Source: an uncultured Taibaiella sp.
GTDB lineage: Bacteria > Bacteroidota > Bacteroidia > Chitinophagales > Chitinophagaceae
Direction: 5' to 3'
DNA length: 64,000 nucleotides
Assembly: GCA_937870855.1 (NCBI GenBank)
Contig: CALMWT010000185.1
Span: 1-64,000, forward strand
Part shown: positions 1 to 64,000 of the stretch, one piece after another
Layout of the letters: each line of letters opens with the position of its first letter
Position numbering within the stretch: the first letter of the stretch is position 1
Notes under the pieces: model-generated
Seen by the model: only the letters and a program-made list of their open reading frames with translations
Databases searched by the model: none
What the model was told of the DNA's origin: nothing
Made by a program: the position numbers and the translations under genes

Positions 1-1320
1 CATGCAGTATTGCTTTGTTCAGGCGGTTATGGCAACGTGTTTTATCTTTCTACAAATGCAATGGGCAGCAACGTAACCGCTGCATGGAAAGCACATAAGA
101 AAGGTGCCTTTTTCGGAAATCCTTGTTTCACGCAAATACATCCAACCTGTATTCCTGTAAGTGGCGATCACCAATCGAAACTTACTTTGATGTCGGAATC
201 CCTCAGAAATGATGGTCGTATCTGGGTTCCGAAGAAACAAGGCGATAACCGCAAGCCAAGCGAAATACCTGAAGAAGAAAGAGATTATTACCTCGAAAGA
301 AGATATCCCGCATTTGGTAATCTTGTGCCGCGCGATGTGGCCAGCCGTGCTGCAAAAGAACGTTGCGATGCGGGCTATGGAGTAGGTGCGAGCAAGCAGG
401 CAGTTTACCTCGATTATGCTGCGGCAATAGAGCGCTACGGAAAAATTGAAGCAGGAAAACAAGGACTTGCAAACGTTGATAAAAACAAAATCACAGAACT
501 TGGAAAAGCTGTGGTAAAAGAGAAATACGGAAATCTTTTCGACATGTATGAAAAGATCACCGGTGAAAATCCTTATGAAATGCCAATGCGTATTTATCCC
601 GCAGTTCACTATACTATGGGTGGACTATGGGTGGATTATGAATTGCAAACTACAGTGCCAGGACTGTATGCTTTAGGGGAAGCAAACTTTAGCGACCACG
701 GAGCAAACCGCCTCGGAGCTTCGGCATTAATGCAAGGACTTGCGGATGGTTATTTTGTAATTCCTTACACACTGGGAAATAACCTTGCCGACGATATTCG
801 CACGAAGGCAATTCCTACTAATCATCCTGCATTTGAAGAAGCTGAGAAAAATGTTCGTCAGCGAATTGAAACCCTGATGAACATAAAGGGGAAAGAAAGT
901 GTTGAAAGCTTTCATAAACGCCTTGGAAAAATAATGTGGGACAAATGTGGGATGGCGCGCAATGAAAAAGGTTTGAGGGAAGCTATTGAAGAAATAAAAG
1001 TTTTACGCAAAGAGTTCTGGAGCAATGTGCGCATTCCCGGAGAGATCAATGAATTTAATCCTGAACTGGACAAAGCAAACCGGGTTGCAGACTTTTTAGA
1101 ACTCGGCGAATTGATGTGTATAGATGCACTTAACAGAAACGAAAGCTGCGGTGGGCATTTCCGTGAAGAGTACCAGACCGAAGAAGGTGAAGCAATGAGG
1201 CAAGACGATCTATTTACCTACGTAGCTGCCTGGGAATATAAAAGCGATAGCAATTTTGAATTGCACAAGGAAGATTTAAACTACGAGATAGTACACCCGA
1301 CGCAAAGGTCTTACAAATAA
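1..1320 (+). CDS. sdhA: succinate dehydrogenase flavoprotein subunit (3' part)
   Basis: The reading frame is open from the first base, so the N-terminal FAD-binding part lies outside the window. About 439 residues remain of a protein usually near 640. SdhA oxidises succinate to fumarate on the inner face of the membrane and passes electrons to SdhB. Visible family features are the HPTCIP segment, the [11 protein letters not shown] stretch carrying the catalytic arginine region, the [14 protein letters not shown] substrate/FAD segment, and [18 protein letters not shown] near the flavin. The C-terminus is intact. sdhB follows but is separated from it by a 547-bp insertion-like segment, which is unusual for this operon. 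Confidence 0.97.
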
Positions 1321-1328
1321 TTTTGATG

Positions 1329-1355
1329 GAACGCAGATGATTGTGATTTTCATGA
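1329..1355 (+). repeat. left terminal inverted repeat of GxxExxY element
   Basis: This 27-bp segment matches the reverse complement of 1826-1852 at 24 of 27 positions; the first 13 bases (GAACGCAGATGAT) are identical. The pair brackets the GxxExxY gene between sdhA and sdhB. Confidence 0.75.
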
Positions 1356-1414
1356 TTAACGCTGATAGATATTGAACGATCACAATGGCAAGAATTTGAG
1401 ATCCTTTCCATAAT

Positions 1415-1831
1415 ATGAGTGAAGCATACAAACATAGCGACCTTACCGAGAAGATTATTCAAGCGTTTTACAAGGTGTACAACATGCTTGGATATGGTTT
1501 TCTGGAAAAGGTATATGAAAAAGCAATGGTTCTGGAGCTACACAAAAACGGAATGGGTGCTGCTAATCAGTTGCCAGTAGATGTTTACTATGATGGTGAA
1601 AAGGTCGGACTTTATTTTGCTGATATTATTGTAGATGGAAAGGTTATAGTTGAACTAAAAGCTGGAGAAGGAGTCATCGAAGAGCACGAAGCACAGTTGA
1701 CTAACTATTTGCGGGCAACTGATATCGAAGTGGGACTACTGTTAGGATTTTGTAAGAAACCAATTGTAAAAAGAAAAGTCTTTTCTAACGAATACAAAAC
1801 AGCACTGGTCAGCTATCATGGCTTATCATGA
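1415..1831 (+). CDS. GxxExxY protein, PD-(D/E)XK nuclease-like
   Basis: A 138-residue protein of the GxxExxY family. The name-giving motif is visible as GFLEKVY at about residues 28-34. A later DIIVDGKVIVELKA stretch (about residues 69-82) fits the D...ExK core of PD-(D/E)XK nuclease folds. The biological role of the family is not established. The gene lies between sdhA and sdhB in the same orientation and is bracketed by 27-bp inverted repeats; its TGA stop codon falls inside the right repeat. This suggests the gene and repeats move as one unit. The start is the first ATG with full family alignment; no clear ribosome binding site is seen. Confidence 0.85.
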   Translation: MSEAYKHSDLTEKIIQAFYKVYNMLGYGFLEKVYEKAMVLELHKNGMGAANQLPVDVYYDGEKVGLYFADIIVDGKVIVELKAGEGVIEEHEAQLTNYLRATDIEVGLLLGFCKKPIVKRKVFSNEYKTALVSYHGLS

Positions 1832-1852
1832 TAATCATGATCATCTGCGTTC
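1826..1852 (-). repeat. right terminal inverted repeat of GxxExxY element
   Basis: Reverse-complement partner of 1329-1355, 24 of 27 bases matching. It overlaps the end of the GxxExxY gene and ends 15 bp before the sdhB start. No target-site duplication is evident. Confidence 0.75.
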
Positions 1853-1867
1853 TATAAAATATTAGCA

Positions 1868-2641
1868 ATGGAACACTATACAATGAACCTTACACTTAAG
1901 GTTTGGAAGCAAAAGAACATGAACACCAAAGGTCGGTTTGAAACCTATCAGGTGAAGAACATTTCTTCAGAAATGTCGTTCCTCGAAATGTTTGATGTGC
2001 TCAATGAGCAACTCATAGCCGAGGGAAAAGAACCGGTAGCCTTCGACCACGACTGCCGCGAGGGTATTTGTGGTATGTGCTCGATGTATATAAACGGCAG
2101 AGCACACGGGCCGTGGCAACAAACCACTACCTGCCAACTGCACATGCGCGAGTATAAAGACGGCGACACCATAGTGGTAGAACCCTGGAGAGCCAACGGA
2201 TTTCCGGTCATCAAAGACCTCGTAACCGATCGCCAGGCTTTCGACCGTATTATTCAGGCGGGCGGCTATATTTCTGTAAATACCGGCAACGCAGTAGATG
2301 CCAACGCCATACCCATAGAAAAGCATAAGGCCGATGAATCGTTTGCGGCAGCGGCGTGCATATCGTGCGGAGCGTGTGTGGCGGCGTGCCCCAATGCCTC
2401 GGCAATGCTCTTTGTTTCCGCAAAAGTTTCTCACCTCGCCCTTTTGCCGCAAGGCGACCCGGAAAGAAAAATACGCGCGGTGAATATGGTGGCGCAAATG
2501 GATAAGGAAGGCTTTGGTAGCTGCACAAACATAGGTGCTTGCGAGGCGGAATGCCCTAAGGGAATATCGGTAGAAAACATTGCAAGGCTGAACCGTGAGT
2601 ATATCGGGGCGGTGTTTTCCGGCGGGTCGGACCATGCGTAA
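1868..2641 (+). CDS. sdhB: succinate dehydrogenase/fumarate reductase iron-sulfur subunit
   Basis: A 257-residue SdhB that carries electrons from the SdhA flavin to the quinone site through three iron-sulfur clusters. The N-terminal ferredoxin domain shows the 2Fe-2S ligands in [12 protein letters not shown] and a later TTTCQLH. The C-terminal domain shows [12 protein letters not shown] (4Fe-4S) and [14 protein letters not shown]. The length is typical of the Bacteroidota form. ATG at 1883 (MNLTLKVW) is an alternative start that matches homologues as well as the one chosen. Transcription from the sdh promoter must read through the GxxExxY element to reach this gene unless the element brings its own promoter. 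Confidence 0.95.
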
Positions 2642-2662
2642 AGATGTGATTTGGAAAATAGT

Positions 2663-2690
2663 GAGGCTGTCGGTGGGCAGCCTTTTTTGT
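2663..2690 (+). terminator. rho-independent terminator after sdhB
   Basis: Stem GGCTG/CAGCC with a short loop, followed by six T. It lies 25 bp after the sdhB stop, in the convergent gap. Confidence 0.7.
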
Positions 2691-2713
2691 TTTAGAGAAC
2701 TGCCTTTCGTAGG

Positions 2714-3139
2714 TTATTCCTTAATGGCATCGAGCACCTCCTGGTGGGTGAGGTATTGTTTTGGTGCCTTCATAATAGAGATGAAAAGGTTGTACACTTT
2801 TTTCTCGTCGTTGAAATACATAGTGCCTATTTCGTCTCCGCGCTTCACTTCTTTGTGTAGTTGGTCGGGGTTTCCCTTCACGTCCTGGTATATGTAGTAC
2901 ATGCCCTTGGCTTCTATGGCTACATTGAAGTTGGAGACCATGCGAATGGTGCCGTTAACTACCGAAAACGCCTGTGGTTGGGTGGATGTGAAGTGTACTT
3001 TGGGTTCTTTTACTACTATTTTTCCTGTGTTGATGTCGGCTATTACTTTTCCGTCTGTTACGGGTATTTTTTTGGAGATTTGGGCGGTGGTAAAAAGGCT
3101 TAGTGCCATGCAGCAAAGGGTAGAAAAGAGGTATTTCAT
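2714..3139 (-). CDS. exported protein of unknown function
   Basis: A 141-residue protein with a clear N-terminal signal peptide (MKYLFSTLCCMALSLFTTAQ). I do not recognise the mature part. It has a beta-rich pattern (repeated short hydrophobic strands separated by K/D/N turns) and ends in a charged helix, LTHQEVLDAIKE. It converges on sdhB and lies 42 bp downstream of the DoxX gene on the same strand, so the two may share a transcript. Probably periplasmic. Confidence 0.7.
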   Translation of the reverse strand: MKYLFSTLCCMALSLFTTAQISKKIPVTDGKVIADINTGKIVVKEPKVHFTSTQPQAFSVVNGTIRMVSNFNVAIEAKGMYYIYQDVKGNPDQLHKEVKRGDEIGTMYFNDEKKVYNLFISIMKAPKQYLTHQEVLDAIKE

Positions 3140-3181
3140 AAAAAATTTTTTGGGAAAAATGAATAAATGGGTGAAGGAAAA

Positions 3182-3589
3182 TTAGCCTTTATCTACCGAA
3201 TATTTACCGGGACCTACGAACAGCATTCCGAGAAATGCAAAGCCGAGTTCTATGGCGTGCGATGCGCCTTTTAGCTCGTCGCCTCTGTAAAAATGACTGA
3301 GCGCGGCAACCACCATGGTGAAAACCAGCAGCAAACATGCAGGGCGAAATGCGAGGCCGAGTATAAGTAGTAAGCCGCCGAACGACTCTGTGGCTGCGGC
3401 CATAAAACCCCAGAAGGTTGGGTATGCGTTCATGCCGAGGTTTGCCATTGCGCCGCCTATTTTCTCCCATTTTTCGGGTCCGCCAATAAGCTTTGGGTAG
3501 CCGTGTACAATCATCATAGCGCCGATGCCTATACGCATTAGTAGCAAACCAACATTTGAGTATTTACTGAAACCGGAGAGGATAGCCAT
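3182..3589 (-). CDS. DoxX family membrane protein
   Basis: A 135-residue integral membrane protein with four predicted transmembrane helices. The family pattern is visible in GLLLMRIGIGAMMIVHGYPKL near the N-terminus and in the ESFGGLLLILGLAFRPACLLL helix pair. DoxX-like proteins are small membrane components, some linked to redox or quinone metabolism; no specific substrate can be assigned here. It is probably co-transcribed with the exported protein downstream. Confidence 0.85.
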   Translation of the reverse strand: MAILSGFSKYSNVGLLLMRIGIGAMMIVHGYPKLIGGPEKWEKIGGAMANLGMNAYPTFWGFMAAATESFGGLLLILGLAFRPACLLLVFTMVVAALSHFYRGDELKGASHAIELGFAFLGMLFVGPGKYSVDKG

Positions 3590-3634
3590 GAGATATTTTG
3601 TGTGAAATAATGAAAACTGTAGCGGACCTCAAAA

Positions 3635-3668
3635 CAAAAAAGCTACCGAATTGGTAGCCTTTTTAGGA
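3635..3668 (-). terminator. rho-independent terminator of the lipoprotein gene
   Basis: On the minus strand a GGCTACC/GGTAGCT stem with a 5-nt loop is followed by TTTTTTG. It lies just after the stop of the gene at 3683-4267. Confidence 0.7.
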
Positions 3669-3682
3669 GAATGATTATGGTT

Positions 3683-4267
3683 TTAGAATTTTACTTCGTA
3701 CTCGATCTTGGCGTTAACGTTTAGTTGTTTGTTGGTAGCTCTTCTTGCTGTAGCAGAGATGTGGTAATACACTTCTTCGCCACTGCCGTTGAAGTAGTCT
3801 TTGAGATTTACATCGTTTGGTTCTATTACCTGATCGGCAAATCTTTCTGCTTCTACATCGTTTATATTTCTTGCCCAGATTTGTATTTGTTTACCATTGG
3901 CATTGCCTGTTTTTGTTTGGAAACCGGCAGCTACGGCTTCAGCGTTAGTCCAGTTGTTTTCGTTATCGGCATTTAAAATAGAAAGAGTAATTTTTTTGAT
4001 CTTGATGCTGGAAACGTTGTCAATATTAAAATCTACTCCGGCTTCATCTTTTATCATTTGGTTGATATTGATGTTGTCGGTATCGTTTGCTACAAACGTT
4101 CCTGACATGGTAAGTACGGGTACGTCGTAAGTAATGTCTTGTTCTGTAAAGTTGAATGGATCAATTTGCTTTGCTATTTCATCCTTAATCTTGTTACAAG
4201 ATTGAAGCGAAAAAGAAGCGCCAGCTACCAGCGCAAGTAATCCGAAAGACAATATAAGTTTCTTCAT
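3683..4267 (-). CDS. putative lipoprotein of unknown function
   Basis: A 194-residue protein whose N-terminus (MKKLILSFGLLALVAGASFSLQSC) carries a lipoprotein-type signal with a lipobox-like LQSC ending near residue 24. The mature part is rich in N, D and T and has alternating hydrophobic strands, as in a beta-sandwich. I do not recognise a named family. It has its own terminator and no close neighbours on its strand, so it is probably transcribed alone. It is likely anchored to the inner leaflet of the outer membrane or surface-exposed, as is common for Bacteroidota lipoproteins. Confidence 0.75.
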   Translation of the reverse strand: MKKLILSFGLLALVAGASFSLQSCNKIKDEIAKQIDPFNFTEQDITYDVPVLTMSGTFVANDTDNININQMIKDEAGVDFNIDNVSSIKIKKITLSILNADNENNWTNAEAVAAGFQTKTGNANGKQIQIWARNINDVEAERFADQVIEPNDVNLKDYFNGSGEEVYYHISATARRATNKQLNVNAKIEYEVKF

Positions 4268-4364
4268 AAGGAGGAATTTTAAATGATTTTTTGATTTATT
4301 TATGCAAATATAGTTGTTGACAGTTTAGGATACAATACATCATATTGAGTATGTGGACTAATTC

Positions 4365-6047
4365 CTAACTCAGATATTTTCCCACTATTGGCATTCGTCT
4401 TCCTATGCCGAAAGCCTTTGGCGATATGCGAATAATAGGACAAAACTGATTGCGTTTGTATTCATTGGTGTTCACAAGTTTTAGGATGCGAAGTACTAAT
4501 GCCTCGTTGTAGCCACGAGCTATTATTTCGCGGGGTCCTTGTCGCCGCTCTATATACTGATATAAAATCGGGTCGAGTAAATTATAATCGGGTAGGCTAT
4601 CGCTATCGCGCTGTCCGGGTCTTAATTCCGCACTTGGCGCTTTATTGATAATGTTATTGGGAATTACTTCTTCATTGCGATTTATATATTGGGCTAAAGC
4701 ATAAACCTGCAATTTGTAGCAATCGCCTAACACTCCCAATCCGCCAGCCATATCACCATACAGAGTTCCATAGCCTGTAGCTAATTCGCTTTTGTTAGAA
4801 GTATTGAGAAGTATTGATCCAAACTTATTAGATAGCGCCATTGCCAAAGTGCCTCTTATTCTCGATTGCAGATTTTCTTCCGCCACCGAAAACGGTAAGT
4901 CTTTAAACACCGGAGAGAGCGTAGTAGAGAATGCGTTAAAAACATCTTTTATGGCAAGAATGTCGTAGGGATTATTGAGATTCTTTGATAATTGCACTGC
5001 ATCATCCACCGAATGGTCGGTTGAAAATTGCGAAGGCATCAGCAGCGCATGAACGTTCTCCGATCCCAGCGCTTCACATGCAAGCGCCAAAACCAAAGCG
5101 CTATCTATGCCGCCCGATGAGGCAACTATTGCTTTGCCAAAATCCATTTTTTGAAAGTAATCTCTAATGCCAAGTATCAGTGCTGCATGTATGGTTTCAA
5201 TGCTTTCCTCTGCCGCAAAATCTTGCGGTATATCATCATAAGTTCTTATCTCCTTGCCCGTCCTGATTACCCGCTCTTCAAAATTTCCGTCATCATTCCA
5301 GATTACAGATTGCATGGATTCTTCGAAATAGGGAAGTTCTGCGATTATATTTTGCTGCGCATCCATCACCAACGATCCTCCATCGAAAACAATCTCAGTT
5401 TGTGAGCCTACCGTGTTGCAATAAATCATGGGTAGATTATAATGAGCCACATTTCTTTTCACCGTGCTGGCGCGACCATTTGCGTGACCATAATCGAAGG
5501 GGGAGGCGCTAATGTTAATCATTATATCCGGCGAGTGTTCCATCAATTGATCCATCGGGCATATTCTATACAATGGATTGTCCGCCATATTCCAGATGTC
5601 TTCGCAAATGGTTATCGCTATTTTTTTCCCTTTGAAATGAATTACATTCCATTCCAGCGAAGGTTCAAAATATCGGTACTCATCGAAAATATCGTAAGTA
5701 GGAAGTAAGGTTTTATGTGCTATGCCTGCTATCTGTTTTTCATGCAAAAAGTAAGCAGAGTTAAAAAGATCTTTTCCTTCCGGTTTAGGATTTCGTGAAG
5801 GTGCCCCCACAATAACGCCGATGCTATCCGCCTCTTCTTTAATAATATTTATGGAAGAAAGACTTTGTTCAATAAAATCCTGAAATTCCAAAAAATCTCT
5901 CGGAGGGTAACCACATACGCCTAATTCAGAAAATACTATAAGGTCGCCGCCTTGTTGCTTTGCTTTTCGTACCGCTTTGACGATCTTATTTGTATTTGCC
6001 TCAAAGTTTCCGATATGATAGTTCTGCTGGGCTATGAAGATTTTCAT
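4365..6047 (-). CDS. nadE: glutamine-dependent NAD+ synthase
   Basis: A 560-residue two-domain enzyme that amidates nicotinic acid adenine dinucleotide to NAD+, using ammonia channelled from glutamine. The N-terminal nitrilase-type glutaminase shows its catalytic residues in FSELGVCGYPPRDF (Glu), HKTLLPTYDIFDE (Lys) and AITICEDIW (Cys). The C-terminal synthetase shows the ATP-binding SSGGIDSAL loop at about residue 306. I chose ATG at 6047 rather than the upstream in-frame ATG: homologues begin at MKIFIAQ, and a promoter element sits 4 bp before this start, which would make the mRNA leaderless. Confidence 0.96.
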   Translation of the reverse strand: MKIFIAQQNYHIGNFEANTNKIVKAVRKAKQQGGDLIVFSELGVCGYPPRDFLEFQDFIEQSLSSINIIKEEADSIGVIVGAPSRNPKPEGKDLFNSAYFLHEKQIAGIAHKTLLPTYDIFDEYRYFEPSLEWNVIHFKGKKIAITICEDIWNMADNPLYRICPMDQLMEHSPDIMINISASPFDYGHANGRASTVKRNVAHYNLPMIYCNTVGSQTEIVFDGGSLVMDAQQNIIAELPYFEESMQSVIWNDDGNFEERVIRTGKEIRTYDDIPQDFAAEESIETIHAALILGIRDYFQKMDFGKAIVASSGGIDSALVLALACEALGSENVHALLMPSQFSTDHSVDDAVQLSKNLNNPYDILAIKDVFNAFSTTLSPVFKDLPFSVAEENLQSRIRGTLAMALSNKFGSILLNTSNKSELATGYGTLYGDMAGGLGVLGDCYKLQVYALAQYINRNEEVIPNNIINKAPSAELRPGQRDSDSLPDYNLLDPILYQYIERRQGPREIIARGYNEALVLRILKLVNTNEYKRNQFCPIIRISPKAFGIGRRMPIVGKYLS

Positions 6048-6051
6048 TTTG

Positions 6052-6059
6052 CAAACGTA
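6052..6059 (-). promoter_or_regulatory. -7 element TACGTTTG of nadE
   Basis: A match to the Bacteroidota TAnnTTTG box, 4 bp before the nadE ATG. Transcription would begin at or very near the start codon. Confidence 0.55.
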
Positions 6060-6114
6060 ATGTTTAGGCTTAATTCTCATCTAAAAATCATCCCAACAAT
6101 ACGAAACCCTTTTG

Positions 6115-7032
6115 CTATTTCTCCAGCACCACCATCAATCTGTAAGCTTTTTTTCCTGTAAGCGCAATGCCTAAACTTTCGAAGCTACTGTAAATATTGA
6201 GTGGAAGGAAACTGAGCATTTTCTGAACATGTGCCTTTACCAAAAGTTTGCTATTGAAGATTTTCATGCTTGAATTCTTCACATCTGCGGGTAGAAATTT
6301 TTTCATTGATTGCTCATTGAAAGAATGGAGATGAGCATTATGAGGAGTGAGCCGGTTGCAATGAATGCAAAGCGAAGTGCGGATAAATTCGTTGTAAGGA
6401 GTTGTAACAATCAGTCGCCCGCCGGGTTTCAATATTTTGAACAGTTCGGATAAAAATTTCTTGGGGTCAGGTACATGCTCAATAATCTCAGAAGCTACAA
6501 TGCAATCAACACTTTCTTGCGTGATGGGCATTTCAAAAACATCAGCAACAATTGCATGATTATGTGGAGATGCTACCTGTTTTATTGCACGAATTGGATT
6601 GATATCCGATATATCCATGCTAATCACTTTTCTTTCTTTAGGCACAAGTGTGTGGGCGAGCCATGCACCACCGCAACCTACATCCAATATCCATTCTGCT
6701 TTTTCAGGTATTTGCGCAAGAATATTTTGTCGTAAACGATTGATCTCTTCTTTCTCCACTGGGTTTTCAGACTCCTCAGTGTAGTCATAGGCTACAGCAT
6801 CATTTTGGTAATGTTCCTTGTATTGAAACTGTGTGCCTGCATGCTCATGTCTTTCTGTAGTGGTGAGCGACGGATTGAGGGAAGAAGTAAGCAGGATCGG
6901 AACGCCTTCTTTTACGGAAAAACGGTCTTGATGTGCTGAATCGAAAAGCTCGTTTGTTGTAGCATCGTATTGCAATGGAGTTTTAAAAACAGGATGTACC
7001 AACAGGTCTAAGAATGCAGCAGATAGTAACAT
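6115..7032 (-). CDS. class I SAM-dependent methyltransferase
   Basis: A 305-residue protein. Residues 1-50 form a short Trm112-like module (DLLVHPVFKTPLQYD, KEGVPILL) of the kind found before many small-molecule methyltransferases. The Rossmann methyltransferase domain follows, with motif I WILDVGCGGAWLAHTL at about residue 114 and acidic motif II VISMDIS. VDCIVASEIIEHVPDPKKFL and LKPGGRLIVTTPYNEF complete the fold. The C-terminal third may bind the acceptor. The substrate is unknown; this domain order occurs in sugar, lipid and quinone methyltransferases. The start is supported by a TAnnTTTG box 4 bp upstream. Confidence 0.88.
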   Translation of the reverse strand: MLLSAAFLDLLVHPVFKTPLQYDATTNELFDSAHQDRFSVKEGVPILLTSSLNPSLTTTERHEHAGTQFQYKEHYQNDAVAYDYTEESENPVEKEEINRLRQNILAQIPEKAEWILDVGCGGAWLAHTLVPKERKVISMDISDINPIRAIKQVASPHNHAIVADVFEMPITQESVDCIVASEIIEHVPDPKKFLSELFKILKPGGRLIVTTPYNEFIRTSLCIHCNRLTPHNAHLHSFNEQSMKKFLPADVKNSSMKIFNSKLLVKAHVQKMLSFLPLNIYSSFESLGIALTGKKAYRLMVVLEK

Positions 7033-7036
7033 CGCG

Positions 7037-7044
7037 CAAAGATA
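7037..7044 (-). promoter_or_regulatory. -7 element TATCTTTG of the methyltransferase gene
   Basis: An exact TAnnTTTG match placed 4 bp before the ATG, implying a leaderless transcript, as for nadE and rocD. Confidence 0.55.
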
Positions 7045-7065
7045 AGTGGGTGTTCCTACAGCAAC

Positions 7066-7443
7066 CTATTCCTTTACAAGCTTTTGATAATAATACAGAC
7101 TACCATTTTCTGCGTACAACTTTATTATATAAACACCTCGTGAAAAATGGCTGATTGAAATTTCCGGCTGACCTATTTCGTTCAGCACTGTCCGTGCCTG
7201 TGCGTCCACAATAATAATTCTCGCAGGTTGTCGTCCTTTTATTTTTATTGTATGCTTGGCAGGATTTGGAGTGATTGTTACCGTTGTGTCTTTTCCAAGT
7301 GTGACTATGTTTGAGGAGATCATTTCATAGGAAGATAGTTTTGCTGTGGGATTGCAGGAGGTCGCAAGGTTTATTTCAATGCGATAATTTTTTGGGCCGG
7401 CAGGAGGGTTGAGATCGGTATATGAAGTAGTATTCGATGAAAC
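7066..7443 (-). pseudogene. C-terminal remnant of a T9SS-secreted protein
   Basis: A reading frame runs from just after an in-frame TAA (7444-7446) to 7066. Its first part (NTTSYTDLNPPAGPKNYRIE) reads like the end of a fibronectin-III-type or lectin-type domain. The last 75 residues are a type A T9SS sorting domain (ITPNPAKHTIKIKG ... GVYIIKLYAENGS ... KLVKE). There is no start codon or signal peptide upstream, so this is the tail of a large secreted protein whose 5' part has been lost. The only ATG (7323) lies inside the domain. Confidence 0.75.
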
Positions 7444-7504
7444 TTACATAGCATTCACAACAATTTGTGGTTTGGCTCTATTAATCTGTCTCAGGCAATT
7501 TATC

Positions 7505-7512
7505 TACTTTTG
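7505..7512 (+). promoter_or_regulatory. -7 element TACTTTTG of rocD
   Basis: A TAnnTTTG match 4 bp before the rocD ATG; the mRNA would be leaderless. No well-spaced -33 TTTG is obvious. Confidence 0.5.
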
Positions 7513-7516
7513 ACCC

Positions 7517-8752
7517 ATGCTTATCACAAGTTCAATATCTCAGCTTACGCAGCAATTTCTGGAAAAAGAAGAACAATTTGGCGCACACAATTACCACCCT
7601 TTGCCGGTAGTATTATCGCGCGGTGAAGGTGTGTTTGTTAGGGATGTTGATGGCAAGCGCTACTACGATTTTCTTTCTGCTTATTCAGCGGTAAATCAGG
7701 GGCATTGTCATCCGAAAATTATTGAAGCATTAATGCAACAGGCGCAAAAACTGACGCTTACATCTCGTGCATTTCATAGCAAGGTGCTCGCAGAATATAC
7801 AGAATTCATCACCCGCTATTTTGGGTATGATAAAGTGCTGCCGATGAATACCGGTGTGGAAGCTGTTGAAACAGCTTTAAAACTTGCTCGTCGCTGGTCG
7901 TATGAAGTGAAAGGAATTGAAGAAAACAAAGCGAAGATTCTGGTATGCAGTGAGAACTTTCATGGTCGAACATTGAATGTAATTTCTTTCAGCACCGATC
8001 CTTCAGCACGAAAAAACTTTGGTCCATTCATGACCGGGTATGAAGTGGTTGAGTATAACAATATCACTGCGTTGCAAAAAGCTTTGCAGGATAGAAATGT
8101 CGCTGCTTTACTCATCGAACCGATCCAAGGTGAGGCGGGTGTAGTAGTGCCCGATGAGGGATATTTGAGCAAGGCTGCTGCAATGTGCAAGGATGCAAAT
8201 GTTTTGTTCATTGCTGATGAAATTCAAACTGGTCTTGCACGTACCGGAAAAATGTTGGCTTGCGATCATGAGCAGGTGCGCCCTGATATTTTGATACTTG
8301 GAAAAGCACTATCTGGTGGTGTTTTGCCCGTGTCTGCTGTTCTTGCAGATGACGAAATTATGCTTACGATTCGTCCTGGTGAGCATGGTTCAACTTATGG
8401 TGGAAATCCTTTGGCATGTAGCGTAGCAATTGCTGCCCTCACAGTTTTGAAAGAGGAAGGAATGGCAGAAAATGCAACCGTGCAAGGTGAATATCTCCGT
8501 AGTGAATTGAGCGCCATGAATCATCCGCATATTTCGGTGGTAAGGGGCAAGGGACTTTTAAATGCGATTGTGATAGATCATCCTAATAAAGAAGCTGCGT
8601 GGGAACTTTGCATGACGCTTAAAGACAATGGTTTGCTGGCAAAACCTACGCACGGAGACAAAATTCGTTTTGCGCCTCCACTTGTAGTTACAAGGGCGCA
8701 AATAGATGATTGCATAAGTATTATCCGCCGCAGCCTGCAAGTGCTTTCCTAA
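7517..8752 (+). CDS. rocD: ornithine--oxo-acid aminotransferase
   Basis: A 411-residue class-III PLP-dependent aminotransferase. It transfers the delta-amino group of ornithine to 2-oxoglutarate, giving glutamate semialdehyde in arginine/proline catabolism. Visible features are [18 protein letters not shown] at the N-terminus, the [14 protein letters not shown] cofactor loop, [15 protein letters not shown], the PLP-aspartate in [15 protein letters not shown] and the Schiff-base lysine in [18 protein letters not shown]. The length matches the family. The next gene starts at the base after this stop codon, so the two are probably co-transcribed and translationally coupled. Confidence 0.95.
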
Positions 8753-9355
8753 ATGTCTGCACCAAAAAGTAAAGACGATTTTATTGTTGACTTTATTGTC
8801 GGTATGTCCGATGGTTTGGTTATTCCCTTTGCAGTAGCAATAGGACTAAGTGTTTTATTTTCTCCTTTTATAATTATTGTTACCACACTTTGCATTGTGG
8901 GTATCAGTGCTGTTGCAATGGCACTGAGCCGGTATTTTTCCATCAGATCGTCAATGAATCAGGAGCATGTTCATGAAATTATATCCTCACTGGGACTTGA
9001 CCACACTACTCAAAACATGGTGCGTGATGAAGCCACAAAAACCAATAACGAATGGCAGGCAATAATGAACGAGGTAAATGATGTATCGCGTTCAGGCAAG
9101 AGTGCGCTCAATGTGGGACTGTCGTATTTGGTAAGTGGAATTATTCCTGTAGTTCCTTTTTTGCTGATCGAAAATGATACAGTTGCCCTGAAATTTTCGG
9201 TGATTGTTTCTGTACTTGCACTTTTTGTTTTTGGATTTGTGAAGGGTAGGTTGACTGCCCAGAATGGTATGGTAGTAGGTTTGAAAACTATAATTGTTGG
9301 CTGTATTACGGCTTTGTCGGCTTACTGTATAGCTACTCTTTTTGTAACTACTTAA
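8753..9355 (+). CDS. VIT1/CCC1-like membrane protein
   Basis: A 200-residue protein of the VIT1/CCC1 transporter type, known elsewhere to move iron or manganese. The N-terminal SDGLVIPFAVAIGLS matches the family signature helix. A cytoplasmic insertion of about 70 residues follows (EHVHEIISSLGLDHTTQNM...). The C-terminal helices show SGIIPVVPFLL and GFVKGRLTAQNGMVVGLKTIIVG. About five membrane segments are predicted. It begins directly after the rocD stop codon. Its stop overlaps the convergent truA end by 8 bp. The metal specificity is inferred only from the family. Confidence 0.8.
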   Translation: MSAPKSKDDFIVDFIVGMSDGLVIPFAVAIGLSVLFSPFIIIVTTLCIVGISAVAMALSRYFSIRSSMNQEHVHEIISSLGLDHTTQNMVRDEATKTNNEWQAIMNEVNDVSRSGKSALNVGLSYLVSGIIPVVPFLLIENDTVALKFSVIVSVLALFVFGFVKGRLTAQNGMVVGLKTIIVGCITALSAYCIATLFVTT

Positions 9356-10112
9356 GATTAAGCAACTCTAATTTACCTTCCGGGTAGATAATTTCTTCAA
9401 GATAAAGTCCATGTCCGGGTACGCTAAAATCTGCTTTTGTACAGTCTTTCACTTCAATTATTTTCTTGAAATCTTCCACAGAAATTCTTTGTCTTCCCGC
9501 CTGTAATTGAGTGCCGGTTAATCCCCGAACCATCCCTCGCAGAAAACGATTTGCTCTTACTATATAATGTAATTGATCGCCTTGTTCTTCCCAGTAACTC
9601 TCATAAATTTTGCAGACAAACGTTTTGGATTGTGTATTCCGTTTTGAAAAACTTTCGAAGTTTTCATACTCTTTGATGATAGCGGCAGTTTCGTTCAGAA
9701 TTTGAGTGTTAATCTTGTAGGGGAAGTAGTATCCGCGTTTATCATAAAATGGATTTTTGCGCGAGTAAATTTTGTACCTGTACTTTCTTGAACGCGCATC
9801 GAATCTTGCATTTATTGGTTCGCCAACGCAGCGGTAAATATTTCTTACCGAAACAGCATGTGGAAGTAAGGAATTGAGCTTGTAGTGAAACTGCGGATGC
9901 AACTCTTCTTCTATTTCAAAATGATAAAAGTTAGACAACGCATGAACGCCTTCATCTGTTCGGCTGGCACCAAAACTCTCAACTTCTGTGCGCAGCAAAG
10001 TGCTTAGTGCTTTGTTGACGGATAGTTGCACAGTTGGTGTAGTGCCCTGAAGTTGAGACCCGTGAAATTTTGTGCCGTCATACATTACTTCCAGAAAATA
10101 GCGCGTCATCAT
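9348..10112 (-). CDS. truA: tRNA pseudouridine(38-40) synthase
   Basis: A 254-residue TruA that isomerises uridines 38-40 in the tRNA anticodon arm. The catalytic aspartate is in the ASRTDEGVHALSNFYHF motif at about residue 54. Other family segments are the N-terminal RYFLEVMYDGTKFHGSQLQ, NARFDARSRKYRYKI and RANRFLRGMVRGLTGT. The enzyme is a soluble homodimer. The second ATG at 10109 is an equally good start. It converges with the VIT1-like gene, overlapping by 8 bp. Confidence 0.95.
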   Translation of the reverse strand: MMTRYFLEVMYDGTKFHGSQLQGTTPTVQLSVNKALSTLLRTEVESFGASRTDEGVHALSNFYHFEIEEELHPQFHYKLNSLLPHAVSVRNIYRCVGEPINARFDARSRKYRYKIYSRKNPFYDKRGYYFPYKINTQILNETAAIIKEYENFESFSKRNTQSKTFVCKIYESYWEEQGDQLHYIVRANRFLRGMVRGLTGTQLQAGRQRISVEDFKKIIEVKDCTKADFSVPGHGLYLEEIIYPEGKLELLNLK

Positions 10113-10174
10113 TACGGCATAAAGCTAATCAGGAATTAGGGTTGATGAATGAAATTGGTTTTTGAATCACGAGT

Positions 10175-10194
10175 ATCATCACAATCTGCGTTCT
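10175..10194 (-). repeat. solo copy of the GxxExxY-element terminal repeat
   Basis: Read on the minus strand, this begins AGAACGCAGAT and continues with TGTGATGAT, closely matching the left terminal repeat at 1329-1355. No GxxExxY gene is next to it, so this is a relic or solo end of the same element family. Confidence 0.5.
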
Positions 10195-10219
10195 ATTTAT
10201 GTTCGCGCTGCGCATCCTT

Positions 10220-11239
10220 TCACACTTTCGTTTCCTTCTTCCTCTTTTTCTCAATATAGCGTCCAATAAACCAAAACGAAACGGCGAGGAACAGAAAGAA
10301 TATTCCTTTGTGCATCGTATCCCAGAAGTATTCAAAATAGCGGCTATAAAAATTAATGAGCAGAAACAATATTCCAAGATCGCGGGCAATATCGTCTTTG
10401 TAGCGAATGCCGAGATACAAGGCAATCATCGAGGCAATACCGAAAATTACTCCATAGAACATTACCTGTGTTTGGCGCACTTTCATCCACTCTTCCCATT
10501 CATTATAATTTCCAAAAACAGAAACGCCCCACAAGCCCGTGAAAAAAATGACTAAGCCGGCAATGTAAGTAATGCGTTGCTTGTTAGCAATCTTAGGGAT
10601 TTTAGCCTGCACAAATGAAAAACCTACTACCAGCAAACCGAAAATCGTGTAACGCAAAGGATAGTTCATGCCGAGAAAAAGATGATCGGAACTGTAGGCA
10701 TAAGCGAATGAACCATACCAACCCATTGCTGCCGCGAGTGTTCCTATCCACAATGCTTTTGAATTGAAAGCTATGCTCAAACCACCTAACAATATCACAG
10801 AAAGAAAAAGAAACAAGGTGTAGGATTTGCCAAAGCCAACGTCTTGGCACAAATACACCAGCGAGGTAATTGCAGCCAGGCTACCCAGCACGATATATAT
10901 TTCATAGGCAACGTTTTTTATTTCGCTGCTCTTTTTCCGAATGTAATAAAACCAACCGGCAGCAAGCGAAGCCATGAGTATGGCAATGAAAATGTTGCTG
11001 AGTGAAAAATATTCCTTGATGCGCTCCAGTAATTTTTCGTCAATAAATATGGCACCGAAAGCCATCAATGTGCAGGAAAGGGCGATGAGAAAAAAGTAAT
11101 GCGCAATCTGTTGATTGGTTTTTTTCAACTGCACGCTGCTGCGTAGCTCTTCAGCTTTTTCATCAGAGAGTTTGCCTTGCGATTGCCAATTATCAATGGC
11201 TGTGTTTATTGTTTTCCAATCATGATTGTCAAGTTCCAT
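10220..11239 (-). CDS. DUF2157-type multi-spanning membrane protein
   Basis: A 339-residue protein. Residues 1-50 are soluble and helical (NWQSQGKLSDEKAEELRSSV), the cytoplasmic start typical of DUF2157 proteins. About nine to ten hydrophobic helices follow, and the protein ends in a basic tail (RYIEKKRKKETKV). No catalytic motif is visible and the function of the family is unknown. The start is supported by a TACTTTTG promoter box 22 bp upstream. It is probably a single-gene transcript. Confidence 0.8.
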   Translation of the reverse strand: MELDNHDWKTINTAIDNWQSQGKLSDEKAEELRSSVQLKKTNQQIAHYFFLIALSCTLMAFGAIFIDEKLLERIKEYFSLSNIFIAILMASLAAGWFYYIRKKSSEIKNVAYEIYIVLGSLAAITSLVYLCQDVGFGKSYTLFLFLSVILLGGLSIAFNSKALWIGTLAAAMGWYGSFAYAYSSDHLFLGMNYPLRYTIFGLLVVGFSFVQAKIPKIANKQRITYIAGLVIFFTGLWGVSVFGNYNEWEEWMKVRQTQVMFYGVIFGIASMIALYLGIRYKDDIARDLGILFLLINFYSRYFEYFWDTMHKGIFFLFLAVSFWFIGRYIEKKRKKETKV

Positions 11240-11261
11240 GTCTGTCTGGGAAGAGTTTGTA

Positions 11262-11269
11262 CAAAAGTA
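11262..11269 (-). promoter_or_regulatory. -7 element TACTTTTG of the DUF2157 gene
   Basis: A TAnnTTTG match 22 bp upstream of the ATG, leaving a short leader of about 15-18 nt. Confidence 0.5.
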
Positions 11270-11375
11270 AGTTCACTACTATACAGAGGTGTGCTTCATT
11301 TTATACAATTAGGCTTGAAGTGAAAAACTTTTAAGCATTTAGGTATATTCACTGTCTAATCATTACCCCACTATC

Positions 11376-14300
11376 ATGAAACTTACAAACTCCTTACGGT
11401 TTGCGTTGACGTATTTATGCCTAGGGGCATTGTGGGTTTATTTCAGTGATACCGTTGTCGCAGCTATTTTTCGTACAGATGAGCAAAGACATTTCTATCA
11501 AACCATCAAGGGGCTTGTCTATGTGGTTTCCACTTCCATTTTGCTGTATATTCTGTTACGGCATTTTTATCAGGTACAGCGAAAGAAGACATTGGAGTTG
11601 AGGAAGAAGGAGCAAAATTTAAGGGAATCGGAAAGTAGGTATTCACTTCTTTTCAAAGAAAGTTCGCTGGCAAATATTTTAGTAAATGCTGAAAACGGAA
11701 GCATAGTGGAGGTGAATGCTAAAGTTGTGGATTTGCTGGGGTGCGGGCCGGAAGACCTTGTGGGACTGAACGTAATGCAGCTCTTTCCAGAGTACATATT
11801 TGAAAACAAGGACGCTGAAAATGGATTGAGGTTGGTGTCTTATTATTGTTCTGATGGCCGTATAGTACAGGTGGAAATTACTTCTGTACGACTTAGGTTA
11901 GATAGTAATGATTGCATGATGCTGTTGTGTAATGACGTTACTGCACGCGAGCAATCTTTTAGGACGTTGCAGGATTTGCAGCAGAAACTTCTATCTGCTC
12001 AAAAAATAGCAAAAATCGGTTACTGGCGCTATTCTATTGATAAGGGAGAATTGTTTTGGTCTGATGAGGTGTACGAGATATGGGGAGTAAACCGGGACGA
12101 ATTTTCAATTAATTACGATAATTTTTTTAGTTCTATTCACCCAGACGACCAACATTATTTCCCTGAAAATGCACAATTTCCACTACAGGAGTTTGACGGA
12201 TTTGATGTTGAGCATAGGATAATATGCCCTAGTGGTGCCGTAAAGTGGGTGCATGAAATTGGAAAGTTGCACAACTCTACAGATGGGTTGCACATATATC
12301 TTGAAGGTACTATTCAGGATATAACCGATAAGAAAATCACGTCTTTGGCACTGGAGGAGAATCTACAGCGTTACAACTGGATTGTGCAAGCAATTTCTGA
12401 TGCTATTTGGGATTGGAATCTTGAAGATCAAACTATTGTATGGAACTATGGAACCAGCCCACTTCTATCACAATTGGAAAGAATTGTTGTCAACGATAAT
12501 AGTGTAGGGTGGGAAGATTACATCGTTCCAGAAGACAGAAAAAAAGTAATGCGGGGGCTAAATAAGGCATTAGCTTCTAATGTGCAACTTTGGAATGCAG
12601 AATTTCGCTGTAAAACGGTTGACAACACTTACCTGTTTGTGAGCTGTAACGCCTATATACTCAGGAATAAGAAAGGAAGGGCTGTAAAAGTAATAGGAGC
12701 TATTAAAGATATTACAGAAAATAAACGCAAAGCCCTGCAACATGAATTTACCCAGATGGTTAGGTCGGCATTTAATTCTGAACATAACCTTGAAGAGGCA
12801 TTGTTGGAAGTGCTTAACTTTTTGCGAAGATTGGGCAATTTCCAACTTGAAGAAGCATGGATAGTTGGAAGAGAGAAAACAACTATCAGCTTAGCCAACT
12901 TTTCTGCCTCGGATAATATTCGGAATGTTTTCTATTCGGATATCAATACACCCCATATTTTTAAAATGGGTGAGAGTTTAGTAGGTACTTGTTGGGAGCA
13001 AGGAAATCTAATTGTGTGGGATAATGTGACCACCCATCAAAATTTTAAAAGGGGAGAGTATGCACGTGCTGCCGGAGTTAACAGCATGTATGCGGTACCG
13101 CTTAAATACAATAATGAAGTGTTGGGTGTTGTATTGTTTGGGCAGGCATATGATGACATTCAAGCGAGAGTGTTCTCAAATTTATTAGACAGCATCTATT
13201 CTGATTTGGCAGCAGAGATTCGTAGAAAGCAGGCAGAGCTGGATATTAAGCAACTTTTTGAGTTTGTTCCGGATATTATTTGCATAGCTGGTGCTGACGG
13301 ATTTTTCAAAAAAATTAACCCTGCACTTGTTAAAATTTTAGGTTTTTCGGAGCAGGAATTATTATCCAAACCTGTGTTCGACTTTGTATATCCAGACGAT
13401 ATTGAGCCTACTAAAACCCGTATCGGCAATATTCAGCGCGGAGGTAAGGTTGCCTATTTTGAAAATAGGTATGTTACAAAATCCGGGACTGTAAAATGGA
13501 TTGCGTGGACTTCTACTGAACCATCGAAAGAAGGATTGGTTTTTAGTGTAGGTAAGGATATTACAGATAAAAAGGAACTGGAATTGTTGCTCACAAAAGC
13601 CACAACCATTGCAAAAATCGGCGCATGGGAAATTGACCTGATTGCGAACAAGATTTATTGGTCGGAAATGACGAGATTAATTCACGGTGTAAACGATAAT
13701 TTATTCAACCCCACTTTTGAAGAAGCCGAATTGTTTTTTAAAGAAGGTGAAAACCGCGAAAAAGTAGTTGCTAAGATTGACAAGGCCATATCAAAAGGTG
13801 AAAGTTGGGATGTCGAGGCGCAGGTACTCACCCTTCAGAATGAAGAAAAATGGGTGCGTGCTATAGGTGAACCAGAGTTTGTAAATGGCAAATGCGTAAG
13901 GATTGTTGGAAGCTTTCAGGACATTGATGAAAGGAAAAAAACGGAAAATGCCGCAATTGAAGCGTTAAAAGAAAAAGAAGCCATTCTTGAAAGAATCGGC
14001 GATGCTTTTTATGCTGTGAATAAAGATTGGATCGTCATTTATTGGAATAACAGAGCTGAGCAGGTTTTAGGGAGGAAAAGAGAAGAAGTTATTGGGCATA
14101 ATCTTTGGCAAGTTTACCGGGATGTGGTAGGAACTGAATTTCATACCCGATATTATGAGGCAATTGAAAGCGGGGAAGCAACGAGTTTTCAGGCATATTA
14201 TGAAGGCACACAAGCATGGTATGAGGTTAGTGCTTTTCCCTCCCATGCTGGTTTGTCTATTTTCTTCCGCGATATCACTGAGCGTAGAAAACATATAAAT

Positions 14301-14522
14301 GCAATTGAACAAAGTAACCGTACATTGAAAGAAATTGCCTGGTCGCAATCGCATGAAGTACGTGCTCCACTAACGAGAATACTGGGGCTTGTTAACCTCA
14401 TTGAGGCGCTAAAAATGGATGCAACTAAGGAAGTAGAAGAAGTTTTAGAAATGGTGATTGCTTCAGTTCATGAACTCGATGAAATTGTGAGGAAAATAAC
14501 TGACAAAACATACAATCAATAA
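11376..14522 (+). CDS. multi-PAS/GAF sensor protein with HisKA but no ATPase domain
   Basis: A 1048-residue signalling protein. The first 65 residues hold two membrane helices (FALTYLCLGALWVYFSDTVV and GLVYVVSTSILLYILLRHFY). Several PAS/PAC units follow (near residues 85-190, 205-325, 340-455, 625-735, 745-855 and 865-975). A GAF-type domain lies between about 470 and 615 (GESLVGTCWEQGNLIVWDNV). The C-terminus is a HisKA-like dimerisation segment, with the phospho-accepting histidine in WSQSHEVRAPLTRILGLVN. It stops at residue 1048 with no HATPase_c domain after it. No frameshift is seen: a terminator follows the stop. It may be phosphorylated in trans by another kinase or act as a phosphotransfer or scaffold protein. 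Confidence 0.9.
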   Translation: MKLTNSLRFALTYLCLGALWVYFSDTVVAAIFRTDEQRHFYQTIKGLVYVVSTSILLYILLRHFYQVQRKKTLELRKKEQNLRESESRYSLLFKESSLANILVNAENGSIVEVNAKVVDLLGCGPEDLVGLNVMQLFPEYIFENKDAENGLRLVSYYCSDGRIVQVEITSVRLRLDSNDCMMLLCNDVTAREQSFRTLQDLQQKLLSAQKIAKIGYWRYSIDKGELFWSDEVYEIWGVNRDEFSINYDNFFSSIHPDDQHYFPENAQFPLQEFDGFDVEHRIICPSGAVKWVHEIGKLHNSTDGLHIYLEGTIQDITDKKITSLALEENLQRYNWIVQAISDAIWDWNLEDQTIVWNYGTSPLLSQLERIVVNDNSVGWEDYIVPEDRKKVMRGLNKALASNVQLWNAEFRCKTVDNTYLFVSCNAYILRNKKGRAVKVIGAIKDITENKRKALQHEFTQMVRSAFNSEHNLEEALLEVLNFLRRLGNFQLEEAWIVGREKTTISLANFSASDNIRNVFYSDINTPHIFKMGESLVGTCWEQGNLIVWDNVTTHQNFKRGEYARAAGVNSMYAVPLKYNNEVLGVVLFGQAYDDIQARVFSNLLDSIYSDLAAEIRRKQAELDIKQLFEFVPDIICIAGADGFFKKINPALVKILGFSEQELLSKPVFDFVYPDDIEPTKTRIGNIQRGGKVAYFENRYVTKSGTVKWIAWTSTEPSKEGLVFSVGKDITDKKELELLLTKATTIAKIGAWEIDLIANKIYWSEMTRLIHGVNDNLFNPTFEEAELFFKEGENREKVVAKIDKAISKGESWDVEAQVLTLQNEEKWVRAIGEPEFVNGKCVRIVGSFQDIDERKKTENAAIEALKEKEAILERIGDAFYAVNKDWIVIYWNNRAEQVLGRKREEVIGHNLWQVYRDVVGTEFHTRYYEAIESGEATSFQAYYEGTQAWYEVSAFPSHAGLSIFFRDITERRKHINAIEQSNRTLKEIAWSQSHEVRAPLTRILGLVNLIEALKMDATKEVEEVLEMVIASVHELDEIVRKITDKTYNQ

Positions 14523-14561
14523 ATTTTTCCCAAAGTCCCCCCATCGCATTCCATAAAATAA

Positions 14562-14590
14562 AAAAACCCTAGAAAGGGTTCTTTTTTCTG
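14562..14590 (+). terminator. rho-independent terminator of the PAS protein gene
   Basis: Stem AACCCT/AGGGTT with a 4-nt AGAA loop, preceded by A-rich sequence and followed by CTTTTTT, 40 bp after the stop codon. Confidence 0.8.
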
Positions 14591-14808
14591 TATATAAGGA
14601 GAGAATGGAGACTAGTTATTGGTGATCTTCTTTCCTTATAGATTTCTGATGGTGGTTTGGTTTATTGTTTGTTTTGTTTGTTTGTTTTTGTTTGATGATG
14701 TAAAGATGCAGCGTGCAACAAGCGCTTGCAAGAAAATGAATTGGCTTAACGGAGGCTTTGCAACTGGTTAACGAGTTATTAAGAAATGACATAAAGAGAA
14801 GGGGGTAG
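14591..14808. other. gene-free spacer
   Basis: No convincing reading frame. It contains a low-complexity run of TTTG/GTTT near 14655-14695 and otherwise nothing I can name. Confidence 0.5.
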
Positions 14809-14896
14809 AAAAGTAAAAGCCCCTGTTTGAGCAGGGACTTTACATTGTGATACAGTAAAGACTTGCGTCCACTGTATCCTCGAGGTTTGGCACCAC
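14809..14896 (-). ncRNA. candidate small RNA with intrinsic terminator
   Basis: Read on the minus strand, a TATCTTTG promoter box (14906-14899) is followed by about 85 nt with no reading frame. The 5' part contains the palindrome CCTCGAGG. A long hairpin follows, with an 8-bp outer stem GATACAGT/ACTGTATC and an inner GAC-GCAA-GTC stem closed by a GNRA tetraloop. The unit ends in a terminator hairpin (CCCTG/CAGGG) followed by CTTTTACTTTT. This is the layout of a free-standing small RNA. I cannot match it to a named RNA family from memory. Confidence 0.5.
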
Positions 14897-14898
14897 GG

Positions 14899-14932
14899 CA
14901 AAGATAGTAGTTATCTCACGTGAAGCCGCAAA
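14899..14932 (-). promoter_or_regulatory. promoter of the candidate small RNA
   Basis: On the minus strand, TTTG (14932-14929) is followed after 22 nt by TATCTTTG (14906-14899). This is close to the -33/-7 arrangement of Bacteroidota primary sigma factor promoters. Confidence 0.5.
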
Positions 14933-14935
14933 GAA

Positions 14936-15140
14936 AATCCTGCTAATCCTTTAATCCCACACATCCCGGTTCAGAAAGTTTCACACAGAGGTAACAGAAA
15001 AAAAGAGGCACAGAGAATAATCCTACTAATCCTTTAATCCCACAAATCCCGGTTCAGAAAGTTTCACACAGAGGTAATAGAGAAAAAGAGGTACAGAGAA
15101 TAATCCTGCTAATCCTTTAATCCCACAAATCCCAATTCAG
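14936..15140. repeat. tandem copies of an 83-nt dispersed repeat
   Basis: About two and a half direct copies with a period near 83 nt. Each has one part resembling AATCCTGCTAATCCTTTAAT ... CCCGGTTCAGA and a second part with TTTCACACAGAGGTAA and GAGGCACAGAG. The first module recurs inverted at 43468-43620, and the second recurs as the core of the 52851-53140 array. Non-coding, and located beyond the 3' end of the methyltransferase gene. Confidence 0.75.
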
Positions 15141-15147
15141 ATAATCT

Positions 15148-15678
15148 TCAGAATCCCAATTCAGACACCAACTCCCAAAGCACCACACCCACACTCACAG
15201 AAATATTCAAAGAATGTTTTGCGCCCCATTGAGGAATCTCAATCACACCATCTACCAGTTTCAGGGCTTCATCATTTACACCCGTTACTTCATTTCCAAA
15301 CACCACTGCAAGCGGTTCTTTCTTCCAATTCATTTCATGCAACTGAATGCTATTATGCGCTTGCTCAATTGCAAAAACTTTATACCCCTTATTCTTAGCT
15401 TCAGTTATGGCATCTGTGGTTGTAGAAAAATGTTTCCATGCTACACTGTCTGTTGCGCCAAGAGCCGTTTTGTGTATTTCACGATGTGGTGGGGTGGGCG
15501 TGTATCCGCATAAATAAATGGCTTCTGCCGCAAAAGCATCAGCAGTTCTAAATGCTGCGCCCACGTTGTGCATACTACGAATATCGTCGAGAATTAGGAT
15601 GATAGAATGCTTCTCGGATGTTTTTGCCTCGCCTACCGATTTGCGTTCCAGTTCATCCATTGTTTTCTTCACAAACAT
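15148..15678 (-). CDS. TrmH/SpoU family RNA methyltransferase
   Basis: A 176-residue SPOUT-class 2'-O-ribose methyltransferase. The family motifs are ILILDDIRSMHNVGAAFRTADAF (motif 1, with the N and R that contact the RNA), EPLAVVFGNEVTGV (motif 2, knot and SAM) and IPQWGAKHSLNISVSVGVVLWEL (motif 3). It lacks the N-terminal RNA-binding extension of larger TrmH/RlmB enzymes, so it could act on tRNA; the target base cannot be assigned. The start is the ATG preceding MDELERK; an ATG four codons downstream is also possible. Confidence 0.88.
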   Translation of the reverse strand: MFVKKTMDELERKSVGEAKTSEKHSIILILDDIRSMHNVGAAFRTADAFAAEAIYLCGYTPTPPHREIHKTALGATDSVAWKHFSTTTDAITEAKNKGYKVFAIEQAHNSIQLHEMNWKKEPLAVVFGNEVTGVNDEALKLVDGVIEIPQWGAKHSLNISVSVGVVLWELVSELGF

Positions 15679-15738
15679 GCTGCAAAGTAAGTTCGTTTAT
15701 AAAATTCTGTCTATAACTTCGCTGCAAAATTTGTGAAC

Positions 15739-16038
15739 ATGAAAAGCCTCAAGTATCTCAACAGTACAAAATGGCAAACGCAGGAAGATACCGATCTTGA
15801 TATTCTTACAGAGGGGCATCATAGCCTTATTGTTTGGAACGATGAAGTGAATACATTCGATTGGGTAATAGAATCATTGGTTGATGTTTGCGACCATTCA
15901 CCCGAACAAGCAGAGCAGTGTGCTTTATTCATTCACCACAAAGGAAAGTATGGTGTAAAAAAAGGTAGTTTCGATTTTCTTCGTCCGAAAGCAGAAGCGC
16001 TGATAGACCGGGGCATACAGGCAACCATTGACTATTAA
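15739..16038 (+). CDS. clpS: ATP-dependent Clp protease adaptor ClpS
   Basis: A 99-residue N-recognin adaptor that delivers N-degron substrates to ClpA/ClpC-ClpP. The core HSLIVWNDEVNTFDWVIESLVDVC carries the conserved N-D-x-x-N-T/D stretch that binds the N-terminal residue. EQCALFIHHKGKYGVKKG supplies the conserved His/Gly segment. ATG at 15739 is preferred over the GTG two codons upstream. It diverges from the RNA methyltransferase gene, and a TAACTTCG sequence about 20 bp upstream is a weak -7 candidate. Confidence 0.92.
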   Translation: MKSLKYLNSTKWQTQEDTDLDILTEGHHSLIVWNDEVNTFDWVIESLVDVCDHSPEQAEQCALFIHHKGKYGVKKGSFDFLRPKAEALIDRGIQATIDY

Positions 16039-16074
16039 ATTCATCAACCACTTCCATAAATAGGCTTCACACAC

Positions 16075-16082
16075 TATTTTTG
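16075..16082 (+). promoter_or_regulatory. -7 element TATTTTTG of pyrR-pyrB
   Basis: A TAnnTTTG match 20 bp upstream of the TTG start of pyrR. Confidence 0.5.
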
Positions 16083-16102
16083 GCAAAATCTTCCCAACGA
16101 AT

Positions 16103-16627
16103 TTGAAGACGCTGCTGGACACACATCAACTCAACATTACGCTTCAGCGACTGGCGCATCAATTAATTGAAAACCACTTAGACTTTTCAGCATCTGCCAT
16201 TATCGGATTGCAGCCCCGTGGCATCTGGTTTTCCAACCGTATCGCGCAAATCGTAAAAGAAATTACCAGCGAAAACATCCCTTACGGAAAACTCGATATT
16301 ACTTTTTACAGAGACGATGTGCATACCGGCGACATACTCGTACCTTCTCATACAGATATAAATTTCAGCATTGAAGATCGCAGAGTAATATTGATAGATG
16401 ACGTGCTGCACACCGGCAGAACCATTCGCGCTGCAATGGATGCGTTGATAGATTTTGGCAGACCAAGAAACGTTGAACTAATGGTATTGATAGATCGTCA
16501 TTACAGCCGCGAGCTACCCATACAACCCGATTATGTAGGGCAAACCGTTGACACCATCATCACCCAAAAAGTAAAAGTAAACTGGAAAGAAAATGACGGA
16601 ATAGATGAAGTAGTGTTGATAGATTAG
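16103..16627 (+). CDS. pyrR: PyrR-type phosphoribosyltransferase (pyrimidine regulator)
   Basis: A 174-residue type I phosphoribosyltransferase of the PyrR/UPRTase kind. The PRPP loop VILIDDVLHTGRTIRAAMDAL lies at about residues 93-113, and IIGLQPRGIWFSNRI and LPIQPDYVGQTVDT match PyrR. The likely start is TTG at 16103: alignment needs KTLLDTHQLN, no ATG is available, and a promoter box is correctly spaced. In other bacteria PyrR binds pyr mRNA in response to UMP; whether this one does so is not shown. pyrB follows after 45 bp, supporting a pyrimidine operon. Confidence 0.88.
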   Translation: MKTLLDTHQLNITLQRLAHQLIENHLDFSASAIIGLQPRGIWFSNRIAQIVKEITSENIPYGKLDITFYRDDVHTGDILVPSHTDINFSIEDRRVILIDDVLHTGRTIRAAMDALIDFGRPRNVELMVLIDRHYSRELPIQPDYVGQTVDTIITQKVKVNWKENDGIDEVVLID

Positions 16628-16672
16628 GGTTGGAGTTGAGGATGAGTTTTGAATTTTAAATTTTCAATTAGA

Positions 16673-17605
16673 ATGTCGCTTTCGGTAAAACACTTGTTAG
16701 GAATTAAAGAGCTAAACACGCAGGATATTGAAACAATATTCCGCACCGCCGATAATTTCAAACAAGTGTTGCAGCGCCCCATCAAAAAAGTACCCACACT
16801 CCGCGATACCACCATTGCCGATATCTTCTTCGAAAACTCCACCCGCACACGCATCTCCTTCGAGCTTGCCGAAAAAAGACTAAGCGCCGACACCATCAAC
16901 TTCTCCTCCTCAGGCTCCTCAGTATCAAAAGGCGAAACCCTCATAGACACCGTCAACAACATACTCGCCATGAAGGTGGACATGGTAGTGATGCGACACT
17001 CAGCCAGCGGCGCCCCCTGGTTTCTTGCAAAACACATCAACGCCAGCATCATCAACGCCGGCGACGGCACCAACGAACACCCCACACACGCCCTGCTCGA
17101 TGCCTACTCCATGAGCGAAAAGCTGGGAGATCTGAAAGGAAAACGTATCGCCATCATCGGCGACATCATGCACTCCCGCGTGGCACTCAGCAACATATTT
17201 TGCCTCAAAAAACTTGGCGCAGAAGTAACCGTAGCCGGCCCGCCCACACTCATACCCAAGCACATAGAAAGCCTCGGCGTAACAGTGCAGTACGATGTAA
17301 AAAAAGCCCTGCAATGGTGCGATGTAGCCAACATACTCCGCATACAACTCGAGCGCCAGCACAAGCCCCTCTTCTCCACCCTCAGAGAATATGCGCTGTT
17401 TTACGGCATCAATAAATCTATACTCGAAGGCTTGCAAAAAGACATACTCATCATGCACCCGGGACCCATAAATAGAGGTGTGGAACTAAACTCAGACGTA
17501 GCAGACTCAAAACAATCCATCATACTCGACCAGGTAGAAAACGGTGTGGCAATAAGAATGGCAGTCATCTATTTGCTATCCGGCAAGGCGGATGTGGTGG
17601 AGTAA
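16673..17605 (+). CDS. pyrB: aspartate carbamoyltransferase catalytic subunit
   Basis: A 310-residue ATCase that condenses carbamoyl phosphate and aspartate, the first committed step of pyrimidine synthesis. The carbamoyl-phosphate motif FFENSTRTRISFELAEKRL is at about residue 47. HPTHALLDAYSM, GDIMHSRVALSN and MHPGPINRGVEL complete the active site. ATG at 16673 is chosen over an upstream TTG because homologues begin at this position. The 3' half is noticeably C-rich in codon use (ACC, ATC, CAC) compared with its neighbours. It lies downstream of pyrR in the same transcript. Confidence 0.95.
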   Translation: MSLSVKHLLGIKELNTQDIETIFRTADNFKQVLQRPIKKVPTLRDTTIADIFFENSTRTRISFELAEKRLSADTINFSSSGSSVSKGETLIDTVNNILAMKVDMVVMRHSASGAPWFLAKHINASIINAGDGTNEHPTHALLDAYSMSEKLGDLKGKRIAIIGDIMHSRVALSNIFCLKKLGAEVTVAGPPTLIPKHIESLGVTVQYDVKKALQWCDVANILRIQLERQHKPLFSTLREYALFYGINKSILEGLQKDILIMHPGPINRGVELNSDVADSKQSIILDQVENGVAIRMAVIYLLSGKADVVE

Positions 17606-17712
17606 ATTTTTTTGCTCCCCGCTCCATTACTACTATTTAGCCGCCGTTGCATCGCACTCTTCTGCGCCTTTCTCGCTACTGGCCAAGCACATGACAACGG
17701 ACGCGTCACATT

Positions 17713-17967
17713 TTATTTGTAGCATAAACACAGCCCTACGACTACATGCACACTCAATACAACCAATTGCAGCAATATGTTTTTAGACCTGGAAATAGGC
17801 ATTTTCTTTAAAAGCTTATATACAAGCATCGTTGGTATAAACACAAAGAAGAATAGAAACATGCTTAGCGCCATTGCTACCCCATGATCGTCGGGGTGCA
17901 GCAAAAAATACAGGGCGGTAATAAAAGACGTTGCGGATAAGAGCGTGAGGAGATTAATGTGTTTCAT
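17713..17967 (-). CDS. small membrane protein
   Basis: An 84-residue protein with three hydrophobic helices (LLTLLSATSFITALYFLL, MALSMFLFFFVFIPTMLV and LVVLSVHVVVGLCLCY) separated by short polar turns. No family is recognised. It converges on pyrB and stands alone on its strand. Real coding is likely because of the clean alternation of hydrophobic and basic segments, but support is limited to that. Confidence 0.5.
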   Translation of the reverse strand: MKHINLLTLLSATSFITALYFLLHPDDHGVAMALSMFLFFFVFIPTMLVYKLLKKMPISRSKNILLQLVVLSVHVVVGLCLCYK

Positions 17968-18078
17968 TATGCAGTTCTTTTACAGCACCGCCAAAGCGCC
18001 TTTTTCATCGGAAGTGCCTATTTCTTCATCGCAAAACCTCAAATCTTCATCGCATTTTCGCTTTTTCCATCGTTCGTG

Positions 18079-18102
18079 CTGTCGGGTGTTTCCACCCGAC
18101 AG
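18079..18102. repeat. perfect 10-bp palindrome
   Basis: CTGTCGGGTG and its complement CACCCGACAG flank a 4-nt loop. No T-run follows, so it is more likely a dispersed palindromic repeat than a terminator. Confidence 0.6.
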
Positions 18103-18115
18103 AATCAAATTCATG

Positions 18116-18258
18116 CTACTTCTTGTATGTATCTATGAGAATACCGAGTAGTCCAGTTCATCGCCTTCTGGTGTTCCTGACTGTGCATCAAAAATATTCT
18201 CGAGGCGGCTGAGGGCTGCCTGATAATCTTTCTTTGTCTTTATTGGTGTTATGGTCAT
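18116..18258 (-). pseudogene. frameshifted, truncated HigA-type antitoxin
   Basis: From ATG at 18258 the minus strand reads MTITPIKTKKDYQAALSRLE, then NIFDAQSGTPEGDELD, the N-terminal segment of HigA-type antitoxins. The frame then shifts: the expected continuation LLGILIDTYKK is present in a neighbouring frame and ends at a TAG (18116). In the original frame it stops at 18133. The helix-turn-helix domain that should follow is missing, and no HigB toxin is seen upstream. This is a decayed toxin-antitoxin remnant. Confidence 0.75.
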
Positions 18259-18425
18259 GATCTGACTTTGCTCGCAGTCGAAAATAATTATAAGTTGCTT
18301 AAAGGAGATTTACGCCTTTTCAAAAAAAGCATTTTTTACATGTCTCTATGTCTCCTAATTATTTCTACTCTGCGACCTAATGTCTCAATGCAAGGAGGTC
18401 TGACGTTTTAGAGGCATATTTACCT
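18259..18425. other. gene-free spacer
   Basis: No reading frame or named repeat is visible. It separates the HigA remnant from the promoter of the next gene. Confidence 0.5.
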
Positions 18426-18433
18426 TACCTTTG
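18426..18433 (+). promoter_or_regulatory. -7 element TACCTTTG of the 78-residue gene
   Basis: An exact TAnnTTTG match 16 bp upstream of the ATG. Confidence 0.55.
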
Positions 18434-18449
18434 CTGAAAATATTTAGGT

Positions 18450-18686
18450 ATGGTATCTGAAACAAAGTGTAAATTGTTTGAAACAAAGCTCACAACGGGT
18501 CAGCTTATCTGCATCAACAAGATGATTAGCGAAAAGCGCCTGGTTTTGAAAAAAGACAACATTATTTTAGACTTCACAAAAGGGCGCACCGTAAATGTGA
18601 AGGAACTTTTTGTAAATGAAGCAACCGATATTATCCGTTTCCTAAAGGATTTTAAATACGGCGCAGTGTACGAGGCTGCGGTATAA
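18450..18686 (+). CDS. small protein of unknown function with its own promoter and terminator
   Basis: A 78-residue soluble protein. It begins with a polar segment (ETKCKLFETKLTTGQLICINKMI), continues with a basic strand pair (LVLKKDNIILDFTKGRTVNV) and ends in an amphipathic helix (ATDIIRFLKDFKYGAVYEAAV). No family is recognised and there is no signal peptide. The gene has a matching promoter box and a strong terminator, so it is probably a real monocistronic gene. Its position between a decayed antitoxin and yajQ gives no functional clue. Confidence 0.7.
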   Translation: MVSETKCKLFETKLTTGQLICINKMISEKRLVLKKDNIILDFTKGRTVNVKELFVNEATDIIRFLKDFKYGAVYEAAV

Positions 18687-18716
18687 TTCTCTCTGAAACA
18701 CACATTATATGAAATG

Positions 18717-18747
18717 GAAAAAGGCGCTACGATTAGCGCCTTTTTTG
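18717..18747 (+). terminator. rho-independent terminator of the 78-residue gene
   Basis: AAAAAGGCGCTA and TAGCGCCTTTTTT form a strong stem with a CGAT loop, 31 bp after the stop codon. Confidence 0.85.
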
Positions 18748-18918
18748 ATCTCCATGTGTAATTCAAATCTTACTGTAATCCGCTCTCCTTATTGCAGATT
18801 GTAACCTAAAGTTGATACAGACCCTTAACTATCAGGTAACAATTCAGGTCTGTTAACAACGTCTTTACAAACGGTTAACCGCCTGATAACAAAGCCAACA
18901 CAATTTGGCGGCTTTGAT

Positions 18919-18926
18919 TATTTTTG
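18919..18926 (+). promoter_or_regulatory. -7 element TATTTTTG of yajQ
   Basis: A TAnnTTTG match 30 bp upstream of the yajQ ATG. Confidence 0.45.
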
Positions 18927-18956
18927 AAGTGTAGTAATTCTTAAAAACATTTTTGT

Positions 18957-19448
18957 ATGCCATCGTTCGATATTGCTTCTAAGGTAGATCTTCAAACACT
19001 CGACAATGCTGTAAACGTTGCTAAAAAGGAAATTGACAACCGGTTCGATTTTAAGGGCACGCATGTAAACATTGAGCTGAATAAGAAAGATATGGTAATT
19101 GAGCTGGAAGGGGAGAGCGATATGAAGCTGAAGCAGATTGAAGACGTACTTCTTACAAAAGCTATGCGTCAGGGATTGGAAAGTAATGCCTTCGATCTCA
19201 GTAAAGATTTTAGCGCGTCGGGCAAATACATACGCAAATCTATTCCCGTAAGAAATGGAATAGACAAGGACATGAGTAAGAAAATAGTGAAGTTGATAAA
19301 AGATAGTGGACTGAAAGTGCAGGCGGCAATAATGGATGATATAATTCGTGTAACCGGGAAGAAGATTGATGATCTGCAAGATGTTATTCAGCTTTGCCGA
19401 AGCTCCAGTCTCGAAATTCCTCTTCAGTTTACAAATATGAAGTCTTAA
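18957..19448 (+). CDS. yajQ: YajQ family nucleotide-binding protein
   Basis: A 163-residue protein of the YajQ (UPF0234) family, two fused ferredoxin-like domains. The family start MPSFDIASKVDLQTLDNAVN, the DNRFDFKGTHVNIEL segment and the end IQLCRSSSLEIPLQFTN are all present. Some members bind cyclic di-GMP, others nucleic acid; the ligand here is not known. A terminator follows 2 bp after the stop and probably also serves the convergent desaturase gene. Confidence 0.92.
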   Translation: MPSFDIASKVDLQTLDNAVNVAKKEIDNRFDFKGTHVNIELNKKDMVIELEGESDMKLKQIEDVLLTKAMRQGLESNAFDLSKDFSASGKYIRKSIPVRNGIDKDMSKKIVKLIKDSGLKVQAAIMDDIIRVTGKKIDDLQDVIQLCRSSSLEIPLQFTNMKS

Positions 19449-19449
19449 A

Positions 19450-19484
19450 TAAAAAAACACCTGCTGCCAGGTGTTTTTTTATTA
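19450..19484. terminator. bidirectional terminator
   Basis: AAAAAAACACCTG and CAGGTGTTTTTTT form a symmetric A/T-flanked stem that can stop transcripts from both yajQ and the desaturase gene. Confidence 0.85.
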
Positions 19485-19490
19485 GAAGGC

Positions 19491-20594
19491 TTAAGCTCTT
19501 CCCAGTTCTTTCAACATTCGGGTGTGTTCTTTTAAAGCTGCAAAAAATGTGGGACGTTCGTAATAAGGTACGCCATATTCTTCGGCTGTTTTTCTTACAA
19601 TGGGTGCTATGTTTTTGTAGTGAACATGGCAGATGTAGGGAAACAAATGGTGTTCTACCTGACGATTTAACCCGCCAATAAACCAGCCAAGCACTTTATT
19701 CTTAGGGGCAAAGTTTGCAGTATTCATCATTTGGTGAATAGCCCAGTTGTTTTCCATTTTTTTTGAATCATTAGGGGCAGGGAACTCACATTCTCCCATC
19801 ACATGTGCTAACTGAAATATTGCAGACAGCATAATGCCGGATACAAAGTGCATAGCGCAAAAGCCTAACACTACATGATACCATGCTACCCCGGCAAAAA
19901 GCATAGGCAACACCATGATAAAAGTGTAGTAAATAATCTTGTACAATCCGACTTGAAGTAAAGCTTGCTTCAATGTCAGTTTTTCTTTCTTTAGCAAATC
20001 GAGTTTGTGATAATCTCTTACCTGCCGGAAATCTTTGATGGTTGCCCACTGAAAAGTAAGTAAGCCATAAAGAAACCATGCATAAATGTGTTGGAATTTA
20101 TGGAAGCGTCTTCTTTTCTGATGCGGAGAAAAGCGAAGGAGAATACCAGCGTCAATATCATGATCCAAACCATCAATATTGGTGTATGTATGATGAAGTA
20201 CATTATGCTGCAAACGCCATGTTACATCGTAACCACCTACCAAAATGATGATCTTACCGAGATATTTATTCAGTCCTTTGCTGCCAGAATAAGAATCGTG
20301 GTTGGAATCGTGCATGATGGAACAGCCAATACCCGTCATTCCAATACCCATCAATATCCAAAGCCCGTAGAACAGCCAGAGGTTGACGGCACCAAGCCCA
20401 GAAACCATTGCTGCATAAGGAACAAGATACATGGAGATGATTGCGACAGACTTCCACTTCATTGAAGTGTTGCCGTGCATTTCAAGCTTATTGGTGGTAA
20501 AGTATTCGTCTATTCTTGCTTTTAGTGTATCGAAGAAACCAACACCATTGCGCGGAGCAAATTTTACTAATGGTAATTTTTGTACTGAACTCAA
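19491..20594 (-). CDS. fatty acid (acyl-CoA/acyl-lipid) desaturase
   Basis: A 367-residue membrane-bound di-iron desaturase that puts double bonds into acyl chains. The three histidine boxes are HDSNHDS (about residue 95), HNVLHHTYTN (about 130) and QVEHHLFP (about 312). The last has the Q-x-x-H-H form typical of front-end (delta-5/6-type) desaturases. Four hydrophobic segments are visible. No cytochrome b5 domain is fused. The start is an unusual TTG at 20594; the segment LPLVKFAPRNGVGFFDTLKA needs it. The positional specificity cannot be read from the sequence. Confidence 0.9.
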   Translation of the reverse strand: MSSVQKLPLVKFAPRNGVGFFDTLKARIDEYFTTNKLEMHGNTSMKWKSVAIISMYLVPYAAMVSGLGAVNLWLFYGLWILMGIGMTGIGCSIMHDSNHDSYSGSKGLNKYLGKIIILVGGYDVTWRLQHNVLHHTYTNIDGLDHDIDAGILLRFSPHQKRRRFHKFQHIYAWFLYGLLTFQWATIKDFRQVRDYHKLDLLKKEKLTLKQALLQVGLYKIIYYTFIMVLPMLFAGVAWYHVVLGFCAMHFVSGIMLSAIFQLAHVMGECEFPAPNDSKKMENNWAIHQMMNTANFAPKNKVLGWFIGGLNRQVEHHLFPYICHVHYKNIAPIVRKTAEEYGVPYYERPTFFAALKEHTRMLKELGRA

Positions 20595-20680
20595 AACGTA
20601 AAAAATTTTTACGAAGGTAGGCTTTTAAAAAGTATGCCTTCGATGATAAGAATTCTTAAAAAACGAAAGGATCTATCTTC

Positions 20681-20718
20681 ATAAAAAGAATAGCCACAAT
20701 TAAGGGCGTGGCTATTCA
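20681..20718 (-). terminator. rho-independent terminator of the TPR gene
   Basis: On the minus strand a perfect 10-bp stem GAATAGCCAC/GTGGCTATTC is followed by TTTTTATG. Confidence 0.8.
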
Positions 20719-20738
20719 CAGAAGTGGAAAACTTGGAA

Positions 20739-22004
20739 TTATTTGTTGACTGCCTCAAGTTTCTTTTTAAACTCTGTTGCTTTATCCAGCTTGTTTTGCT
20801 TGGCGTAAATTTCTTTAGCAGCTACAAGTGCTCCCATATAAGTGTTTTTATCCTCGCCTTTTAATGATGTTGCCTGAACGTCGAGGCTGGTAACTGTTTT
20901 TTCAAGATAGGGAAGTGCTTTGTCAAACCACTCATCACGTTGCGCCTTCAGTCCGTCATACTTTTTTATATCGGCTGATGAACTTCCGGTTATCGCATTC
21001 ATTTGTTCATTTACTATTACCGCCCTGTTGAAATAAAGCGCACCCAAATTGTAGTTGTAGTCCGCTTTGTCCGTAACCTTTAGGGTATTCATATATGCCT
21101 GCTCCGCCTTTGCGAAAACATCTGCATAGTTTGCCGGCTTAGGAAGGTCGGTTCCCTTTGCATCTTTTGGATTCGCCATATTATCGTAGGCTATGCCCAA
21201 TGTAAAAAGCAAATCTGCATTAGTCGGATCGGTTTTTATTGCCTCCTCAAGTTTGGCTACCAGTTGATCTGATTTTCCTGCTTTGATGTAAACATTCAGT
21301 TCCCGATTTACCAGCGTTTTGTCATTAGGATATTCCTTTTTACCCTCCGCCAGCGTAGCCATCAGATTTGCCTCGTCGTTTTTTGCTTCATAAACATCTG
21401 CAAGCATCAGATAAATGTTCGCAGCTTTTACAATGGGGTCATTTTTTGCCTTCAATAACAGGGTCAATGCCTCATCATATTTGTTGGCATAGTAAGCGCT
21501 GTAGCCCTGATACAAAGCAGATTGATGTGCAATAGTGTCGAGTGTTTTATTTTTCGCGAAGCGTTTTCCGTTTTCCAGTTCTCCTATTTCTACTACTTCA
21601 CCAAAGTGCTTATATGCAACCTCATAATTGCGCTTATCAAACGCCCCCAATGCAGTGTTGTAATTGTAAATGGCAACTGCAAAAAGTTTATTGTTCACGT
21701 CATCTTTCTCATAGTCCGATTTCAACTGCACTACTTTCTTCAACGATTTTCCCGCCTCATTATAGTAGTCTTTGTCTGCATTGGCAGGTTCTTGCTGCAT
21801 AGCGAGGTACACCGTGCCGCGCACATGCCACGCATACGGATCGTCTTTAGTGTCTGCACTATTTACCGCTTCTTCGATGGCAGCTTTTGCTTTTTCGTAA
21901 TTCTTTTCGCCAAGATAATTTTTGGCAGTGCGTATCTGCGACTTTTGCGCAAAGGCACCAACACCTATGCTAAGACATGCCGCGATCAAAACAAATTTTT
22001 TCAT
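20739..22004 (-). CDS. exported tetratricopeptide repeat protein
   Basis: A 421-residue protein with a signal peptide (MKKFVLIAACLSIGVGAFAQ). TPR-type helix pairs run through most of it: YAWHVRGTVYLAMQQ, ANIYLMLADVYEAKNDEANLM, ADLLFTLGIAYDNMA and YNYNLGALYFNRAVIVNEQ. It is probably a periplasmic scaffold; the partner is unknown. A TATTTTTG box at 22194-22187 lies about 180 bp upstream and could be its promoter. A terminator follows the gene. Confidence 0.85.
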   Translation of the reverse strand: MKKFVLIAACLSIGVGAFAQKSQIRTAKNYLGEKNYEKAKAAIEEAVNSADTKDDPYAWHVRGTVYLAMQQEPANADKDYYNEAGKSLKKVVQLKSDYEKDDVNNKLFAVAIYNYNTALGAFDKRNYEVAYKHFGEVVEIGELENGKRFAKNKTLDTIAHQSALYQGYSAYYANKYDEALTLLLKAKNDPIVKAANIYLMLADVYEAKNDEANLMATLAEGKKEYPNDKTLVNRELNVYIKAGKSDQLVAKLEEAIKTDPTNADLLFTLGIAYDNMANPKDAKGTDLPKPANYADVFAKAEQAYMNTLKVTDKADYNYNLGALYFNRAVIVNEQMNAITGSSSADIKKYDGLKAQRDEWFDKALPYLEKTVTSLDVQATSLKGEDKNTYMGALVAAKEIYAKQNKLDKATEFKKKLEAVNK

Positions 22005-22210
22005 TGGGTAAAATGCTGTTGATTGATTTTTAAGATGTGTAAAGTTCAGAAAAAATTAGCTCGTAAGGAAACAGGACAGGAGATTATAACTATTGTTTGA
22101 CAGGATTTGAGCAGAGCAAAAATTTCTCCGAAACGCTTAGGCTCATTACATCCTGAATACTCATTTGCTTTCTTCTACTAAAACTACAAAAATACAAGTA
22201 AGGGAAACGA

Positions 22211-22236
22211 TAAAGGTCGCGCAAAGGCGCGACCCT
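22211..22236 (-). terminator. probable terminator of gyrA
   Basis: On the minus strand GGTCGCG and CGCGACC pair around a 6-nt loop and are followed by TTTAT. It lies 40 bp beyond the gyrA stop. The T-run is short, so the call is moderate. Confidence 0.55.
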
Positions 22237-22275
22237 ATGTACTCTTCAATTCATTGCGCACTTTTTAAAAGGCTC

Positions 22276-24921
22276 TTAAACCTCCGGCACGGGGTTAATA
22301 TCTATCACACTGGCTGCTTCATTATCATCATCGCCTTGCACTTCCTGCTCTTCAATACGCGCAATGGCTGCAATCTCATCTCCTTCGTCCAGGTTTATCA
22401 GTCTTACCCCTTGTGTGGCACGTCCGGCCTCGCGGATGTTCTCCACTTTCATTCGGATGGTAATGCCCGATTTGCAGGTAATCATAAGATCGTCCTTCAC
22501 TTCCACAGCCAAAAGACCCACAAGGAAACCTGTCTTTTCGGTAATGTTAATGGTGCGCACACCCTTCCCGCCCCGGTTGGTAACGCGATAGGCAAGCTGG
22601 TATTTATGCGCATGTCCCTCTTCGTCGGTCAGTTCTATTACGTTCGATAGGTCGTCGGGATTTACATCCGTGTGTATTTCTTCAATTAGCGCTGTACGTT
22701 TTCCTAATCCTTTTTCAGAAACCACTAGCACTTGCTTATGTTTCAAATCTTTCTTCTGCACGCAGATCATGCCGATCACTTCATCAGTTTTTTCATCCAG
22801 CTCTATGCCGAATACGCCAATAGCGCCGCGCCCCGTTGTGCGTACTCTGTTTTCCGGGAAGGTAATAGCGCGACCGGATTTCACCGCCATCATTATATAG
22901 CTCGTTCCATCGGTGAGCGACACGTCAAGCAACTGATCTCCTTCCTGAATAGTGATGGCGTTGATACCATTTTGGCGGGGGCGACTGAAATCTTCAAGAG
23001 ATGTCTTTTTAATGATGCCCATTTTGGTGCAAAGCACTACGCAGTGGTTTTTCACATAGTCTTTATCCTCCAGTTGGGGGACATCTATGATGGTTCTTAT
23101 CTTATCGTCTTGCGGTAATTGAATAAGGTTTTGAATAGCGCGTCCTTTTGCGTTTCTATCTGCTTCGGGTATTTCATAAACTTTCAACCAGTAGCATCTT
23201 CCTTTCTCAGTGAAGAACAAAAGCGAATGGTGGGTAGATGCAATAAAGAGATGTTCGATATAATCTTCGTTGCGAGTCTTTCCACCCATAGCGCCGCGGC
23301 CACCACGGCGTTGCGCGCGATATTCCGCAGCAGCGGTACGCTTTATATAACCAAGATGCGAAACGGTAATTACCACATCTTCTTCTTCTATCAGGTCTTC
23401 AATACGCATTTCATTGGCGAGGTACTGTATTTCCGATTTCCGCTCATCGCCAAATTTCTTCTTTACATCTTCCAGTTCGTCTTTTATAATCTGATAGCGC
23501 AGCCCTTCATTACCAAGTATCTCTTCCAGGTGCGCAATGGTTCTCATGATCTCTGCATGTTCTTCACGGATCTTGTCGCGCTCCATACCGGTGAGGCGTT
23601 GCAAGCGTAGCTCAAGCACAGCCTTCGATTGTATTTCACTCATGCCGAATTGCTCCATCAATCCCGTCTTTGCTATCTCAGGGTTTGCAGAGTTTCTTAT
23701 CAATGAAATAACAGCATCAAGATGATCGAGGGCTATGAGGTAACCTTCTAAGATATGTGCACGTTTCTTTGCTTCCCGCAGTTCGTACTCGGTGCGGCGC
23801 ACCACCACCTGATGGCGGAAAATAACAAACTCAGAAATCAGGTCTTTCAGATTAAGGGTACGCGGACGACCATTTACCAGTGCCACGTTGTTAATACCAT
23901 AAGACGTTTGAAGCTCGCTGTATTTATATAGCTGATTGATGATGACCTGTGCCACCGCATCTCTTCTTATCTCTACTACCACGCGCGTCCCATCTTTATT
24001 CGATTCGTTGCCTACGTGGGTAATGCCTTCTATTACTTTATTATTTACCAGCGCCCCTATCTTTTCTGCAAGCGCATCGCGGCTTACCTGATAAGGCACT
24101 TCCGTAATGATAATCTGTTCTTTACCGCTCTTCGTTGTTTCTACTGTTACCTTTCCGCGAAGCACAACCCTGCCTCTGCCCGTGTGCATGCCCGCCTTTA
24201 TGCCCTCAATGCCGAAGATGATACCACCAGTAGGAAAATCGGGGGCTTTCACATACTTCATCAATTCATCAATAGTTATCTCGCGGTTGTCAATGTACGC
24301 TATGCAGCCATCTACCACTTCGCTCAGGTTGTGCGGCATCATGTTCGTTGCCATACCTACCGCAATGCCCGACGAACCATTCACCAATAGCGTGGGGATG
24401 CGCGACGGAAGCACCGATGGCTCTTGAAGCGAATCATCAAAGTTCAGCGTAAAGTCCACCGTTTCTTTCTCAAGGTCTTCCAGCATTGCCTCGCCCAGCC
24501 GCTGCATTCGCGCTTCGGTATATCGCATGGCCGCTGGTCCATCACCATCTTGCGAGCCATAGTTACCCTGCCCATCCACCATCATATAGCGCATACTCCA
24601 GGGCTGCGCCATGCGCACCATAGCATCATACACGGCCGTGTCGCCATGCGGGTGATATTTACCCAGTACCTCACCCACTATACGGGCGCATTTCTTATAA
24701 GGCTTGTTGAAGGTGTTGCCAAGTTCGTGCATAGCAAAGAGCACGCGCCGATGCACAGGCTTCAATCCATCGCGCACATCGGGCAGGGCGCGCCCCACTA
24801 TCACCGACATCGAATAATCAATGTAGGCGGTTTTCATTTGTTCCTCGATGTTTACCTGAATGATTCGGTTGGTTTCCTGCGGTTCGTCTTGCGGGGTTAA
24901 ATCCGGGGTGTTTTGATCCAT
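22276..24921 (-). CDS. gyrA: DNA gyrase subunit A
   Basis: An 881-residue type IIA topoisomerase breakage-reunion subunit that introduces negative supercoils with GyrB. The winged-helix domain holds the active-site tyrosine in GPAAMRYTEARM. The quinolone-determining region DTAVYDAMVRMAQ is normal. The GyrA box is present as QRRGGRGAMGG, which marks it as gyrase rather than topoisomerase IV ParC. The C-terminal beta-pinwheel repeats (for example GRAITFPENRVRTTGRGAIGV and TNRGGKGVRTINI) follow, with an acidic tail. A TATCTTCG sequence upstream is a weak promoter candidate. Confidence 0.97.
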   Translation of the reverse strand: MDQNTPDLTPQDEPQETNRIIQVNIEEQMKTAYIDYSMSVIVGRALPDVRDGLKPVHRRVLFAMHELGNTFNKPYKKCARIVGEVLGKYHPHGDTAVYDAMVRMAQPWSMRYMMVDGQGNYGSQDGDGPAAMRYTEARMQRLGEAMLEDLEKETVDFTLNFDDSLQEPSVLPSRIPTLLVNGSSGIAVGMATNMMPHNLSEVVDGCIAYIDNREITIDELMKYVKAPDFPTGGIIFGIEGIKAGMHTGRGRVVLRGKVTVETTKSGKEQIIITEVPYQVSRDALAEKIGALVNNKVIEGITHVGNESNKDGTRVVVEIRRDAVAQVIINQLYKYSELQTSYGINNVALVNGRPRTLNLKDLISEFVIFRHQVVVRRTEYELREAKKRAHILEGYLIALDHLDAVISLIRNSANPEIAKTGLMEQFGMSEIQSKAVLELRLQRLTGMERDKIREEHAEIMRTIAHLEEILGNEGLRYQIIKDELEDVKKKFGDERKSEIQYLANEMRIEDLIEEEDVVITVSHLGYIKRTAAAEYRAQRRGGRGAMGGKTRNEDYIEHLFIASTHHSLLFFTEKGRCYWLKVYEIPEADRNAKGRAIQNLIQLPQDDKIRTIIDVPQLEDKDYVKNHCVVLCTKMGIIKKTSLEDFSRPRQNGINAITIQEGDQLLDVSLTDGTSYIMMAVKSGRAITFPENRVRTTGRGAIGVFGIELDEKTDEVIGMICVQKKDLKHKQVLVVSEKGLGKRTALIEEIHTDVNPDDLSNVIELTDEEGHAHKYQLAYRVTNRGGKGVRTINITEKTGFLVGLLAVEVKDDLMITCKSGITIRMKVENIREAGRATQGVRLINLDEGDEIAAIARIEEQEVQGDDDNEAASVIDINPVPEV

Positions 24922-25126
24922 AAATGGAGTTGTGTATAATGTAGGCGAAGATAGCGAATTAACCCCTCATACATGGGTTAAAACTGTTCACAGGTGTGGA
25001 TAGTGTGGATTGCTATGATTTGCTTTTTTCGACAAAAAAATTTCCCTCAAAAATAAAATTTCTGTATTACGCCTCTTTATTTTTTAAATTTATACTTCAC
25101 AGTTTCACAATTAAAAATTTATAGCA

Positions 25127-25600
25127 ATGTCAGCAACAGACAATCTCTCCACTGTTCAAATTTCTGCGGAAAATGAAAGTGCCCTCGAAACTATTATTGG
25201 CAACCTCGCTACCTGGTGCACCGAGCGTGGTCTTGTATCGCTCAGCCCCGAAGAGCGCAAAGACTATGGCAAGGTAGCCATGGAGCGTGTGGGCTTTGTA
25301 GAAATGGTGTATGAAGACGTGCTCGCCGTGGCTGCTTTGCAACCTGCCGGGCTTGATATGGATGCGTGGACTATAGACGAAGACACCGCCCAGCGATTGC
25401 ACAGCCTTTATACCAGCCTTATGTCGCACGTGCAGCGCATAGAAGATGCGTTGATGCTCAATGGTTTCGACCGTTTTACTGCTGCCAATCGCTGCTACCG
25501 CTACGCACGCTACCTGGCAAAAGAAGGAGACGCGGAGGGTATGGAGTTTTACGCAAAGTGGAAGGCTCAGTACAGCAATAGTACGCCCGATGAAAGCTAA
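25127..25600 (+). CDS. conserved-looking soluble protein of unknown function
   Basis: A 157-residue acidic, mainly helical protein without signal peptide or membrane segment. The N-terminal half contains WCTERGLVSLSPEERKDYGKVAMERVGFVEMV. The second half has long helices (AQRLHSLYTSLMSHVQRIEDAL, FTAANRCYRYARYLAKEG). I do not recognise it. Codon use is GC-richer than the following genes. The heptad-repeat frame begins inside its last codons (ATG at 25590), so the two may be translationally coupled. Confidence 0.65.
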   Translation: MSATDNLSTVQISAENESALETIIGNLATWCTERGLVSLSPEERKDYGKVAMERVGFVEMVYEDVLAVAALQPAGLDMDAWTIDEDTAQRLHSLYTSLMSHVQRIEDALMLNGFDRFTAANRCYRYARYLAKEGDAEGMEFYAKWKAQYSNSTPDES

Positions 25601-25835
25601 TCATCCGTACCCCTTCGGCTACGGCGAAATGCCGGAAGGTATCGTTTTACAACCTCGAGGATTCGATTTTGAAGGTATAGGTATCAATTTGAATCCTCGA
25701 GGTATCAATTTGAAAGGTAAAGGATTCGATTTGATACCTAAACCCGCCAACCTGACAGGTTTAGGGTTCGATTTGAAAGGTTTAGGATGTAAATTGAAAG
25801 GTTTAGGTATCAATTTAATGCCTTTTTGTCAATGA
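25590..25835 (+). CDS. heptapeptide-repeat microprotein (21-nt tandem repeat)
   Basis: An 81-residue frame starting within the last codons of the upstream gene. After a short non-repeated N-terminus (MKANHPYPFGYGEMPEG) come about nine units of exactly seven codons. The consensus is G-L-G-[FI]-[DN]-L-K, for example GLGFDLKGLGCKLKGLGINL near the end. The period is strictly 21 nt with no indels. No family is recognised. It could fold as a small beta-solenoid, or the DNA repeat itself could be the functional element. The other strand is also open through the repeat, so coding on this strand is inferred from the coupled start. Confidence 0.5.
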   Translation: MKANHPYPFGYGEMPEGIVLQPRGFDFEGIGINLNPRGINLKGKGFDLIPKPANLTGLGFDLKGLGCKLKGLGINLMPFCQ

Positions 25836-25918
25836 AGATATAAGTGGAGTGAAAATGTGTTGGAGAACGAGAGTTTAAATTTTCGACAGTTTGCGGAAAA
25901 TAGTAATTCTATAATCTC

Positions 25919-26146
25919 ATGGATATATTCGCTTTTATTTTTACGATCCTTATTCTAATTGTTGTCAGTTGTATTGTACTAGCATTTGGAATATGTCTGT
26001 TCATATTGGAAATTGGAATCGGGCTAATTGCTTTCCCAATAATTATATTATTTTATTCGCGGGATAGTGAAACATATGAATGGTGGGATGATTTTCCCAT
26101 GTCTGTCGGTTTTGTAAAAGAAAAAATTTCTGACATGTGGAGATGA
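25919..26146 (+). CDS. small membrane protein
   Basis: A 75-residue protein. Residues 1-48 form two hydrophobic helices (FAFIFTILILIVVSCIVLAF, IGIGLIAFPIIILFY), followed by a polar tail rich in W, D and E (DSETYEWWDDFPMSVGF). No family is recognised. AT-rich. It lies between the heptad-repeat gene and the tRNA-like gene. Confidence 0.5.
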   Translation: MDIFAFIFTILILIVVSCIVLAFGICLFILEIGIGLIAFPIIILFYSRDSETYEWWDDFPMSVGFVKEKISDMWR

Positions 26147-26195
26147 TCAAAGCATTAAATTTGCTGTTAGTAATCTCGAAAGTGGAACATCCTCT

Positions 26196-26283
26196 TTCGG
26201 GATGGCTGAGTGGCTGATAGCAGCCGATTGAAAATCGGCCAACTGTAACAGGTTCGGGGGTTCGAATCCCTCTCCCGCCGCCA
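26196..26283 (+). tRNA. tRNA-Ser-like class II tRNA (possibly defective; loop reads GAA)
   Basis: An 88-nt class II tRNA fold: T8/G9, a 3-bp D stem GCT/AGC, anticodon stem GCCGA/TCGGC, a long variable arm (AACTG...CAGGTT), T arm GGGGG-TTCGAAT-CCCTC, then discriminator G and an encoded CCA. The D arm, variable arm and discriminator fit tRNA-Ser. The 7-nt anticodon loop is TTGAAAA, which puts GAA (Phe) at positions 34-36, not a serine anticodon. Acceptor positions 1 and 2 are T-T facing C-C, so the top of the acceptor stem does not pair. The gene may be a decayed copy. Confidence 0.6.
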
Positions 26284-26388
26284 AGTAATTGGAGAGCCTC
26301 CTCACATATCTTTGGATAAGTGGGGAGGCTCAACTGGTTTAAGAATACACCCTCGCTGGTGCGAATTTGCAACTCGCAACGAAAAGCT

Positions 26389-26997
26389 CTAACCCGACAC
26401 CAACGTCAACACCACCTGTAGCAAGCCGATAATAAACCCAAGCACACCACCTATTATCTCCACAAAGCGAAACTCTTTGCTCATGATGCTAAAGAGTATT
26501 TCTTCCAGCTTGTCGGACGAGAAGTTGGCAACCTTATCGGTCACTATCTTTTCAATATCTATGCTGGTACTCAGCTTTCCGGTAAACTGATCTACGATTT
26601 GCGGCAGCAGCACTTCTATCTCTTCGAGCAAACCTTCTTTTATTTTATTCAGCGTGCCTTCACCCACAAATATAGAGATGACGGGCAGCTTTTCTTTGAG
26701 CTTTACGTTGAGAAATTCATCAATGTGCTTTTCTATAAAAGGAGCCATATCCGCAAGGTTGGAAGGGTCTTTTATCTTGTCCACTATCTCATCGAAGTGA
26801 AGGAGTTCGCTCGCCACTAATACACCCAGTTTCTTCGCAAATTGTTGTTGGCGTTTTGGAAAAATACCATGAAACGTGATGCCGAGAATGCGCTTAGGTT
26901 CTTTTGGATGAAAGAGCATTTTAATGGCGATCCAGTTGGTAAACCATCCGATGAATGCAGATATAATGGGAATGAGTAGGAGTAGCATAAAAGGCAA
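26389..26997 (-). CDS. DUF445 family membrane protein
   Basis: A 202-residue protein matching the DUF445 (YheB/YtxC-like) family. It starts with a membrane helix and the family segment LIPIISAFIGWFTNWIAIKMLFHPKEP, then HGIFPKRQQQFAKKLGVLVASEL. The middle is helical and charged, and the end is a second membrane helix (GGVLGFIIGLLQVVLTLVSG). The family function is unknown. It appears to be a lone gene beside the polysaccharide genes. Confidence 0.85.
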   Translation of the reverse strand: MPFMLLLLIPIISAFIGWFTNWIAIKMLFHPKEPKRILGITFHGIFPKRQQQFAKKLGVLVASELLHFDEIVDKIKDPSNLADMAPFIEKHIDEFLNVKLKEKLPVISIFVGEGTLNKIKEGLLEEIEVLLPQIVDQFTGKLSTSIDIEKIVTDKVANFSSDKLEEILFSIMSKEFRFVEIIGGVLGFIIGLLQVVLTLVSG

Positions 26998-27054
26998 TCC
27001 CGCCTTATGCAGCGGGATGCGAAGATAGTTTTATTTGAAAATGTGAGAAAGCGT

Positions 27055-27933
27055 TTAAGAGAATGTTGGCTTTAGTTTCATGATGTTGGAGAGATACTCG
27101 CCATAGCCCGATTTTGCATAGATCTTAGCCTGCTGCGCCATTTGCTCATCATTGATCCAGCCTTTTGAATACGCTATTTCCTCAATGCAGCCAATCTTTA
27201 AGCCCTGGCGTTTCTCTATCACTTCAATGAATTGCCCTGCCTGAATAAGGGAATCGAACGTACCTGTATCGAGCCATGCTGTACCCCGATCTAATACGCC
27301 CACTTCGAGCTTACCCATTTCGAGATAGGTCTTGTTGATGTCTGTAATTTCAAATTCGCCGCGTGGAGAAGGTTTGATGTTCTTTGCAATTTCTACTACT
27401 TGATTGTCGTAAAAATAAAGACCGGGCACTGCAAAGTTTGATTTTGGTTCAGTAGGTTTTTCCTCAATGCTCAATACACGATTGTTGCTATCAAACTCCA
27501 CCACACCATATCGTTCAGGGTCATTTACCTGATAGGCAAAAACTACAGCACCATCGGGATTGACTTTGTCGCCAAGCAATGTGCCCATTCCCGAGCCGTA
27601 GAAAATATTATCACCCAACACCAGCGCTACAGAATCATCGCTAATAAAGTCTGCACCAAGAATGAAAGCCTGTGCGAGGCCTTCCGGTCGCGGTTGAACC
27701 ACATATTCAAACCTGCAACCAACTTGTGAGCCGTCGCCCAAAAGTTTTTTGAACGCTGGTTGATCTTCGGGCGTTGTGATGATCAGAATTTCATTGATAC
27801 CCGCCAGCATAAGTGTAGAAAGCGGATAGTAGATCATTGGCTTGTCGTACACCGGCATAAGTTGCTTGCTCACCGCGATGGTAAGTGGGTAGAGGCGTGT
27901 GCCGGAGCCGCCGGCGAGGATTATACCTTTCAT
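27055..27933 (-). CDS. rfbA: glucose-1-phosphate thymidylyltransferase
   Basis: A 292-residue RmlA that makes dTDP-glucose from dTTP and glucose-1-phosphate, the first step to dTDP-rhamnose and related sugars. The N-terminal [18 protein letters not shown] is the nucleotide-binding signature, followed by [28 protein letters not shown] and [14 protein letters not shown] also match. Its ATG directly follows the stop codon of the four-helix-bundle gene (TAA-ATG), so translation is probably coupled. It forms a functional pair with rfbB upstream. Confidence 0.96.
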
Positions 27934-28332
27934 TTATTGTTGCTGCGTTTTTTCGTTACTGCGTTTTTTCGCAATGACAGATTTGTTTAATGCTCTTAAT
28001 TGATTTGTGATTTGCGAAACCTGATCTCTAATCTCATTTAGTGTGCTATCAGAAACATAATTTAACTCCTTGGCTATAAGAATATGATTTAAGACCTCAA
28101 TACAAGAGCCATAAGCAATATTCATGAATCGAACGTAGTCGTTAAGGTGTTCTCTTGTTGACCCTTCGGCAATGTTTGCTGATACAGACACCGCCGATCT
28201 TCTTAGTTGGTCTGTCAAGGCGAACTTTTCATTCGAGGGAAATTTTTCTGTTATTGCGTAAATACTCACTGCAAGGCGTTTAGCGTTTTGCCAAACGTCT
28301 AACTTTTCAAAATAGTAAGTATGTGCAGCCAT
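27934..28332 (-). CDS. four helix bundle protein (S23/IVP family)
   Basis: A 132-residue four-helix-bundle protein of the family first seen as intervening sequences in 23S rRNA genes and as the avd accessory of diversity-generating retroelements. Visible motifs are FEKLDVWQNAKRLAVSIY, LTDQLRRSAVSVSANIAEGS and YVRFMNIAYGSCIEVLNHI. The basic C-terminal tail ends KKRSNEKTQQQ. It sits between rfbB and rfbA in the same direction and directly abuts rfbA. No reverse transcriptase is nearby, so its role here is unknown. Confidence 0.88.
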   Translation of the reverse strand: MAAHTYYFEKLDVWQNAKRLAVSIYAITEKFPSNEKFALTDQLRRSAVSVSANIAEGSTREHLNDYVRFMNIAYGSCIEVLNHILIAKELNYVSDSTLNEIRDQVSQITNQLRALNKSVIAKKRSNEKTQQQ

Positions 28333-28375
28333 GAGAAATCAAAAAAACAAAGAAACAAACTAACGAAGAAACGAC

Positions 28376-29425
28376 TCAACTATACTGCGTTTCATAGTAT
28401 TTCTTGTAATCTCCGCTTGTTACATTTTGCAGCCACTCTTCATTCATCAAATACCAGTCAATCGTTTTGCTAAGTCCTTCTTCGAAAGTTACGGATGGCT
28501 TCCAGCCTAGTTCGGTGCTGATTTTTGTGGCATCAATCGCATAGCGGCGGTCATGTCCCGGACGATCTTTTATGTAAGTAATCAGCTTTTCAGACTCACC
28601 CGGCGCGCGTCCGAGTTTTTCATCCATTTGCTTGCACAGCAGTTTTATCAGCTCAATGTTTTGCCATTCGTTGAAGCCGCCTATGTTGTACGTTTCGCCA
28701 TTTTTTCCTTCATGAAAAACAAGATCAATAGCTATTGCATGATCTACTACATACAGCCAATCGCGGGTGTATTTACCATCACCATAGACAGGTAGGGGAA
28801 TATTGTTCTTGATGTTGTTGATGAATAAAGGAATCAACTTTTCAGGGAATTGATTTTGTCCATAATTGTTGGAGCAGTTGGTAATAACAAATGGAAGTTT
28901 ATAGCTATTGCCATAAGCACGAACTAAGTGATCTGAAGCTGCTTTGGACGCAGAGTAGGGCGATTGCGGATCGTAAGAAGTTGTTTCGAGAAAGAAACCT
29001 GTTTCTCCCAGCGAACCATATACTTCATCTGTTGAAACATGATAAAAGCGCTTTCCTTCTTTGTCATCTTTCCAAAGTTCGCGGGCTGCATTTAGAAGGT
29101 TTGCCGTACCGATCACGTTCGTTTCAATAAAAATATTGGGGTCGGTTAAAGAACGGTCAACATGGCTTTCTGCTGCAAGGTGAACGACGCCATCAAAATT
29201 ATACTGTTCAAAAATTTCATTGATTACGGATGCCTCACAAATATCTGCCTTGATAAACGTATAGTTCGGAGCATTTTCAATATCCGTAAGGTTTTCCAGA
29301 TTGCCTGCGTAGGTCAGGGCATCAAGGTTTACAATCCGGTAATCGGGGTATTTATTTACAAACAATCTTACCACATGCGAACCGATAAAGCCCGCACCTC
29401 CGGTAATCAATAGCGTTTTCTTCAT
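28376..29425 (-). CDS. rfbB: dTDP-glucose 4,6-dehydratase
   Basis: A 349-residue extended short-chain dehydrogenase that converts dTDP-glucose to dTDP-4-keto-6-deoxyglucose. The NAD+-binding TGGAGFIGSHVVRLF is at the N-terminus. The catalytic VSTDEVYGSLG segment (T/D/E) and the YSASKAASDH Tyr-Lys pair are present, as are NCSNNYGQNQFPEKLIPL and DWLYVVDHAIAID. It is the first gene of the rfbB - four-helix-bundle - rfbA group. rfbC and rfbD are not in this window. A TATTTTCG sequence about 50 bp upstream may be its promoter. Confidence 0.96.
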   Translation of the reverse strand: MKKTLLITGGAGFIGSHVVRLFVNKYPDYRIVNLDALTYAGNLENLTDIENAPNYTFIKADICEASVINEIFEQYNFDGVVHLAAESHVDRSLTDPNIFIETNVIGTANLLNAARELWKDDKEGKRFYHVSTDEVYGSLGETGFFLETTSYDPQSPYSASKAASDHLVRAYGNSYKLPFVITNCSNNYGQNQFPEKLIPLFINNIKNNIPLPVYGDGKYTRDWLYVVDHAIAIDLVFHEGKNGETYNIGGFNEWQNIELIKLLCKQMDEKLGRAPGESEKLITYIKDRPGHDRRYAIDATKISTELGWKPSVTFEEGLSKTIDWYLMNEEWLQNVTSGDYKKYYETQYS

Positions 29426-29510
29426 TTGAAACTGATTGAAAGCAAAAAGGATATTGCTTTTTGCGTTGCGAAAATAGTGGATAAACCTAACTATAGGAAG
29501 TTATGAAATG

Positions 29511-29545
29511 AAAAAGCTTTGGAATGAGTAATCACCCCAAAGCCT
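29511..29545 (-). terminator. rho-independent terminator of accC
   Basis: On the minus strand GCTTTGG and CCAAAGC pair and are followed by TTTTTC, about 20 bp after the accC stop. Confidence 0.7.
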
Positions 29546-29562
29546 GTATTTTCTGAACACAA

Positions 29563-30900
29563 CTAAATTAATTCAAAGCTTTCTATAAACTTGGTTGTAA
29601 AGTTTCCTTTGCGAAAATCTTCATTACGCATCAGCTGCTGATGGAATGGAATCGTAGTTTTTATTCCCTCTATCACATACTCGCTCAATGCACGCTCCAT
29701 TGTAGAAATCGCCTCTTCGCGCGTTTGTGCAACGGCAATTATTTTGCCAATCATGGAGTCATAGAATGGAGGGATGGAATAACCTGCGTAAATATGTGAA
29801 TCTACACGCACTCCATGACCACCGGGGGTATGTAATACAGTTATAGTTCCTGGACTTGGGCGAAAATCATTGTAAGGATCTTCCGCGTTGATCCGACATT
29901 CTATAGCGTGCATTGTAGGTTCATAATTACGTCCGCTAATTGGTACGCCTGCTGCAATCTTTATCTGCTCTTTGATAAGATCGTAGTTAATAACTTCCTC
30001 CGTTACGCAATGCTCTACCTGAATGCGCGTATTCATTTCCATGAAGTAGAAGTTGCGATGTTTATCAACCAGAAATTCTATGGTTCCTACGCTTTCATAG
30101 TTAATAGCAGAGGCGGCTCTGATCGCTGCTTCTCCCATCTTCTGACGAAGCTCTGGGGTCATGAAAGGAGAAGGCGATTCTTCCACAAGCTTTTGATGAC
30201 GGCGCTGAATAGAACAATCGCGTTCGCTGAGGTGGCACACTGTTCCAAACTGATCGCCTGCAATCTGTATCTCAATATGTCGAGGCTCTTCTACGAACTT
30301 CTCCATATAAATGCCATCATTCTTGAAGGCTGCACCCGCTTCTGCTTTTGCAGTATTGTAGGCACGTTCCATTTCGCTTTCTTCCCACACTATGCGCATA
30401 CCTTTTCCACCACCGCCTGCTGTTGCTTTAAGGATAACAGGGTAGCCCATTTCTTTTGCAAGTAACTTGGACTCTTCCAGACTTTCGAGCAATCCTTCTG
30501 ATCCGGGAATACACGGAACGCCTGCAGCAATCATCGTTTCTTTAGCAGTCATTTTATCGCCCATTCTTCTGATCATCTCAGGAGTGGGTCCGATAAACTT
30601 GATATTATACTGAGCGCAGATTTCAGAAAATCCTGCATTCTCCGCCAGAAAACCATAACCCGGATGAATGGCATCTGCATTTGTAATTTCTGCTGCCGCC
30701 ATAAGGTGCGGGATATTCAGGTACGAATCGGTACTCTGTGCTTTACCGATGCATACCGCCTCATCGGCGAAACGTACATGAAGGCTATCTTTATCGGCGG
30801 TTGAATAAACTGCTACGGTTTTAATACCCATCTCCCGACAAGTACGGATAACACGCAATGCAATTTCGCCACGGTTAGCAATCAATATTTTTTTAAACAC
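29563..30900 (-). CDS. accC: acetyl-CoA carboxylase, biotin carboxylase subunit
   Basis: A 445-residue ATP-grasp enzyme that carboxylates the biotin on AccB in the first step of fatty acid synthesis. Visible motifs are [19 protein letters not shown] at the N-terminus, the glycine-rich ATP loop [29 protein letters not shown] and [19 protein letters not shown] chose GTG at 30900 because homologues start at this M-F-K-K position; the upstream in-frame start would add 14 unrelated residues. accB lies 72 bp upstream. A GTGAAAAGTA hairpin in that gap may modulate the ratio of the two products. Confidence 0.95.
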
Positions 30901-30972
30901 CTTGAATAGTTGAAATGAAAAATTAAGAGTGAAAAGTAACAATACTTTTCACCCTTTACTTCTATCTATGTT

Positions 30973-31452
30973 CTAAATTGGCTCAACAAGGAACAGCGGC
31001 TGATCATACTCTACAGGCGATGCGTCATCTGCAAGCATTTTTACCACACGGCCACTTACTTCGCTTTCTATTTCATTAAAAAGCTTCATTGCTTCGATAA
31101 TACACAGCACTTGTCCTGCTTTGATTTCATCACCCACATTTATAAATGCTGGCTTATCGGGTGCAGAACTACGATAAAATGTACCAATCATGGGCGACTT
31201 GATAGTAATGGCACTACCATTGTCCGCTGTTGGTGCCTGGGGAGCAGCAGGTGCAGCCGCTATTTGTTGTTGCGGAGCAGCCTGAGGCATCATCTGAGGC
31301 ATTTGCATTGGTGCCTGCACGGCTACAAATTGTGTTTCGCTTACCTGTGCTTGCTTTATCGTTATCTCAAATTCTCCGTCCTTCACCTTTAGCTCGCTGA
31401 TGTTCGATTTATTGATCGCTTTGATCAGTTCCTGAATCTGTTTAAACTCCAT
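30973..31452 (-). CDS. accB: biotin carboxyl carrier protein of acetyl-CoA carboxylase
   Basis: A 159-residue BCCP. The N-terminal helix MEFKQIQELIKAINKSNISEL is followed by a flexible A/P/Q-rich linker (residues about 55-85). The C-terminal biotinyl domain carries the biotinylated lysine in the EAMKLFNEIE motif. ATG at 31452 is preferred over one three codons upstream. It precedes accC and follows efp on the same strand, the usual Bacteroidota order efp-accB-accC. Confidence 0.95.
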   Translation of the reverse strand: MEFKQIQELIKAINKSNISELKVKDGEFEITIKQAQVSETQFVAVQAPMQMPQMMPQAAPQQQIAAAPAAPQAPTADNGSAITIKSPMIGTFYRSSAPDKPAFINVGDEIKAGQVLCIIEAMKLFNEIESEVSGRVVKMLADDASPVEYDQPLFLVEPI

Positions 31453-31491
31453 ATAGTTCAATTTGCTGATTACTCAATTTGCGTATTTCTC

Positions 31492-32058
31492 TTATTCCTT
31501 CACACGCTCTACATAAGCGCCTGTTTTACTATCTACACGTATCAATTCATCATTATCTACAAACAGGGGAACCATTACTGTAGCACCTGTTTCTACCGTA
31601 GCAGGTTTCAATGTGCGGGTGGCGGTATCGCCTTTTAAGCCAGGTTCTGAGTAGGTAACGCGGAGTACCACATTTGGCGGCAGTTCCACACTCATAGGCA
31701 ATTCCGTTTCTGTATTTACAAGTATGAAACAATCTTGTCCGTCTTTATAAAGCTCAGGGCGCTCAATCATACTTTCCTGAAGGCTTATTTGCTCAAAGCT
31801 CGATGTATCCATAAAGTTGAAACCGCTTTCATCTTTATAGAGAAACTGATAAGGGCGGCGCTCCACACGCACGGGGAAAATATTATCGCCCGAGTTCCAT
31901 GTTTTTTCTATAGAGCGATTGTTGTCCACGCCTTTTAGTTTTGCCCATACTTTGGCCGCTGCGCGTGCAGTTTTATTTTGTCCAAACTCCACTACGCTAT
32001 AAAGCCCCTCGTCGAGTTTGATAATCATTCCATTTCTGATATCTGCTGTAGTAGCCAT
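31492..32058 (-). CDS. efp: translation elongation factor P
   Basis: A 188-residue EF-P that rescues ribosomes stalled at polyproline stretches. It starts MATTADIRNGMIIKLDEGLY; an upstream in-frame ATG would add eight unrelated residues. The three-domain pattern is present with YLYKDESGFNFMDTSSFEQ and the C-terminal GDTATRTLKPATVETGATVMVPLFV. At the loop tip (domain I) the usual modified Lys/Arg region reads FGQNKTARAAAKVWAKLKG. A TACTTTTG promoter box lies about 20 bp upstream; the transcript probably continues into accB-accC. Confidence 0.95.
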   Translation of the reverse strand: MATTADIRNGMIIKLDEGLYSVVEFGQNKTARAAAKVWAKLKGVDNNRSIEKTWNSGDNIFPVRVERRPYQFLYKDESGFNFMDTSSFEQISLQESMIERPELYKDGQDCFILVNTETELPMSVELPPNVVLRVTYSEPGLKGDTATRTLKPATVETGATVMVPLFVDNDELIRVDSKTGAYVERVKE

Positions 32059-32079
32059 ATAATTTTTTTGTACGGAAGG

Positions 32080-32087
32080 CAAAAGTA
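32080..32087 (-). promoter_or_regulatory. -7 element TACTTTTG of efp-accB-accC
   Basis: A TAnnTTTG match 21 bp upstream of the efp ATG. Confidence 0.5.
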
Positions 32088-32169
32088 ATCATTCAGGACA
32101 AAAAGAAAAGGGTGTTGATTAAGGAGAATAACTTGTGTGATGATTTAGCATAGTAGTTGAAAAGATTTC

Positions 32170-32225
32170 CGTCATTTCGAACGGACTGCGAGGAACGAAG
32201 CAGGGAGAGAGAAATCTCCTGAGAG
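32170..32225. repeat. dispersed repeat of the 'GTCATTTCGAACG...GAAATCTC' kind
   Basis: The segment begins with GTCATTTCGAACGGA and ends with GAGAGAAATCTCCTGA. This is a recurrent intergenic motif type in Bacteroidota genomes. No protein is encoded convincingly across it. Confidence 0.5.
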
Positions 32226-32350
32226 GTGCGATAGAAAACGAGGGAATATACGCTTCCAGTTTACTGCTAAAACAGTGCTTCGTGTTTTGAACTATGACAG
32301 GGGGAATTTCTCGTTTAGATGTTTGTTTCTTTTGGTATAAGAAGTAGATC

Positions 32351-32544
32351 TTAGACCTTGTTGGCAAGCTCTAGTATAGCTACAGCCTTGTCTCTTCCAA
32401 CGGTAGGAAAGTCCATTAAAAACTCTTCTAAAGACCCCCCTCCAAATGGTCGAAAAGTGTTTCTACCGGCACGCGTGTGTCTTAAAAAATAGGTTGTCCC
32501 CCTAAGATTTCAGGATCGCTGACAATGAGGTCTTTTAGTTCCAT
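32351..32544 (-). pseudogene. broken DUF433-type antitoxin
   Basis: From ATG at 32544 the minus strand reads MELKDLIVSDPEILGGQPIF, then a TAA where DUF433 proteins have a lysine, then DTRVPVETLFDHLEGG. A one-base loss in a run of G shifts the frame, and the family continues as SLEEFLMDFPTVGRDKAVAI, then LELANKV and a stop. The family pairs with DUF5615 toxins; none is recognisable downstream. Two independent lesions show this is decayed. Confidence 0.75.
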
Positions 32545-32748
32545 AATATGAAGTTACAACAATGTGGTGTTCAGGTTTATTATCCTTTGGTAGCTATTCA
32601 GGGCACGCGCAGAACGCAACAGCACCGTTGATGGTAATTGCTGATGTTGAGCAAGAATTGGAGCGTGAAAGATACGGTGCCGGGAATTGAATTGATGGAA
32701 TGAAACTGAGATAGAAAAGCCCTCATTGAAATAGTGCTATTACCTCTG
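32545..32748. other. gene-free spacer
   Basis: No reading frame with family character and no repeat that I can name. Confidence 0.45.
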
Positions 32749-34299
32749 CTATTCCTTCACAAACTTTCTAATCATAACCTCGTTTTCAGTTTGTACCCTA
32801 ATAAAATATAAGCCAATAGGGAAGACGCTGGTATTAATCATATGCGAAACCCCATTTAACGTTGTGGTAAATAATACCTTTCCCGATACATCGCTTATGC
32901 TTACCTGTGAAAAACGACCTTCTGAAAGTTTAATGTGCAGTTCGTTTGTTGCAGGGTTGGGATATATTTTAAACTCTTCTTTGCTTAGTGAGATTCCACT
33001 TACTGCTAAAGGATCCAGTGCAAGCTTTACCACCCAAAAATCAGAGTTTCCGGCTTTTCCTGTCACGTCACCATCTATAGACATTGTGGAACCTGCAAGA
33101 ATGAAGCCTCCATCTGGAGTTATTTTAACGGATTGTCCATCATCGTCTCCCGTGCCTCCCAAGCTTTTTTCCCATTTCAAATTGCCTGAACTATCCAGCC
33201 GCACCAACCAATAATCAGCAACGCCATATGCTCCATGGTGCCCGGAAACGTCACCGTCTATGGAGGTTGATGCACCCAACAGCGAAAACCCACCATCATT
33301 CGTTTGCTGTATCGAATATGCTGCGTCGCCCGAAGACCCTCCGTAAGTTTTTTGCCATTGCAGGTTCCCGACGTTATTTAATCTTACAACCCATACACGA
33401 GGATTAACACCGGAATGATTTTGCTGCACTCCAGCTGCGATATATCCTCCGTTTGATGTTTGTTTTATGGAACTTAAGATGTCGGCATGTGCGCCTCCTA
33501 AACGTTTTTGCCATTGAATAGCCCCTATGCTACTCAATTTTACTATCCAGCCATCAAAAAAGCCAACAGGCCCCGTTACGTCCCCATCGTTGGAATATGT
33601 ATAACCTGCTATTATGTATCCGCTATCTGTAGTCTGCTGGACTGCGTTGGCAATATCTAAAGACGATCCCCCCAGGCATTTTTGCCATTGAATATTGCCA
33701 GTATTATTCAACTTAACTATCCACATATCGCCAAGTCCTTTCATCCCCGATACATCGCCATTGCTTGAATGGGCTTTTCCTACAACAATATATCCACCAT
33801 CCGCCGTTTGTTGAATATCATTTGCTTCCTCTTGAAGCGTTCCGCCCAAACATTTTTGCCATTGGATTGCTCCGGTATCGTCTAACTTGACAATCCAGAA
33901 ATCGTCGAGGGTACCATGGAGACCTGAGACATCCCCGTCGTTCGATCGTGTGTAGCCAGCAACAATGTATCCTCCATCCGTGGTTTGCCTTATCGCATGC
34001 GCCCTATCCGTATTGCTGCCACCATAATATTTTTTCCACATTAAGTTACCGGTAGAGTTGATTTTCACAACCAAAAAATCAATTAGTCCATGATTTGGTT
34101 CCTCAACCTCCCCCCAAGAGTAACCGGCAATTATATAACCATCGTCGGAGGTTATTTCTATTGATTTTGCAAAATCAGCATTACTTCCACCATAGCATTT
34201 CTGCCACTGAATAGCAGGCGCCTGGGCGAATGCTGTAAATGTGGAAATATATAAACCAACCGTAAGCAAAACGAAAATGCGGGAAATAGATTTTTTCAT
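32749..34299 (-). CDS. T9SS-secreted protein with seven-to-nine beta-propeller-like repeats
   Basis: A 516-residue secreted protein. The signal peptide is MKKSISRIFVLLTVGLYIST...FAQ; ATG at 34299 is preferred over one 18 codons upstream. About eight repeats of roughly 50 residues follow, each with IQWQKCLGGS, a D-rich turn, IQQTADGGYIVAG and DFWIVKL. This pattern is typical of DUF-type beta-propeller modules in Bacteroidota surface proteins. The C-terminal 75 residues are a type A T9SS sorting domain (IYPNPATNELHIKLSEG ... FIRVQTENEVMIRKFVKE). It is probably exported to the cell surface; the ligand is unknown. Confidence 0.9.
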   Translation of the reverse strand: MKKSISRIFVLLTVGLYISTFTAFAQAPAIQWQKCYGGSNADFAKSIEITSDDGYIIAGYSWGEVEEPNHGLIDFLVVKINSTGNLMWKKYYGGSNTDRAHAIRQTTDGGYIVAGYTRSNDGDVSGLHGTLDDFWIVKLDDTGAIQWQKCLGGTLQEEANDIQQTADGGYIVVGKAHSSNGDVSGMKGLGDMWIVKLNNTGNIQWQKCLGGSSLDIANAVQQTTDSGYIIAGYTYSNDGDVTGPVGFFDGWIVKLSSIGAIQWQKRLGGAHADILSSIKQTSNGGYIAAGVQQNHSGVNPRVWVVRLNNVGNLQWQKTYGGSSGDAAYSIQQTNDGGFSLLGASTSIDGDVSGHHGAYGVADYWLVRLDSSGNLKWEKSLGGTGDDDGQSVKITPDGGFILAGSTMSIDGDVTGKAGNSDFWVVKLALDPLAVSGISLSKEEFKIYPNPATNELHIKLSEGRFSQVSISDVSGKVLFTTTLNGVSHMINTSVFPIGLYFIRVQTENEVMIRKFVKE

Positions 34300-34522
34300 C
34301 CTAAGAATTTTATACAAAGTACAACTTATTGATAAGTTTCGATACAGCTGCACCCTTGGGCAACAATTAGGGTTATTTTTCGAACGCGAAAAATCAGTCC
34401 ATACGAATTGCAGCTACTTCTCGATTTTCGTCATTGAGTTTACAGGTTTGCAGATAATGGAAAGGTTCATAAAAGCTAACAACATTCCGGGCGCAGTTTT
34501 GGCAGAAGGGGGGCGTAGTGTA

Positions 34523-35767
34523 TTACAAAAACACTCCATTCACCACCATCCGCTCTACGGGATTATTGCCAAAGTCGTAGGGGATATATGCGTAGGAAGG
34601 AATGGGTTTGGTAACTATGAGGTTTGCTTTTTTGCCTACGGCAATGGAGCCGAGTTGGTCGCTCATTTCCAGCGCGGCAGCCCCATTTATGGTTACGGCA
34701 TTGATGGCTTCTTCGGGGGTCATTTTTAGTTGGGTGCAGGCAATGGTGAGGAGCAGCGGCACATTGCCGGAGGGGCACGAGCCGGGATTATAATCGGTGG
34801 CAAGGCATACGGGTAAGCCTGCATCAATGAGTTGGCGCGCGGGCTGATATTGTATGCCGAGAAAGAAGGCGGCGGCTGGCAAAAGGGTGGGGATGGTGTT
34901 GCTGTTTTGGAGTGCTGCGATTTCTGCATCGCCCACACATTCCAGGTGGTCAACGCTTACTGCTTTGTGTTTTATTCCTACTTGCACACCGCCAGAGTGG
35001 TGGAGTTGGTTGGCGTGTATTTTTGGTTTCAGTCCGTATTTCCATCCGGCTTCCAGCAGGCGCTCTGTTTCCTCTATATTAAAGAAGCCTTTTTCGCAGA
35101 ATACGTCCATGTAGTCGGCGAGTCCTTCGTCTGCTACTTGTGGTAGCATTTCTTGGATGATGAGTTTGAGATAGCCTTCATGGTCTTGCTGATATTCGGG
35201 GGGGTATGCGTGTGCTGCAAGGAAAGATGCTTTGATGGGAATGGGATTGTTTTCTTTCAATCTGCGAATAACGCGAAGCATTTTTAGTTCGCTGTAGAGC
35301 GAGAGTCCGTAGCCACTTTTTATTTCAATAGCACCGGTTCCCTGTGCTATTACCTGATGAAGTTTTTGGAGGCTTACGTCGTAGAGTTCTTCTTCGCTCA
35401 TATCGTTTAGCCTGCGTGCGGAATTGAGTATGCCACCACCACGCTGCGCAATTTCTTCATAGCTGAGTCCTTTTATACGATCTACAAATTCATTTTCGCG
35501 GGAGGCTGCAAATACGAGGTGCGTATGCGAATCAACCCATGCAGGTAGTACGGTTCTTCCATCTGCATTATATACATTTTCGGCTGGGAAGAAGTCCATG
35601 TCGCTCATGCGGCCGAAGGAGTGGATTTTGTCGTCTTCTATGTATAGCCATGCTTTTTCTATGCAGTTGAGTTGTGCCATTTCTGGGCCTTTAAAGTTGG
35701 GTTTTAGTTGTCCTTCTTTTTCTACGCCGCAAAGCTGCCCGATGTTTGTGATGAGTAAGTGGTGCAT
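34523..35767 (-). CDS. hutI: imidazolonepropionase
   Basis: A 414-residue amidohydrolase that opens imidazolonepropionate to formiminoglutamate in histidine degradation. Metal and substrate residues are seen in PAWVDSHTHLVFAASRENEF, EIKSGYGLSLYSELKMLRVIR, FLAAHAYPPEY, KIHANQLHHSGG and CLATDYNPGSCPSGNVPL. The other hut genes are not next to it. A TACATTTG box lies 19 bp upstream; a divergent promoter for the UbiA-like gene is about 40 bp further on. Confidence 0.95.
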   Translation of the reverse strand: MHHLLITNIGQLCGVEKEGQLKPNFKGPEMAQLNCIEKAWLYIEDDKIHSFGRMSDMDFFPAENVYNADGRTVLPAWVDSHTHLVFAASRENEFVDRIKGLSYEEIAQRGGGILNSARRLNDMSEEELYDVSLQKLHQVIAQGTGAIEIKSGYGLSLYSELKMLRVIRRLKENNPIPIKASFLAAHAYPPEYQQDHEGYLKLIIQEMLPQVADEGLADYMDVFCEKGFFNIEETERLLEAGWKYGLKPKIHANQLHHSGGVQVGIKHKAVSVDHLECVGDAEIAALQNSNTIPTLLPAAAFFLGIQYQPARQLIDAGLPVCLATDYNPGSCPSGNVPLLLTIACTQLKMTPEEAINAVTINGAAALEMSDQLGSIAVGKKANLIVTKPIPSYAYIPYDFGNNPVERMVVNGVFL

Positions 35768-35785
35768 TACCTATGGTTTGGAAAA

Positions 35786-35793
35786 CAAATGTA
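35786..35793 (-). promoter_or_regulatory. -7 element TACATTTG of hutI
   Basis: A TAnnTTTG match 19 bp upstream of the hutI ATG. Confidence 0.5.
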
Positions 35794-35833
35794 ACCCGTA
35801 GGTTTTACTTTAAGAATAGAGATGTGTGGTGGC

Positions 35834-35841
35834 TATCTTTG
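35834..35841 (+). promoter_or_regulatory. -7 element TATCTTTG of the UbiA-like gene
   Basis: A TAnnTTTG match ending 5 bp before the ATG at 35847, again suggesting a leaderless mRNA. Confidence 0.5.
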
Positions 35842-35846
35842 ATGGG

Positions 35847-36749
35847 ATGAACAAAGTGATGCGGTTCATTTTTTTCGGAAATGTTTTTTATGGTGTTTGT
35901 GCGGTAGCGCTTAGTGTAGAGGCGGGCTTGCAGTTGTTGGGTGATGTTAATGATTGGCTGTATTATGTGCTGACGTTTTTGGCGGCGGTGCTTTATTATA
36001 ATGTTGCTTACATCACCGAAAAACCATCATTATCGCTACACCCACGGTCGCGGTGGTACGCGCAGCATTTGAAAAGTATTAAGGCGGCTCATTTCTGGCT
36101 TACGGTGGTTTTCATCGCAGGTCTTTTGTTTCTTCTCTGGAAATATTGGGAAGGGATTTTGGTTATGCCTTTTTATTTATGGTTGGTTGTTTTAGTTTTT
36201 CCGGTGGTAGCCAGTTTTTATTATGGTATAAATCATAGGGCTGTGAAGCGCTACAACCTTCGGGATATTGGCTGGCTAAAGCCTTTTATTATTGGCTTTT
36301 CGTGGGCGGGATTGGTAACCGTTTTTCCGGTTGTTTATTATTGTATCACTCACGATGTTGTTTTCCCGCTCAGTGTGTTTGGTGTGCTGTTGTTCGTGAA
36401 GAATTGTATGTTCATCAGCCTTCTGTGTATTTTATTCGACATTAAGGATTATGCAACCGACTACAATCAACGTTTGAAAACCTTTGTGGTAAACTTCGGT
36501 TTGCGAAAGACAATTTTTTACATCATCATTCCACTTACAATTGTCGGTTTGGGTTCGTTTCTTACTTATGGATTTACACAAGGTTTCAGTAGGGAAAAAA
36601 TATTGCTCAACACTGTGCCGTTTGTGTTGCTCCTATTAGTTGCCCGGTCTTTACAACGGAGGAAAAGTATTTTCTACTATTTAGTAATCATAGATGGATT
36701 GATGCTTGTCAAAGCATTGTGCGGCTCTATTGCTGCGCTTTATTTCTGA
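35847..36749 (+). CDS. UbiA-like integral membrane protein
   Basis: A 300-residue protein with about eight membrane helices. A cytoplasmic loop holds DIKDYATDYNQRLKTFVVNFGLRKT (about residues 200-224), which resembles the second Asp-rich motif of UbiA prenyltransferases (DxxxD). The first motif is weak: VLYYNVAYITEKPSLS replaces the usual NDxxDxxxD. It may therefore be a diverged or inactive relative. ATG at 35847 is chosen because of the promoter box 5 bp before it. Confidence 0.7.
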   Translation: MNKVMRFIFFGNVFYGVCAVALSVEAGLQLLGDVNDWLYYVLTFLAAVLYYNVAYITEKPSLSLHPRSRWYAQHLKSIKAAHFWLTVVFIAGLLFLLWKYWEGILVMPFYLWLVVLVFPVVASFYYGINHRAVKRYNLRDIGWLKPFIIGFSWAGLVTVFPVVYYCITHDVVFPLSVFGVLLFVKNCMFISLLCILFDIKDYATDYNQRLKTFVVNFGLRKTIFYIIIPLTIVGLGSFLTYGFTQGFSREKILLNTVPFVLLLLVARSLQRRKSIFYYLVIIDGLMLVKALCGSIAALYF

Positions 36750-36795
36750 TGGAAGCAGTAGGCAACATTTAGCTTTTGACAAGCATGTGTCCTGT

Positions 36796-38229
36796 TTATT
36801 TTTTTATAAGTCTTTGGGTAAAGTGCTGTTCGTTGATAGATATGCGCATCAAATAAACTCCCGTGGGTTGGTTGAATAAATTGATGATGAAAGTAGAATT
36901 CATGCTTTTCGCACTAAGGCTTTTTTCAAACTGTTTACGACCTAAGAGATCATAAACTTCCAATTTTCCTTCTGATGATGAAGTTGCAGTGCCCGATAAC
37001 CGAACCGAAAATTTTCCGTCCGCAGCAGGATTTGGAAACACTGCTGCTTCGATTTGTGAATTTTCTGGGGTAGTGATGTTGGTTGTAATTATGGGACAAA
37101 CATTGGCAGATTGCGAAAAGATATTTTGTTGCAGATTGGTTCCATCGCCCAACTGGCCGCTTGTATTTCTGCCGCATCCCCAAAAAGTTCCATTGTCTTT
37201 GTAAAGCAGGGAGAAATTCGTTCCTGCTGCAATGCCTGCAACCGAAGAAGTTCCACTAACAAGTACAGGTGCAGAGCGGTGGGTTACTGTGTTGTCTCCT
37301 AAATTGCCATAAGTATTTCTTCCCCACGCCCAAATTGTGTTGTCATTTTTTTCCACAATAACGTGAAATGCACCCGTAGCAACTGTGGGGGTAGCACCTG
37401 TAAGTCCCGACACTTGCACCGGAACAGGACTATCGGTAGTAGTTCCATTTCCAAGCTGACCATAAAGATTCTCGCCCCATGTCCATACAGTGCCGTCTGA
37501 TTTTACAGCAAGTGAAAAAAATCTTCCTGCCGCAATTTTTATGATACCTGTAAGTCCGCTCACCTGAACCGGCGAAGTACGGTCGGTAGTGCTGCCATCG
37601 CCAATTTGCCCGCTCAAATTATCGCCCCATGCCCAAACTGTACCATCGTTTTTAAGCGCAAGTATATGATAAGTTCCCGCAGCAATACTCACAATTCCTG
37701 TCAGTCCGCTTACCTGTGTGGCAACAGTTTTATCTACCGTGGTGCCATCTCCAAGCTGACCGTCTGCATTCCATCCCCAGGTCCAAACTGTTCCATCACT
37801 TTTCAATGCAGCAGAATGCCAGCCACCAGCGGAAATTGCGATTACATTACTAAGTCCTATTGCCTGCACAGGCGCAGTTGTATTCGTAGTGCTGCTATTT
37901 CCTAACGCGCCATATAGGTTGCTGCCCCAAGTCCAAACAATTCCATCGTTTTTCAGTGCCATAGAATGTGCTTCGAGTTGGTCGCCGCCCGCCGATACCG
38001 CTATTATTCCCGTAAGTCCCGAAACAGATACGGGTGTATTTTTGTCGGTGGTAGTTCCATCGCCGAGTTGTCCGGTTGCGTTTTCTCCAAATGCTTTTAC
38101 AGTGCTGTCATTGCAAATTACTACAGAGTGCCAGCCACCTGCGGCAATGCGTTGCGCCATTGTTGGATTGTTGCAAACGCTTAAGGCAATTACTGTTGGT
38201 ATAATTGATTGTTTAAAATTGAGCTTCAT
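36796..38229 (-). CDS. RCC1-repeat T9SS-secreted protein
   Basis: A 477-residue secreted protein with a signal peptide (MKLNFKQSIIPTVIALSVCNNPTMAQ). Seven RCC1-type blades follow, each about 50 residues, with the pattern GDGTTTDK..PVQVSGLTGI..IAAG..HSLALKNDGTVWTWG. They should close as a seven-bladed beta-propeller. The C-terminal 80 residues are a T9SS sorting domain (VFPNPAADGKFSVRLSG ... GVYLMRISINEQHFTQRLIKK). It starts only 12 bp after the TonB receptor stop, so the two are likely co-translated and may work together at the outer membrane. Confidence 0.92.
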   Translation of the reverse strand: MKLNFKQSIIPTVIALSVCNNPTMAQRIAAGGWHSVVICNDSTVKAFGENATGQLGDGTTTDKNTPVSVSGLTGIIAVSAGGDQLEAHSMALKNDGIVWTWGSNLYGALGNSSTTNTTAPVQAIGLSNVIAISAGGWHSAALKSDGTVWTWGWNADGQLGDGTTVDKTVATQVSGLTGIVSIAAGTYHILALKNDGTVWAWGDNLSGQIGDGSTTDRTSPVQVSGLTGIIKIAAGRFFSLAVKSDGTVWTWGENLYGQLGNGTTTDSPVPVQVSGLTGATPTVATGAFHVIVEKNDNTIWAWGRNTYGNLGDNTVTHRSAPVLVSGTSSVAGIAAGTNFSLLYKDNGTFWGCGRNTSGQLGDGTNLQQNIFSQSANVCPIITTNITTPENSQIEAAVFPNPAADGKFSVRLSGTATSSSEGKLEVYDLLGRKQFEKSLSAKSMNSTFIINLFNQPTGVYLMRISINEQHFTQRLIKK

Positions 38230-38241
38230 TGTTTTAGTTGT

Positions 38242-40680
38242 TTAAAATCTTGTTTTGATTGATGCGATAAAGTTTCTCCCCGGTGCATTTATGCCGGATG
38301 AGTAGGGGCGATACAAAATGTCTGCAATGTTTTCAATGCCGGCTGTGAATGCAACATACTCGTTGGGGTAGTAGGCAATTTTTAAATTGAGTGTGTACCA
38401 GGCAGCCGAATAGTTTTCCTTCTTTTCATTTTTTGCATAGGAAGCATTAATGCGCTCGGTCAATGCAAGGTCTTCGTAGTCCATTTTCCCATTGTAGATG
38501 GAATAGAAATCCACTTTAAACTTTTTGTGTTCGTAAGTAAGGTGCGTATTTCCAAACAAAGGTGCGGAATGACGTAAAGGATAATAAATCAAACTATCCG
38601 GACTTTGTTCCCTTCCATTTTGATAAGAAATATTACTTCTCAATCCCCATCTTCTGTAAGAAAGTTCTACACCAGCCTGAATACCGTACACCTGAATTTT
38701 CGAAACGTTTTGCACCGCCTGAATGGTGCTGTTGTTTCCCAGATAACGGATGGAAGTTTCCCCGTTGAACTTATAGTCCTTGCGAATCATAGCATCTACC
38801 AGCCAGGTATAATATACTGAGGCATCCAGCTTCAAAAAACGACCAAATGTCTTAACTGTTCCTATTTCAGCATTGTAAACCTGTTCTGGTTTAAGATCGG
38901 GATTTGGCACAACAAGATAACCGGGTGATGATTCAAAAACTTTCCCCATGTCGTCAATATTTGGTGCTCTGAAACCGCTCGCTCCATTGATGTATAACTG
39001 CCACGATTTGTGAGGTGTAAATACAAATCCCAAACTGCCACTTGCAGAACCATTGCTCATAGTAGCGCTGTGAAATGGAAAGGGAAAAAGGGTAGTATCA
39101 AAACTGGCATTTATAACGAAGTGACTATATCGCAAGCCTGCACTTACCATCCACTTAGGGTGAAGCAAATATTTTCCACTTAGATATACGCCGTAGGCTT
39201 TCCACGTAGAGCCGTCGGGATAACGGGTGGCTGTAGAATCCTGCTCTTTGGTTACTACATGCGTAAGCGAAGCAATTGAATATACTTTATTGTACACTAC
39301 TTCGCCACCATAAGTTATACTCAGTTTGTCATTGATCTTTTTATCAAAGTCAAGATTTGCGGAGAGCGCTTTTACCTGTTCTTTTTGCATGTGCAATTCC
39401 CGAAACATAAATTCCCGGTCGTAGCGGCTTTCTTCAAAAAATTGATAAGCAGCAACTAACCGAACGCTATCGTAAACAGCAGTTGCTTTTGTATGATTTA
39501 TTCCGAGCCGGTGCATTTGCCATTTTTGTGGGCCGTAATACCATTCGGCCCAACGCAATTTGTTTTTATATGGACCGTCCGTTTTCATTACATACAATCT
39601 ATCATACCTGTTGAATTCAGAGGTTTCAGAAAAATGAAAACCATAGTCCAAATCCCAATGCTTTCCAGGACGATACCGCACTTTCTGCATCAGGTTTATC
39701 TGGCTATATGCTGAGCCTACCTGCAAAGTAGAATCCTCATTTGCAACCATGTAATCCTTATTGTCTATGGTTTGTACATAATGCGGACGATAGAAATAGT
39801 TGTTGCCGCCTACAGACCCTGAGCGCAGATCGTCATAATCGGAATAGCTAACGCTGGTAGTAAAAGCAAGATTTTTCAACCCGATATTCAAATCGAAATG
39901 CCCCGTCTTTTCCTTATTTGCTGAAGACGTACGCGCCATTGCATTGCCGGTTATTGAAGGTTTGTATTGCGTTGCTGTATCTGCAAATTCTGGCTGGAGC
40001 GTGGTGAAGTTCATTACACCGCCAATTGCATCGCTGCCATACTGTACAGAACTTGGGCCAAACGATATTTCTAAACCCTCCAGTGCGTTAGCATCAATGG
40101 AAATAACATTTTGAAGATTGCCCGCACGAAATATGGCTGTATTCATCCTTACACCATCTATTACCAGCAACACACGGTTTGTAGCCATACCTCGCAGCAT
40201 TGGCGAGCCGCCGCCCATCTGACTTTTTTGAATGAACGTATAGCCGCTGGTTCCCAAAAGATCTGCCGCTGTTTGGGGATTTTGAAATGCAGCTTCCTTC
40301 ATGTTGATCTTTTCTACGCGCACCGGATTTTCAAGTCTGCTTTTTTGCCAACGGTCGGTAGAGATTACGGTTTCGTGCAGGGCAAGCTCCTTGCTATTCA
40401 TTTCAACCGAAAAATTTCTGTCTTTCAACTGGCTGTAGCTATACGTCACTTCAGCGAATCTCAGATGGTGTAGAATTATTTTTTCAGAGTTTTTGAATAC
40501 GGAAATATCCGCTTCTCCTTTTTGGTTTGTAGTTACAGAAACCTGAGAAGTAGGGTTGAGCAGCGTAACTCCTTCAAGAGGTTCGCCGTTTTGCGCGTCC
40601 CTGATATTTATTATTTGCGCCTGGACAAGCGGCAGCATACCCATAAGTATGCAAAAAAGGATAAGCTTTTTCACGAACAT
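38242..40680 (-). CDS. TonB-dependent outer membrane receptor
   Basis: An 812-residue receptor with a signal peptide ending near LVQAQ. A carboxypeptidase-like regulatory domain (IINIRDAQNGEPLEGVTLLN) lies at residues 20-100. The plug domain contains SPMLRGMATNRVLLVIDGVRMN and SSVQYGSDAIGGVMNF. A 22-stranded barrel follows, ending in the aromatic NFIASIKTRF. The plug resembles haem/haemoglobin-type receptors, but the substrate is not proven. The gene upstream (40760-41338) and the RCC1 gene 12 bp downstream share its strand, suggesting a three-gene uptake unit. Confidence 0.93.
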   Translation of the reverse strand: MFVKKLILFCILMGMLPLVQAQIINIRDAQNGEPLEGVTLLNPTSQVSVTTNQKGEADISVFKNSEKIILHHLRFAEVTYSYSQLKDRNFSVEMNSKELALHETVISTDRWQKSRLENPVRVEKINMKEAAFQNPQTAADLLGTSGYTFIQKSQMGGGSPMLRGMATNRVLLVIDGVRMNTAIFRAGNLQNVISIDANALEGLEISFGPSSVQYGSDAIGGVMNFTTLQPEFADTATQYKPSITGNAMARTSSANKEKTGHFDLNIGLKNLAFTTSVSYSDYDDLRSGSVGGNNYFYRPHYVQTIDNKDYMVANEDSTLQVGSAYSQINLMQKVRYRPGKHWDLDYGFHFSETSEFNRYDRLYVMKTDGPYKNKLRWAEWYYGPQKWQMHRLGINHTKATAVYDSVRLVAAYQFFEESRYDREFMFRELHMQKEQVKALSANLDFDKKINDKLSITYGGEVVYNKVYSIASLTHVVTKEQDSTATRYPDGSTWKAYGVYLSGKYLLHPKWMVSAGLRYSHFVINASFDTTLFPFPFHSATMSNGSASGSLGFVFTPHKSWQLYINGASGFRAPNIDDMGKVFESSPGYLVVPNPDLKPEQVYNAEIGTVKTFGRFLKLDASVYYTWLVDAMIRKDYKFNGETSIRYLGNNSTIQAVQNVSKIQVYGIQAGVELSYRRWGLRSNISYQNGREQSPDSLIYYPLRHSAPLFGNTHLTYEHKKFKVDFYSIYNGKMDYEDLALTERINASYAKNEKKENYSAAWYTLNLKIAYYPNEYVAFTAGIENIADILYRPYSSGINAPGRNFIASIKTRF

Positions 40681-40759
40681 TTATTAATGACTGAGTAAAT
40701 ACAAAAACTGCCTGCGGCGAGGCATCGCAGGGAAATGAAAAGATGGGAATGTATGCGTA

Positions 40760-41338
40760 TTAAATCTTAGGCGGTGCCAATGGTGGAGCAAGCGCTACAG
40801 ATTGATAACTGTGCTGCCTGAAAAAATATTGGCTCTTTGGTTGATAAAGGAAAACAAAGGTTGAGTCAGTCGGTTGGTAGAAGAAAAGTGATTTGAAGAA
40901 TTTCAATAAACGGTTTTCCTTTTCCTGCTTTTCAGGATTATGGTCAAAAGCAAATGCAGCCAGCTTGTCAATTTGCTTATTGAGTTTTGTTTCTTCATGA
41001 TCCCACCAACACCAGTAATAAGTAGTATCGCCTTTCACTTCCATTTTTATCACATCATACATTTCGCCACGGTATTCAAATTCTTTCGAGTGTTCCCAGC
41101 GAAGCGCTGTTTGTTTTTCTTTTTCAGAGAAAACGAATTTTACCAGTTCATCCGTATTCATTCCGGCAATGTATTTCCACTTTACCTCTTTTCTTACCTG
41201 GCTTTTTTGAATCTGAAGTACAAGCAATGTAGTGACAAGAGGAACCGTCAGGCACAAAAGCAATAATATTCCCCGGACACTAAATTTCAACGATGATTTT
41301 TTAGAAATATAAAGATAGAAAAACAAGAGCTGCTGCAT
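40760..41338 (-). CDS. membrane-anchored protein upstream of the TonB receptor
   Basis: A 192-residue protein with one membrane helix (about residues 22-42, GILLLLCLTVPLVTTLLVLQ) and a periplasmic domain. That domain is rich in aromatic and charged residues (EFEYRGEMYDVIKMEVKGDTTYYWCWWDHEE) and the protein ends SVALAPPLAPPKI. I do not recognise a named family. Its place 79 bp upstream of the receptor, same strand, suggests it serves the same uptake function. Metal or haem handling is possible but not shown. Confidence 0.7.
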   Translation of the reverse strand: MQQLLFFYLYISKKSSLKFSVRGILLLLCLTVPLVTTLLVLQIQKSQVRKEVKWKYIAGMNTDELVKFVFSEKEKQTALRWEHSKEFEYRGEMYDVIKMEVKGDTTYYWCWWDHEETKLNKQIDKLAAFAFDHNPEKQEKENRLLKFFKSLFFYQPTDSTFVFLYQPKSQYFFRQHSYQSVALAPPLAPPKI

Positions 41339-41474
41339 GGTCAGTATTCTTCGTCATCTTTTCAATGTAGTGTTCATTTCAGGCCTTAGCACGATTTTTG
41401 TCTAACTTATTGTTTGCCAAATCCATTTTTGTTTAATCACATTCATTCAAAAACCTAACTGCATTTACTAAACT

Positions 41475-41885
41475 ATGCCTTCAACTGGTATGCCCCCAAC
41501 TATACAATGCCTTCTGATTGATGATGACCAGGACGACCAGGAAATATTTATCATGTGCCTGGAATCGCTTAGTGACCACATTTCTTGCCTGGCAAAGAGT
41601 GATGGGGCGGAAGCAATTGAGTTGTTTAATGCCCATATAGGGTATGTGCCCGACTATATTTTCCTTGATGTAAATATGCCGAAGATGAATGGAATAGAAT
41701 GTTTGCGTTTGCTTAAAAATATAGACAGATTAAAAAGCACTAAGATTTTTATGTACTCTACAATTTCTGAAGGCGATACCCTATCTGAAAGTGTGAAGCT
41801 TGGTGCCGAGGATTTTATAGTGAAACCAACAAAAGCCGCTGATCTGAAAAATAGACTGGCTGCTATATTTAAAACTATTGATTAA
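41475..41885 (+). CDS. single-domain response regulator (CheY/Rcp1-like)
   Basis: A 136-residue receiver domain with no output domain. The acidic pocket is in LLIDDDQDDQEIF and the phospho-accepting aspartate in YIFLDVNMPKMNG (about residue 64). The conserved T/S is in IFMYSTIS and the lysine in DFIVKPTK. It is followed 19 bp later by a PAS histidine kinase gene that is the likely partner. Confidence 0.9.
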   Translation: MPSTGMPPTIQCLLIDDDQDDQEIFIMCLESLSDHISCLAKSDGAEAIELFNAHIGYVPDYIFLDVNMPKMNGIECLRLLKNIDRLKSTKIFMYSTISEGDTLSESVKLGAEDFIVKPTKAADLKNRLAAIFKTID

Positions 41886-41904
41886 CCAAACTACCCCATA
41901 CTTT

Positions 41905-43455
41905 ATGGAAAATTTTGTCAGCCCAGGCAAAAGCCAACTGAACGGAAAAATAGACCTCTACCAGCGCATGATTGAAGAGATACAGGACTATGCTATTCTT
42001 CTTCTTGATACCAACGGAATTATCCAAAACTGGAACAGGGGTGCTGAGAAGATACAAGGCTATCAGGAAGATGATATAATCGGAAAGCATTTCAGCATTT
42101 TTTATTTGCAAGAAGATATTGATACCCATCTGCCACAAAAGTTAATGGAAGAAGCGTATGGTTCGGGGAGAGTAGCACAGGAAGGGTGGCGCCAGCGAAA
42201 TGACGGTACAAGGTTTTGGGGAAGCATAACTATTACTGCTTTGCACGATGATGATGGAAATGTGATAGGTTTTTCAGAAGTAACCCGCGACCTTACCGAT
42301 AAAAAATTGTTTGAAGATAAATTGCGCATGAGCGAAGAACGCTATCATCAAATGGTAGCGGAGGTGCAGGACTATGCCATCATATTACTAAGCGCCACCG
42401 GTGTAATAGAAAACTGGAATGCCGGAGCAGAAAGTATTAAAGGCTATAAAAGCGAGGACGTGTTGGGAAAAAACTTCCAAATCTTCTACCCCCAAGAAGA
42501 CAGAGAGCGTGGACTACCGGAAATTCTGCTCACAGAAGCAAGAGAAAAGGGAAAGGCAATGCATGAGGGTTGGCGGATTAGAAAGGATGGCTCAAAATTC
42601 TGGGGAACCATTGTGATAACTGCGCTTCATAACAAAAAAGGAGACGTTATCGGTTTTTCAAAAGTAACACGGGATTTGACTGATAAAAAACTATCAGAAG
42701 ATAAACTTGCCGCTTATACTGCCGAACTTGAAGTGCAAAACAGTGAACTCGAACAGTTTGCGTATGTAGCCTCGCACGACCTTCAGGAACCACTTCGTAA
42801 GATTCAAACATTTGCCGGGTTAATAAGAGAGCGGTTTGATGATAAAGAATTTGTAGAGCGATACTTTGAAAAGCTCGATGCCTCTGCTAAAAGAATGTCA
42901 GAACTTATTCGTTCGCTGCTCAATTATAGTCGCCTATCGAAGGAAAGAAATGAACTGATGAATGAGTCGGTGGATCTTAATGTGATCCTCAAGAATGTAA
43001 AACAGGATTTTGAATTGATGATTGAAGAAAAGCAGGCTGTGATAGTGAGTGATCCTTTACCCACCATTGCCGGACACCCATTACAGTTGGGACAGCTTTT
43101 TTCCAATCTGGTAAGCAATGCGCTCAAATTTTCTCCGTCCGAAGCGAAAGTAACTTTAAGGTATAGCAAGATGCCCAAAAAGCAGATACACGATGCACCT
43201 TACCAGCTAAATGAAGAGTACTATCATTGCATAACGGTGGAGGACAACGGCATTGGCTTTGAGCAGCAATACAGTAAACTTATCTTTTCCCTGTTTCAAC
43301 GGTTGCACGGCAAACAAGATTATGCAGGTACAGGTATTGGATTAGCGCTTTGTAAAAAAATTGCAGAAAACCACAACGGATTTATTACCGCAACAAGCGA
43401 AGCCGGAAAGGGAGCCAAATTCAGCGTGTACCTGCCGGTAAGCTTGCTTGCCTGA
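41905..43455 (+). CDS. PAS-domain histidine kinase
   Basis: A 516-residue soluble kinase. Two nearly identical PAS/PAC units follow each other (about residues 20-140 and 143-265). Each has QDYAILLL..GIIQNWNRGAEKI.GY and GFSEVTRDLTDKK, so one arose by duplication. The HisKA domain has the phospho-histidine in YVASHDLQEPLRKIQTFAG. The HATPase_c domain shows QLFSNLVSNALKFS (N box), VEDNGIGFEQQY (G1) and YAGTGIGLALCKKI (G2). There is no membrane helix. ATG at 41905 is preferred over an upstream TTG that would overlap the response regulator. Confidence 0.93.
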   Translation: MENFVSPGKSQLNGKIDLYQRMIEEIQDYAILLLDTNGIIQNWNRGAEKIQGYQEDDIIGKHFSIFYLQEDIDTHLPQKLMEEAYGSGRVAQEGWRQRNDGTRFWGSITITALHDDDGNVIGFSEVTRDLTDKKLFEDKLRMSEERYHQMVAEVQDYAIILLSATGVIENWNAGAESIKGYKSEDVLGKNFQIFYPQEDRERGLPEILLTEAREKGKAMHEGWRIRKDGSKFWGTIVITALHNKKGDVIGFSKVTRDLTDKKLSEDKLAAYTAELEVQNSELEQFAYVASHDLQEPLRKIQTFAGLIRERFDDKEFVERYFEKLDASAKRMSELIRSLLNYSRLSKERNELMNESVDLNVILKNVKQDFELMIEEKQAVIVSDPLPTIAGHPLQLGQLFSNLVSNALKFSPSEAKVTLRYSKMPKKQIHDAPYQLNEEYYHCITVEDNGIGFEQQYSKLIFSLFQRLHGKQDYAGTGIGLALCKKIAENHNGFITATSEAGKGAKFSVYLPVSLLA

Positions 43456-43467
43456 AACGGATTAATT

Positions 43468-43620
43468 GTCTGAACCGGGAATAATGGGATTAAGGGATTT
43501 AAGGATTCATTTGTTTGAAACGGGATTAGTGGGATTTAAGAATTCCCGGCCATCCTCTAATCTTGTAAATCCGGTTCAGACTTCTTGTAAATTCTGGTTC
43601 AGACAATCCCAATTCAGACT
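43468..43620. repeat. palindromic dispersed repeat cluster
   Basis: It begins TGTCTGAACCGGGAATAATG, continues GGGATTAAGGGATTTAAGGA, and ends with several CCGGTTCAGAC-type units. This is the reverse complement of the module at 14936-15140, present here as degenerate inverted copies. It sits in the convergent gap between two genes. Confidence 0.75.
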
Positions 43621-43629
43621 ATCAAAACA

Positions 43630-44865
43630 TTAGGAGTTGTATCGTCCCACAGTTCTTTTGTCTCTGACAGGAATAAAAGCATCCTTTCTTTTCACCACTT
43701 GTTTGTTTTTGGGCAGCCTGATGGTTACAAGTCCTGAATGCTCAGAAGGAAACGGATGTTTTTCGATCACTGTTACTTGTTTGCCTATCAGTTTTTGAAT
43801 GTCTTTTAAATTATCGCGTTCTTCGCTATCGCAAAAAGATAAAGCGATGCCTTTAGCGCCCGCGCGTCCTGTTCTGCCAATCCGATGTACATAGGTTTCG
43901 GCTACTTCGGGAAGATCGTAGTTGATAACATAAGGCAGGTCGTCAATGTCTATGCCGCGTGCTGCAATATCGGTAGCCACCAACACTTGTATGGAGCCAT
44001 TTCTAAAATTGGTAAGTGCGCGTTGTCTTGCACCCTGCGTTTTGTTGCCGTGTATTGCCTCAGCCTTAATGTGGGACTGAGAAAGTGATTTTACCAACTT
44101 GTCTGCACCATGTTTTGTACGTGTGAAAACGATAACGTTGCTAATGCTTTTTTCGTTCATCAAATGCACTAAGAGGTTCTTTTTGTCCTTTTTATCAACC
44201 ATATACATTTCCTGTTCTATGGTATCGGCGGTAGAAGATTCTGGTGTCACCTGCACTTTTTCAGGGTTATGCAGCAGGCTGTTCGCAAGGTGCTGAATTT
44301 CCTTTGGCATGGTAGCGGAGAAAAGCAGCGTTTGTCTTTTTGCAGGAACGGCAGCGGCAACTCTTTTCACATCGTGAATGAAACCCATGTCGAGCATACG
44401 ATCTGCTTCATCAAGCACAAAGATGTTGATTTGGCTTAGCGATAGAATTTTTTGCTGCATAAGGTCGAGCAGTCGTCCGGGTGTGGCGATTAAAATATCT
44501 ACACCTGCACGAAGTTGGCGTACCTGGCTGCCCTGTGGCACACCACCAAATATTACAGCGGTGCGAAGCGATAGATTTTTTCCGTAAGCGGCAAACGAGT
44601 CTGCTATCTGAATAGCAAGTTCGCGGGTAGGGGTAAGTACCAGACACTTAATGTGATTACTTCTTTGCTGTTGCTGAAGTAATTGAAGTATGGGTAATGA
44701 GAATGCTGCTGTTTTACCTGTACCTGTTTGCGCGCAGCCTATAAGGTCTTGTCCTCTTAAAATAACGGGTATTGCCTGAGATTGAATAGGAGTAGGTGTG
44801 GTATAACCTTGGGTGTCCAATGCCTGTAGCAATGGTGCCACCAGGTTGAGATCTTTAAAATGCAT
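43630..44865 (-). CDS. DEAD-box ATP-dependent RNA helicase
   Basis: A 411-residue helicase core of the RhlE/DeaD type. The Q motif is [17 protein letters not shown]. Motif I is [13 protein letters not shown] is [12 protein letters not shown] is LFSATMPK, V is [14 protein letters not shown] and VI is [13 protein letters not shown] short basic C-terminal tail follows ([19 protein letters not shown]). Such enzymes remodel RNA, for example in ribosome assembly or at low temperature. Confidence 0.95.
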
Positions 44866-45155
44866 AAATGTTTAAATGAGCCGGGAAAATATCGCGAGAT
44901 AAGAACGCAGCGATTATTAAGATGCGGTGAAGGTAAGTCTTTAAAACTTATGAGAATGTTATTAACCGCTACTGTGCTAAACTCATTGTTTCTCTAATAG
45001 CTATTTAATACGATCTGAAAAGGACAAAGAATTTTTTTGAAGATGCAATTGCTTAACCATTTGAAAATGAATTGACAAGCCTGGGAATGTTTTTCCTCGT
45101 TCTTAGTTCATCTGTTGCTACAAATTGAAAGCGCGCTTTTTGCAATAGAGAAAGC
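44866..45155. other. intergenic region without a gene
   Basis: The divergent gap between the helicase and the CHASE3 kinase. No reading frame with family character and no repeat is visible; the kinase promoter lies at its right edge. Confidence 0.5.
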
Positions 45156-45163
45156 TATTTTTG
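45156..45163 (+). promoter_or_regulatory. -7 element TATTTTTG of the CHASE3 kinase gene
   Basis: A TAnnTTTG match 14 bp upstream of ATG 45178, supporting that start over upstream TTG codons. Confidence 0.5.
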
Positions 45164-45177
45164 TTAGGTACGCCACC

Positions 45178-46662
45178 ATGAAAATCTCCGTTTATATCTT
45201 TCTTAGTTTCGTTCTGATACTCCTGCTTTTTACAGTTACCACCTACATGAATTACAAGCAGTCGGAAGAAGTGCAGGCGAATAATGAGTATGTGCAGATG
45301 TCTGGAAATATTCTGCGCAACACTACACGCTTTCAACGCAATGTATTGAACATGGTGAGTGGTCTGCGGGGATTTTTACTGACCGGAGAAAGGTATTTTA
45401 TTGAATCTTATGATACGGTTGCCAGTGATAATGAAGCTATCTTAAAGGAGCTTACGTTCATCATTCCCGATACTTCCATACAAAGGGCACGATTGCAGGA
45501 AATTATAGAGTTGCACAACAAATGGGTAGAAACCTTTGCAGAACCATTGAGGCAGGCCAAATTACTTTCCACTGTAAGTGATAGTAATCTGCGGTTCTAC
45601 AAAGCGCTTTATCAGGAAAAAATTGTAACAGGCGATGAAAAGAATCTGCACAAGTTTATTCAGGAGAAATTTCGTGTGTTCAGCAATTATGAATACGAAA
45701 TGCGCAACATAAGGCGCAGGCAACTTGCAGAAACAGTGCAAACCACCAAAACTTTATCCTTCTCACTTACATTCTTATCGGTAGTTGCCAGCTTTGTTAT
45801 TATTGCCTACATCACTTATCGCATCTCCTCGCGCATCAACCTTATGGTAAGTTTTGCCAACCAGATAGCTATTGGCAATTATGGACAAACAATAAAGGAT
45901 ACCCACAACGATGAACTGAGTAAACTTTCAAGATCGCTGAATGAAATGTCGGAAGCTTTATCAGAAAATATTACGGAACTAAGGCGTAAGAATGAAGAGC
46001 TTGACCAGTTTGCCCATATTGTATCGCACGATTTGAAAGGACCGCTACGAGGAATAGACAATGTGGTAACATGGATGGAAGAAGATCATCAGGAAGAAAT
46101 GTCGCCCAAACTGAACCATTATCTGCAACTAATAAAAGGGCGGATCGTTCGTGCAGAAAACCTGATTGAAGGTGTACTTTCTTATGCACGCATTGACAAG
46201 GAAACTATTCCTGAGGAAGAGGTAAAAACTAAAGAGTTGGTTTATTCGGTGTTCGATAATGTAGATGTGAGTGTACCCGTTTCATTTACTGTGCAAGATA
46301 ATATGCCTGTGCTTTTCACCGAGCGACTACCACTGTTTCAGGTTTTTGCCAACCTTATCAGCAACGCCATAAAGTATAATGATAAAGAGCGCGCAGAAGT
46401 CCATGTTTATTTTCATGATCACGAGGAACATTATGAGTTCTTTGTGGCAGACAATGGTCCCGGCATCGCACCACAATATCACGAACGCATATTCCGAATT
46501 TTTCAAACCCTTAAAGACCGCGATACTTTTGAAAGTACTGGAGTAGGACTTTCCATCATCAAAAAAATATTAGACTCAAGAAACGAGACCATCAGCATAG
46601 ATTCTCATTCCGGCAACGGCGCAATATTTTCTTTTACCTGGAAAAAACAAAACAATGGATAA
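45178..46662 (+). CDS. CHASE3-domain sensor histidine kinase
   Basis: A 494-residue membrane kinase. A first helix (VYIFLSFVLILLLFTVTTYM) is followed by a periplasmic CHASE3 domain with RFQRNVLNMVSGLRGFLLTGERYFI (about residues 45-70). A second helix lies near residues 198-218. Then come HAMP (RINLMVSFANQIAIGNYGQTI), HisKA with the phospho-histidine in HIVSHDLKGPLRGIDN, and HATPase_c with FANLISNAIKYND, VADNGPGIAP and STGVGLSIIKKI. It overlaps the response regulator gene by 8 bp, so the two form a coupled pair. The stimulus is unknown. Confidence 0.93.
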   Translation: MKISVYIFLSFVLILLLFTVTTYMNYKQSEEVQANNEYVQMSGNILRNTTRFQRNVLNMVSGLRGFLLTGERYFIESYDTVASDNEAILKELTFIIPDTSIQRARLQEIIELHNKWVETFAEPLRQAKLLSTVSDSNLRFYKALYQEKIVTGDEKNLHKFIQEKFRVFSNYEYEMRNIRRRQLAETVQTTKTLSFSLTFLSVVASFVIIAYITYRISSRINLMVSFANQIAIGNYGQTIKDTHNDELSKLSRSLNEMSEALSENITELRRKNEELDQFAHIVSHDLKGPLRGIDNVVTWMEEDHQEEMSPKLNHYLQLIKGRIVRAENLIEGVLSYARIDKETIPEEEVKTKELVYSVFDNVDVSVPVSFTVQDNMPVLFTERLPLFQVFANLISNAIKYNDKERAEVHVYFHDHEEHYEFFVADNGPGIAPQYHERIFRIFQTLKDRDTFESTGVGLSIIKKILDSRNETISIDSHSGNGAIFSFTWKKQNNG

Positions 46663-47077
46663 ACTGATTAAGATTTTGCTTGCAGAAGACGACCAGCTTG
46701 ATGTGATGAACATTAAACGGACATTCGATAAGATGAACGTGTTTTACCAATTGCATGAAACGAAAAACGGGGAAGAGGCAATTGAAAAACTAAAACAGTT
46801 GCAGGAAGAGGGGAGAGACCATCTGCCGGACTTTGTGCTAATTGACATAAACATGCCGCGCATGAATGGTCTGGAATTGCTGCAAGTAATCAGGCAAACA
46901 CCTGAATGGCAACATATCAAATGTTTTATGATAACCACGTCGGTAGAAAAAGTAGATAGAGATACTGCGAAAGCACTCGGCGTGTCGGGCTACATTGTAA
47001 AACCGTTGAAACTTACCAACCCAAATTCTATGGATGCCTTCAATCTTATGATTGATATTTTGAACGAGAAAAACTAA
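46655..47077 (+). CDS. single-domain response regulator (Rcp1-like)
   Basis: A 140-residue receiver domain. The acidic residues are in ILLAEDDQLDVMNIKR, the phospho-accepting aspartate is in FVLIDINMPRMNG, the T/S is in MITTSVEK and the lysine is in GYIVKPLK. No output domain. It overlaps the CHASE3 kinase gene by 8 bp and is its likely partner. Confidence 0.92.
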   Translation: MDKLIKILLAEDDQLDVMNIKRTFDKMNVFYQLHETKNGEEAIEKLKQLQEEGRDHLPDFVLIDINMPRMNGLELLQVIRQTPEWQHIKCFMITTSVEKVDRDTAKALGVSGYIVKPLKLTNPNSMDAFNLMIDILNEKN

Positions 47078-47085
47078 CCTTTAAA

Positions 47086-47127
47086 AAACAAGATGCCCTG
47101 CTATTTTTTTAAGTAGCGGGGCATTTT
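47086..47127. terminator. bidirectional terminator
   Basis: ATGCCCTGCTA and TAGCGGGGCAT pair around a T/A-rich loop, with A-rich sequence on the left and TTTTCTC on the right. It lies in the convergent gap between the response regulator and DUF1801 genes. Confidence 0.7.
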
Positions 47128-47139
47128 CTCTTCAGCCAT

Positions 47140-47574
47140 TTATACATCGCTCTTACCGTATTTAGCATGTAGAAAACCAATGGTTTCCTGCATTAGCTTT
47201 TTCAATTCATTTTGATCAATGTCGGAAAGTTTGTTGACGTAAATACAAGCCTTACCCATTTTAAATTTTCCGAGGTTTTGTATCAGATGTTCATGCTCTT
47301 TGCTGCCGGTATATACATAAAGCGAAATGGCGGCCTTTCGCGGCGAAAAACCTACAAGTGGCCAATCTCCTTGCTGTGAACTCCTGTCCGACTTGTAGTG
47401 ATATTGCCCAAAACCTATCATAGTAGGTCCCCACATTTTAGGTTCGTGACCAGTCACTTCCTGCATCAGCTTTATTAGTTCGTGACTGTCTTTGCGCTTC
47501 TGCTCCGTGTTTGCAAACGTCTCAATAAATTCATAAACATCAGCCGCAGTTTTTTTGGTTTTTAATTCTGCCAT
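47140..47574 (-). CDS. DUF1801 domain protein
   Basis: A 144-residue cytoplasmic protein of the DUF1801 (YdhG-like) type. Family features are EQKRKDSHELIKLMQEVTGHEPKMWGPTMIGFGQYHYK, a central PLVGFSPRKAAISLYVY, and KMGKACIYVNKLSDID. The function is unknown. Confidence 0.88.
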   Translation of the reverse strand: MAELKTKKTAADVYEFIETFANTEQKRKDSHELIKLMQEVTGHEPKMWGPTMIGFGQYHYKSDRSSQQGDWPLVGFSPRKAAISLYVYTGSKEHEHLIQNLGKFKMGKACIYVNKLSDIDQNELKKLMQETIGFLHAKYGKSDV

Positions 47575-47612
47575 AATGAATTTGTTTTTAAAATCGGGTA
47601 TCTCCCCAAATC

Positions 47613-48239
47613 CTATTTAAGATACTCGTTTACTCGTTGCTGTATAAAATGTTTTACGCCTTCCCATGTTTGTCCTTTGAGGCTTACAGGTTCTTCGCTT
47701 TCTTCGGCATCGGCAAAATAGGTGAGTGCCTGTGGAATGGAAATGAGCATCTGATTCTTCGGGTATTTTTTCAAATAACAATCAATCATAGTCCGCACGG
47801 AATAATAATGCAACAACTCGTACACATCCCAAAAGTCTTTTTTTACTGCCCTTTTTAAAATAGCAAAAACCTTCATTGCCATCAGATCTTTGTCGCTATA
47901 TAGCCTGACACCATCAACAATTTCCGGAGCATCTATAAAAGAAAAAAAATGATTTTTTACAAAATCTACCTTCACATCATTTATGAAGCCGAATACCCCA
48001 ATTGGATTGTTTGAATTTCTATAAGTAAACGTGGGGAAATTTTTAGTGAGCACCTCAATTATGTCTTCATTTTCAAAATCGGAAGTGGAGAAAAAATCAA
48101 GGTCTATAGAAAGTCTGTGACTGTAACGAAGCGCTAAAGCGGTGCCGCCAGCGAGATAGAATTGTTGTAGCTCAGGAATGTTGGCAATGTTCTTTAATAA
48201 TGCCAGTGTCCCCGGTTCAATTGCGCTTGTCTGAAACAT
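47613..48239 (-). CDS. AbiEii/AbiGii-type nucleotidyltransferase toxin
   Basis: A 208-residue protein of the AbiEii family, DNA polymerase beta-like nucleotidyltransferases that act as toxins of type IV-like toxin-antitoxin and abortive infection systems. The catalytic core is FYLAGGTALALRYSHRLSIDLDFFS (GGT plus DxD). DVKVDFVKNHFF gives a further acidic residue, and YSDKDLMAMKVFAILKRAVKKDFWDVYELL is the helical C-terminal signature. The gene upstream overlaps it by 46 bp and is the presumed antitoxin. Confidence 0.88.
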   Translation of the reverse strand: MFQTSAIEPGTLALLKNIANIPELQQFYLAGGTALALRYSHRLSIDLDFFSTSDFENEDIIEVLTKNFPTFTYRNSNNPIGVFGFINDVKVDFVKNHFFSFIDAPEIVDGVRLYSDKDLMAMKVFAILKRAVKKDFWDVYELLHYYSVRTMIDCYLKKYPKNQMLISIPQALTYFADAEESEEPVSLKGQTWEGVKHFIQQRVNEYLK

Positions 48240-48496
48240 GAATAATCATTAGGAGTATTATTAAAAAGTGCAGCCGCAAGATAAATGGTATGCGGGGAAA
48301 GCCATTTCGCCCCCACCAGCACGTCCCTTATTTTTTCATCACCATAATATCTCCTGCAATTGCGAATGTCTTGCACATCGCCTCGTTCAAATACCCGTTC
48401 TATCACAAATGCTGCACGCTTGTCGTAGTCGAGTTGCTCAAAATTCACATCCCAAAAAATACGTTTTTCAAACACTGGTTTTTCCCGTTCCATCAT
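48194..48496 (-). CDS. DUF6922-type partner of the AbiEii toxin
   Basis: A 100-residue protein with the segment IFWDVNFEQLDYDKRAAFVIERVFERGDVQDIRNCRRYYGDEKIRDVL, typical of small proteins encoded before AbiEii toxins in Bacteroidota. The overlap of 46 bp with the toxin gene implies coupled translation. It is probably the antitoxin; the family assignment is from memory and the neutralising role is inferred. Confidence 0.75.
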   Translation of the reverse strand: MMEREKPVFEKRIFWDVNFEQLDYDKRAAFVIERVFERGDVQDIRNCRRYYGDEKIRDVLVGAKWLSPHTIYLAAALFNNTPNDYSCFRQAQLNRGHWHY

Positions 48497-48536
48497 ACAA
48501 TAAAGTTAAGTGAGGATTTGGGAAAGAAAATGAAGA

Positions 48537-49391
48537 TCATTTCTGGTTCGTCGAAGAATACAACAGCTTGAATGCATTCGACACCGCCGGGTGCAAAATG
48601 GTTGCATGATTTTCTTCAGTTAGATAATCGAAAAACACGCGCACATTTTTGAGGTTCCGACTTTTGATTTTATCTGAAAGAAGGTTTGCATCTACTTCCA
48701 TTACGCGTGGCTTTTTCGATGGTGTCAGTCCTTCTTTTCCTACACCTATATAGATGTCTGTATTTGCAAAGTCTGTAGGCGCATGTTCCAGAAGAGAACC
48801 ATTATTCCACCACAAACTAGGACTTACGATGATATACTTATTAAAGAGTGCGGGCTTTTTAAATAGTATTTCGGTAGCAAGCAGTCCACCTAAAGATTGA
48901 CCGATAATAGTTTTAGAACCGTTTGTACGGTACTTCGTCTGTATATAAGGTTGCAGTTCGTGCTGAAGGAATGAAATAAAATTATCAGAATGTCCGGTAG
49001 TAGGATAGCTTTTTTTGTCTTCTTCAACATGAGTAGGAAATGTGAAATCTCTTTTCCTGTCCACACTGGCAATGCCTACAACTATGGATTTGGGAATCTG
49101 TTTGATCCATTCAAAACTATGAAACTGAACCAATCCGACGATATGAATAAAATCCTCGTCGGCAGAGCCATCCAGCAAGTAGAGGACAGGGTAATTTGTA
49201 GTATCACTGTTACTATACCCTTCAGGCAGATAGATATTCAGTATTCTCTTTTCATTCAGTTCGTTCGATTGAACTTCCTCAATCCTACCGAGCACAAATG
49301 GTTTAGGAAATTCGGTTTTTGATTTACGTTTAGCTTGTCCGAAAATAATTACCGGAAGAAGGATGAGTAGTATTGTGTAAAATGTTTTCAT
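48537..49391 (-). CDS. secreted esterase (Esterase D/enterochelin esterase-like fold)
   Basis: A 284-residue alpha/beta hydrolase with a signal peptide (MKTFYTILLILLPVIIFGQA). PVLYLLDGSADEDFIHI is the oxyanion-hole strand. The nucleophile serine is in TIIGQSLGGLLATEILF (G-x-S-x-G at about residue 147). A histidine in LTEENHATILHPAVSNAF completes the triad. Such enzymes hydrolyse ester bonds of siderophores or other compounds; the substrate is not known. ATG at 49391 is chosen because the signal peptide begins there. Confidence 0.88.
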   Translation of the reverse strand: MKTFYTILLILLPVIIFGQAKRKSKTEFPKPFVLGRIEEVQSNELNEKRILNIYLPEGYSNSDTTNYPVLYLLDGSADEDFIHIVGLVQFHSFEWIKQIPKSIVVGIASVDRKRDFTFPTHVEEDKKSYPTTGHSDNFISFLQHELQPYIQTKYRTNGSKTIIGQSLGGLLATEILFKKPALFNKYIIVSPSLWWNNGSLLEHAPTDFANTDIYIGVGKEGLTPSKKPRVMEVDANLLSDKIKSRNLKNVRVFFDYLTEENHATILHPAVSNAFKLLYSSTNQK

Positions 49392-49445
49392 CTCATTAGA
49401 TTTCACCTGACGTGGAAAAATGACTGATTCTTTAATGAAAATTTA

Positions 49446-49574
49446 TTACCGCTTCTCGAGTATTTGCTGGAGGTAGTCTAACACCATCAAAATCACAATA
49501 AATGGAAGAAAGATAAAAAACAGAATGCGATGAGCTAATGACATTTTATGTTGTTCCTTTTCATATGCTCTCAT
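49446..49574 (-). CDS. 42-residue membrane microprotein
   Basis: A short frame with a basic N-terminus (MRAYEKEQHKMSLAHR), one hydrophobic helix (ILFFIFLPFIVILMVLDYL) and a short charged tail (QQILEKR) before two stop codons. The layout is typical of small single-span membrane proteins, but no homologue is recognised. ATG at the tenth codon (KMSLAHR) is an alternative start. It lies between the esterase and coaE genes. Confidence 0.4.
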   Translation of the reverse strand: MRAYEKEQHKMSLAHRILFFIFLPFIVILMVLDYLQQILEKR

Positions 49575-49770
49575 TGAATAAAAATAGTAAAACTTAAGAG
49601 TTAAATCATTTCTCCAAATACCGGATTGAAAAACTAAAAAGGGAATTTTTACAAAGCATTTCCAGTAGTAGAATATTCACCCGTCAGAGGGGATGACACC
49701 GACATTTAATGAGAAATGCGACACAGATAAAACCTTCAACCCAATATCCAAAGACAGCTGATGTACCAGC

Positions 49771-50358
49771 TTACTTTGCCCTAAGCAATAACTCCCCATG
49801 CACCTTCAACACCTGCGGCAGCACAGCCTGCATGTCATCATTCGTGATTACAAAATCGCATCGATTCATTTTTTCTTCCTCGCTCATTTGGTAGGACATG
49901 CGTTCTAAAACTTTTTCCTGCGGCACTTTGTCGCGCTCCATAACTCGGAGAATGCGTGTTTTACGAGGAGCATATACACCAATCATCACATCCATTTCTT
50001 TGTAGCTGCCACTTTCAAAAAAAATAGCTGCTTCTTTAAGGGCGTAAGGAGTGGTTTGTTTTTCCATCCATTCCTGTCCGTATTTTATAACGGCGGGATG
50101 AACAATGGCATTGAGGTCTTGAAGAAGGGTGGGCGTTTTGAAAACAAGAGAAGCCACTTTTTCCCTGTTTAATATTCCATTTTGATAAACATCTTCACCG
50201 AGCAATTTTCCGATTTCGTGTTTTACAAAATCATCATTTTCCATCAGAAACCTGCCTGCGAGGTCTGCATAAAAAACAGGAATGCCAAGCGTTTCAAACA
50301 CCTGGCAGACCGTTGTTTTGCCCGAACCAATACCACCGGTAATTCCTACTTTAAGCAT
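49771..50358 (-). CDS. coaE: dephospho-CoA kinase
   Basis: A 195-residue P-loop kinase that phosphorylates dephospho-CoA in the last step of CoA synthesis. The Walker A motif is GITGGIGSGKTTVCQVFETLG. IPVFYADLAGRFLM carries the conserved Asp, and RVMERDKVPQEKVLERMSYQMSEEEK is the lid. It ends the nusB-DUF1573-yajC-coaE gene group and starts 15 bp after the yajC stop. Confidence 0.95.
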   Translation of the reverse strand: MLKVGITGGIGSGKTTVCQVFETLGIPVFYADLAGRFLMENDDFVKHEIGKLLGEDVYQNGILNREKVASLVFKTPTLLQDLNAIVHPAVIKYGQEWMEKQTTPYALKEAAIFFESGSYKEMDVMIGVYAPRKTRILRVMERDKVPQEKVLERMSYQMSEEEKMNRCDFVITNDDMQAVLPQVLKVHGELLLRAK

Positions 50359-50373
50359 TGGCGGAAGAAAAAA

Positions 50374-50727
50374 TTATTTAGTAGCAAGAGCTGTGGCAGC
50401 AGCTTCTGTTTTCTTTTTGTAAGCAGCAGTAAGTTCCATAGAAACCGCGCTACGCTCCACAGTCATAAACATGCCGCGACCAACTTCTATCTGCAAAGTT
50501 CCATCTTCATTGATGCGCTGAATAGTGCCATGAATGCCTGCGGTGGTAATGATTTTTTCTCCGGCTCCTATGCTTTCTGCAAATTTCTTTTGCTCTTTTG
50601 CACGTTTTGCCTGCGGGCGAATCATGAAGAAATACATCACCACGATCATACCCACCATGATGAATAAAGAAGGCATAGGACTGGCACCACCTGCCTGAAA
50701 TAAAATTGTCTGAAGATTTACGAACAT
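50374..50727 (-). CDS. yajC: preprotein translocase subunit YajC
   Basis: A 117-residue accessory subunit of the Sec translocon. It has one membrane helix (PSLFIMVGMIVVMYFFMIRPQ) followed by the family signature RPQAKRAKEQKKFAESIGAGEKIITTAGIHGTI. The C-terminal tail is A/T/K-rich. It lies between DUF1573 and coaE on the same strand. Confidence 0.93.
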   Translation of the reverse strand: MFVNLQTILFQAGGASPMPSLFIMVGMIVVMYFFMIRPQAKRAKEQKKFAESIGAGEKIITTAGIHGTIQRINEDGTLQIEVGRGMFMTVERSAVSMELTAAYKKKTEAAATALATK

Positions 50728-50788
50728 TGGTTATGAAATTGAAAATTATGAATTGAAAATTTAAAATCGAATCTGGAGTTTTTAAGAC

Positions 50789-51253
50789 CTACTTTTTTAT
50801 TTCTCCTTTTATATAAAGGATGTGCGTGCCGCGAATAGAGTTGGTAGTGAGCGCTACGCTTTTTTCCTGATATCCTTCTTTGCCTACCGAGCTAAACTGA
50901 ACTTTTATAGAAGAAGATTTTCCCGGTGCAAGTGGCTCTCTCGGAAAATCCGCAACCGTGCAGCCACATGCGCCTGATGCGTTACTGATGATCAACGGCG
51001 TTTTCCCATTGTTAGAAAATTCATATTCTACATTCACTACTTCCCCTTGTTTTATCGTCCCAAAATCACGAACTGTATCTTTAAAATCCATCGTGGCAAG
51101 TGAGCCAATTACAGAGGAATCTGCACCGCCTGCGCTTCTTGGATTTTTTACAAGGTCTGTAGAAAGCAAATCTTTGTTTTGAGGTTCATGTTTTTCCTCG
51201 CAAGCCATGCACAACAATGAAATGATGCTTAGCGAAAGAATCAAATTCTTCAT
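50789..51253 (-). CDS. DUF1573 lipoprotein
   Basis: A 154-residue protein with a lipoprotein signal (MKNLILSLSIISLLCMAC, lipobox LCMAC). The DUF1573 beta-sandwich is recognised by KDTVRDFGTIKQGEVVNVEYEFSNNGKTPLII, then SNASGACGCTVADFPREPLAPGKSSSIKVQF. The family is common in Bacteroidota and of unknown function, with an immunoglobulin-like fold. It follows nusB by 10 bp, so it is in the same operon. Confidence 0.9.
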   Translation of the reverse strand: MKNLILSLSIISLLCMACEEKHEPQNKDLLSTDLVKNPRSAGGADSSVIGSLATMDFKDTVRDFGTIKQGEVVNVEYEFSNNGKTPLIISNASGACGCTVADFPREPLAPGKSSSIKVQFSSVGKEGYQEKSVALTTNSIRGTHILYIKGEIKK

Positions 51254-51263
51254 GTCTGCAAAT

Positions 51264-52202
51264 TTATGATTTACGCACCCGATCTTGCTTGCGTATTTTG
51301 TTATCCTTTTCTAAATCCTTAAGAATATTATCGAGCACACCGTTTAAAAACTGTCCGCTCTGAGGGGTGCTGTAAAGCTTTCCAAGTTCTATGTATTCGT
51401 TGATGGTCACTTTTGTAGGAATGGTAGGGAAGTAAAGAAATTCGCACAAACCCATTCTTAGCAATAGCAAATCTATAAGCGCTACTCGTTCAGCATCCCA
51501 GTTGATAAGTCTTGGCTCCACAAGCTCCATGCAATAGTCTTTTTTATCGAGCACGGTTTGCATAAGATTGTGTGCGTATTCTCTTTTTTCAGGAGAAATA
51601 AGGTTGAGGAAATTGATCTTTGAGCTGTTTTTGAAGAAATTATCCATCAGCATCGGTGTCATTTCATTATCATCTTCCCACCCAGGTAGTTCTTCAGAAA
51701 AGTGTTCCATCAGCCCTTCGTTTGCAAGCATTTGCTTTTCCCACAAAAACTTCATGATCGCTTTTTCAGCTTTGGGATTACGGCTGTTTTCATTGATGTA
51801 CTGCTGGTATTCAGTTGTCTTTTCCAGTGCTGTGTATAGCTTTTTTATCCAGTCATCACTTACAAAATGATCGAGTTTTGCATCTTTTATTTTTTCAGCA
51901 AAAGTCTGGTTCGATAAAATATTCCAGATGAACTCATTCCCTGCAATCTTGGTGCTTACGTTCAGATCTTCTTTCGTAGGCAGGTATTTGGAAGCGCGCT
52001 GATGGGCATCTTTTTCTGCATACTGCGCAGTGCGGATGATGTATAAAATAGAAATTACAAAAAGGTCTAACGAGCGGTTTAATTTATCATTTAGAATTGT
52101 AGTACCCAGTTTTTTATTCTTCTCCAATTCACCGGGTTCCATGGTTTCCAGTGTGTACAAAGTTTGCATCACTTTTACCCGGATGTTTCTGCGACTGATC
52201 AT
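51264..52202 (-). CDS. nusB: transcription antitermination protein NusB
   Basis: A 312-residue NusB, longer than the roughly 140-residue proteobacterial form; Bacteroidota members carry this extended middle. The N-terminal MISRRNIRVKVMQTLYTLE and the C-terminal RVALIDLLLLRMGLCEFLYFPTIPTKVTINEYIELGKLYSTPQSGQFLNGVLD are clear. NusB binds boxA RNA with NusE and helps antitermination in rRNA transcription. A TACCTTTG box lies 27 bp upstream. It is the first gene of nusB-DUF1573-yajC-coaE. Confidence 0.94.
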   Translation of the reverse strand: MISRRNIRVKVMQTLYTLETMEPGELEKNKKLGTTILNDKLNRSLDLFVISILYIIRTAQYAEKDAHQRASKYLPTKEDLNVSTKIAGNEFIWNILSNQTFAEKIKDAKLDHFVSDDWIKKLYTALEKTTEYQQYINENSRNPKAEKAIMKFLWEKQMLANEGLMEHFSEELPGWEDDNEMTPMLMDNFFKNSSKINFLNLISPEKREYAHNLMQTVLDKKDYCMELVEPRLINWDAERVALIDLLLLRMGLCEFLYFPTIPTKVTINEYIELGKLYSTPQSGQFLNGVLDNILKDLEKDNKIRKQDRVRKS

Positions 52203-52229
52203 AATACGTTAAGAACCTGTTTAGCCGCG

Positions 52230-52237
52230 CAAAGGTA
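52230..52237 (-). promoter_or_regulatory. -7 element TACCTTTG of the nusB operon
   Basis: A TAnnTTTG match 27 bp upstream of the nusB ATG. Confidence 0.5.
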
Positions 52238-52296
52238 GGGATTTGACCATTGCAGCAAGCACCAAACAGAAGAATAAAATGATGATGGAAAATGCT

Positions 52297-52800
52297 TTAC
52301 TGTATGAATTGTGGCGGTACAGGAGTAGGCAGTTCGAGTTTTCTGCTGACGTTGGGAAGTGAAGCTTTTACTGCGTTTATATCTCTTTCACCTGCATCTA
52401 CAAAATACCAGTGCGCGCCTCCGTTGGTAGAAATTCCTATCAAAGTGCTTTTGGTTAGGATTTTTCCTTGCGGTGTTTTTAAAATCATGGTTTGCGGCAC
52501 GGTGCATTGCAGTTCATTTCCTTCTTTCACAACCGATGATGGTTCGTCGTAACTAATGGAGAGTATTTGCGCGGTTTGTTCCATTCCTTTCATCTGCTTC
52601 TCAATTGCGGCAGCCATTTTTTCCGTCCCGCCCATTTCTTTTATAATGGTGGGGTGGGTGAAGGTGACAAAAGTTTTATAGTCTTTACCGATCAATGCTG
52701 CGCCCATCTTTTCTGCCTGCTCTTTGATGGTTGATTGAGCAGTAGCCGCAAAACATAAAAGCATCAGAATAGACGTAAGGAGGTAGCGCATGTTCTTCAT
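52297..52800 (-). CDS. exported protein, possible NTF2-like fold
   Basis: A 167-residue protein with a signal peptide (MKNMRYLLTSILMLLCFAATAQ). The mature part starts with a helix (STIKEQAEKMGAALIGKDYKTFVTFTHPTII) and continues with strands, including AHWYFVDAG. This order resembles the SnoaL/NTF2-like fold, but no motif proves it. ATG three codons later (MRYLL) is an alternative start. Upstream lies the 58-nt repeat array. Confidence 0.65.
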   Translation of the reverse strand: MKNMRYLLTSILMLLCFAATAQSTIKEQAEKMGAALIGKDYKTFVTFTHPTIIKEMGGTEKMAAAIEKQMKGMEQTAQILSISYDEPSSVVKEGNELQCTVPQTMILKTPQGKILTKSTLIGISTNGGAHWYFVDAGERDINAVKASLPNVSRKLELPTPVPPQFIQ

Positions 52801-52850
52801 ACAAAAATGAAGTTACAGAACTTACTGTTAATTAAGTATTTGGTAGTGTC

Positions 52851-53140
52851 TCAGTTTCACACAGCGTTCACAGAGATTAAGAGACACAGAGCAACTCACG
52901 TGGTTGGAACAGTTTCACACCTCGTTCACAGAGATTAAGAGACACAGAGCAATTCACGTGGTGGAACAGTTTCACACAGCGTTCACAGAGATTAAGAGAC
53001 ACAGAGCAACTCACGTGGTTGGAACAGTTTCACACAGCGTTCACAGAGATTAAGAGACACAGAGCAATTCACGTCGTTGGAACAGTTTCACACAGCGTTC
53101 ACAGAGATTAGGAGGCACAGAGCAATTCACGTGGTTGGAA
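52851..53140. repeat. five tandem copies of a 58-nt repeat
   Basis: Five direct copies with starts near 52851, 52909, 52966, 53024 and 53082. Each begins CAGTTTCACACAGCGTTCAC, contains GAGATTAAGAGACACAGAGC and ends CACGTGGTTGGAA. Copies are about 95% identical. No spacers of constant length separate unlike sequences, so it is not a CRISPR array. The TTTCACACAG/GACACAGAG module is shared with 14936-15140. Confidence 0.85.
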
Positions 53141-53461
53141 CAAAATCATGGCAGAACACAGCGTTAACAGAGATTAAAAAACAATGGATGGCACGGTCTT
53201 TTGTTAATTGGTAGCAGAATAGAATTTGGTAAAGAATAAGGTTTATGAATACGCAACTTTTTACTCCGGCATTGTGTTTTATGATGAAATATTTCTTTGA
53301 CGTAGAAAAGGAGATAACGCAAACACTACTTATGTCTGCGAAGGTTCGTATTTCAGAATGTAAAGGCGTAGCGTCCAATATTTATAGCCACATTGCTACG
53401 CACCGATAAAGACTTTTATTTACTCCCCGAACGGGATCTCATTTCTAAATACTCTCTCTTG
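53141..53461. other. intergenic region with a hairpin-forming repeat
   Basis: No gene is supported. From 53363 to 53403, GGCGTAGC and GCTACGC pair around an AT-rich loop, which looks like a dispersed palindromic repeat. CCCGAACGGG near 53428 forms a second small stem. Confidence 0.4.
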
Positions 53462-53491
53462 ATATGGCCCCTCCTGGGGCTTTTTGTTTAT
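53462..53491 (+). terminator. rho-independent terminator without an assigned gene
   Basis: Stem GGCCCC/GGGGCT with a TCCT loop followed by TTTTTG on the plus strand. No plus-strand gene ends nearby, so an unrecognised transcript may end here. Confidence 0.6.
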
Positions 53492-53593
53492 AAATATCAT
53501 AAGTAGGTCATTAATTTTCAACAAACAGCGCTTTAAACCAACCCTGGCATACTTTTTAGCCGTTTATAACAGAAGAACATAAAAACTACGGTT

Positions 53594-54028
53594 ATGGCAC
53601 TACGAATATTAATGACCGGAAATGACAGCAACTTGCTAAAAGTAGATGGAGAAATGCTTCGGCTACGTGGCTTTAGAATTTATTTATGCGAAAAAGATAT
53701 GATTCTGGATGCCATGATAGAAGAAGTAAAACCCGATATTCTGTTCATAAATTCTAAAGTGCAGGATAAACAAACAACCAATCTCTACCATCGCCTGATT
53801 GATAAAATTACATTTGCCAGCCTCCCTGTTATTTATACCCTGTCGGAAGACGATGTGTACCTTGTAAACAGAAAGCGCACAGTAATGAAGGAACGACGCT
53901 ACAACATGACGGATAACATTGTGGACGCAATAAAGATGGCATTGACACCTCTCAGTTCCTCGTCAAAGAAAAGAGTTAAGCTGGATGCGTCCCCGTCAAA
54001 CAACATTCGCCCCGCCTACAGAGCATAA
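53594..54028 (+). CDS. pseudo-receiver-domain protein
   Basis: A 144-residue protein folded like a response-regulator receiver. It starts RILMTGNDSNLLKVDGEMLRLRGF. The strand that should carry the phosphorylated aspartate reads DILFINSK, with Asn in that position. The segment LPVIYTLSEDDVY aligns to the T/S strand. A basic, S-rich tail (SSSSKKRVKLDASPSNN) follows. It is therefore probably phosphorylation-independent. No kinase is adjacent; ubiD follows 60 bp later on the same strand. Confidence 0.65.
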   Translation: MALRILMTGNDSNLLKVDGEMLRLRGFRIYLCEKDMILDAMIEEVKPDILFINSKVQDKQTTNLYHRLIDKITFASLPVIYTLSEDDVYLVNRKRTVMKERRYNMTDNIVDAIKMALTPLSSSSKKRVKLDASPSNNIRPAYRA

Positions 54029-54088
54029 TCCTCAACCATTTTCCCTTCCTTATGTTTTAATTTGTGCATCGAAAAGCGATGTGCGTTT

Positions 54089-55930
54089 ATGCCTTACAAA
54101 AGCCTTGAAGAATGTCTCCTTGATCTGGAAAAAAACCAGATGCTCATCAGGGTAAAGGAAGAAGTTGATCCTGAATTAGAAATGGCAGCTATTCAACTCA
54201 GAGTTTATGAAGCTCAGGGTCCGGCGCTTTTATTTGAGCGGGTAAAGGGAACCAACTACCGCGCCGCTTGCAATATTTTCGGAACGCTTGATAGAAGCAG
54301 GTTTATTTTCCGCGATACTTTTCAACTGGTTCAGCAACTTATTTCTTTAAAGAACGATCCGCTCAAAGCTCTAAAACATCCGCTTCAAAATTTTAAAGCA
54401 GGGCTTGCAGGTTTAAAAGCTTTGCCGCTTCGCAATCCTTCCTTAAAGCCGGTCATGCAAAATGAGGTTGCAATATCCGATTTCCCGTTAATCAGGCATT
54501 GGCCGCGCGATGGTGGCGCTTTCATCACTTTGCCGCAAGTGTATTCCGAATCGGTAGAAAAGCCTGGAGTTATGAATGCCAATCTGGGCATGTACCGGAT
54601 TCAGCTTACAGGCAATGATTATAAATTGAACGAAGAGATTGGGTTGCATTATCAGATACACCGTGGCATTGGCGTGCATCAAAGCTTGGCCAACAAAAAA
54701 GGTCAGCCACTAAAGGTCAGCATCTTTGTAGGAGGGCCGCCTGCGCATACACTTGCAGCCGTAATGCCCTTGCCAGAGGGACTTAGCGAACTCACATTTG
54801 CCGGCCTTTTGGGGGGCAGGAGATTTCGCTACACTTACGCTGATGGATATTGCATCAGCACCGATGCAGATTTTGTAATTACCGGAGAAATTTATGCTGA
54901 CGAAACCAAACCCGAAGGACCCTTTGGCGATCACCTGGGTTATTACAGTCTTACGCATTCTTTTCCTCTAATGAAAGTGAAGAAAGTGTATGCCCGCAAC
55001 AATGCCATTTGGCCGTTCACCGTAGTAGGTCGCCCGCCGCAGGAAGATACCAGTTTTGGCGCTTTGATTCATGAATTAACAGGCGATGCCGTACCCGCCG
55101 AAATCCCCGGATTGAAAGAGGTGAATGCGGTAGATGCTGCCGGTGTTCACCCATTGTTGCTCGCAGTAGGAAGCGAGCGCTACACTCCCTACAGTTCTGA
55201 CAAAAAACCTGCGGAGCTGCTCACTATTGCCAATCATGTTTTGGGTACGGGACAACTAAGTCTGGCAAAATACCTTCTGATTGCAGCAGATGAAAAGAAC
55301 AAAGTGAGTACGCACAATATTGAAGCGTTTTTCCAATTTGTTTTGGAAAGAATAGATCTAAGAACTGATTTGCATTTTCAAACAAACACAACCATTGACA
55401 CGCTCGACTATTCGGGCACGGGCTTGAATAAAGGAAGTAAATTGATAATGGCAGCGCATGGCGATGTGAAAAGAACATTGTGTAAGGAACCTCCTGTTGC
55501 ATTGCGTGAATTGAAGCGGTTTGAAAACGCCCAACTGATTATGCCAGGCGTGGCGGCGCTTCAAACTTCTGGGTTTACAGATTATCAGGCTGCCATAAAA
55601 GAAATGGAAATGCTAAATGACCAACTGCGGGAAAAGCTCGATGATATTAATCAGACAGCCATCATCGTGGTGTGCGACGATAGTAGTTTCGTAAGTGAAC
55701 GGTTCAACAATTTTCTTTGGGTCACTTTCACCCGCAGCAATCCCTCGCATGATGTGTATGGCATCCGCAGTTTTACGAAGTTTAAGCATTGGGGTTGTGA
55801 AGGTGCAATGGTAATTGATGCGAGAATAAAACCGCATCATGCACCACCTCTGGAGCTTGATCCGAATGTAGAAAGAAAGATCAATCGCTTTTTCGACAAG
55901 GGCGGTAGTCTATACGGACTGTTACGGTAA
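54089..55930 (+). CDS. UbiD family decarboxylase
   Basis: A 613-residue prenylated-FMN-dependent decarboxylase. The family signatures are PALLFERVKGTNYRAACNIFG, GVMNANLGMYRIQLTGNDYKLNEEIGLHYQIHRGIGVH, PEGLSELTFAGLLGGRRF and the catalytic ETKPEGPFGDHLGYYS (E-x-x-x-GPFGDH). In Bacteroidota such enzymes serve the menaquinone (futalosine) or ubiquinone-like pathways; which one cannot be decided here. ATG at 54089 is chosen over an upstream in-frame ATG because homologues start at YKSLEECL. A partner prenyltransferase (UbiX) is not in the window. Confidence 0.92.
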   Translation: MPYKSLEECLLDLEKNQMLIRVKEEVDPELEMAAIQLRVYEAQGPALLFERVKGTNYRAACNIFGTLDRSRFIFRDTFQLVQQLISLKNDPLKALKHPLQNFKAGLAGLKALPLRNPSLKPVMQNEVAISDFPLIRHWPRDGGAFITLPQVYSESVEKPGVMNANLGMYRIQLTGNDYKLNEEIGLHYQIHRGIGVHQSLANKKGQPLKVSIFVGGPPAHTLAAVMPLPEGLSELTFAGLLGGRRFRYTYADGYCISTDADFVITGEIYADETKPEGPFGDHLGYYSLTHSFPLMKVKKVYARNNAIWPFTVVGRPPQEDTSFGALIHELTGDAVPAEIPGLKEVNAVDAAGVHPLLLAVGSERYTPYSSDKKPAELLTIANHVLGTGQLSLAKYLLIAADEKNKVSTHNIEAFFQFVLERIDLRTDLHFQTNTTIDTLDYSGTGLNKGSKLIMAAHGDVKRTLCKEPPVALRELKRFENAQLIMPGVAALQTSGFTDYQAAIKEMEMLNDQLREKLDDINQTAIIVVCDDSSFVSERFNNFLWVTFTRSNPSHDVYGIRSFTKFKHWGCEGAMVIDARIKPHHAPPLELDPNVERKINRFFDKGGSLYGLLR

Positions 55931-55931
55931 G

Positions 55932-56120
55932 TCAGAGTCTTCTATCAGAGCGCTCTGTATCACCTGTTTTTTGTTGTTGTTTGGTGTCGGGATCGCCGTG
56001 CTTATCCTTTTTCTCCTCGGCTTTGTCCTTCTCTTGTATCAGTCCGGCATCCTGAAGTTTTTCAATATCTTTTTCAAGACTTCCCCCGTTGTCGTTATTT
56101 GTTTTTTGTTTGATGCTCAT
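55932..56120 (-). CDS. small charged protein, probably disordered
   Basis: A 62-residue protein rich in K, D, E, Q and T with no hydrophobic core (MSIKQKTNNDNGGSLEKDIE ... KKDKHGDPDTKQQQKTGDTE). No family is recognised. It converges on the UbiD gene with 1 bp between the stops. Real coding is only moderately supported. Confidence 0.4.
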   Translation of the reverse strand: MSIKQKTNNDNGGSLEKDIEKLQDAGLIQEKDKAEEKKDKHGDPDTKQQQKTGDTERSDRRL

Positions 56121-56184
56121 ATTCTAAGCAAGTAAAGAACATGCCAGGGTGTTTTTGAAGAACCTGTCAGGTTTCGGGATATCC

Positions 56185-56217
56185 GCAGCTTGGCTCTGAG
56201 CGTGGCGTGCTTGTGCC
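56185..56217 (+). repeat. REP family 1, copy A (truncated)
   Basis: It contains GAGCGTGGCGTGCTTGTGCC, the right arm of the family-1 hairpin; the left arm is missing. Together with copy B it forms a block that is almost identical to 56773-56920. Confidence 0.7.
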
Positions 56218-56284
56218 GTTCTATTATATTTGCTATAACGAGTCGCTAATACAGACACAAGAATAAAATGAAGAAGCAAAAACA

Positions 56285-56330
56285 GGCACAAGCACGCCAC
56301 CCGCAAGATCAGCGCTGCATGCTTGCGCCA
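56285..56330 (-). repeat. REP family 1, copy B (inverted)
   Basis: GGCACAAGCACGC and GCATGCTTGCGCC bracket a central GATCAGC. The arms GGCGCAAGCATGC and GCGTGCTTGTGCC can pair over 13 bp as RNA, with two G-U pairs. Confidence 0.8.
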
Positions 56331-56336
56331 GTGGGG

Positions 56337-56750
56337 ATGATGGAGTTTTTCAAGTATTTATTTTACCGTATTTATACATGGGACTTAAAAAACTGGGGAT
56401 CAAATAATCAATCTTCATTAAACGCTATTTTAGGGACTTCTTTCTTAATGGGATTAAATGTAGAAATAGTGCACATGATTATTTTGATGGTATTTTATGA
56501 ACCACCTTTTCCATCATTAACAGATAATTTTTCTAAAATAGTAATTGCATTTATTGGTATTATTCTCCTTTTGATGAATTATCTTTTAATGGTCAAAGAT
56601 AAAAAATATAGAAAAATAGTAGCTGAGTTTCAACATGAAACAATAGAAAAAAGAAAGAAGGGAACAATTAAAGTTGGTGTTTATATTTTTTTATCATTTG
56701 CTATTCCAATAATAATAGCTGTTTTATATCATGAACTTAGTTCGACGTAG
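56337..56750 (+). CDS. AT-rich orphan membrane protein between REP copies
   Basis: A 137-residue protein starting MMEFFKYLFYRIYTWDLKNW immediately after REP copy B. An upstream in-frame ATG (56268) lies inside the repeat block and is not expected to be native. Three membrane helices are seen (FLMGLNVEIVHMIILMVFY, IVIAFIGIILLLMNYLLMV, VGVYIFLSFAIPIIIAVLY) with a basic loop between the last two. No family is recognised. It is far more AT-rich than the core genes. A membrane immunity protein is one possibility; this is inference from context only. Confidence 0.6.
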   Translation: MMEFFKYLFYRIYTWDLKNWGSNNQSSLNAILGTSFLMGLNVEIVHMIILMVFYEPPFPSLTDNFSKIVIAFIGIILLLMNYLLMVKDKKYRKIVAEFQHETIEKRKKGTIKVGVYIFLSFAIPIIIAVLYHELSST

Positions 56751-56760
56751 TCCCCTCATC

Positions 56761-56805
56761 TGGCGCAAGCATGCAGCTTAGCTCCGAGCGTGGCGTGCTT
56801 GTGCC
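56761..56805 (+). repeat. REP family 1, copy C
   Basis: A full hairpin unit starting TGGCGCAAGCATGCAGC and ending GCGTGCTTGTGCC, just after the orphan membrane gene. Confidence 0.8.
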
Positions 56806-56868
56806 GTTCTATTATATTTGCTATAATGTCGCAAATACAGACAAGAATAAAATGAAGAAGCAAAAACA

Positions 56869-56914
56869 GGCACAAGCACGCCACCCGCAAGATCAGCGCT
56901 GCATGCTTGCGCCA
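56869..56914 (-). repeat. REP family 1, copy D (inverted)
   Basis: A near-identical inverted partner of copy C; the sequence between C and D (with AAAATGAAGAAGCAAAAACA) is almost the same as between A and B. Confidence 0.8.
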
Positions 56915-56955
56915 GTGGGGTATTTAAGCCATTTTTTACAGAAATAATAAAAAAA

Positions 56956-57375
56956 ATGAGAAGCGTCATTATAATCACTAAAATTTTTTTATTGTTCGGC
57001 CCTCCTTTATTTGCTCAAAGCATGGACTATATAGGAAAAGATAGTTCCACCTTAAATATGGAAGAAGCAAATTTGCTAAACTCAATTTTGATAAATCAAA
57101 GGGGCGACTTTGATTTTAATAATAAAAAAGTTGTTTTTATTACAGGGAGTACTGGTAATCGTATTTTGACAAAGTCGGATTATTTTCAAAATTATTTACT
57201 ACCGTGGATAAAAAAAGGTGATACACCCTCAGTTTCTATGGTAAGACTAACTGATCAGGAAAAATGTAGGGCAGGTTATGATGTATTAATTATATCATGG
57301 GTAAAGATTTTTACAGATAGACAAAAGAAAAAAATAATTAAGGAATTGCAGATTGGTAGAGGTAAGCAGCCTTAA
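56956..57375 (+). CDS. AT-rich orphan exported protein between REP copies
   Basis: A 139-residue protein with a signal peptide (MRSVIIITKIFLLFGPPLFAQ). The mature part has FDFNNKKVVFITGSTGNRILTKSDYFQNYLLPWIKKG and ends with a basic segment (DRQKKKIIKELQIGRGKQP). No family is recognised. It starts 41 bp after REP copy D and its stop is followed by copy E. Composition is AT-rich. Possibly a captured immunity or cargo gene. Confidence 0.6.
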   Translation: MRSVIIITKIFLLFGPPLFAQSMDYIGKDSSTLNMEEANLLNSILINQRGDFDFNNKKVVFITGSTGNRILTKSDYFQNYLLPWIKKGDTPSVSMVRLTDQEKCRAGYDVLIISWVKIFTDRQKKKIIKELQIGRGKQP

Positions 57376-57402
57376 GGGCTATACAAAAAGCAATTCACCA
57401 TC

Positions 57403-57438
57403 TGGCGCAAGCATGCAGCTTGCCTCCGAGCGTGGCGT
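57403..57438 (+). repeat. REP family 1, copy E (truncated)
   Basis: The left arm GGCGCAAGCATGCAGC and GAGCGTGGCGT are present; the right arm is replaced by AAGTAAAAGAC. Confidence 0.65.
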
Positions 57439-57495
57439 AAGTAAAAGACAAAATAAAAACCGGCACTCAGCCGGCTTTTATTCTTTATTCATCTA

Positions 57496-58116
57496 TCAAA
57501 CTACCAGCTTACATATCGGTTCGCTCCAGTCGCTGCTCAATCCCTCAGAGCCAATAGCCTGTACACGAAACCAATATTTCTTGCCCTGTGTTAACGCATA
57601 CACAGTAGCATTGGCACCACTGTTATGTACGCCGTTTTGCCATTGTGTTCCAGTAAGCGGGTCGGGTGCGTGCTCTACCAAATAGCTCTTGGCATTGTGA
57701 ATTTTCCTCCAGCGTAGTTTTACCTCACCGTTATAAACGGAAATAGCCGATACATTTTGCGGTGTAGAAAGGGTATCATACCTTCTGGGTCCCACTGTTT
57801 TTATGGGCATACCCGAAAGGTTGATGATTTCCGGTACGCCACCGCTTACTGTATTTACAAAAAATGCAAGGTTCTTCATCGAGAACTCCAGTTCTTTTCT
57901 CCGCGCATTGCGCACCACTATTGTGGAACTGCCCCCATTTATGGTTGCCTGCTGCGCTGTTTCCAATGCTTGTATCTGTAGCAGCAATGCTGCAAGCGTT
58001 ACGGGAGGATTGGTAAATTCTGTGGCGTTTGTCACCATCAGGTTGTGGACATTATATGCAAACTGTATGAGGTCTGCTGCGCTCATACGGTGCATTTTTA
58101 AAGCTACTGTAGCCAT
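57496..58116 (-). CDS. fibronectin type III domain protein
   Basis: A 206-residue protein without a signal peptide. Residues 1-100 are helical (MSAADLIQFAYNVHNLMV, LAALLLQIQALETAQQATIN). Residues 115-206 form a fibronectin III domain (PQNVSAISVYNGEVKLRWRKIHNAKSYLVEHAPDP, GKKYWFRVQAIGSEGLSSDWSEP). Small proteins of this layout recur in Bacteroidota and their role is unknown. It lies on the opposite strand to the orphan genes, just before the 21-nt repeat gene. Confidence 0.8.
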   Translation of the reverse strand: MATVALKMHRMSAADLIQFAYNVHNLMVTNATEFTNPPVTLAALLLQIQALETAQQATINGGSSTIVVRNARRKELEFSMKNLAFFVNTVSGGVPEIINLSGMPIKTVGPRRYDTLSTPQNVSAISVYNGEVKLRWRKIHNAKSYLVEHAPDPLTGTQWQNGVHNSGANATVYALTQGKKYWFRVQAIGSEGLSSDWSEPICKLVV

Positions 58117-58188
58117 GTTCTTTGTTTTTTGAAAATGAAAAATTTAAGGAAAGTATTCATCGGTATATCGGGCTGATAAGGACAAACC

Positions 58189-58608
58189 CTAAGGGCTTCC
58201 TCTACACCGGATAAGGTAATGCGCAGTAGCGGCTATGTAATCATACAAACACCGTTCATAGTCATACAAGCGTGGTATGCAATCACACATTTGCTCTTTG
58301 TGAGATTTAAAACAGCGTGTGTAGTGATACAAGCCTTGTTTGCAATCAGCAATACGGTGTATGTAGCATTGCAAAGTAGGTTTGTAATAATACATCGCTT
58401 CTTTGCAATTATTAGTACGGCGGTTGTAATCATACAAAGGCAGAAAGTAGTCATACAAAGCTGCTATGTATTGTTGCATACACCCTATGTAATGTTTAGC
58501 AGCCTGTTTGTAATCAAACCTACGCTGTTTGTAATCATACATACTATAGGGTGTTATCAATATGGCGCTGTCTGCTGCATTTTTCATAAAAGAGGAATTT
58601 GCTTTCAT
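58189..58608 (-). CDS. heptad-repeat protein made of 16 units of 21 nt
   Basis: A 139-residue frame. Residues 1-20 are unique (MKANSSFMKNAADSAILITP). Then about 16 seven-residue units follow with consensus K-x-x-L-Y-D-Y, for example YDYKQRRF, YDYNRRTN and YDYERCLY. The period is exactly 21 nt over 58216-58551 with no indels. No signal peptide. The plus strand is also open with V-I-I-Q heptads, so the coding strand is not proven; the minus strand is favoured because it gives a polar, soluble protein with a unique N-terminus. Confidence 0.45.
   Translation of the reverse strand: MKANSSFMKNAADSAILITPYSMYDYKQRRFDYKQAAKHYIGCMQQYIAALYDYFLPLYDYNRRTNNCKEAMYYYKPTLQCYIHRIADCKQGLYHYTRCFKSHKEQMCDCIPRLYDYERCLYDYIAATAHYLIRCRGSP
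58216..58551. repeat. 16 tandem 21-nt units with a TTGTAATCATACAA-like dyad
   Basis: Each 21-nt unit centres on GTAATCATACAA preceded by TTT, so many contain TTGTA...TACAA inverted halves. Unit starts lie at 58216, 58237, 58258, 58279, 58300, 58321 and so on to 58531. The array could be a coding repeat or a regularly phased protein-binding array. Confidence 0.85.
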
Positions 58609-58664
58609 AGCTGTTGCCGTTTATTACTTGGGAAAACAAAGTTGATGCGTGTGTTTGGGCGGCA

Positions 58665-58729
58665 CAATAGCGGCATCCGCATATTGCAAGGAGGCATACC
58701 GTTTTATATGTGGCGGCATACCGCTATTG
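58665..58729. repeat. 9-bp inverted repeat in the regulator promoter region
   Basis: CAATAGCGG (58665-58673) and CCGCTATTG (58721-58729) are perfect inverted copies 47 bp apart. They lie about 130-190 bp upstream of the broken regulator gene; a looped operator is possible. Confidence 0.45.
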
Positions 58730-58855
58730 TTTTATATTCGTCAATCCATCATCATGAGACAGCTCCCTTGCAGTCTGAACTAATGAGTATGTAACCTCTG
58801 CAGGCTATGCCGGTATATAACCAGGCATATACTGCACTATTTAAACACATAGCTT

Positions 58856-59525
58856 ATGAACCGGACATTTGCTGTACTGGTGACTGGTGATGATGCGGTA
58901 ATAACCGAACTTGTAGCCCACAGGGTGGCGCTCGACAAGCGTTTTGCCCTATGCAACCTTCAAAACAGCAGCAGTGCTTTAAGCGTACCTCCATTACCAT
59001 CGCCGCTTGCTGTGGTATATTGTGCAGCCTCTACTACAGCGCTTTCTAACAGCCTGCCCGCAATAGCAGATTACATAGCCTGCGCTCCGGTGCTTGTGGT
59101 GGCGCATACGCTCAGCAGCAATGATGAACTGCACCTGATACAGCAGGGCATACGGGCGTGTATTCTAACATCAGAAAGAAGAATTTGAGGAAGCGCTCTA
59201 TTCTGTCTGTGTTACAGGATACTGCACAGGTGCATTTTACTGGAAGCTGCTCAACCGTCCTTCGTTGGTTTGCCTGCCTGAGCAAAGCAATCTTTTAGAA
59301 CTTGCAACGCATCTTAATCCTGCCATAAAAGCCGTGTTATTGAATTTTTATAGCAACCCAACGCTAACCAACAAGGAAAGAGCTGCCGTACTCCATATTA
59401 GCCTCAGCACTTACGAAAAGCAATTGGGTACGCTTTTCAGACTGCTGGGTATTAGTTGCGGAGAAGAATTAAAGCTGCTATTGAAAAGTTATTATCTTGA
59501 TGCAATAGGTGGCGATAATGTTTAG
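58856..59525 (+). pseudogene. frameshifted response-regulator-like protein
   Basis: The first frame (58856-59188) is receiver-like (MNRTFAVLVTGDDAVITELV ... LVVAHTLSSNDELHLIQQGIRACILTSE) but ends at a TGA. The +1 frame continues without a gap as HQKEEFEEALYSVCVTGYCT ... NRPSLVCLPEQSN and a C-terminal helix-turn-helix (LTNKERAAVLHISLSTYEKQLGTLFRLLG). One extra base near 59169-59185 (in GAAAGAAGAA) explains the break. The expected phospho-aspartate is absent (VVYCAAS). It is either a sequencing/decay frameshift or a programmed one. Confidence 0.7.
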
Positions 59526-59530
59526 TCACT

Positions 59531-59581
59531 ACCGTTAGTTGCCGATTTATGACCGTTAGTTACCATTTTATAGCCGTTGGT
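59531..59581 (+). promoter_or_regulatory. three direct repeats 21 bp apart, LytTR-type sites
   Basis: ACCGTTAGT at 59531 and 59552 and GCCGTTGGT at 59573 are spaced exactly 21 bp apart, that is 9 bp repeats with 12-bp spacers. Both perfect copies fit the LytTR consensus [TA][AC][CA]GTTN[AG][TG]. They lie 75 bp before the open Rhs frame. Confidence 0.45.
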
Positions 59582-59655
59582 TAAATACTTATTTTGCGCG
59601 TTGTATTATTTAGGAATTTGCAGACAAGGGTAACTTGCGTGTATAGGAAAAGTAG

Positions 59656-61872
59656 GGAGAAACGGTTACCGGCTTTAACGGCGTAAATGAGGAATACGAT
59701 TATGACCAGTTTGGCAGAACAAGCTATAAGAAAACAACCCTTGACAATAAAACCTTTGAAACATACATTGGCTACAATATCTATGGCGATGTGGCTTCAG
59801 TAAGTTACAATACTGGCTTTGGCTACCAAAACACCTATGACCAAAACGGCTTTTTGCAGCAGGTAAATACCAACTGGGGCGCTCCCTATTATGCTTCGGA
59901 GACCTTATTTACCAGCGGCAATATGAATGGGAGGGGACAGTACACTTCTTACATTCTTGGCAATGGATTAACCACTACCAAAACCTATGACGAAGGGTTT
60001 CCGTTAAACACAAGCACTCCCGGTGTGCAAAACCTCACCACCAATTTCAACATTCAAACCGGCAATCTGACCAGTCGCTGGGACTATATGAAAAATCTAA
60101 AAGAAGATTTTACTTATGACAATCTGAACCGTTTAACCTCTGCTACGGTGAGCACCTTTGGTGCGGGTGGCGGCACTACTTACCCTCCTTTTTCCGTTAC
60201 TTACGACCAGACAGGAACCATAACGCAGGGAAACATTAAAGCAAAGACGGATGTGGGCAACTATACTTATGCTGGCTTTCCGCGCCATGCAGTAAAGTAT
60301 GTGGATAACAGTCCGCAGCAGATCAGTAAATGGACGCAGGATATTACCTATACTCCTTTTAGAAAAACCGAAAAAGTAACAGAAACAGATAACCAAAGCA
60401 CGCACAATTTTGAACAAATATTTACTTACGATGCAGGTTACCAGAGAGTAAAATCCATACTAAAAGAAAACGGTGTGACCCAGCAGACACGTTATTATAT
60501 GGATGGGTATGAGTACAATGTAAATGGCAATGAATATGTTTATTACATTCCCGGCGGCGATGGTGTATGCGCCATTATTCAGCAGTGTGTAAATTCCACA
60601 GGACCTACAAAAGACGTACATTATATCTACACCGATCACCTCGGCTCTATAGTAGCTGCTACGGATGAGAACGGAACAATAGAAGCAGAGCAAAACTTTG
60701 ATGCATGGGGGCGTTTCCGCGATCCCGTGGCATGGCATTATGGCGTTACGCCTCACCCTACTGGAATAAAGGCATGGCTGTACCGCGGCTATACCGGGCA
60801 CGAGCACATGCAGGAGTTTAGCCTGATAAACATGAACGGCAGGATGTATGACCCGATATTGGGGAGGATGCTAAGTCCGGATAAGTATGTGCAGGCACCG
60901 CTGTTTTCTCAAAGCTATAATCGTTTCAGTTATGCCTGGAACAACCCATTAAGCTATACCGACCCAAGTGGTGATATATTTTGGGCGGCTGTAGCTGCGG
61001 CGGCGATTATGGGTGGCGCTATGAATTATGCAATGAACGATGCTGCCGGTAACGTGAACAGTTTTGGAGATGGTCTTAAGTTCTTTGGCATTGGTGCGTT
61101 GGCCGGCGCGGCAAGCGCCTATGTGGGTGGTCTGGCAGCGCCTGCGATGGGAGCCGCAACAGGCTTTAGCGCAGGTTTGGGAACAGGTTTAGTTGCAGGT
61201 GCTGCTAGTGGAATGATTTTAGGCGGCGGAAATGCGGCTCTCACAGGAGGGAATCTTTTTGAAGGAGCTGTAGGTGGTGGTGTAATGGGAGGAGTTACAA
61301 GTGGAATTACTGGGGGCATTATTGGTGGTCTTGATGCAATGAGCTATAACGGAAATTTTTGGGCAGCGGGCAGCACTGATCCTTATGCTGGGTTAATAGC
61401 CTGTAATGATTGCGGAGATTTTAAGTCATATCATTTTCCAGTGGTTGAGATTGTATCAAGTCGGTATAATCCGTTCAGTTGTATATCATGGATGTGGCCT
61501 TCTTTTAGCTTTAGTCCCCAAAGGAGCAGCCAAAATGGAGGTTATGAATTTACATCCTCTCAATATTCTGGCTTACCAGGCAGAGAGTCGAACTTAAATA
61601 GTAAAGCTAAAAAAATGTTCGGAATTGTGAATATTGATGAGATGCTTTTTCCTAATGGTGGCGGAGCCGGGGCGGCTAAGTTGCATGACATCATAGAAAG
61701 AATAAGTAATACCGGCAATGCTGTAGATATGGTAAACCAGTTAGATAAAATGTATACTCCCGAAACTCCTAAGCCAGCTCGCTCTATTGATACACACAGT
61801 GCTTTCGGAAATTGGTATTATCATGAAACTATTAAGAACGGAGCAGACACACCTATAATTATCCCTCGTTAA
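59656..61872 (+). pseudogene. 5'-truncated Rhs repeat protein with polymorphic C-terminal domain
   Basis: The frame is open from just after a TAG (59653-59655) and encodes about 738 residues. Rhs/YD repeats (YDYDQFGRTSYK, FTYDNLNRLTSATV, YTDHLGSIVAATDENG) lead to the Rhs core end GRMLSPDKYVQAP...YNRFSYAWNNPLSYTDPSGD. After that lies a glycine/alanine-rich segment (61020-61330). A unique C-terminal domain of about 150 residues follows. Full Rhs proteins are 1500 or more residues with a signal peptide; here the N-terminal part is missing, so the gene is probably a displaced cassette. GTG at 59791 is one possible start. The C-terminal domain is a candidate toxin of unknown type. Confidence 0.8.
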
Positions 61873-61878
61873 AGTAAT

Positions 61879-62625
61879 ATGATGCGATCCTTTAGTTTCT
61901 TTCTTTTGTTTCTTCTTGGCTGTAATCAAGAGAGCAGGAAAATAATACCTATAGATGATAAAAATTTTCGGGAAATTGTGCTACATGGTGACAAAGTGGT
62001 TGCAGTACAGCAATTCACCATTGAAAACGGTGAAACCCTTCTCAATGGCTACAGCAAAAAATACTATAATTCTGGAGCTATAAAGGCAGTGGCTAAGTAT
62101 AGAATGGGAAGGAAGGACAGCATAAGCATGGAATATTTTGAAGATGGCTCAGTTGCTGCCATTTACAATAGGTTTGCCGGACGACCTATTGGAAAACAAG
62201 TAGAGTACTATTCAAATGGGAGCATCAAAAATATTTTGCTTGCAGGAGCGATGGATTCCTCTCTCTTTTATATGCAATGCACACACGACGGTAAAATAAA
62301 GTTTATGAGTGGAGTACCTCTATATAGCCACATTAATAAAATGTCGATTTCTCGTGGAGATACATTTAGAATCAGTCACATGGTGGTAAAAGAAAGATTC
62401 ATTTCACCCATTTTAAACATAAAATTAATTAATCCTGAAGGGACCATTGTCTATGATAGTACGATCACCAAGTTTAAACATTATCAGAACAATCACATAT
62501 ATGATTTCGTTGGAGTTTTCAGTGGCACCGGAGAGTATTTATATTCAGCCACAATAAAGTTATTGAAAGAAAATAAAGTTATAGTAGAAGAAGATATACT
62601 CGATACTATATTGGTGACTAACTGA
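61879..62625 (+). CDS. MORN/YwqK-repeat lipoprotein, candidate immunity protein
   Basis: A 248-residue protein with a lipoprotein signal (MMRSFSFFLLFLLGC). Residues 55-125 contain MORN_2/YwqK-type repeats (NGYSKKYYNSGAIKAVAKYR, MEYFEDGSVAAIYNRF and VEYYSNGSIKNILL). A beta-rich C-terminal domain follows. It starts 6 bp after the Rhs stop and is transcribed with it. YwqK-like proteins accompany toxins in several bacteria, so an immunity role for the Rhs tail is plausible; this is inference. Confidence 0.65.
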   Translation: MMRSFSFFLLFLLGCNQESRKIIPIDDKNFREIVLHGDKVVAVQQFTIENGETLLNGYSKKYYNSGAIKAVAKYRMGRKDSISMEYFEDGSVAAIYNRFAGRPIGKQVEYYSNGSIKNILLAGAMDSSLFYMQCTHDGKIKFMSGVPLYSHINKMSISRGDTFRISHMVVKERFISPILNIKLINPEGTIVYDSTITKFKHYQNNHIYDFVGVFSGTGEYLYSATIKLLKENKVIVEEDILDTILVTN

Positions 62626-62627
62626 CT

Positions 62628-62759
62628 GCTCAGTTCAGCGTAGTCTGTAGCCTATGGTTTGTGGGCGGATGACTACTTTGTAGCGGCAAGCAGTCAGTTT
62701 GGCATAGTGTGTAGCGTAGGGTTTGTGGGCGTATGACTACGTCGTACCGGTAAGCAGTC
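62628..62759. repeat. two tandem copies of a 64-nt repeat
   Basis: TAGTCTGTAGCCTATGGTTT at 62641 recurs as TAGTGTGTAGCGTAGGGTTT at 62705, followed in both by GTGGGCG.ATGACTAC and AAGCAGTC. Confidence 0.75.
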
Positions 62760-62795
62760 TTAGACTGTAAAAAAACAACTAATAACAACTATTAA

Positions 62796-62897
62796 ATGAA
62801 ACGACTATTAATAATATTAACCGTTCTAACCACACTTCTGGGCTGTAAGAAAGACAAGGAAGATGTTTATTCTCCACTGGCGCGAGAGTTAGCGTAG
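62796..62897 (+). pseudogene. truncated lipoprotein start fused to REP family 2
   Basis: A 33-residue frame, MKRLLIILTVLTTLLGCKKD then KEDVYSPLARELA. It has a perfect lipoprotein signal and lipobox, but after residue 25 the frame runs straight into the REP hairpin and stops. It looks like a lipoprotein gene cut off by repeat insertion. Confidence 0.5.
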
Positions 62898-62906
62898 CGC
62901 TTTCGT
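62874..62906 (+). repeat. REP family 2, copy G
   Basis: CCACTGGCGCGAGAGTTAGC followed by GTAGCGCTTTCG; arms GCGCGAGAG and CTTTCG pair partly. Confidence 0.65.
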
Positions 62907-62921
62907 TAAACAGTAGCAAGC

Positions 62922-63071
62922 ATGAAACTAATATTGATTTTTCATTTTTTAATATTATCATCCTTATGCTTTGGTAAAAATAGTGACCCATCTGGCGCAA
63001 GCATGCAGCGTTGGCTTCGAGCGTGGCGTGCTTGTGCCGTTCTGTTTTACACTTACAATAATGAGTCTTAA
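62922..63071 (+). pseudogene. truncated exported protein fused to REP family 1
   Basis: A 49-residue frame with a signal peptide (MKLILIFHFLILSSLCFGK). It then reads the REP hairpin as protein (SGASMQRWLRAWRACAVLF) and stops. A second example of a signal-peptide frame cut off by a REP. Confidence 0.45.
62993..63038 (+). repeat. REP family 1, copy F
   Basis: A full unit from GGCGCAAGCATGCAGC to GCGTGCTTGTGCC, 5.5 kb away from the A-E cluster. Confidence 0.75.
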
Positions 63072-63116
63072 ATAAAAGTTTTATGACCAGTCTGAACTAT
63101 ATTTTATCCACTGGCT

Positions 63117-63152
63117 CCACTGGCGCGAGAGTTAGCGTAGCGCTCTCGTGTC
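63117..63152 (+). repeat. REP family 2, copy H (upstream of the transposase)
   Basis: CCACTGGCGCGAGAGTTAGC then GTAGCGCTCTCGTGTC; the arms GCGAGAG and CTCTCG pair. A second small hairpin GCCAGTT/AACTGGC lies at 63160-63177. Confidence 0.75.
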
Positions 63153-63229
63153 TAATTTGAACAGCCAGTTTGCAACTGGCATTTGAAAAAAGAAAATCTT
63201 AATTATCTCATTATCTCATAGCTACATCC

Positions 63230-63781
63230 ATGTCGTCGCGTTACAAAGTTCATCATGATTATGTGCCACATTTTATTACCTGCACGGTAGTGAGCTGGAT
63301 AGATGCCTTGAGCCGGGAACATTATAAAGAGATAGTGGTGGAAAGCTTGAATTATTGCATCAGCAAGAAAGGATTGCAGCTTCATGCATGGGTTATTATG
63401 AGCAATCATCTACACATGATTTTAAGTGCTTCGGAAGGTTCAAGGATCAGTAATATAGTGCGTGACTTTAAAAAATTTACCAGCAGGAAGATTACGGATG
63501 CTATAACTACTAACATACAGGAAAGCAGAAGAGCATGGATGCTCGGCATGTTTGGTTATGCAGGGATGAACAACAAGAGTAATGATCAATACCAGTTCTG
63601 GCAACAGGATTATCATCCTATAGCTCTTGACAGAAAGGATATGTTTGAACAGCGTATGGGCTATCTTCATGACAACCCGGTGCGTGCCGGGCTTGTGTGG
63701 GAAGCAGCGCATTACAAATATAGTAGTGCTGGAGATTATTATGAGAACAGAATGGGTTTATTACCGCTGATAAAACTTTAA
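63230..63781 (+). CDS. REP-associated tyrosine transposase (RAYT)
   Basis: A 183-residue Y1/IS200-like transposase. The HUH pair is in LHAWVIMSNHLHMILSASEG. NIVRDFKKFTSRKI matches the family, and the C-terminal MGYLHDNPVRAGLVWEAAHYKYSSAGDY is the RAYT signature with the likely catalytic tyrosine region. It is flanked by inverted copies of REP family 2 (63117-63152 and 63836-63870), as expected for a transposase that cuts REP ends. Domesticated RAYTs are usually single-copy per genome. Confidence 0.9.
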   Translation: MSSRYKVHHDYVPHFITCTVVSWIDALSREHYKEIVVESLNYCISKKGLQLHAWVIMSNHLHMILSASEGSRISNIVRDFKKFTSRKITDAITTNIQESRRAWMLGMFGYAGMNNKSNDQYQFWQQDYHPIALDRKDMFEQRMGYLHDNPVRAGLVWEAAHYKYSSAGDYYENRMGLLPLIKL

Positions 63782-63810
63782 GCCATGGAACATGCAAGCT
63801 TTGAATGCCG

Positions 63811-63828
63811 GTCTGGAGACCGGAAGAT
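63811..63828. repeat. short palindrome after the transposase gene
   Basis: CCGGTCT and AGACCGG pair around a 2-nt loop; together with the hairpin at 63160-63177 it brackets the transposase gene. Confidence 0.4.
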
Positions 63829-63835
63829 AAGACAG

Positions 63836-63870
63836 ACACGAGACACCCTTCGGAAGTCTCGCGCCAGTTG
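63836..63870 (-). repeat. REP family 2, copy I (inverted, downstream of the transposase)
   Basis: On the minus strand it reads CAACTGGCGCGAGAC ... TCTCGTGT, matching copy H in inverted orientation. Confidence 0.7.
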
Positions 63871-63880
63871 GAGAACAGTA

Positions 63881-64000
63881 ATGTTAAATGGAGGTATACT
63901 TGATGAGGTAGTAATAAGGGGGGGAAAATTAGCTCATAATATGGCAAACAGTGTTGCATTGACTGTAACAGGTATTATATCTCCTATTATTAATCAGGCT
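63881..64000 (+). CDS. start of a partial reading frame at the window end
   Basis: A frame of 40 codons open to the edge (MLNGGILDEVVIRGGKLAHN and so on), beginning right after REP copy I. It may be a further orphan gene or part of another Rhs-type gene. Too short to name. Confidence 0.25.
   Translation, partial: MLNGGILDEVVIRGGKLAHNMANSVALTVTGIISPIINQA

Follow-up and report, generated by a model that had tools for sequence, protein, structure and literature searches.

REP doublets carrying a relic of a transposase gene start precede small genes, one of them immunity-like, near an RHS locus of an uncultured Taibaiella

Results and Discussion

Two small genes between REP blocks

The DNA analysed here (the window) comprises 64,000 nucleotides of contig C185 from an uncultured Taibaiella sp. 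(genome G000; 3.22 Mb in 211 contigs), and its features are collected in Table 1. Two small genes, each preceded by a repeat block, are followed in the same direction by an RHS gene, a MORN-repeat gene and a unit containing a REP-associated tyrosine transposase (RAYT). Gene 1 matched the Bfi1 family immunity model NF053699 over residues 2-129 of its 137 (E 2.2e-8, 34.1 bits), and because this score is under the curated cut-off of 100 we refer to it as a Bfi1 relative and not as a member. Its ATG abuts the upstream block directly, and use of an in-frame ATG at 56268 inside the block would add 23 residues. No solved structure matched gene 1.

Table 1. Coordinates of the features discussed, as positions of the window
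Feature	Position	Strand	Basis or remark
REPIN copy a	56185-56336	+	lacks the left 16 nt; REP and inverted REP around a 67-nt loop; R1 match 56278-56334 minus
Promoter-like box TATATTTG (TAnnTTTG), copy a loop	56225-56232	+	sequence
Decayed RAYT start ACGAGTCGCTAATAC, copy a	56238-56252	+	intact as ATGAGTCGCAAATAC in sister REPIN C185 66553
Gene 1 (137 aa), small membrane protein related to Bfi1-family immunity proteins	56337-56750	+	NF053699
REPIN copy b	56757-56922	+	complete
Promoter-like box TATATTTG, copy b	56813-56820	+	sequence
RAYT start relic ATGTCGCAAATAC, copy b, 2-nt loss	56826-56838	+	sequence
Gene 2 (139 aa), secreted protein whose relatives share its start	56956-57375	+	relatives' sequences
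Half REP	57399-57438	+	cut within second stem arm
Bidirectional terminator-like hairpin at the close of the array	57460-57474	.	pattern match only
RHS gene	59791-61872	+	TIGR03696, 49.1 bits
MORN-repeat protein directly after RHS	61879-62625	+	PF07661, E 1.3e-4, below cut-off
RAYT unit, 999 bp	62873-63871	+	exact second copy at C185 64902-65900, outside the window
Outer family-2 REP (left end of duplicated unit)	62873-62907	+	sequence
Half REPIN of family 1 in passenger, decayed RAYT start	62989-63045	+	R1 match; loop
Inner family-2 REP (left end of core REPtron)	63115-63150	+	sequence
RAYT, 183 aa	63230-63781	+	NF047646, 104.6 bits (cut-off 80); PF01797, 35.3 bits (cut-off 23)
Inverted family-2 REP (right end of unit)	63836-63871	-	sequence

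The initial annotation had described AT-rich orphan genes, unrelated to each other and set apart by paired REPs. The two genes are indeed AT-rich (GC 0.263 for gene 1 and 0.310 for gene 2, versus 0.418 for the contig), mutually unrelated and separated as stated, but they are not orphans, with the gene 1 family present in 14 of 294 genomes of the taxonomic family (13 of the 293 others) and that of gene 2 in 12 (11 of 293; best identity 47%). In genomes G276 and G035 an upstream ORF belonging to an RHS locus ends no more than 7 nt from the start of the gene 1 relative, G214 has two copies downstream of an RHS gene, and similarity to the RHS core was detected by tblastn beside the relatives of G214 and G276. 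The relative on contig C83 of G002 sits between housekeeping genes and not by a toxin gene, and that of G296, from another genus, adjoins a RAYT element bearing REPs of the type recognised by R1, our covariance model of the family-1 REP; such REPs were absent from 11 of the 12 gene 1 loci examined. The relatives of gene 2 were found in ordinary surroundings, with neither R1 REPs nor RHS similarity in the 7 loci examined, and an immunity role is therefore not established for this gene.

The blocks are REP doublets

The blocks represent one element type, a REP doublet (REPIN), built as an imperfect palindrome of ~165 bp (CTGGCGCAAGCATGCAGC ... GAGCGTGGCGTGCTTGTGCC - loop - GGCACAAGCACGCCAC ... 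GCTGCATGCTTGCGCCAG) in which two inverted REPs pair into one hairpin. Folded as DNA, 56757-56922 reached -52.8 kcal/mol (z -9.7), whereas 200 shuffled sequences gave -25.6 +/- 2.8. Each arm is also a REP in its own right with a 13-bp stem that includes two G-U pairs, both of which were invariant in 17 of 17 aligned REPs, with covariation absent; these 17 come from 14 different places in the own and related genomes, some of them as pairs, and were selected by us as complete enough. The asymmetric G-U pairs would single out one strand, which fits a transposase reading single-stranded DNA. Much of this had been anticipated by the initial annotation: its two nearly identical blocks of opposed REPs were recovered (95% identity, E 3.9e-62, in a BLAST search of copy b against the own genome), as was its 13-bp hairpin with two G-U pairs. 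The limits that it gave for the first block stand, the second block begins at 56757 and not at 56773, and the third REP that it saw closing the array is present, but as a half cut in the stem.

That one block was duplicated as part of a larger segment, with the genes diverging afterwards, would explain the near identity of the copies, yet we consider it very improbable, as the identity stops at the REPIN edges and the element also stands alone elsewhere (C145 and C185 66553). The 150-nt flanks of the copies are similar only at the level of shuffled sequence, with 279 of 500 shuffles on the left and 141 of 500 on the right reaching the observed score; it was therefore the element that moved and not a larger segment, and the simple segmental duplication that had been raised as a possibility at the outset does not apply.

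No conserved GTAG tetranucleotide was found at the REPIN foot, which reads C(A/T)CTGG or CTTGG. Subclass 2.6 is described as lacking GTAG too, in the portions of PMC6006769 on which we draw, so that the missing tetranucleotide rules out the classical REPIN type only. We also considered and rejected an RNA element, for which the Rfam matches were confined to microRNAs and snoRNAs far under their gathering scores, as any long hairpin yields, and the pair counts lacked covariation, conservation being at the level of the DNA sequence. Sigma-70 promoters were likewise rejected (4 observed versus 5.1 expected).

Distribution of family 1

Both doublets and singlets of the element recur at scattered places in the genome. 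R1 gave 15 matches in the own genome, spread over 6 contigs: 7 on C185, all within 10.5 kb (56.2-66.8 kb), two each on C197, C145 and C123, and one each on C198 and C167. Two of the seven on C185 are one REP repeated within the duplicated RAYT unit; counted as elements, truncated ones included, 6 of 13 fall in that stretch. A further truncated copy was located on C53 by BLAST. Full doublets are those at C185 56757, C185 66553, C145 1647 and C123 15017, the remainder being halves or truncated. Across the 294 family genomes, 64 have at least one R1 match, and some of these are tandem REPIN arrays, as in G086, where about ten short-loop REPINs or REPs are densely arrayed by an intact RAYT (L160 6345-9960), a good and active-looking model of the REP type. 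On C197 of the own genome (16.6-17.7 kb; L045 6580-7720) a GIY-YIG gene lies between two half family-1 REPs whose loop sides point outward, in the order also seen at gene 1 and gene 2. In G002, of the same genus, a single family-1-type REP (L051 1493-1548) adjoins a gene read by eye as MORN-repeat.

A RAYT gene start within the REPIN loop

The sister REPIN at C185 66553, which lies beyond the window, has ATG AGT CGC AAA TAC 20 nt after its left REP; these codons spell MSRKY, the beginning of a RAYT gene. These 15 nt are intact in this one copy and decayed in the remaining copies (Table 1). The box TATATTTG begins 13 nt ahead of the RAYT start in copies a, b and 66553, and the C145 copy has TATGTTTG. 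TAnnTTTG is the -7 element of Bacteroidota promoters; an upstream promoter element at the normal distance from the box was not matched by eye, nor was a RAYT 3' end recognised by eye in the REPIN loop.

Searching the 294 family genomes for a REP end followed by N(12-42) and ATGAGYMGNAARTAY returned one place each in 5 genomes, compared with 0 in a reversed control and ~0.07 expected under uniform base composition. Three of the five precede RAYTs (G222, G307 and G269), one is the sister REPIN (C185 66593-66635), and that of G234 is a second relic, composed of a REP and MSRKYNFNDNKSFG up to a stop; its RAYT start runs for 14 codons and is followed by an unrelated ORF. Among nine intact RAYTs, TAnnTTT[AG] begins 11-13 nt ahead of the ATG in five (G222, G269, G159, G307 and G271) and is absent from the expected spot in four, namely the two of the own genome, G128, and G086, which has it only further upstream.

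RAYTs with R1-type REPs on both sides are found in G128, G086, G307, G269, G159 and G296 (four other genera), and the REPtrons of three of these relatives measure 710, 751 and 857 bp. Where pairs of related RAYT elements from other species were compared, DNA similarity was limited to the element in the stretches used. No intact family-1 RAYT was found among the five RAYT-like places of the own genome, which are two identical copies on C185, one on C30 (51% identity, with other repeats), one on C19 and a fragment on C173.

Taken from the sequence comparisons, the blocks are most likely internal-deletion derivatives of a RAYT transposon type that persists in related genera. An element of the form inverted REP - RAYT - REP would have lost its interior, leaving a REPIN that retains the REP at each end, the promoter-like box and the initial RAYT codons, the rest of the gene being gone. 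A REPIN of this kind would be a fossil of the proposed route of REPIN derivation, and our search of the open literature, with subscription journals mostly outside it, found no REPIN described as containing a RAYT start.

A RAYT unit present twice with its passenger

The RAYT at 63.2 kb scores above the curated cut-off and is a member of the REP-associated tyrosine transposase family; its motifs NHLH, WQ and YLHDNP are close to the subclass 2.6 motif as given in the cited part of PMC6006769. The gene is flanked by inverted family-2 REPs (CCACTGGCGCGAGAG...; 63118 plus and 63857 minus) that differ from family 1, and because the unit is bounded by this other REP family, family 1 is probably not the main substrate of the enzyme. 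Its core REPtron (63115-63871) has a length of 757 bp, matching the 710-857 bp of the relatives.

A stretch of 999 bp around this core is identical between 62873-63871 and 64902-65900 (L044 6974-7972 and 9003-10001) and divergent directly outside, and both of its ends coincide with ends of family-2 REPs. The copied unit begins at the outer and not at the inner family-2 REP, 242 bp further left, and thus includes a passenger of 241 bp that has a gene fragment and a half family-1 REPIN. No target motif common to the ends of the two copies was found. These features favour the view that the duplication is the trace expected from REP-bounded carriage of passenger DNA, recombination or an assembly artefact being other possible sources. 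RAYTs are described as incapable of self-mobilisation in the portions of PMC3116915 used here, and in the open literature (subscription journals mostly outside the search) we found no report of a REPtron copied with a passenger. A REPtron present twice in identical form with REP-exact ends would make RAYT mobility directly testable.

An exact repeat of 999 bp is hard to assemble from short reads, and contig C167 ends inside one of the REPs, so that the duplication of the RAYT and part of the clustering might be artefacts of a draft in 211 contigs. We regard this as unlikely, given that unique sequence borders both copies left and right within a single contig with no N, that the boundaries fall exactly at REP ends, and that REPINs a and b differ from each other and are independent of the 999-bp repeat.

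The duplicated unit also bears on the cassette-like array proposed in the initial annotation, with exchange of genes between conserved REP blocks as its test. As a mechanism, a RAYT would excise and reinsert whole REP-gene-REP units, a transposase-driven analogue of integron cassettes. The layout of REPs and genes is as proposed; exchange was not observed, no gene being found in two places with its REPs. At the loci examined in the 294 family genomes, which include no strain-level relatives, no relative of gene 1 or gene 2 has matching REPs on both sides or occurs elsewhere with the same joint, and the order REP-gene-REP is itself not diagnostic, because any two REPINs flanking a gene give it. 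The genes and blocks are at the same time not fixed in all relatives: none of those searched holds the gene 1/gene 2 locus, and both genes are absent at the corresponding flanking-gene neighbourhoods of the genus relatives examined. Indirect support comes from the 999-bp RAYT unit, with its exact second copy, unrelated flanks, outer-REP start and passenger, as well as from the REP-bounded GIY-YIG gene of C197 and from a second REP-dotted array of small genes at an RHS locus in G200, and the lack of a shared target motif at the unit's ends counts against it. On balance we doubt that REP-bounded cassettes explain the array. We are equally doubtful of a broader form, a RAYT system still mobile as a unit with its passenger and acting as a slow cassette system that would break RHS modules, leave toxin fragments behind and put promoter-bearing REPINs before the surviving immunity genes.

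Compared with integron cassettes (attC), the array likewise has a palindromic joint by each small gene, whereas the joints here are complete mobile elements that are also found alone elsewhere in the genome, and Pfam scans of proteins from the window and the contig (part of the ORFs) detected no integron-type tyrosine recombinase (IntI).

REP clusters and the RHS neighbourhood

The RHS gene contains the sole RHS core domain found in the genome (60784-60972), and the MORN-repeat protein behind it is the probable product of the cognate immunity gene, judging by its position and the sub-threshold PF07661 match. Further downstream come the RAYT unit, the toxin-like fragment CT1 and two small genes, then the second identical RAYT unit, ahead of CT2 and one small gene, and finally the 66553 REPIN, ahead of CT3, one small gene and another repeat. 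After the RHS gene, each RAYT unit or REPIN thus lies upstream of a toxin-like fragment whose next small gene is intact, with the exception that a lipoprotein gene before the second RAYT unit ends within the first REP of that unit. From their position we read CT1-CT3 as displaced RHS toxin ends. They gave no family match and no relative among the sequences searched, including 0 of the 293 other family genomes for CT3; solved-structure matches to CT1 were at chance level only, and the gene after CT3 (imm3) had no plasmid match.

Within 16 kb, C185 carries five repeated hairpins; six are present at the RHS locus of G200 (another genus; L178 8150-13433), and none of 80 comparison regions reached four; the REP clusters at these two RHS loci are exceptional and not typical of RHS. 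At the G200 locus the small genes are interspersed with another palindrome, in four copies, and with three R1-type REPs, and an ORF at the contig end weakly resembles a Y1 transposase (22.5 bits, cut-off 23). A general link between REPs and RHS was rejected, enrichment being absent under either of two stem rules. At least two repeated hairpins were present in 2 of 40 RHS regions versus 2 of 40 controls (Fisher p 0.69) with a stem rule that we relaxed after seeing the perfect 9-bp version overlook the known positive C185, and the perfect 9-bp rule itself gave 4 of 40 versus 2 of 40 (p 0.34). The 40 RHS regions were drawn from 8 of 13 genomes chosen for long contigs, with G000 and G200 excluded as the cases that had raised the idea, and the controls were placed at round-number positions of our choosing in the same genomes, mostly on the same contigs. 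A second short repeat, CTCGACGTAGTTTGTA, present in G200 and also near 62634, did not recur across RHS regions at large.

The REPINs may simply have accumulated in dispensable DNA, the RHS neighbourhood included, with no function for the neighbouring genes. That RHS loci as a class are not REP-rich and that family-1 elements also reside on 6 other contigs would be in keeping with such passive accumulation; the exceptional density at C185, and a REPIN that runs right up to the first base of the gene 1 start codon, are less easily accommodated. The orientation of the elements is in keeping with it as well: the boxed REPINs face a co-directional gene in four of four cases, an outcome that chance would give 1 time in 16, at distances of 0 nt (gene 1), 33 nt (gene 2), ~230 nt (the small gene after CT3) and ~106 nt (the C145 gene). 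We put passive accumulation at somewhat under an even chance.

The explanation that we favour, and hold to be reasonably probable, is that the REPINs are deleted RAYT transposons that were mobilised in trans into the RHS neighbourhood before immunity-type genes. A RAYT acting in trans would cut at the REPs and copy the deleted elements into the DNA around the sole RHS gene, a stretch that contains small immunity-type genes too. Insertions would thus have come to lie directly before gene 1 (Bfi1-like) and gene 2, and a sister copy before an unnamed gene accompanied by a truncated toxin-like fragment. They might then have persisted where the immunity gene was left intact and was given a promoter, this donation of promoters by REPINs being a proposal and the least certain part of the scheme. 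If boxed REPINs do drive neighbouring immunity genes, this would explain how such genes survive after the loss of the toxin gene.

Relation to known systems

The elements share with the REPINs/BIMEs of Bertels and Rainey (2011, PMC3116915) an inverted REP pair, a single long hairpin, dispersal, and RAYTs in related genomes; they differ from them, as far as the cited portions of that paper go, by the lack of GTAG, a low copy number, and a loop holding a RAYT start and a promoter-like box. With REPtron subclass 2.6 (Quentin et al. 2018, PMC6006769; PMC8266576) they have in common, according to the parts used here, a RAYT of the HuH type, the Bacteroidetes class, and atypical hairpins without GT[AG]G. 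The origin of REPINs and the continuing mobility of RAYTs are presented as open points in the parts of PMC3116915 and PMC8266576 that we draw on.

Like MITEs derived from insertion sequences, the REPINs are short, keep their terminal inverted repeats, have the transposase deleted and are accompanied by a parent type known in relatives; unlike in MITEs, a single-strand transposase handles the ends, which are REP hairpins in place of terminal inverted repeats of the classical kind. Orphan immunity arrays and displaced RHS modules similarly combine an RHS gene with ensuing small genes, here with one Bfi1-family relative, whereas REPs at the joints were seen only here and in G200 and not at RHS loci generally.

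Other features of the window

Between the MORN gene and the RAYT unit lie two tandem 64-bp repeats (62630-62757, 83% alike), and similar wording (CGTAGT..TGTA) recurs in intergenic stretches of the RHS locus in G200 and where gene 1 ends (~56741). A frame at 58189-58608 is composed of near-repeated words (CxxDYxxxLYDY) that stem from TGTAATCATACAAA-type repeats, and looks like a degenerate repeat and not a gene. On the minus strand, 47613-48239 encodes an AbiEii-type nucleotidyl transferase (PF08843), possibly a type IV toxin-antitoxin gene.
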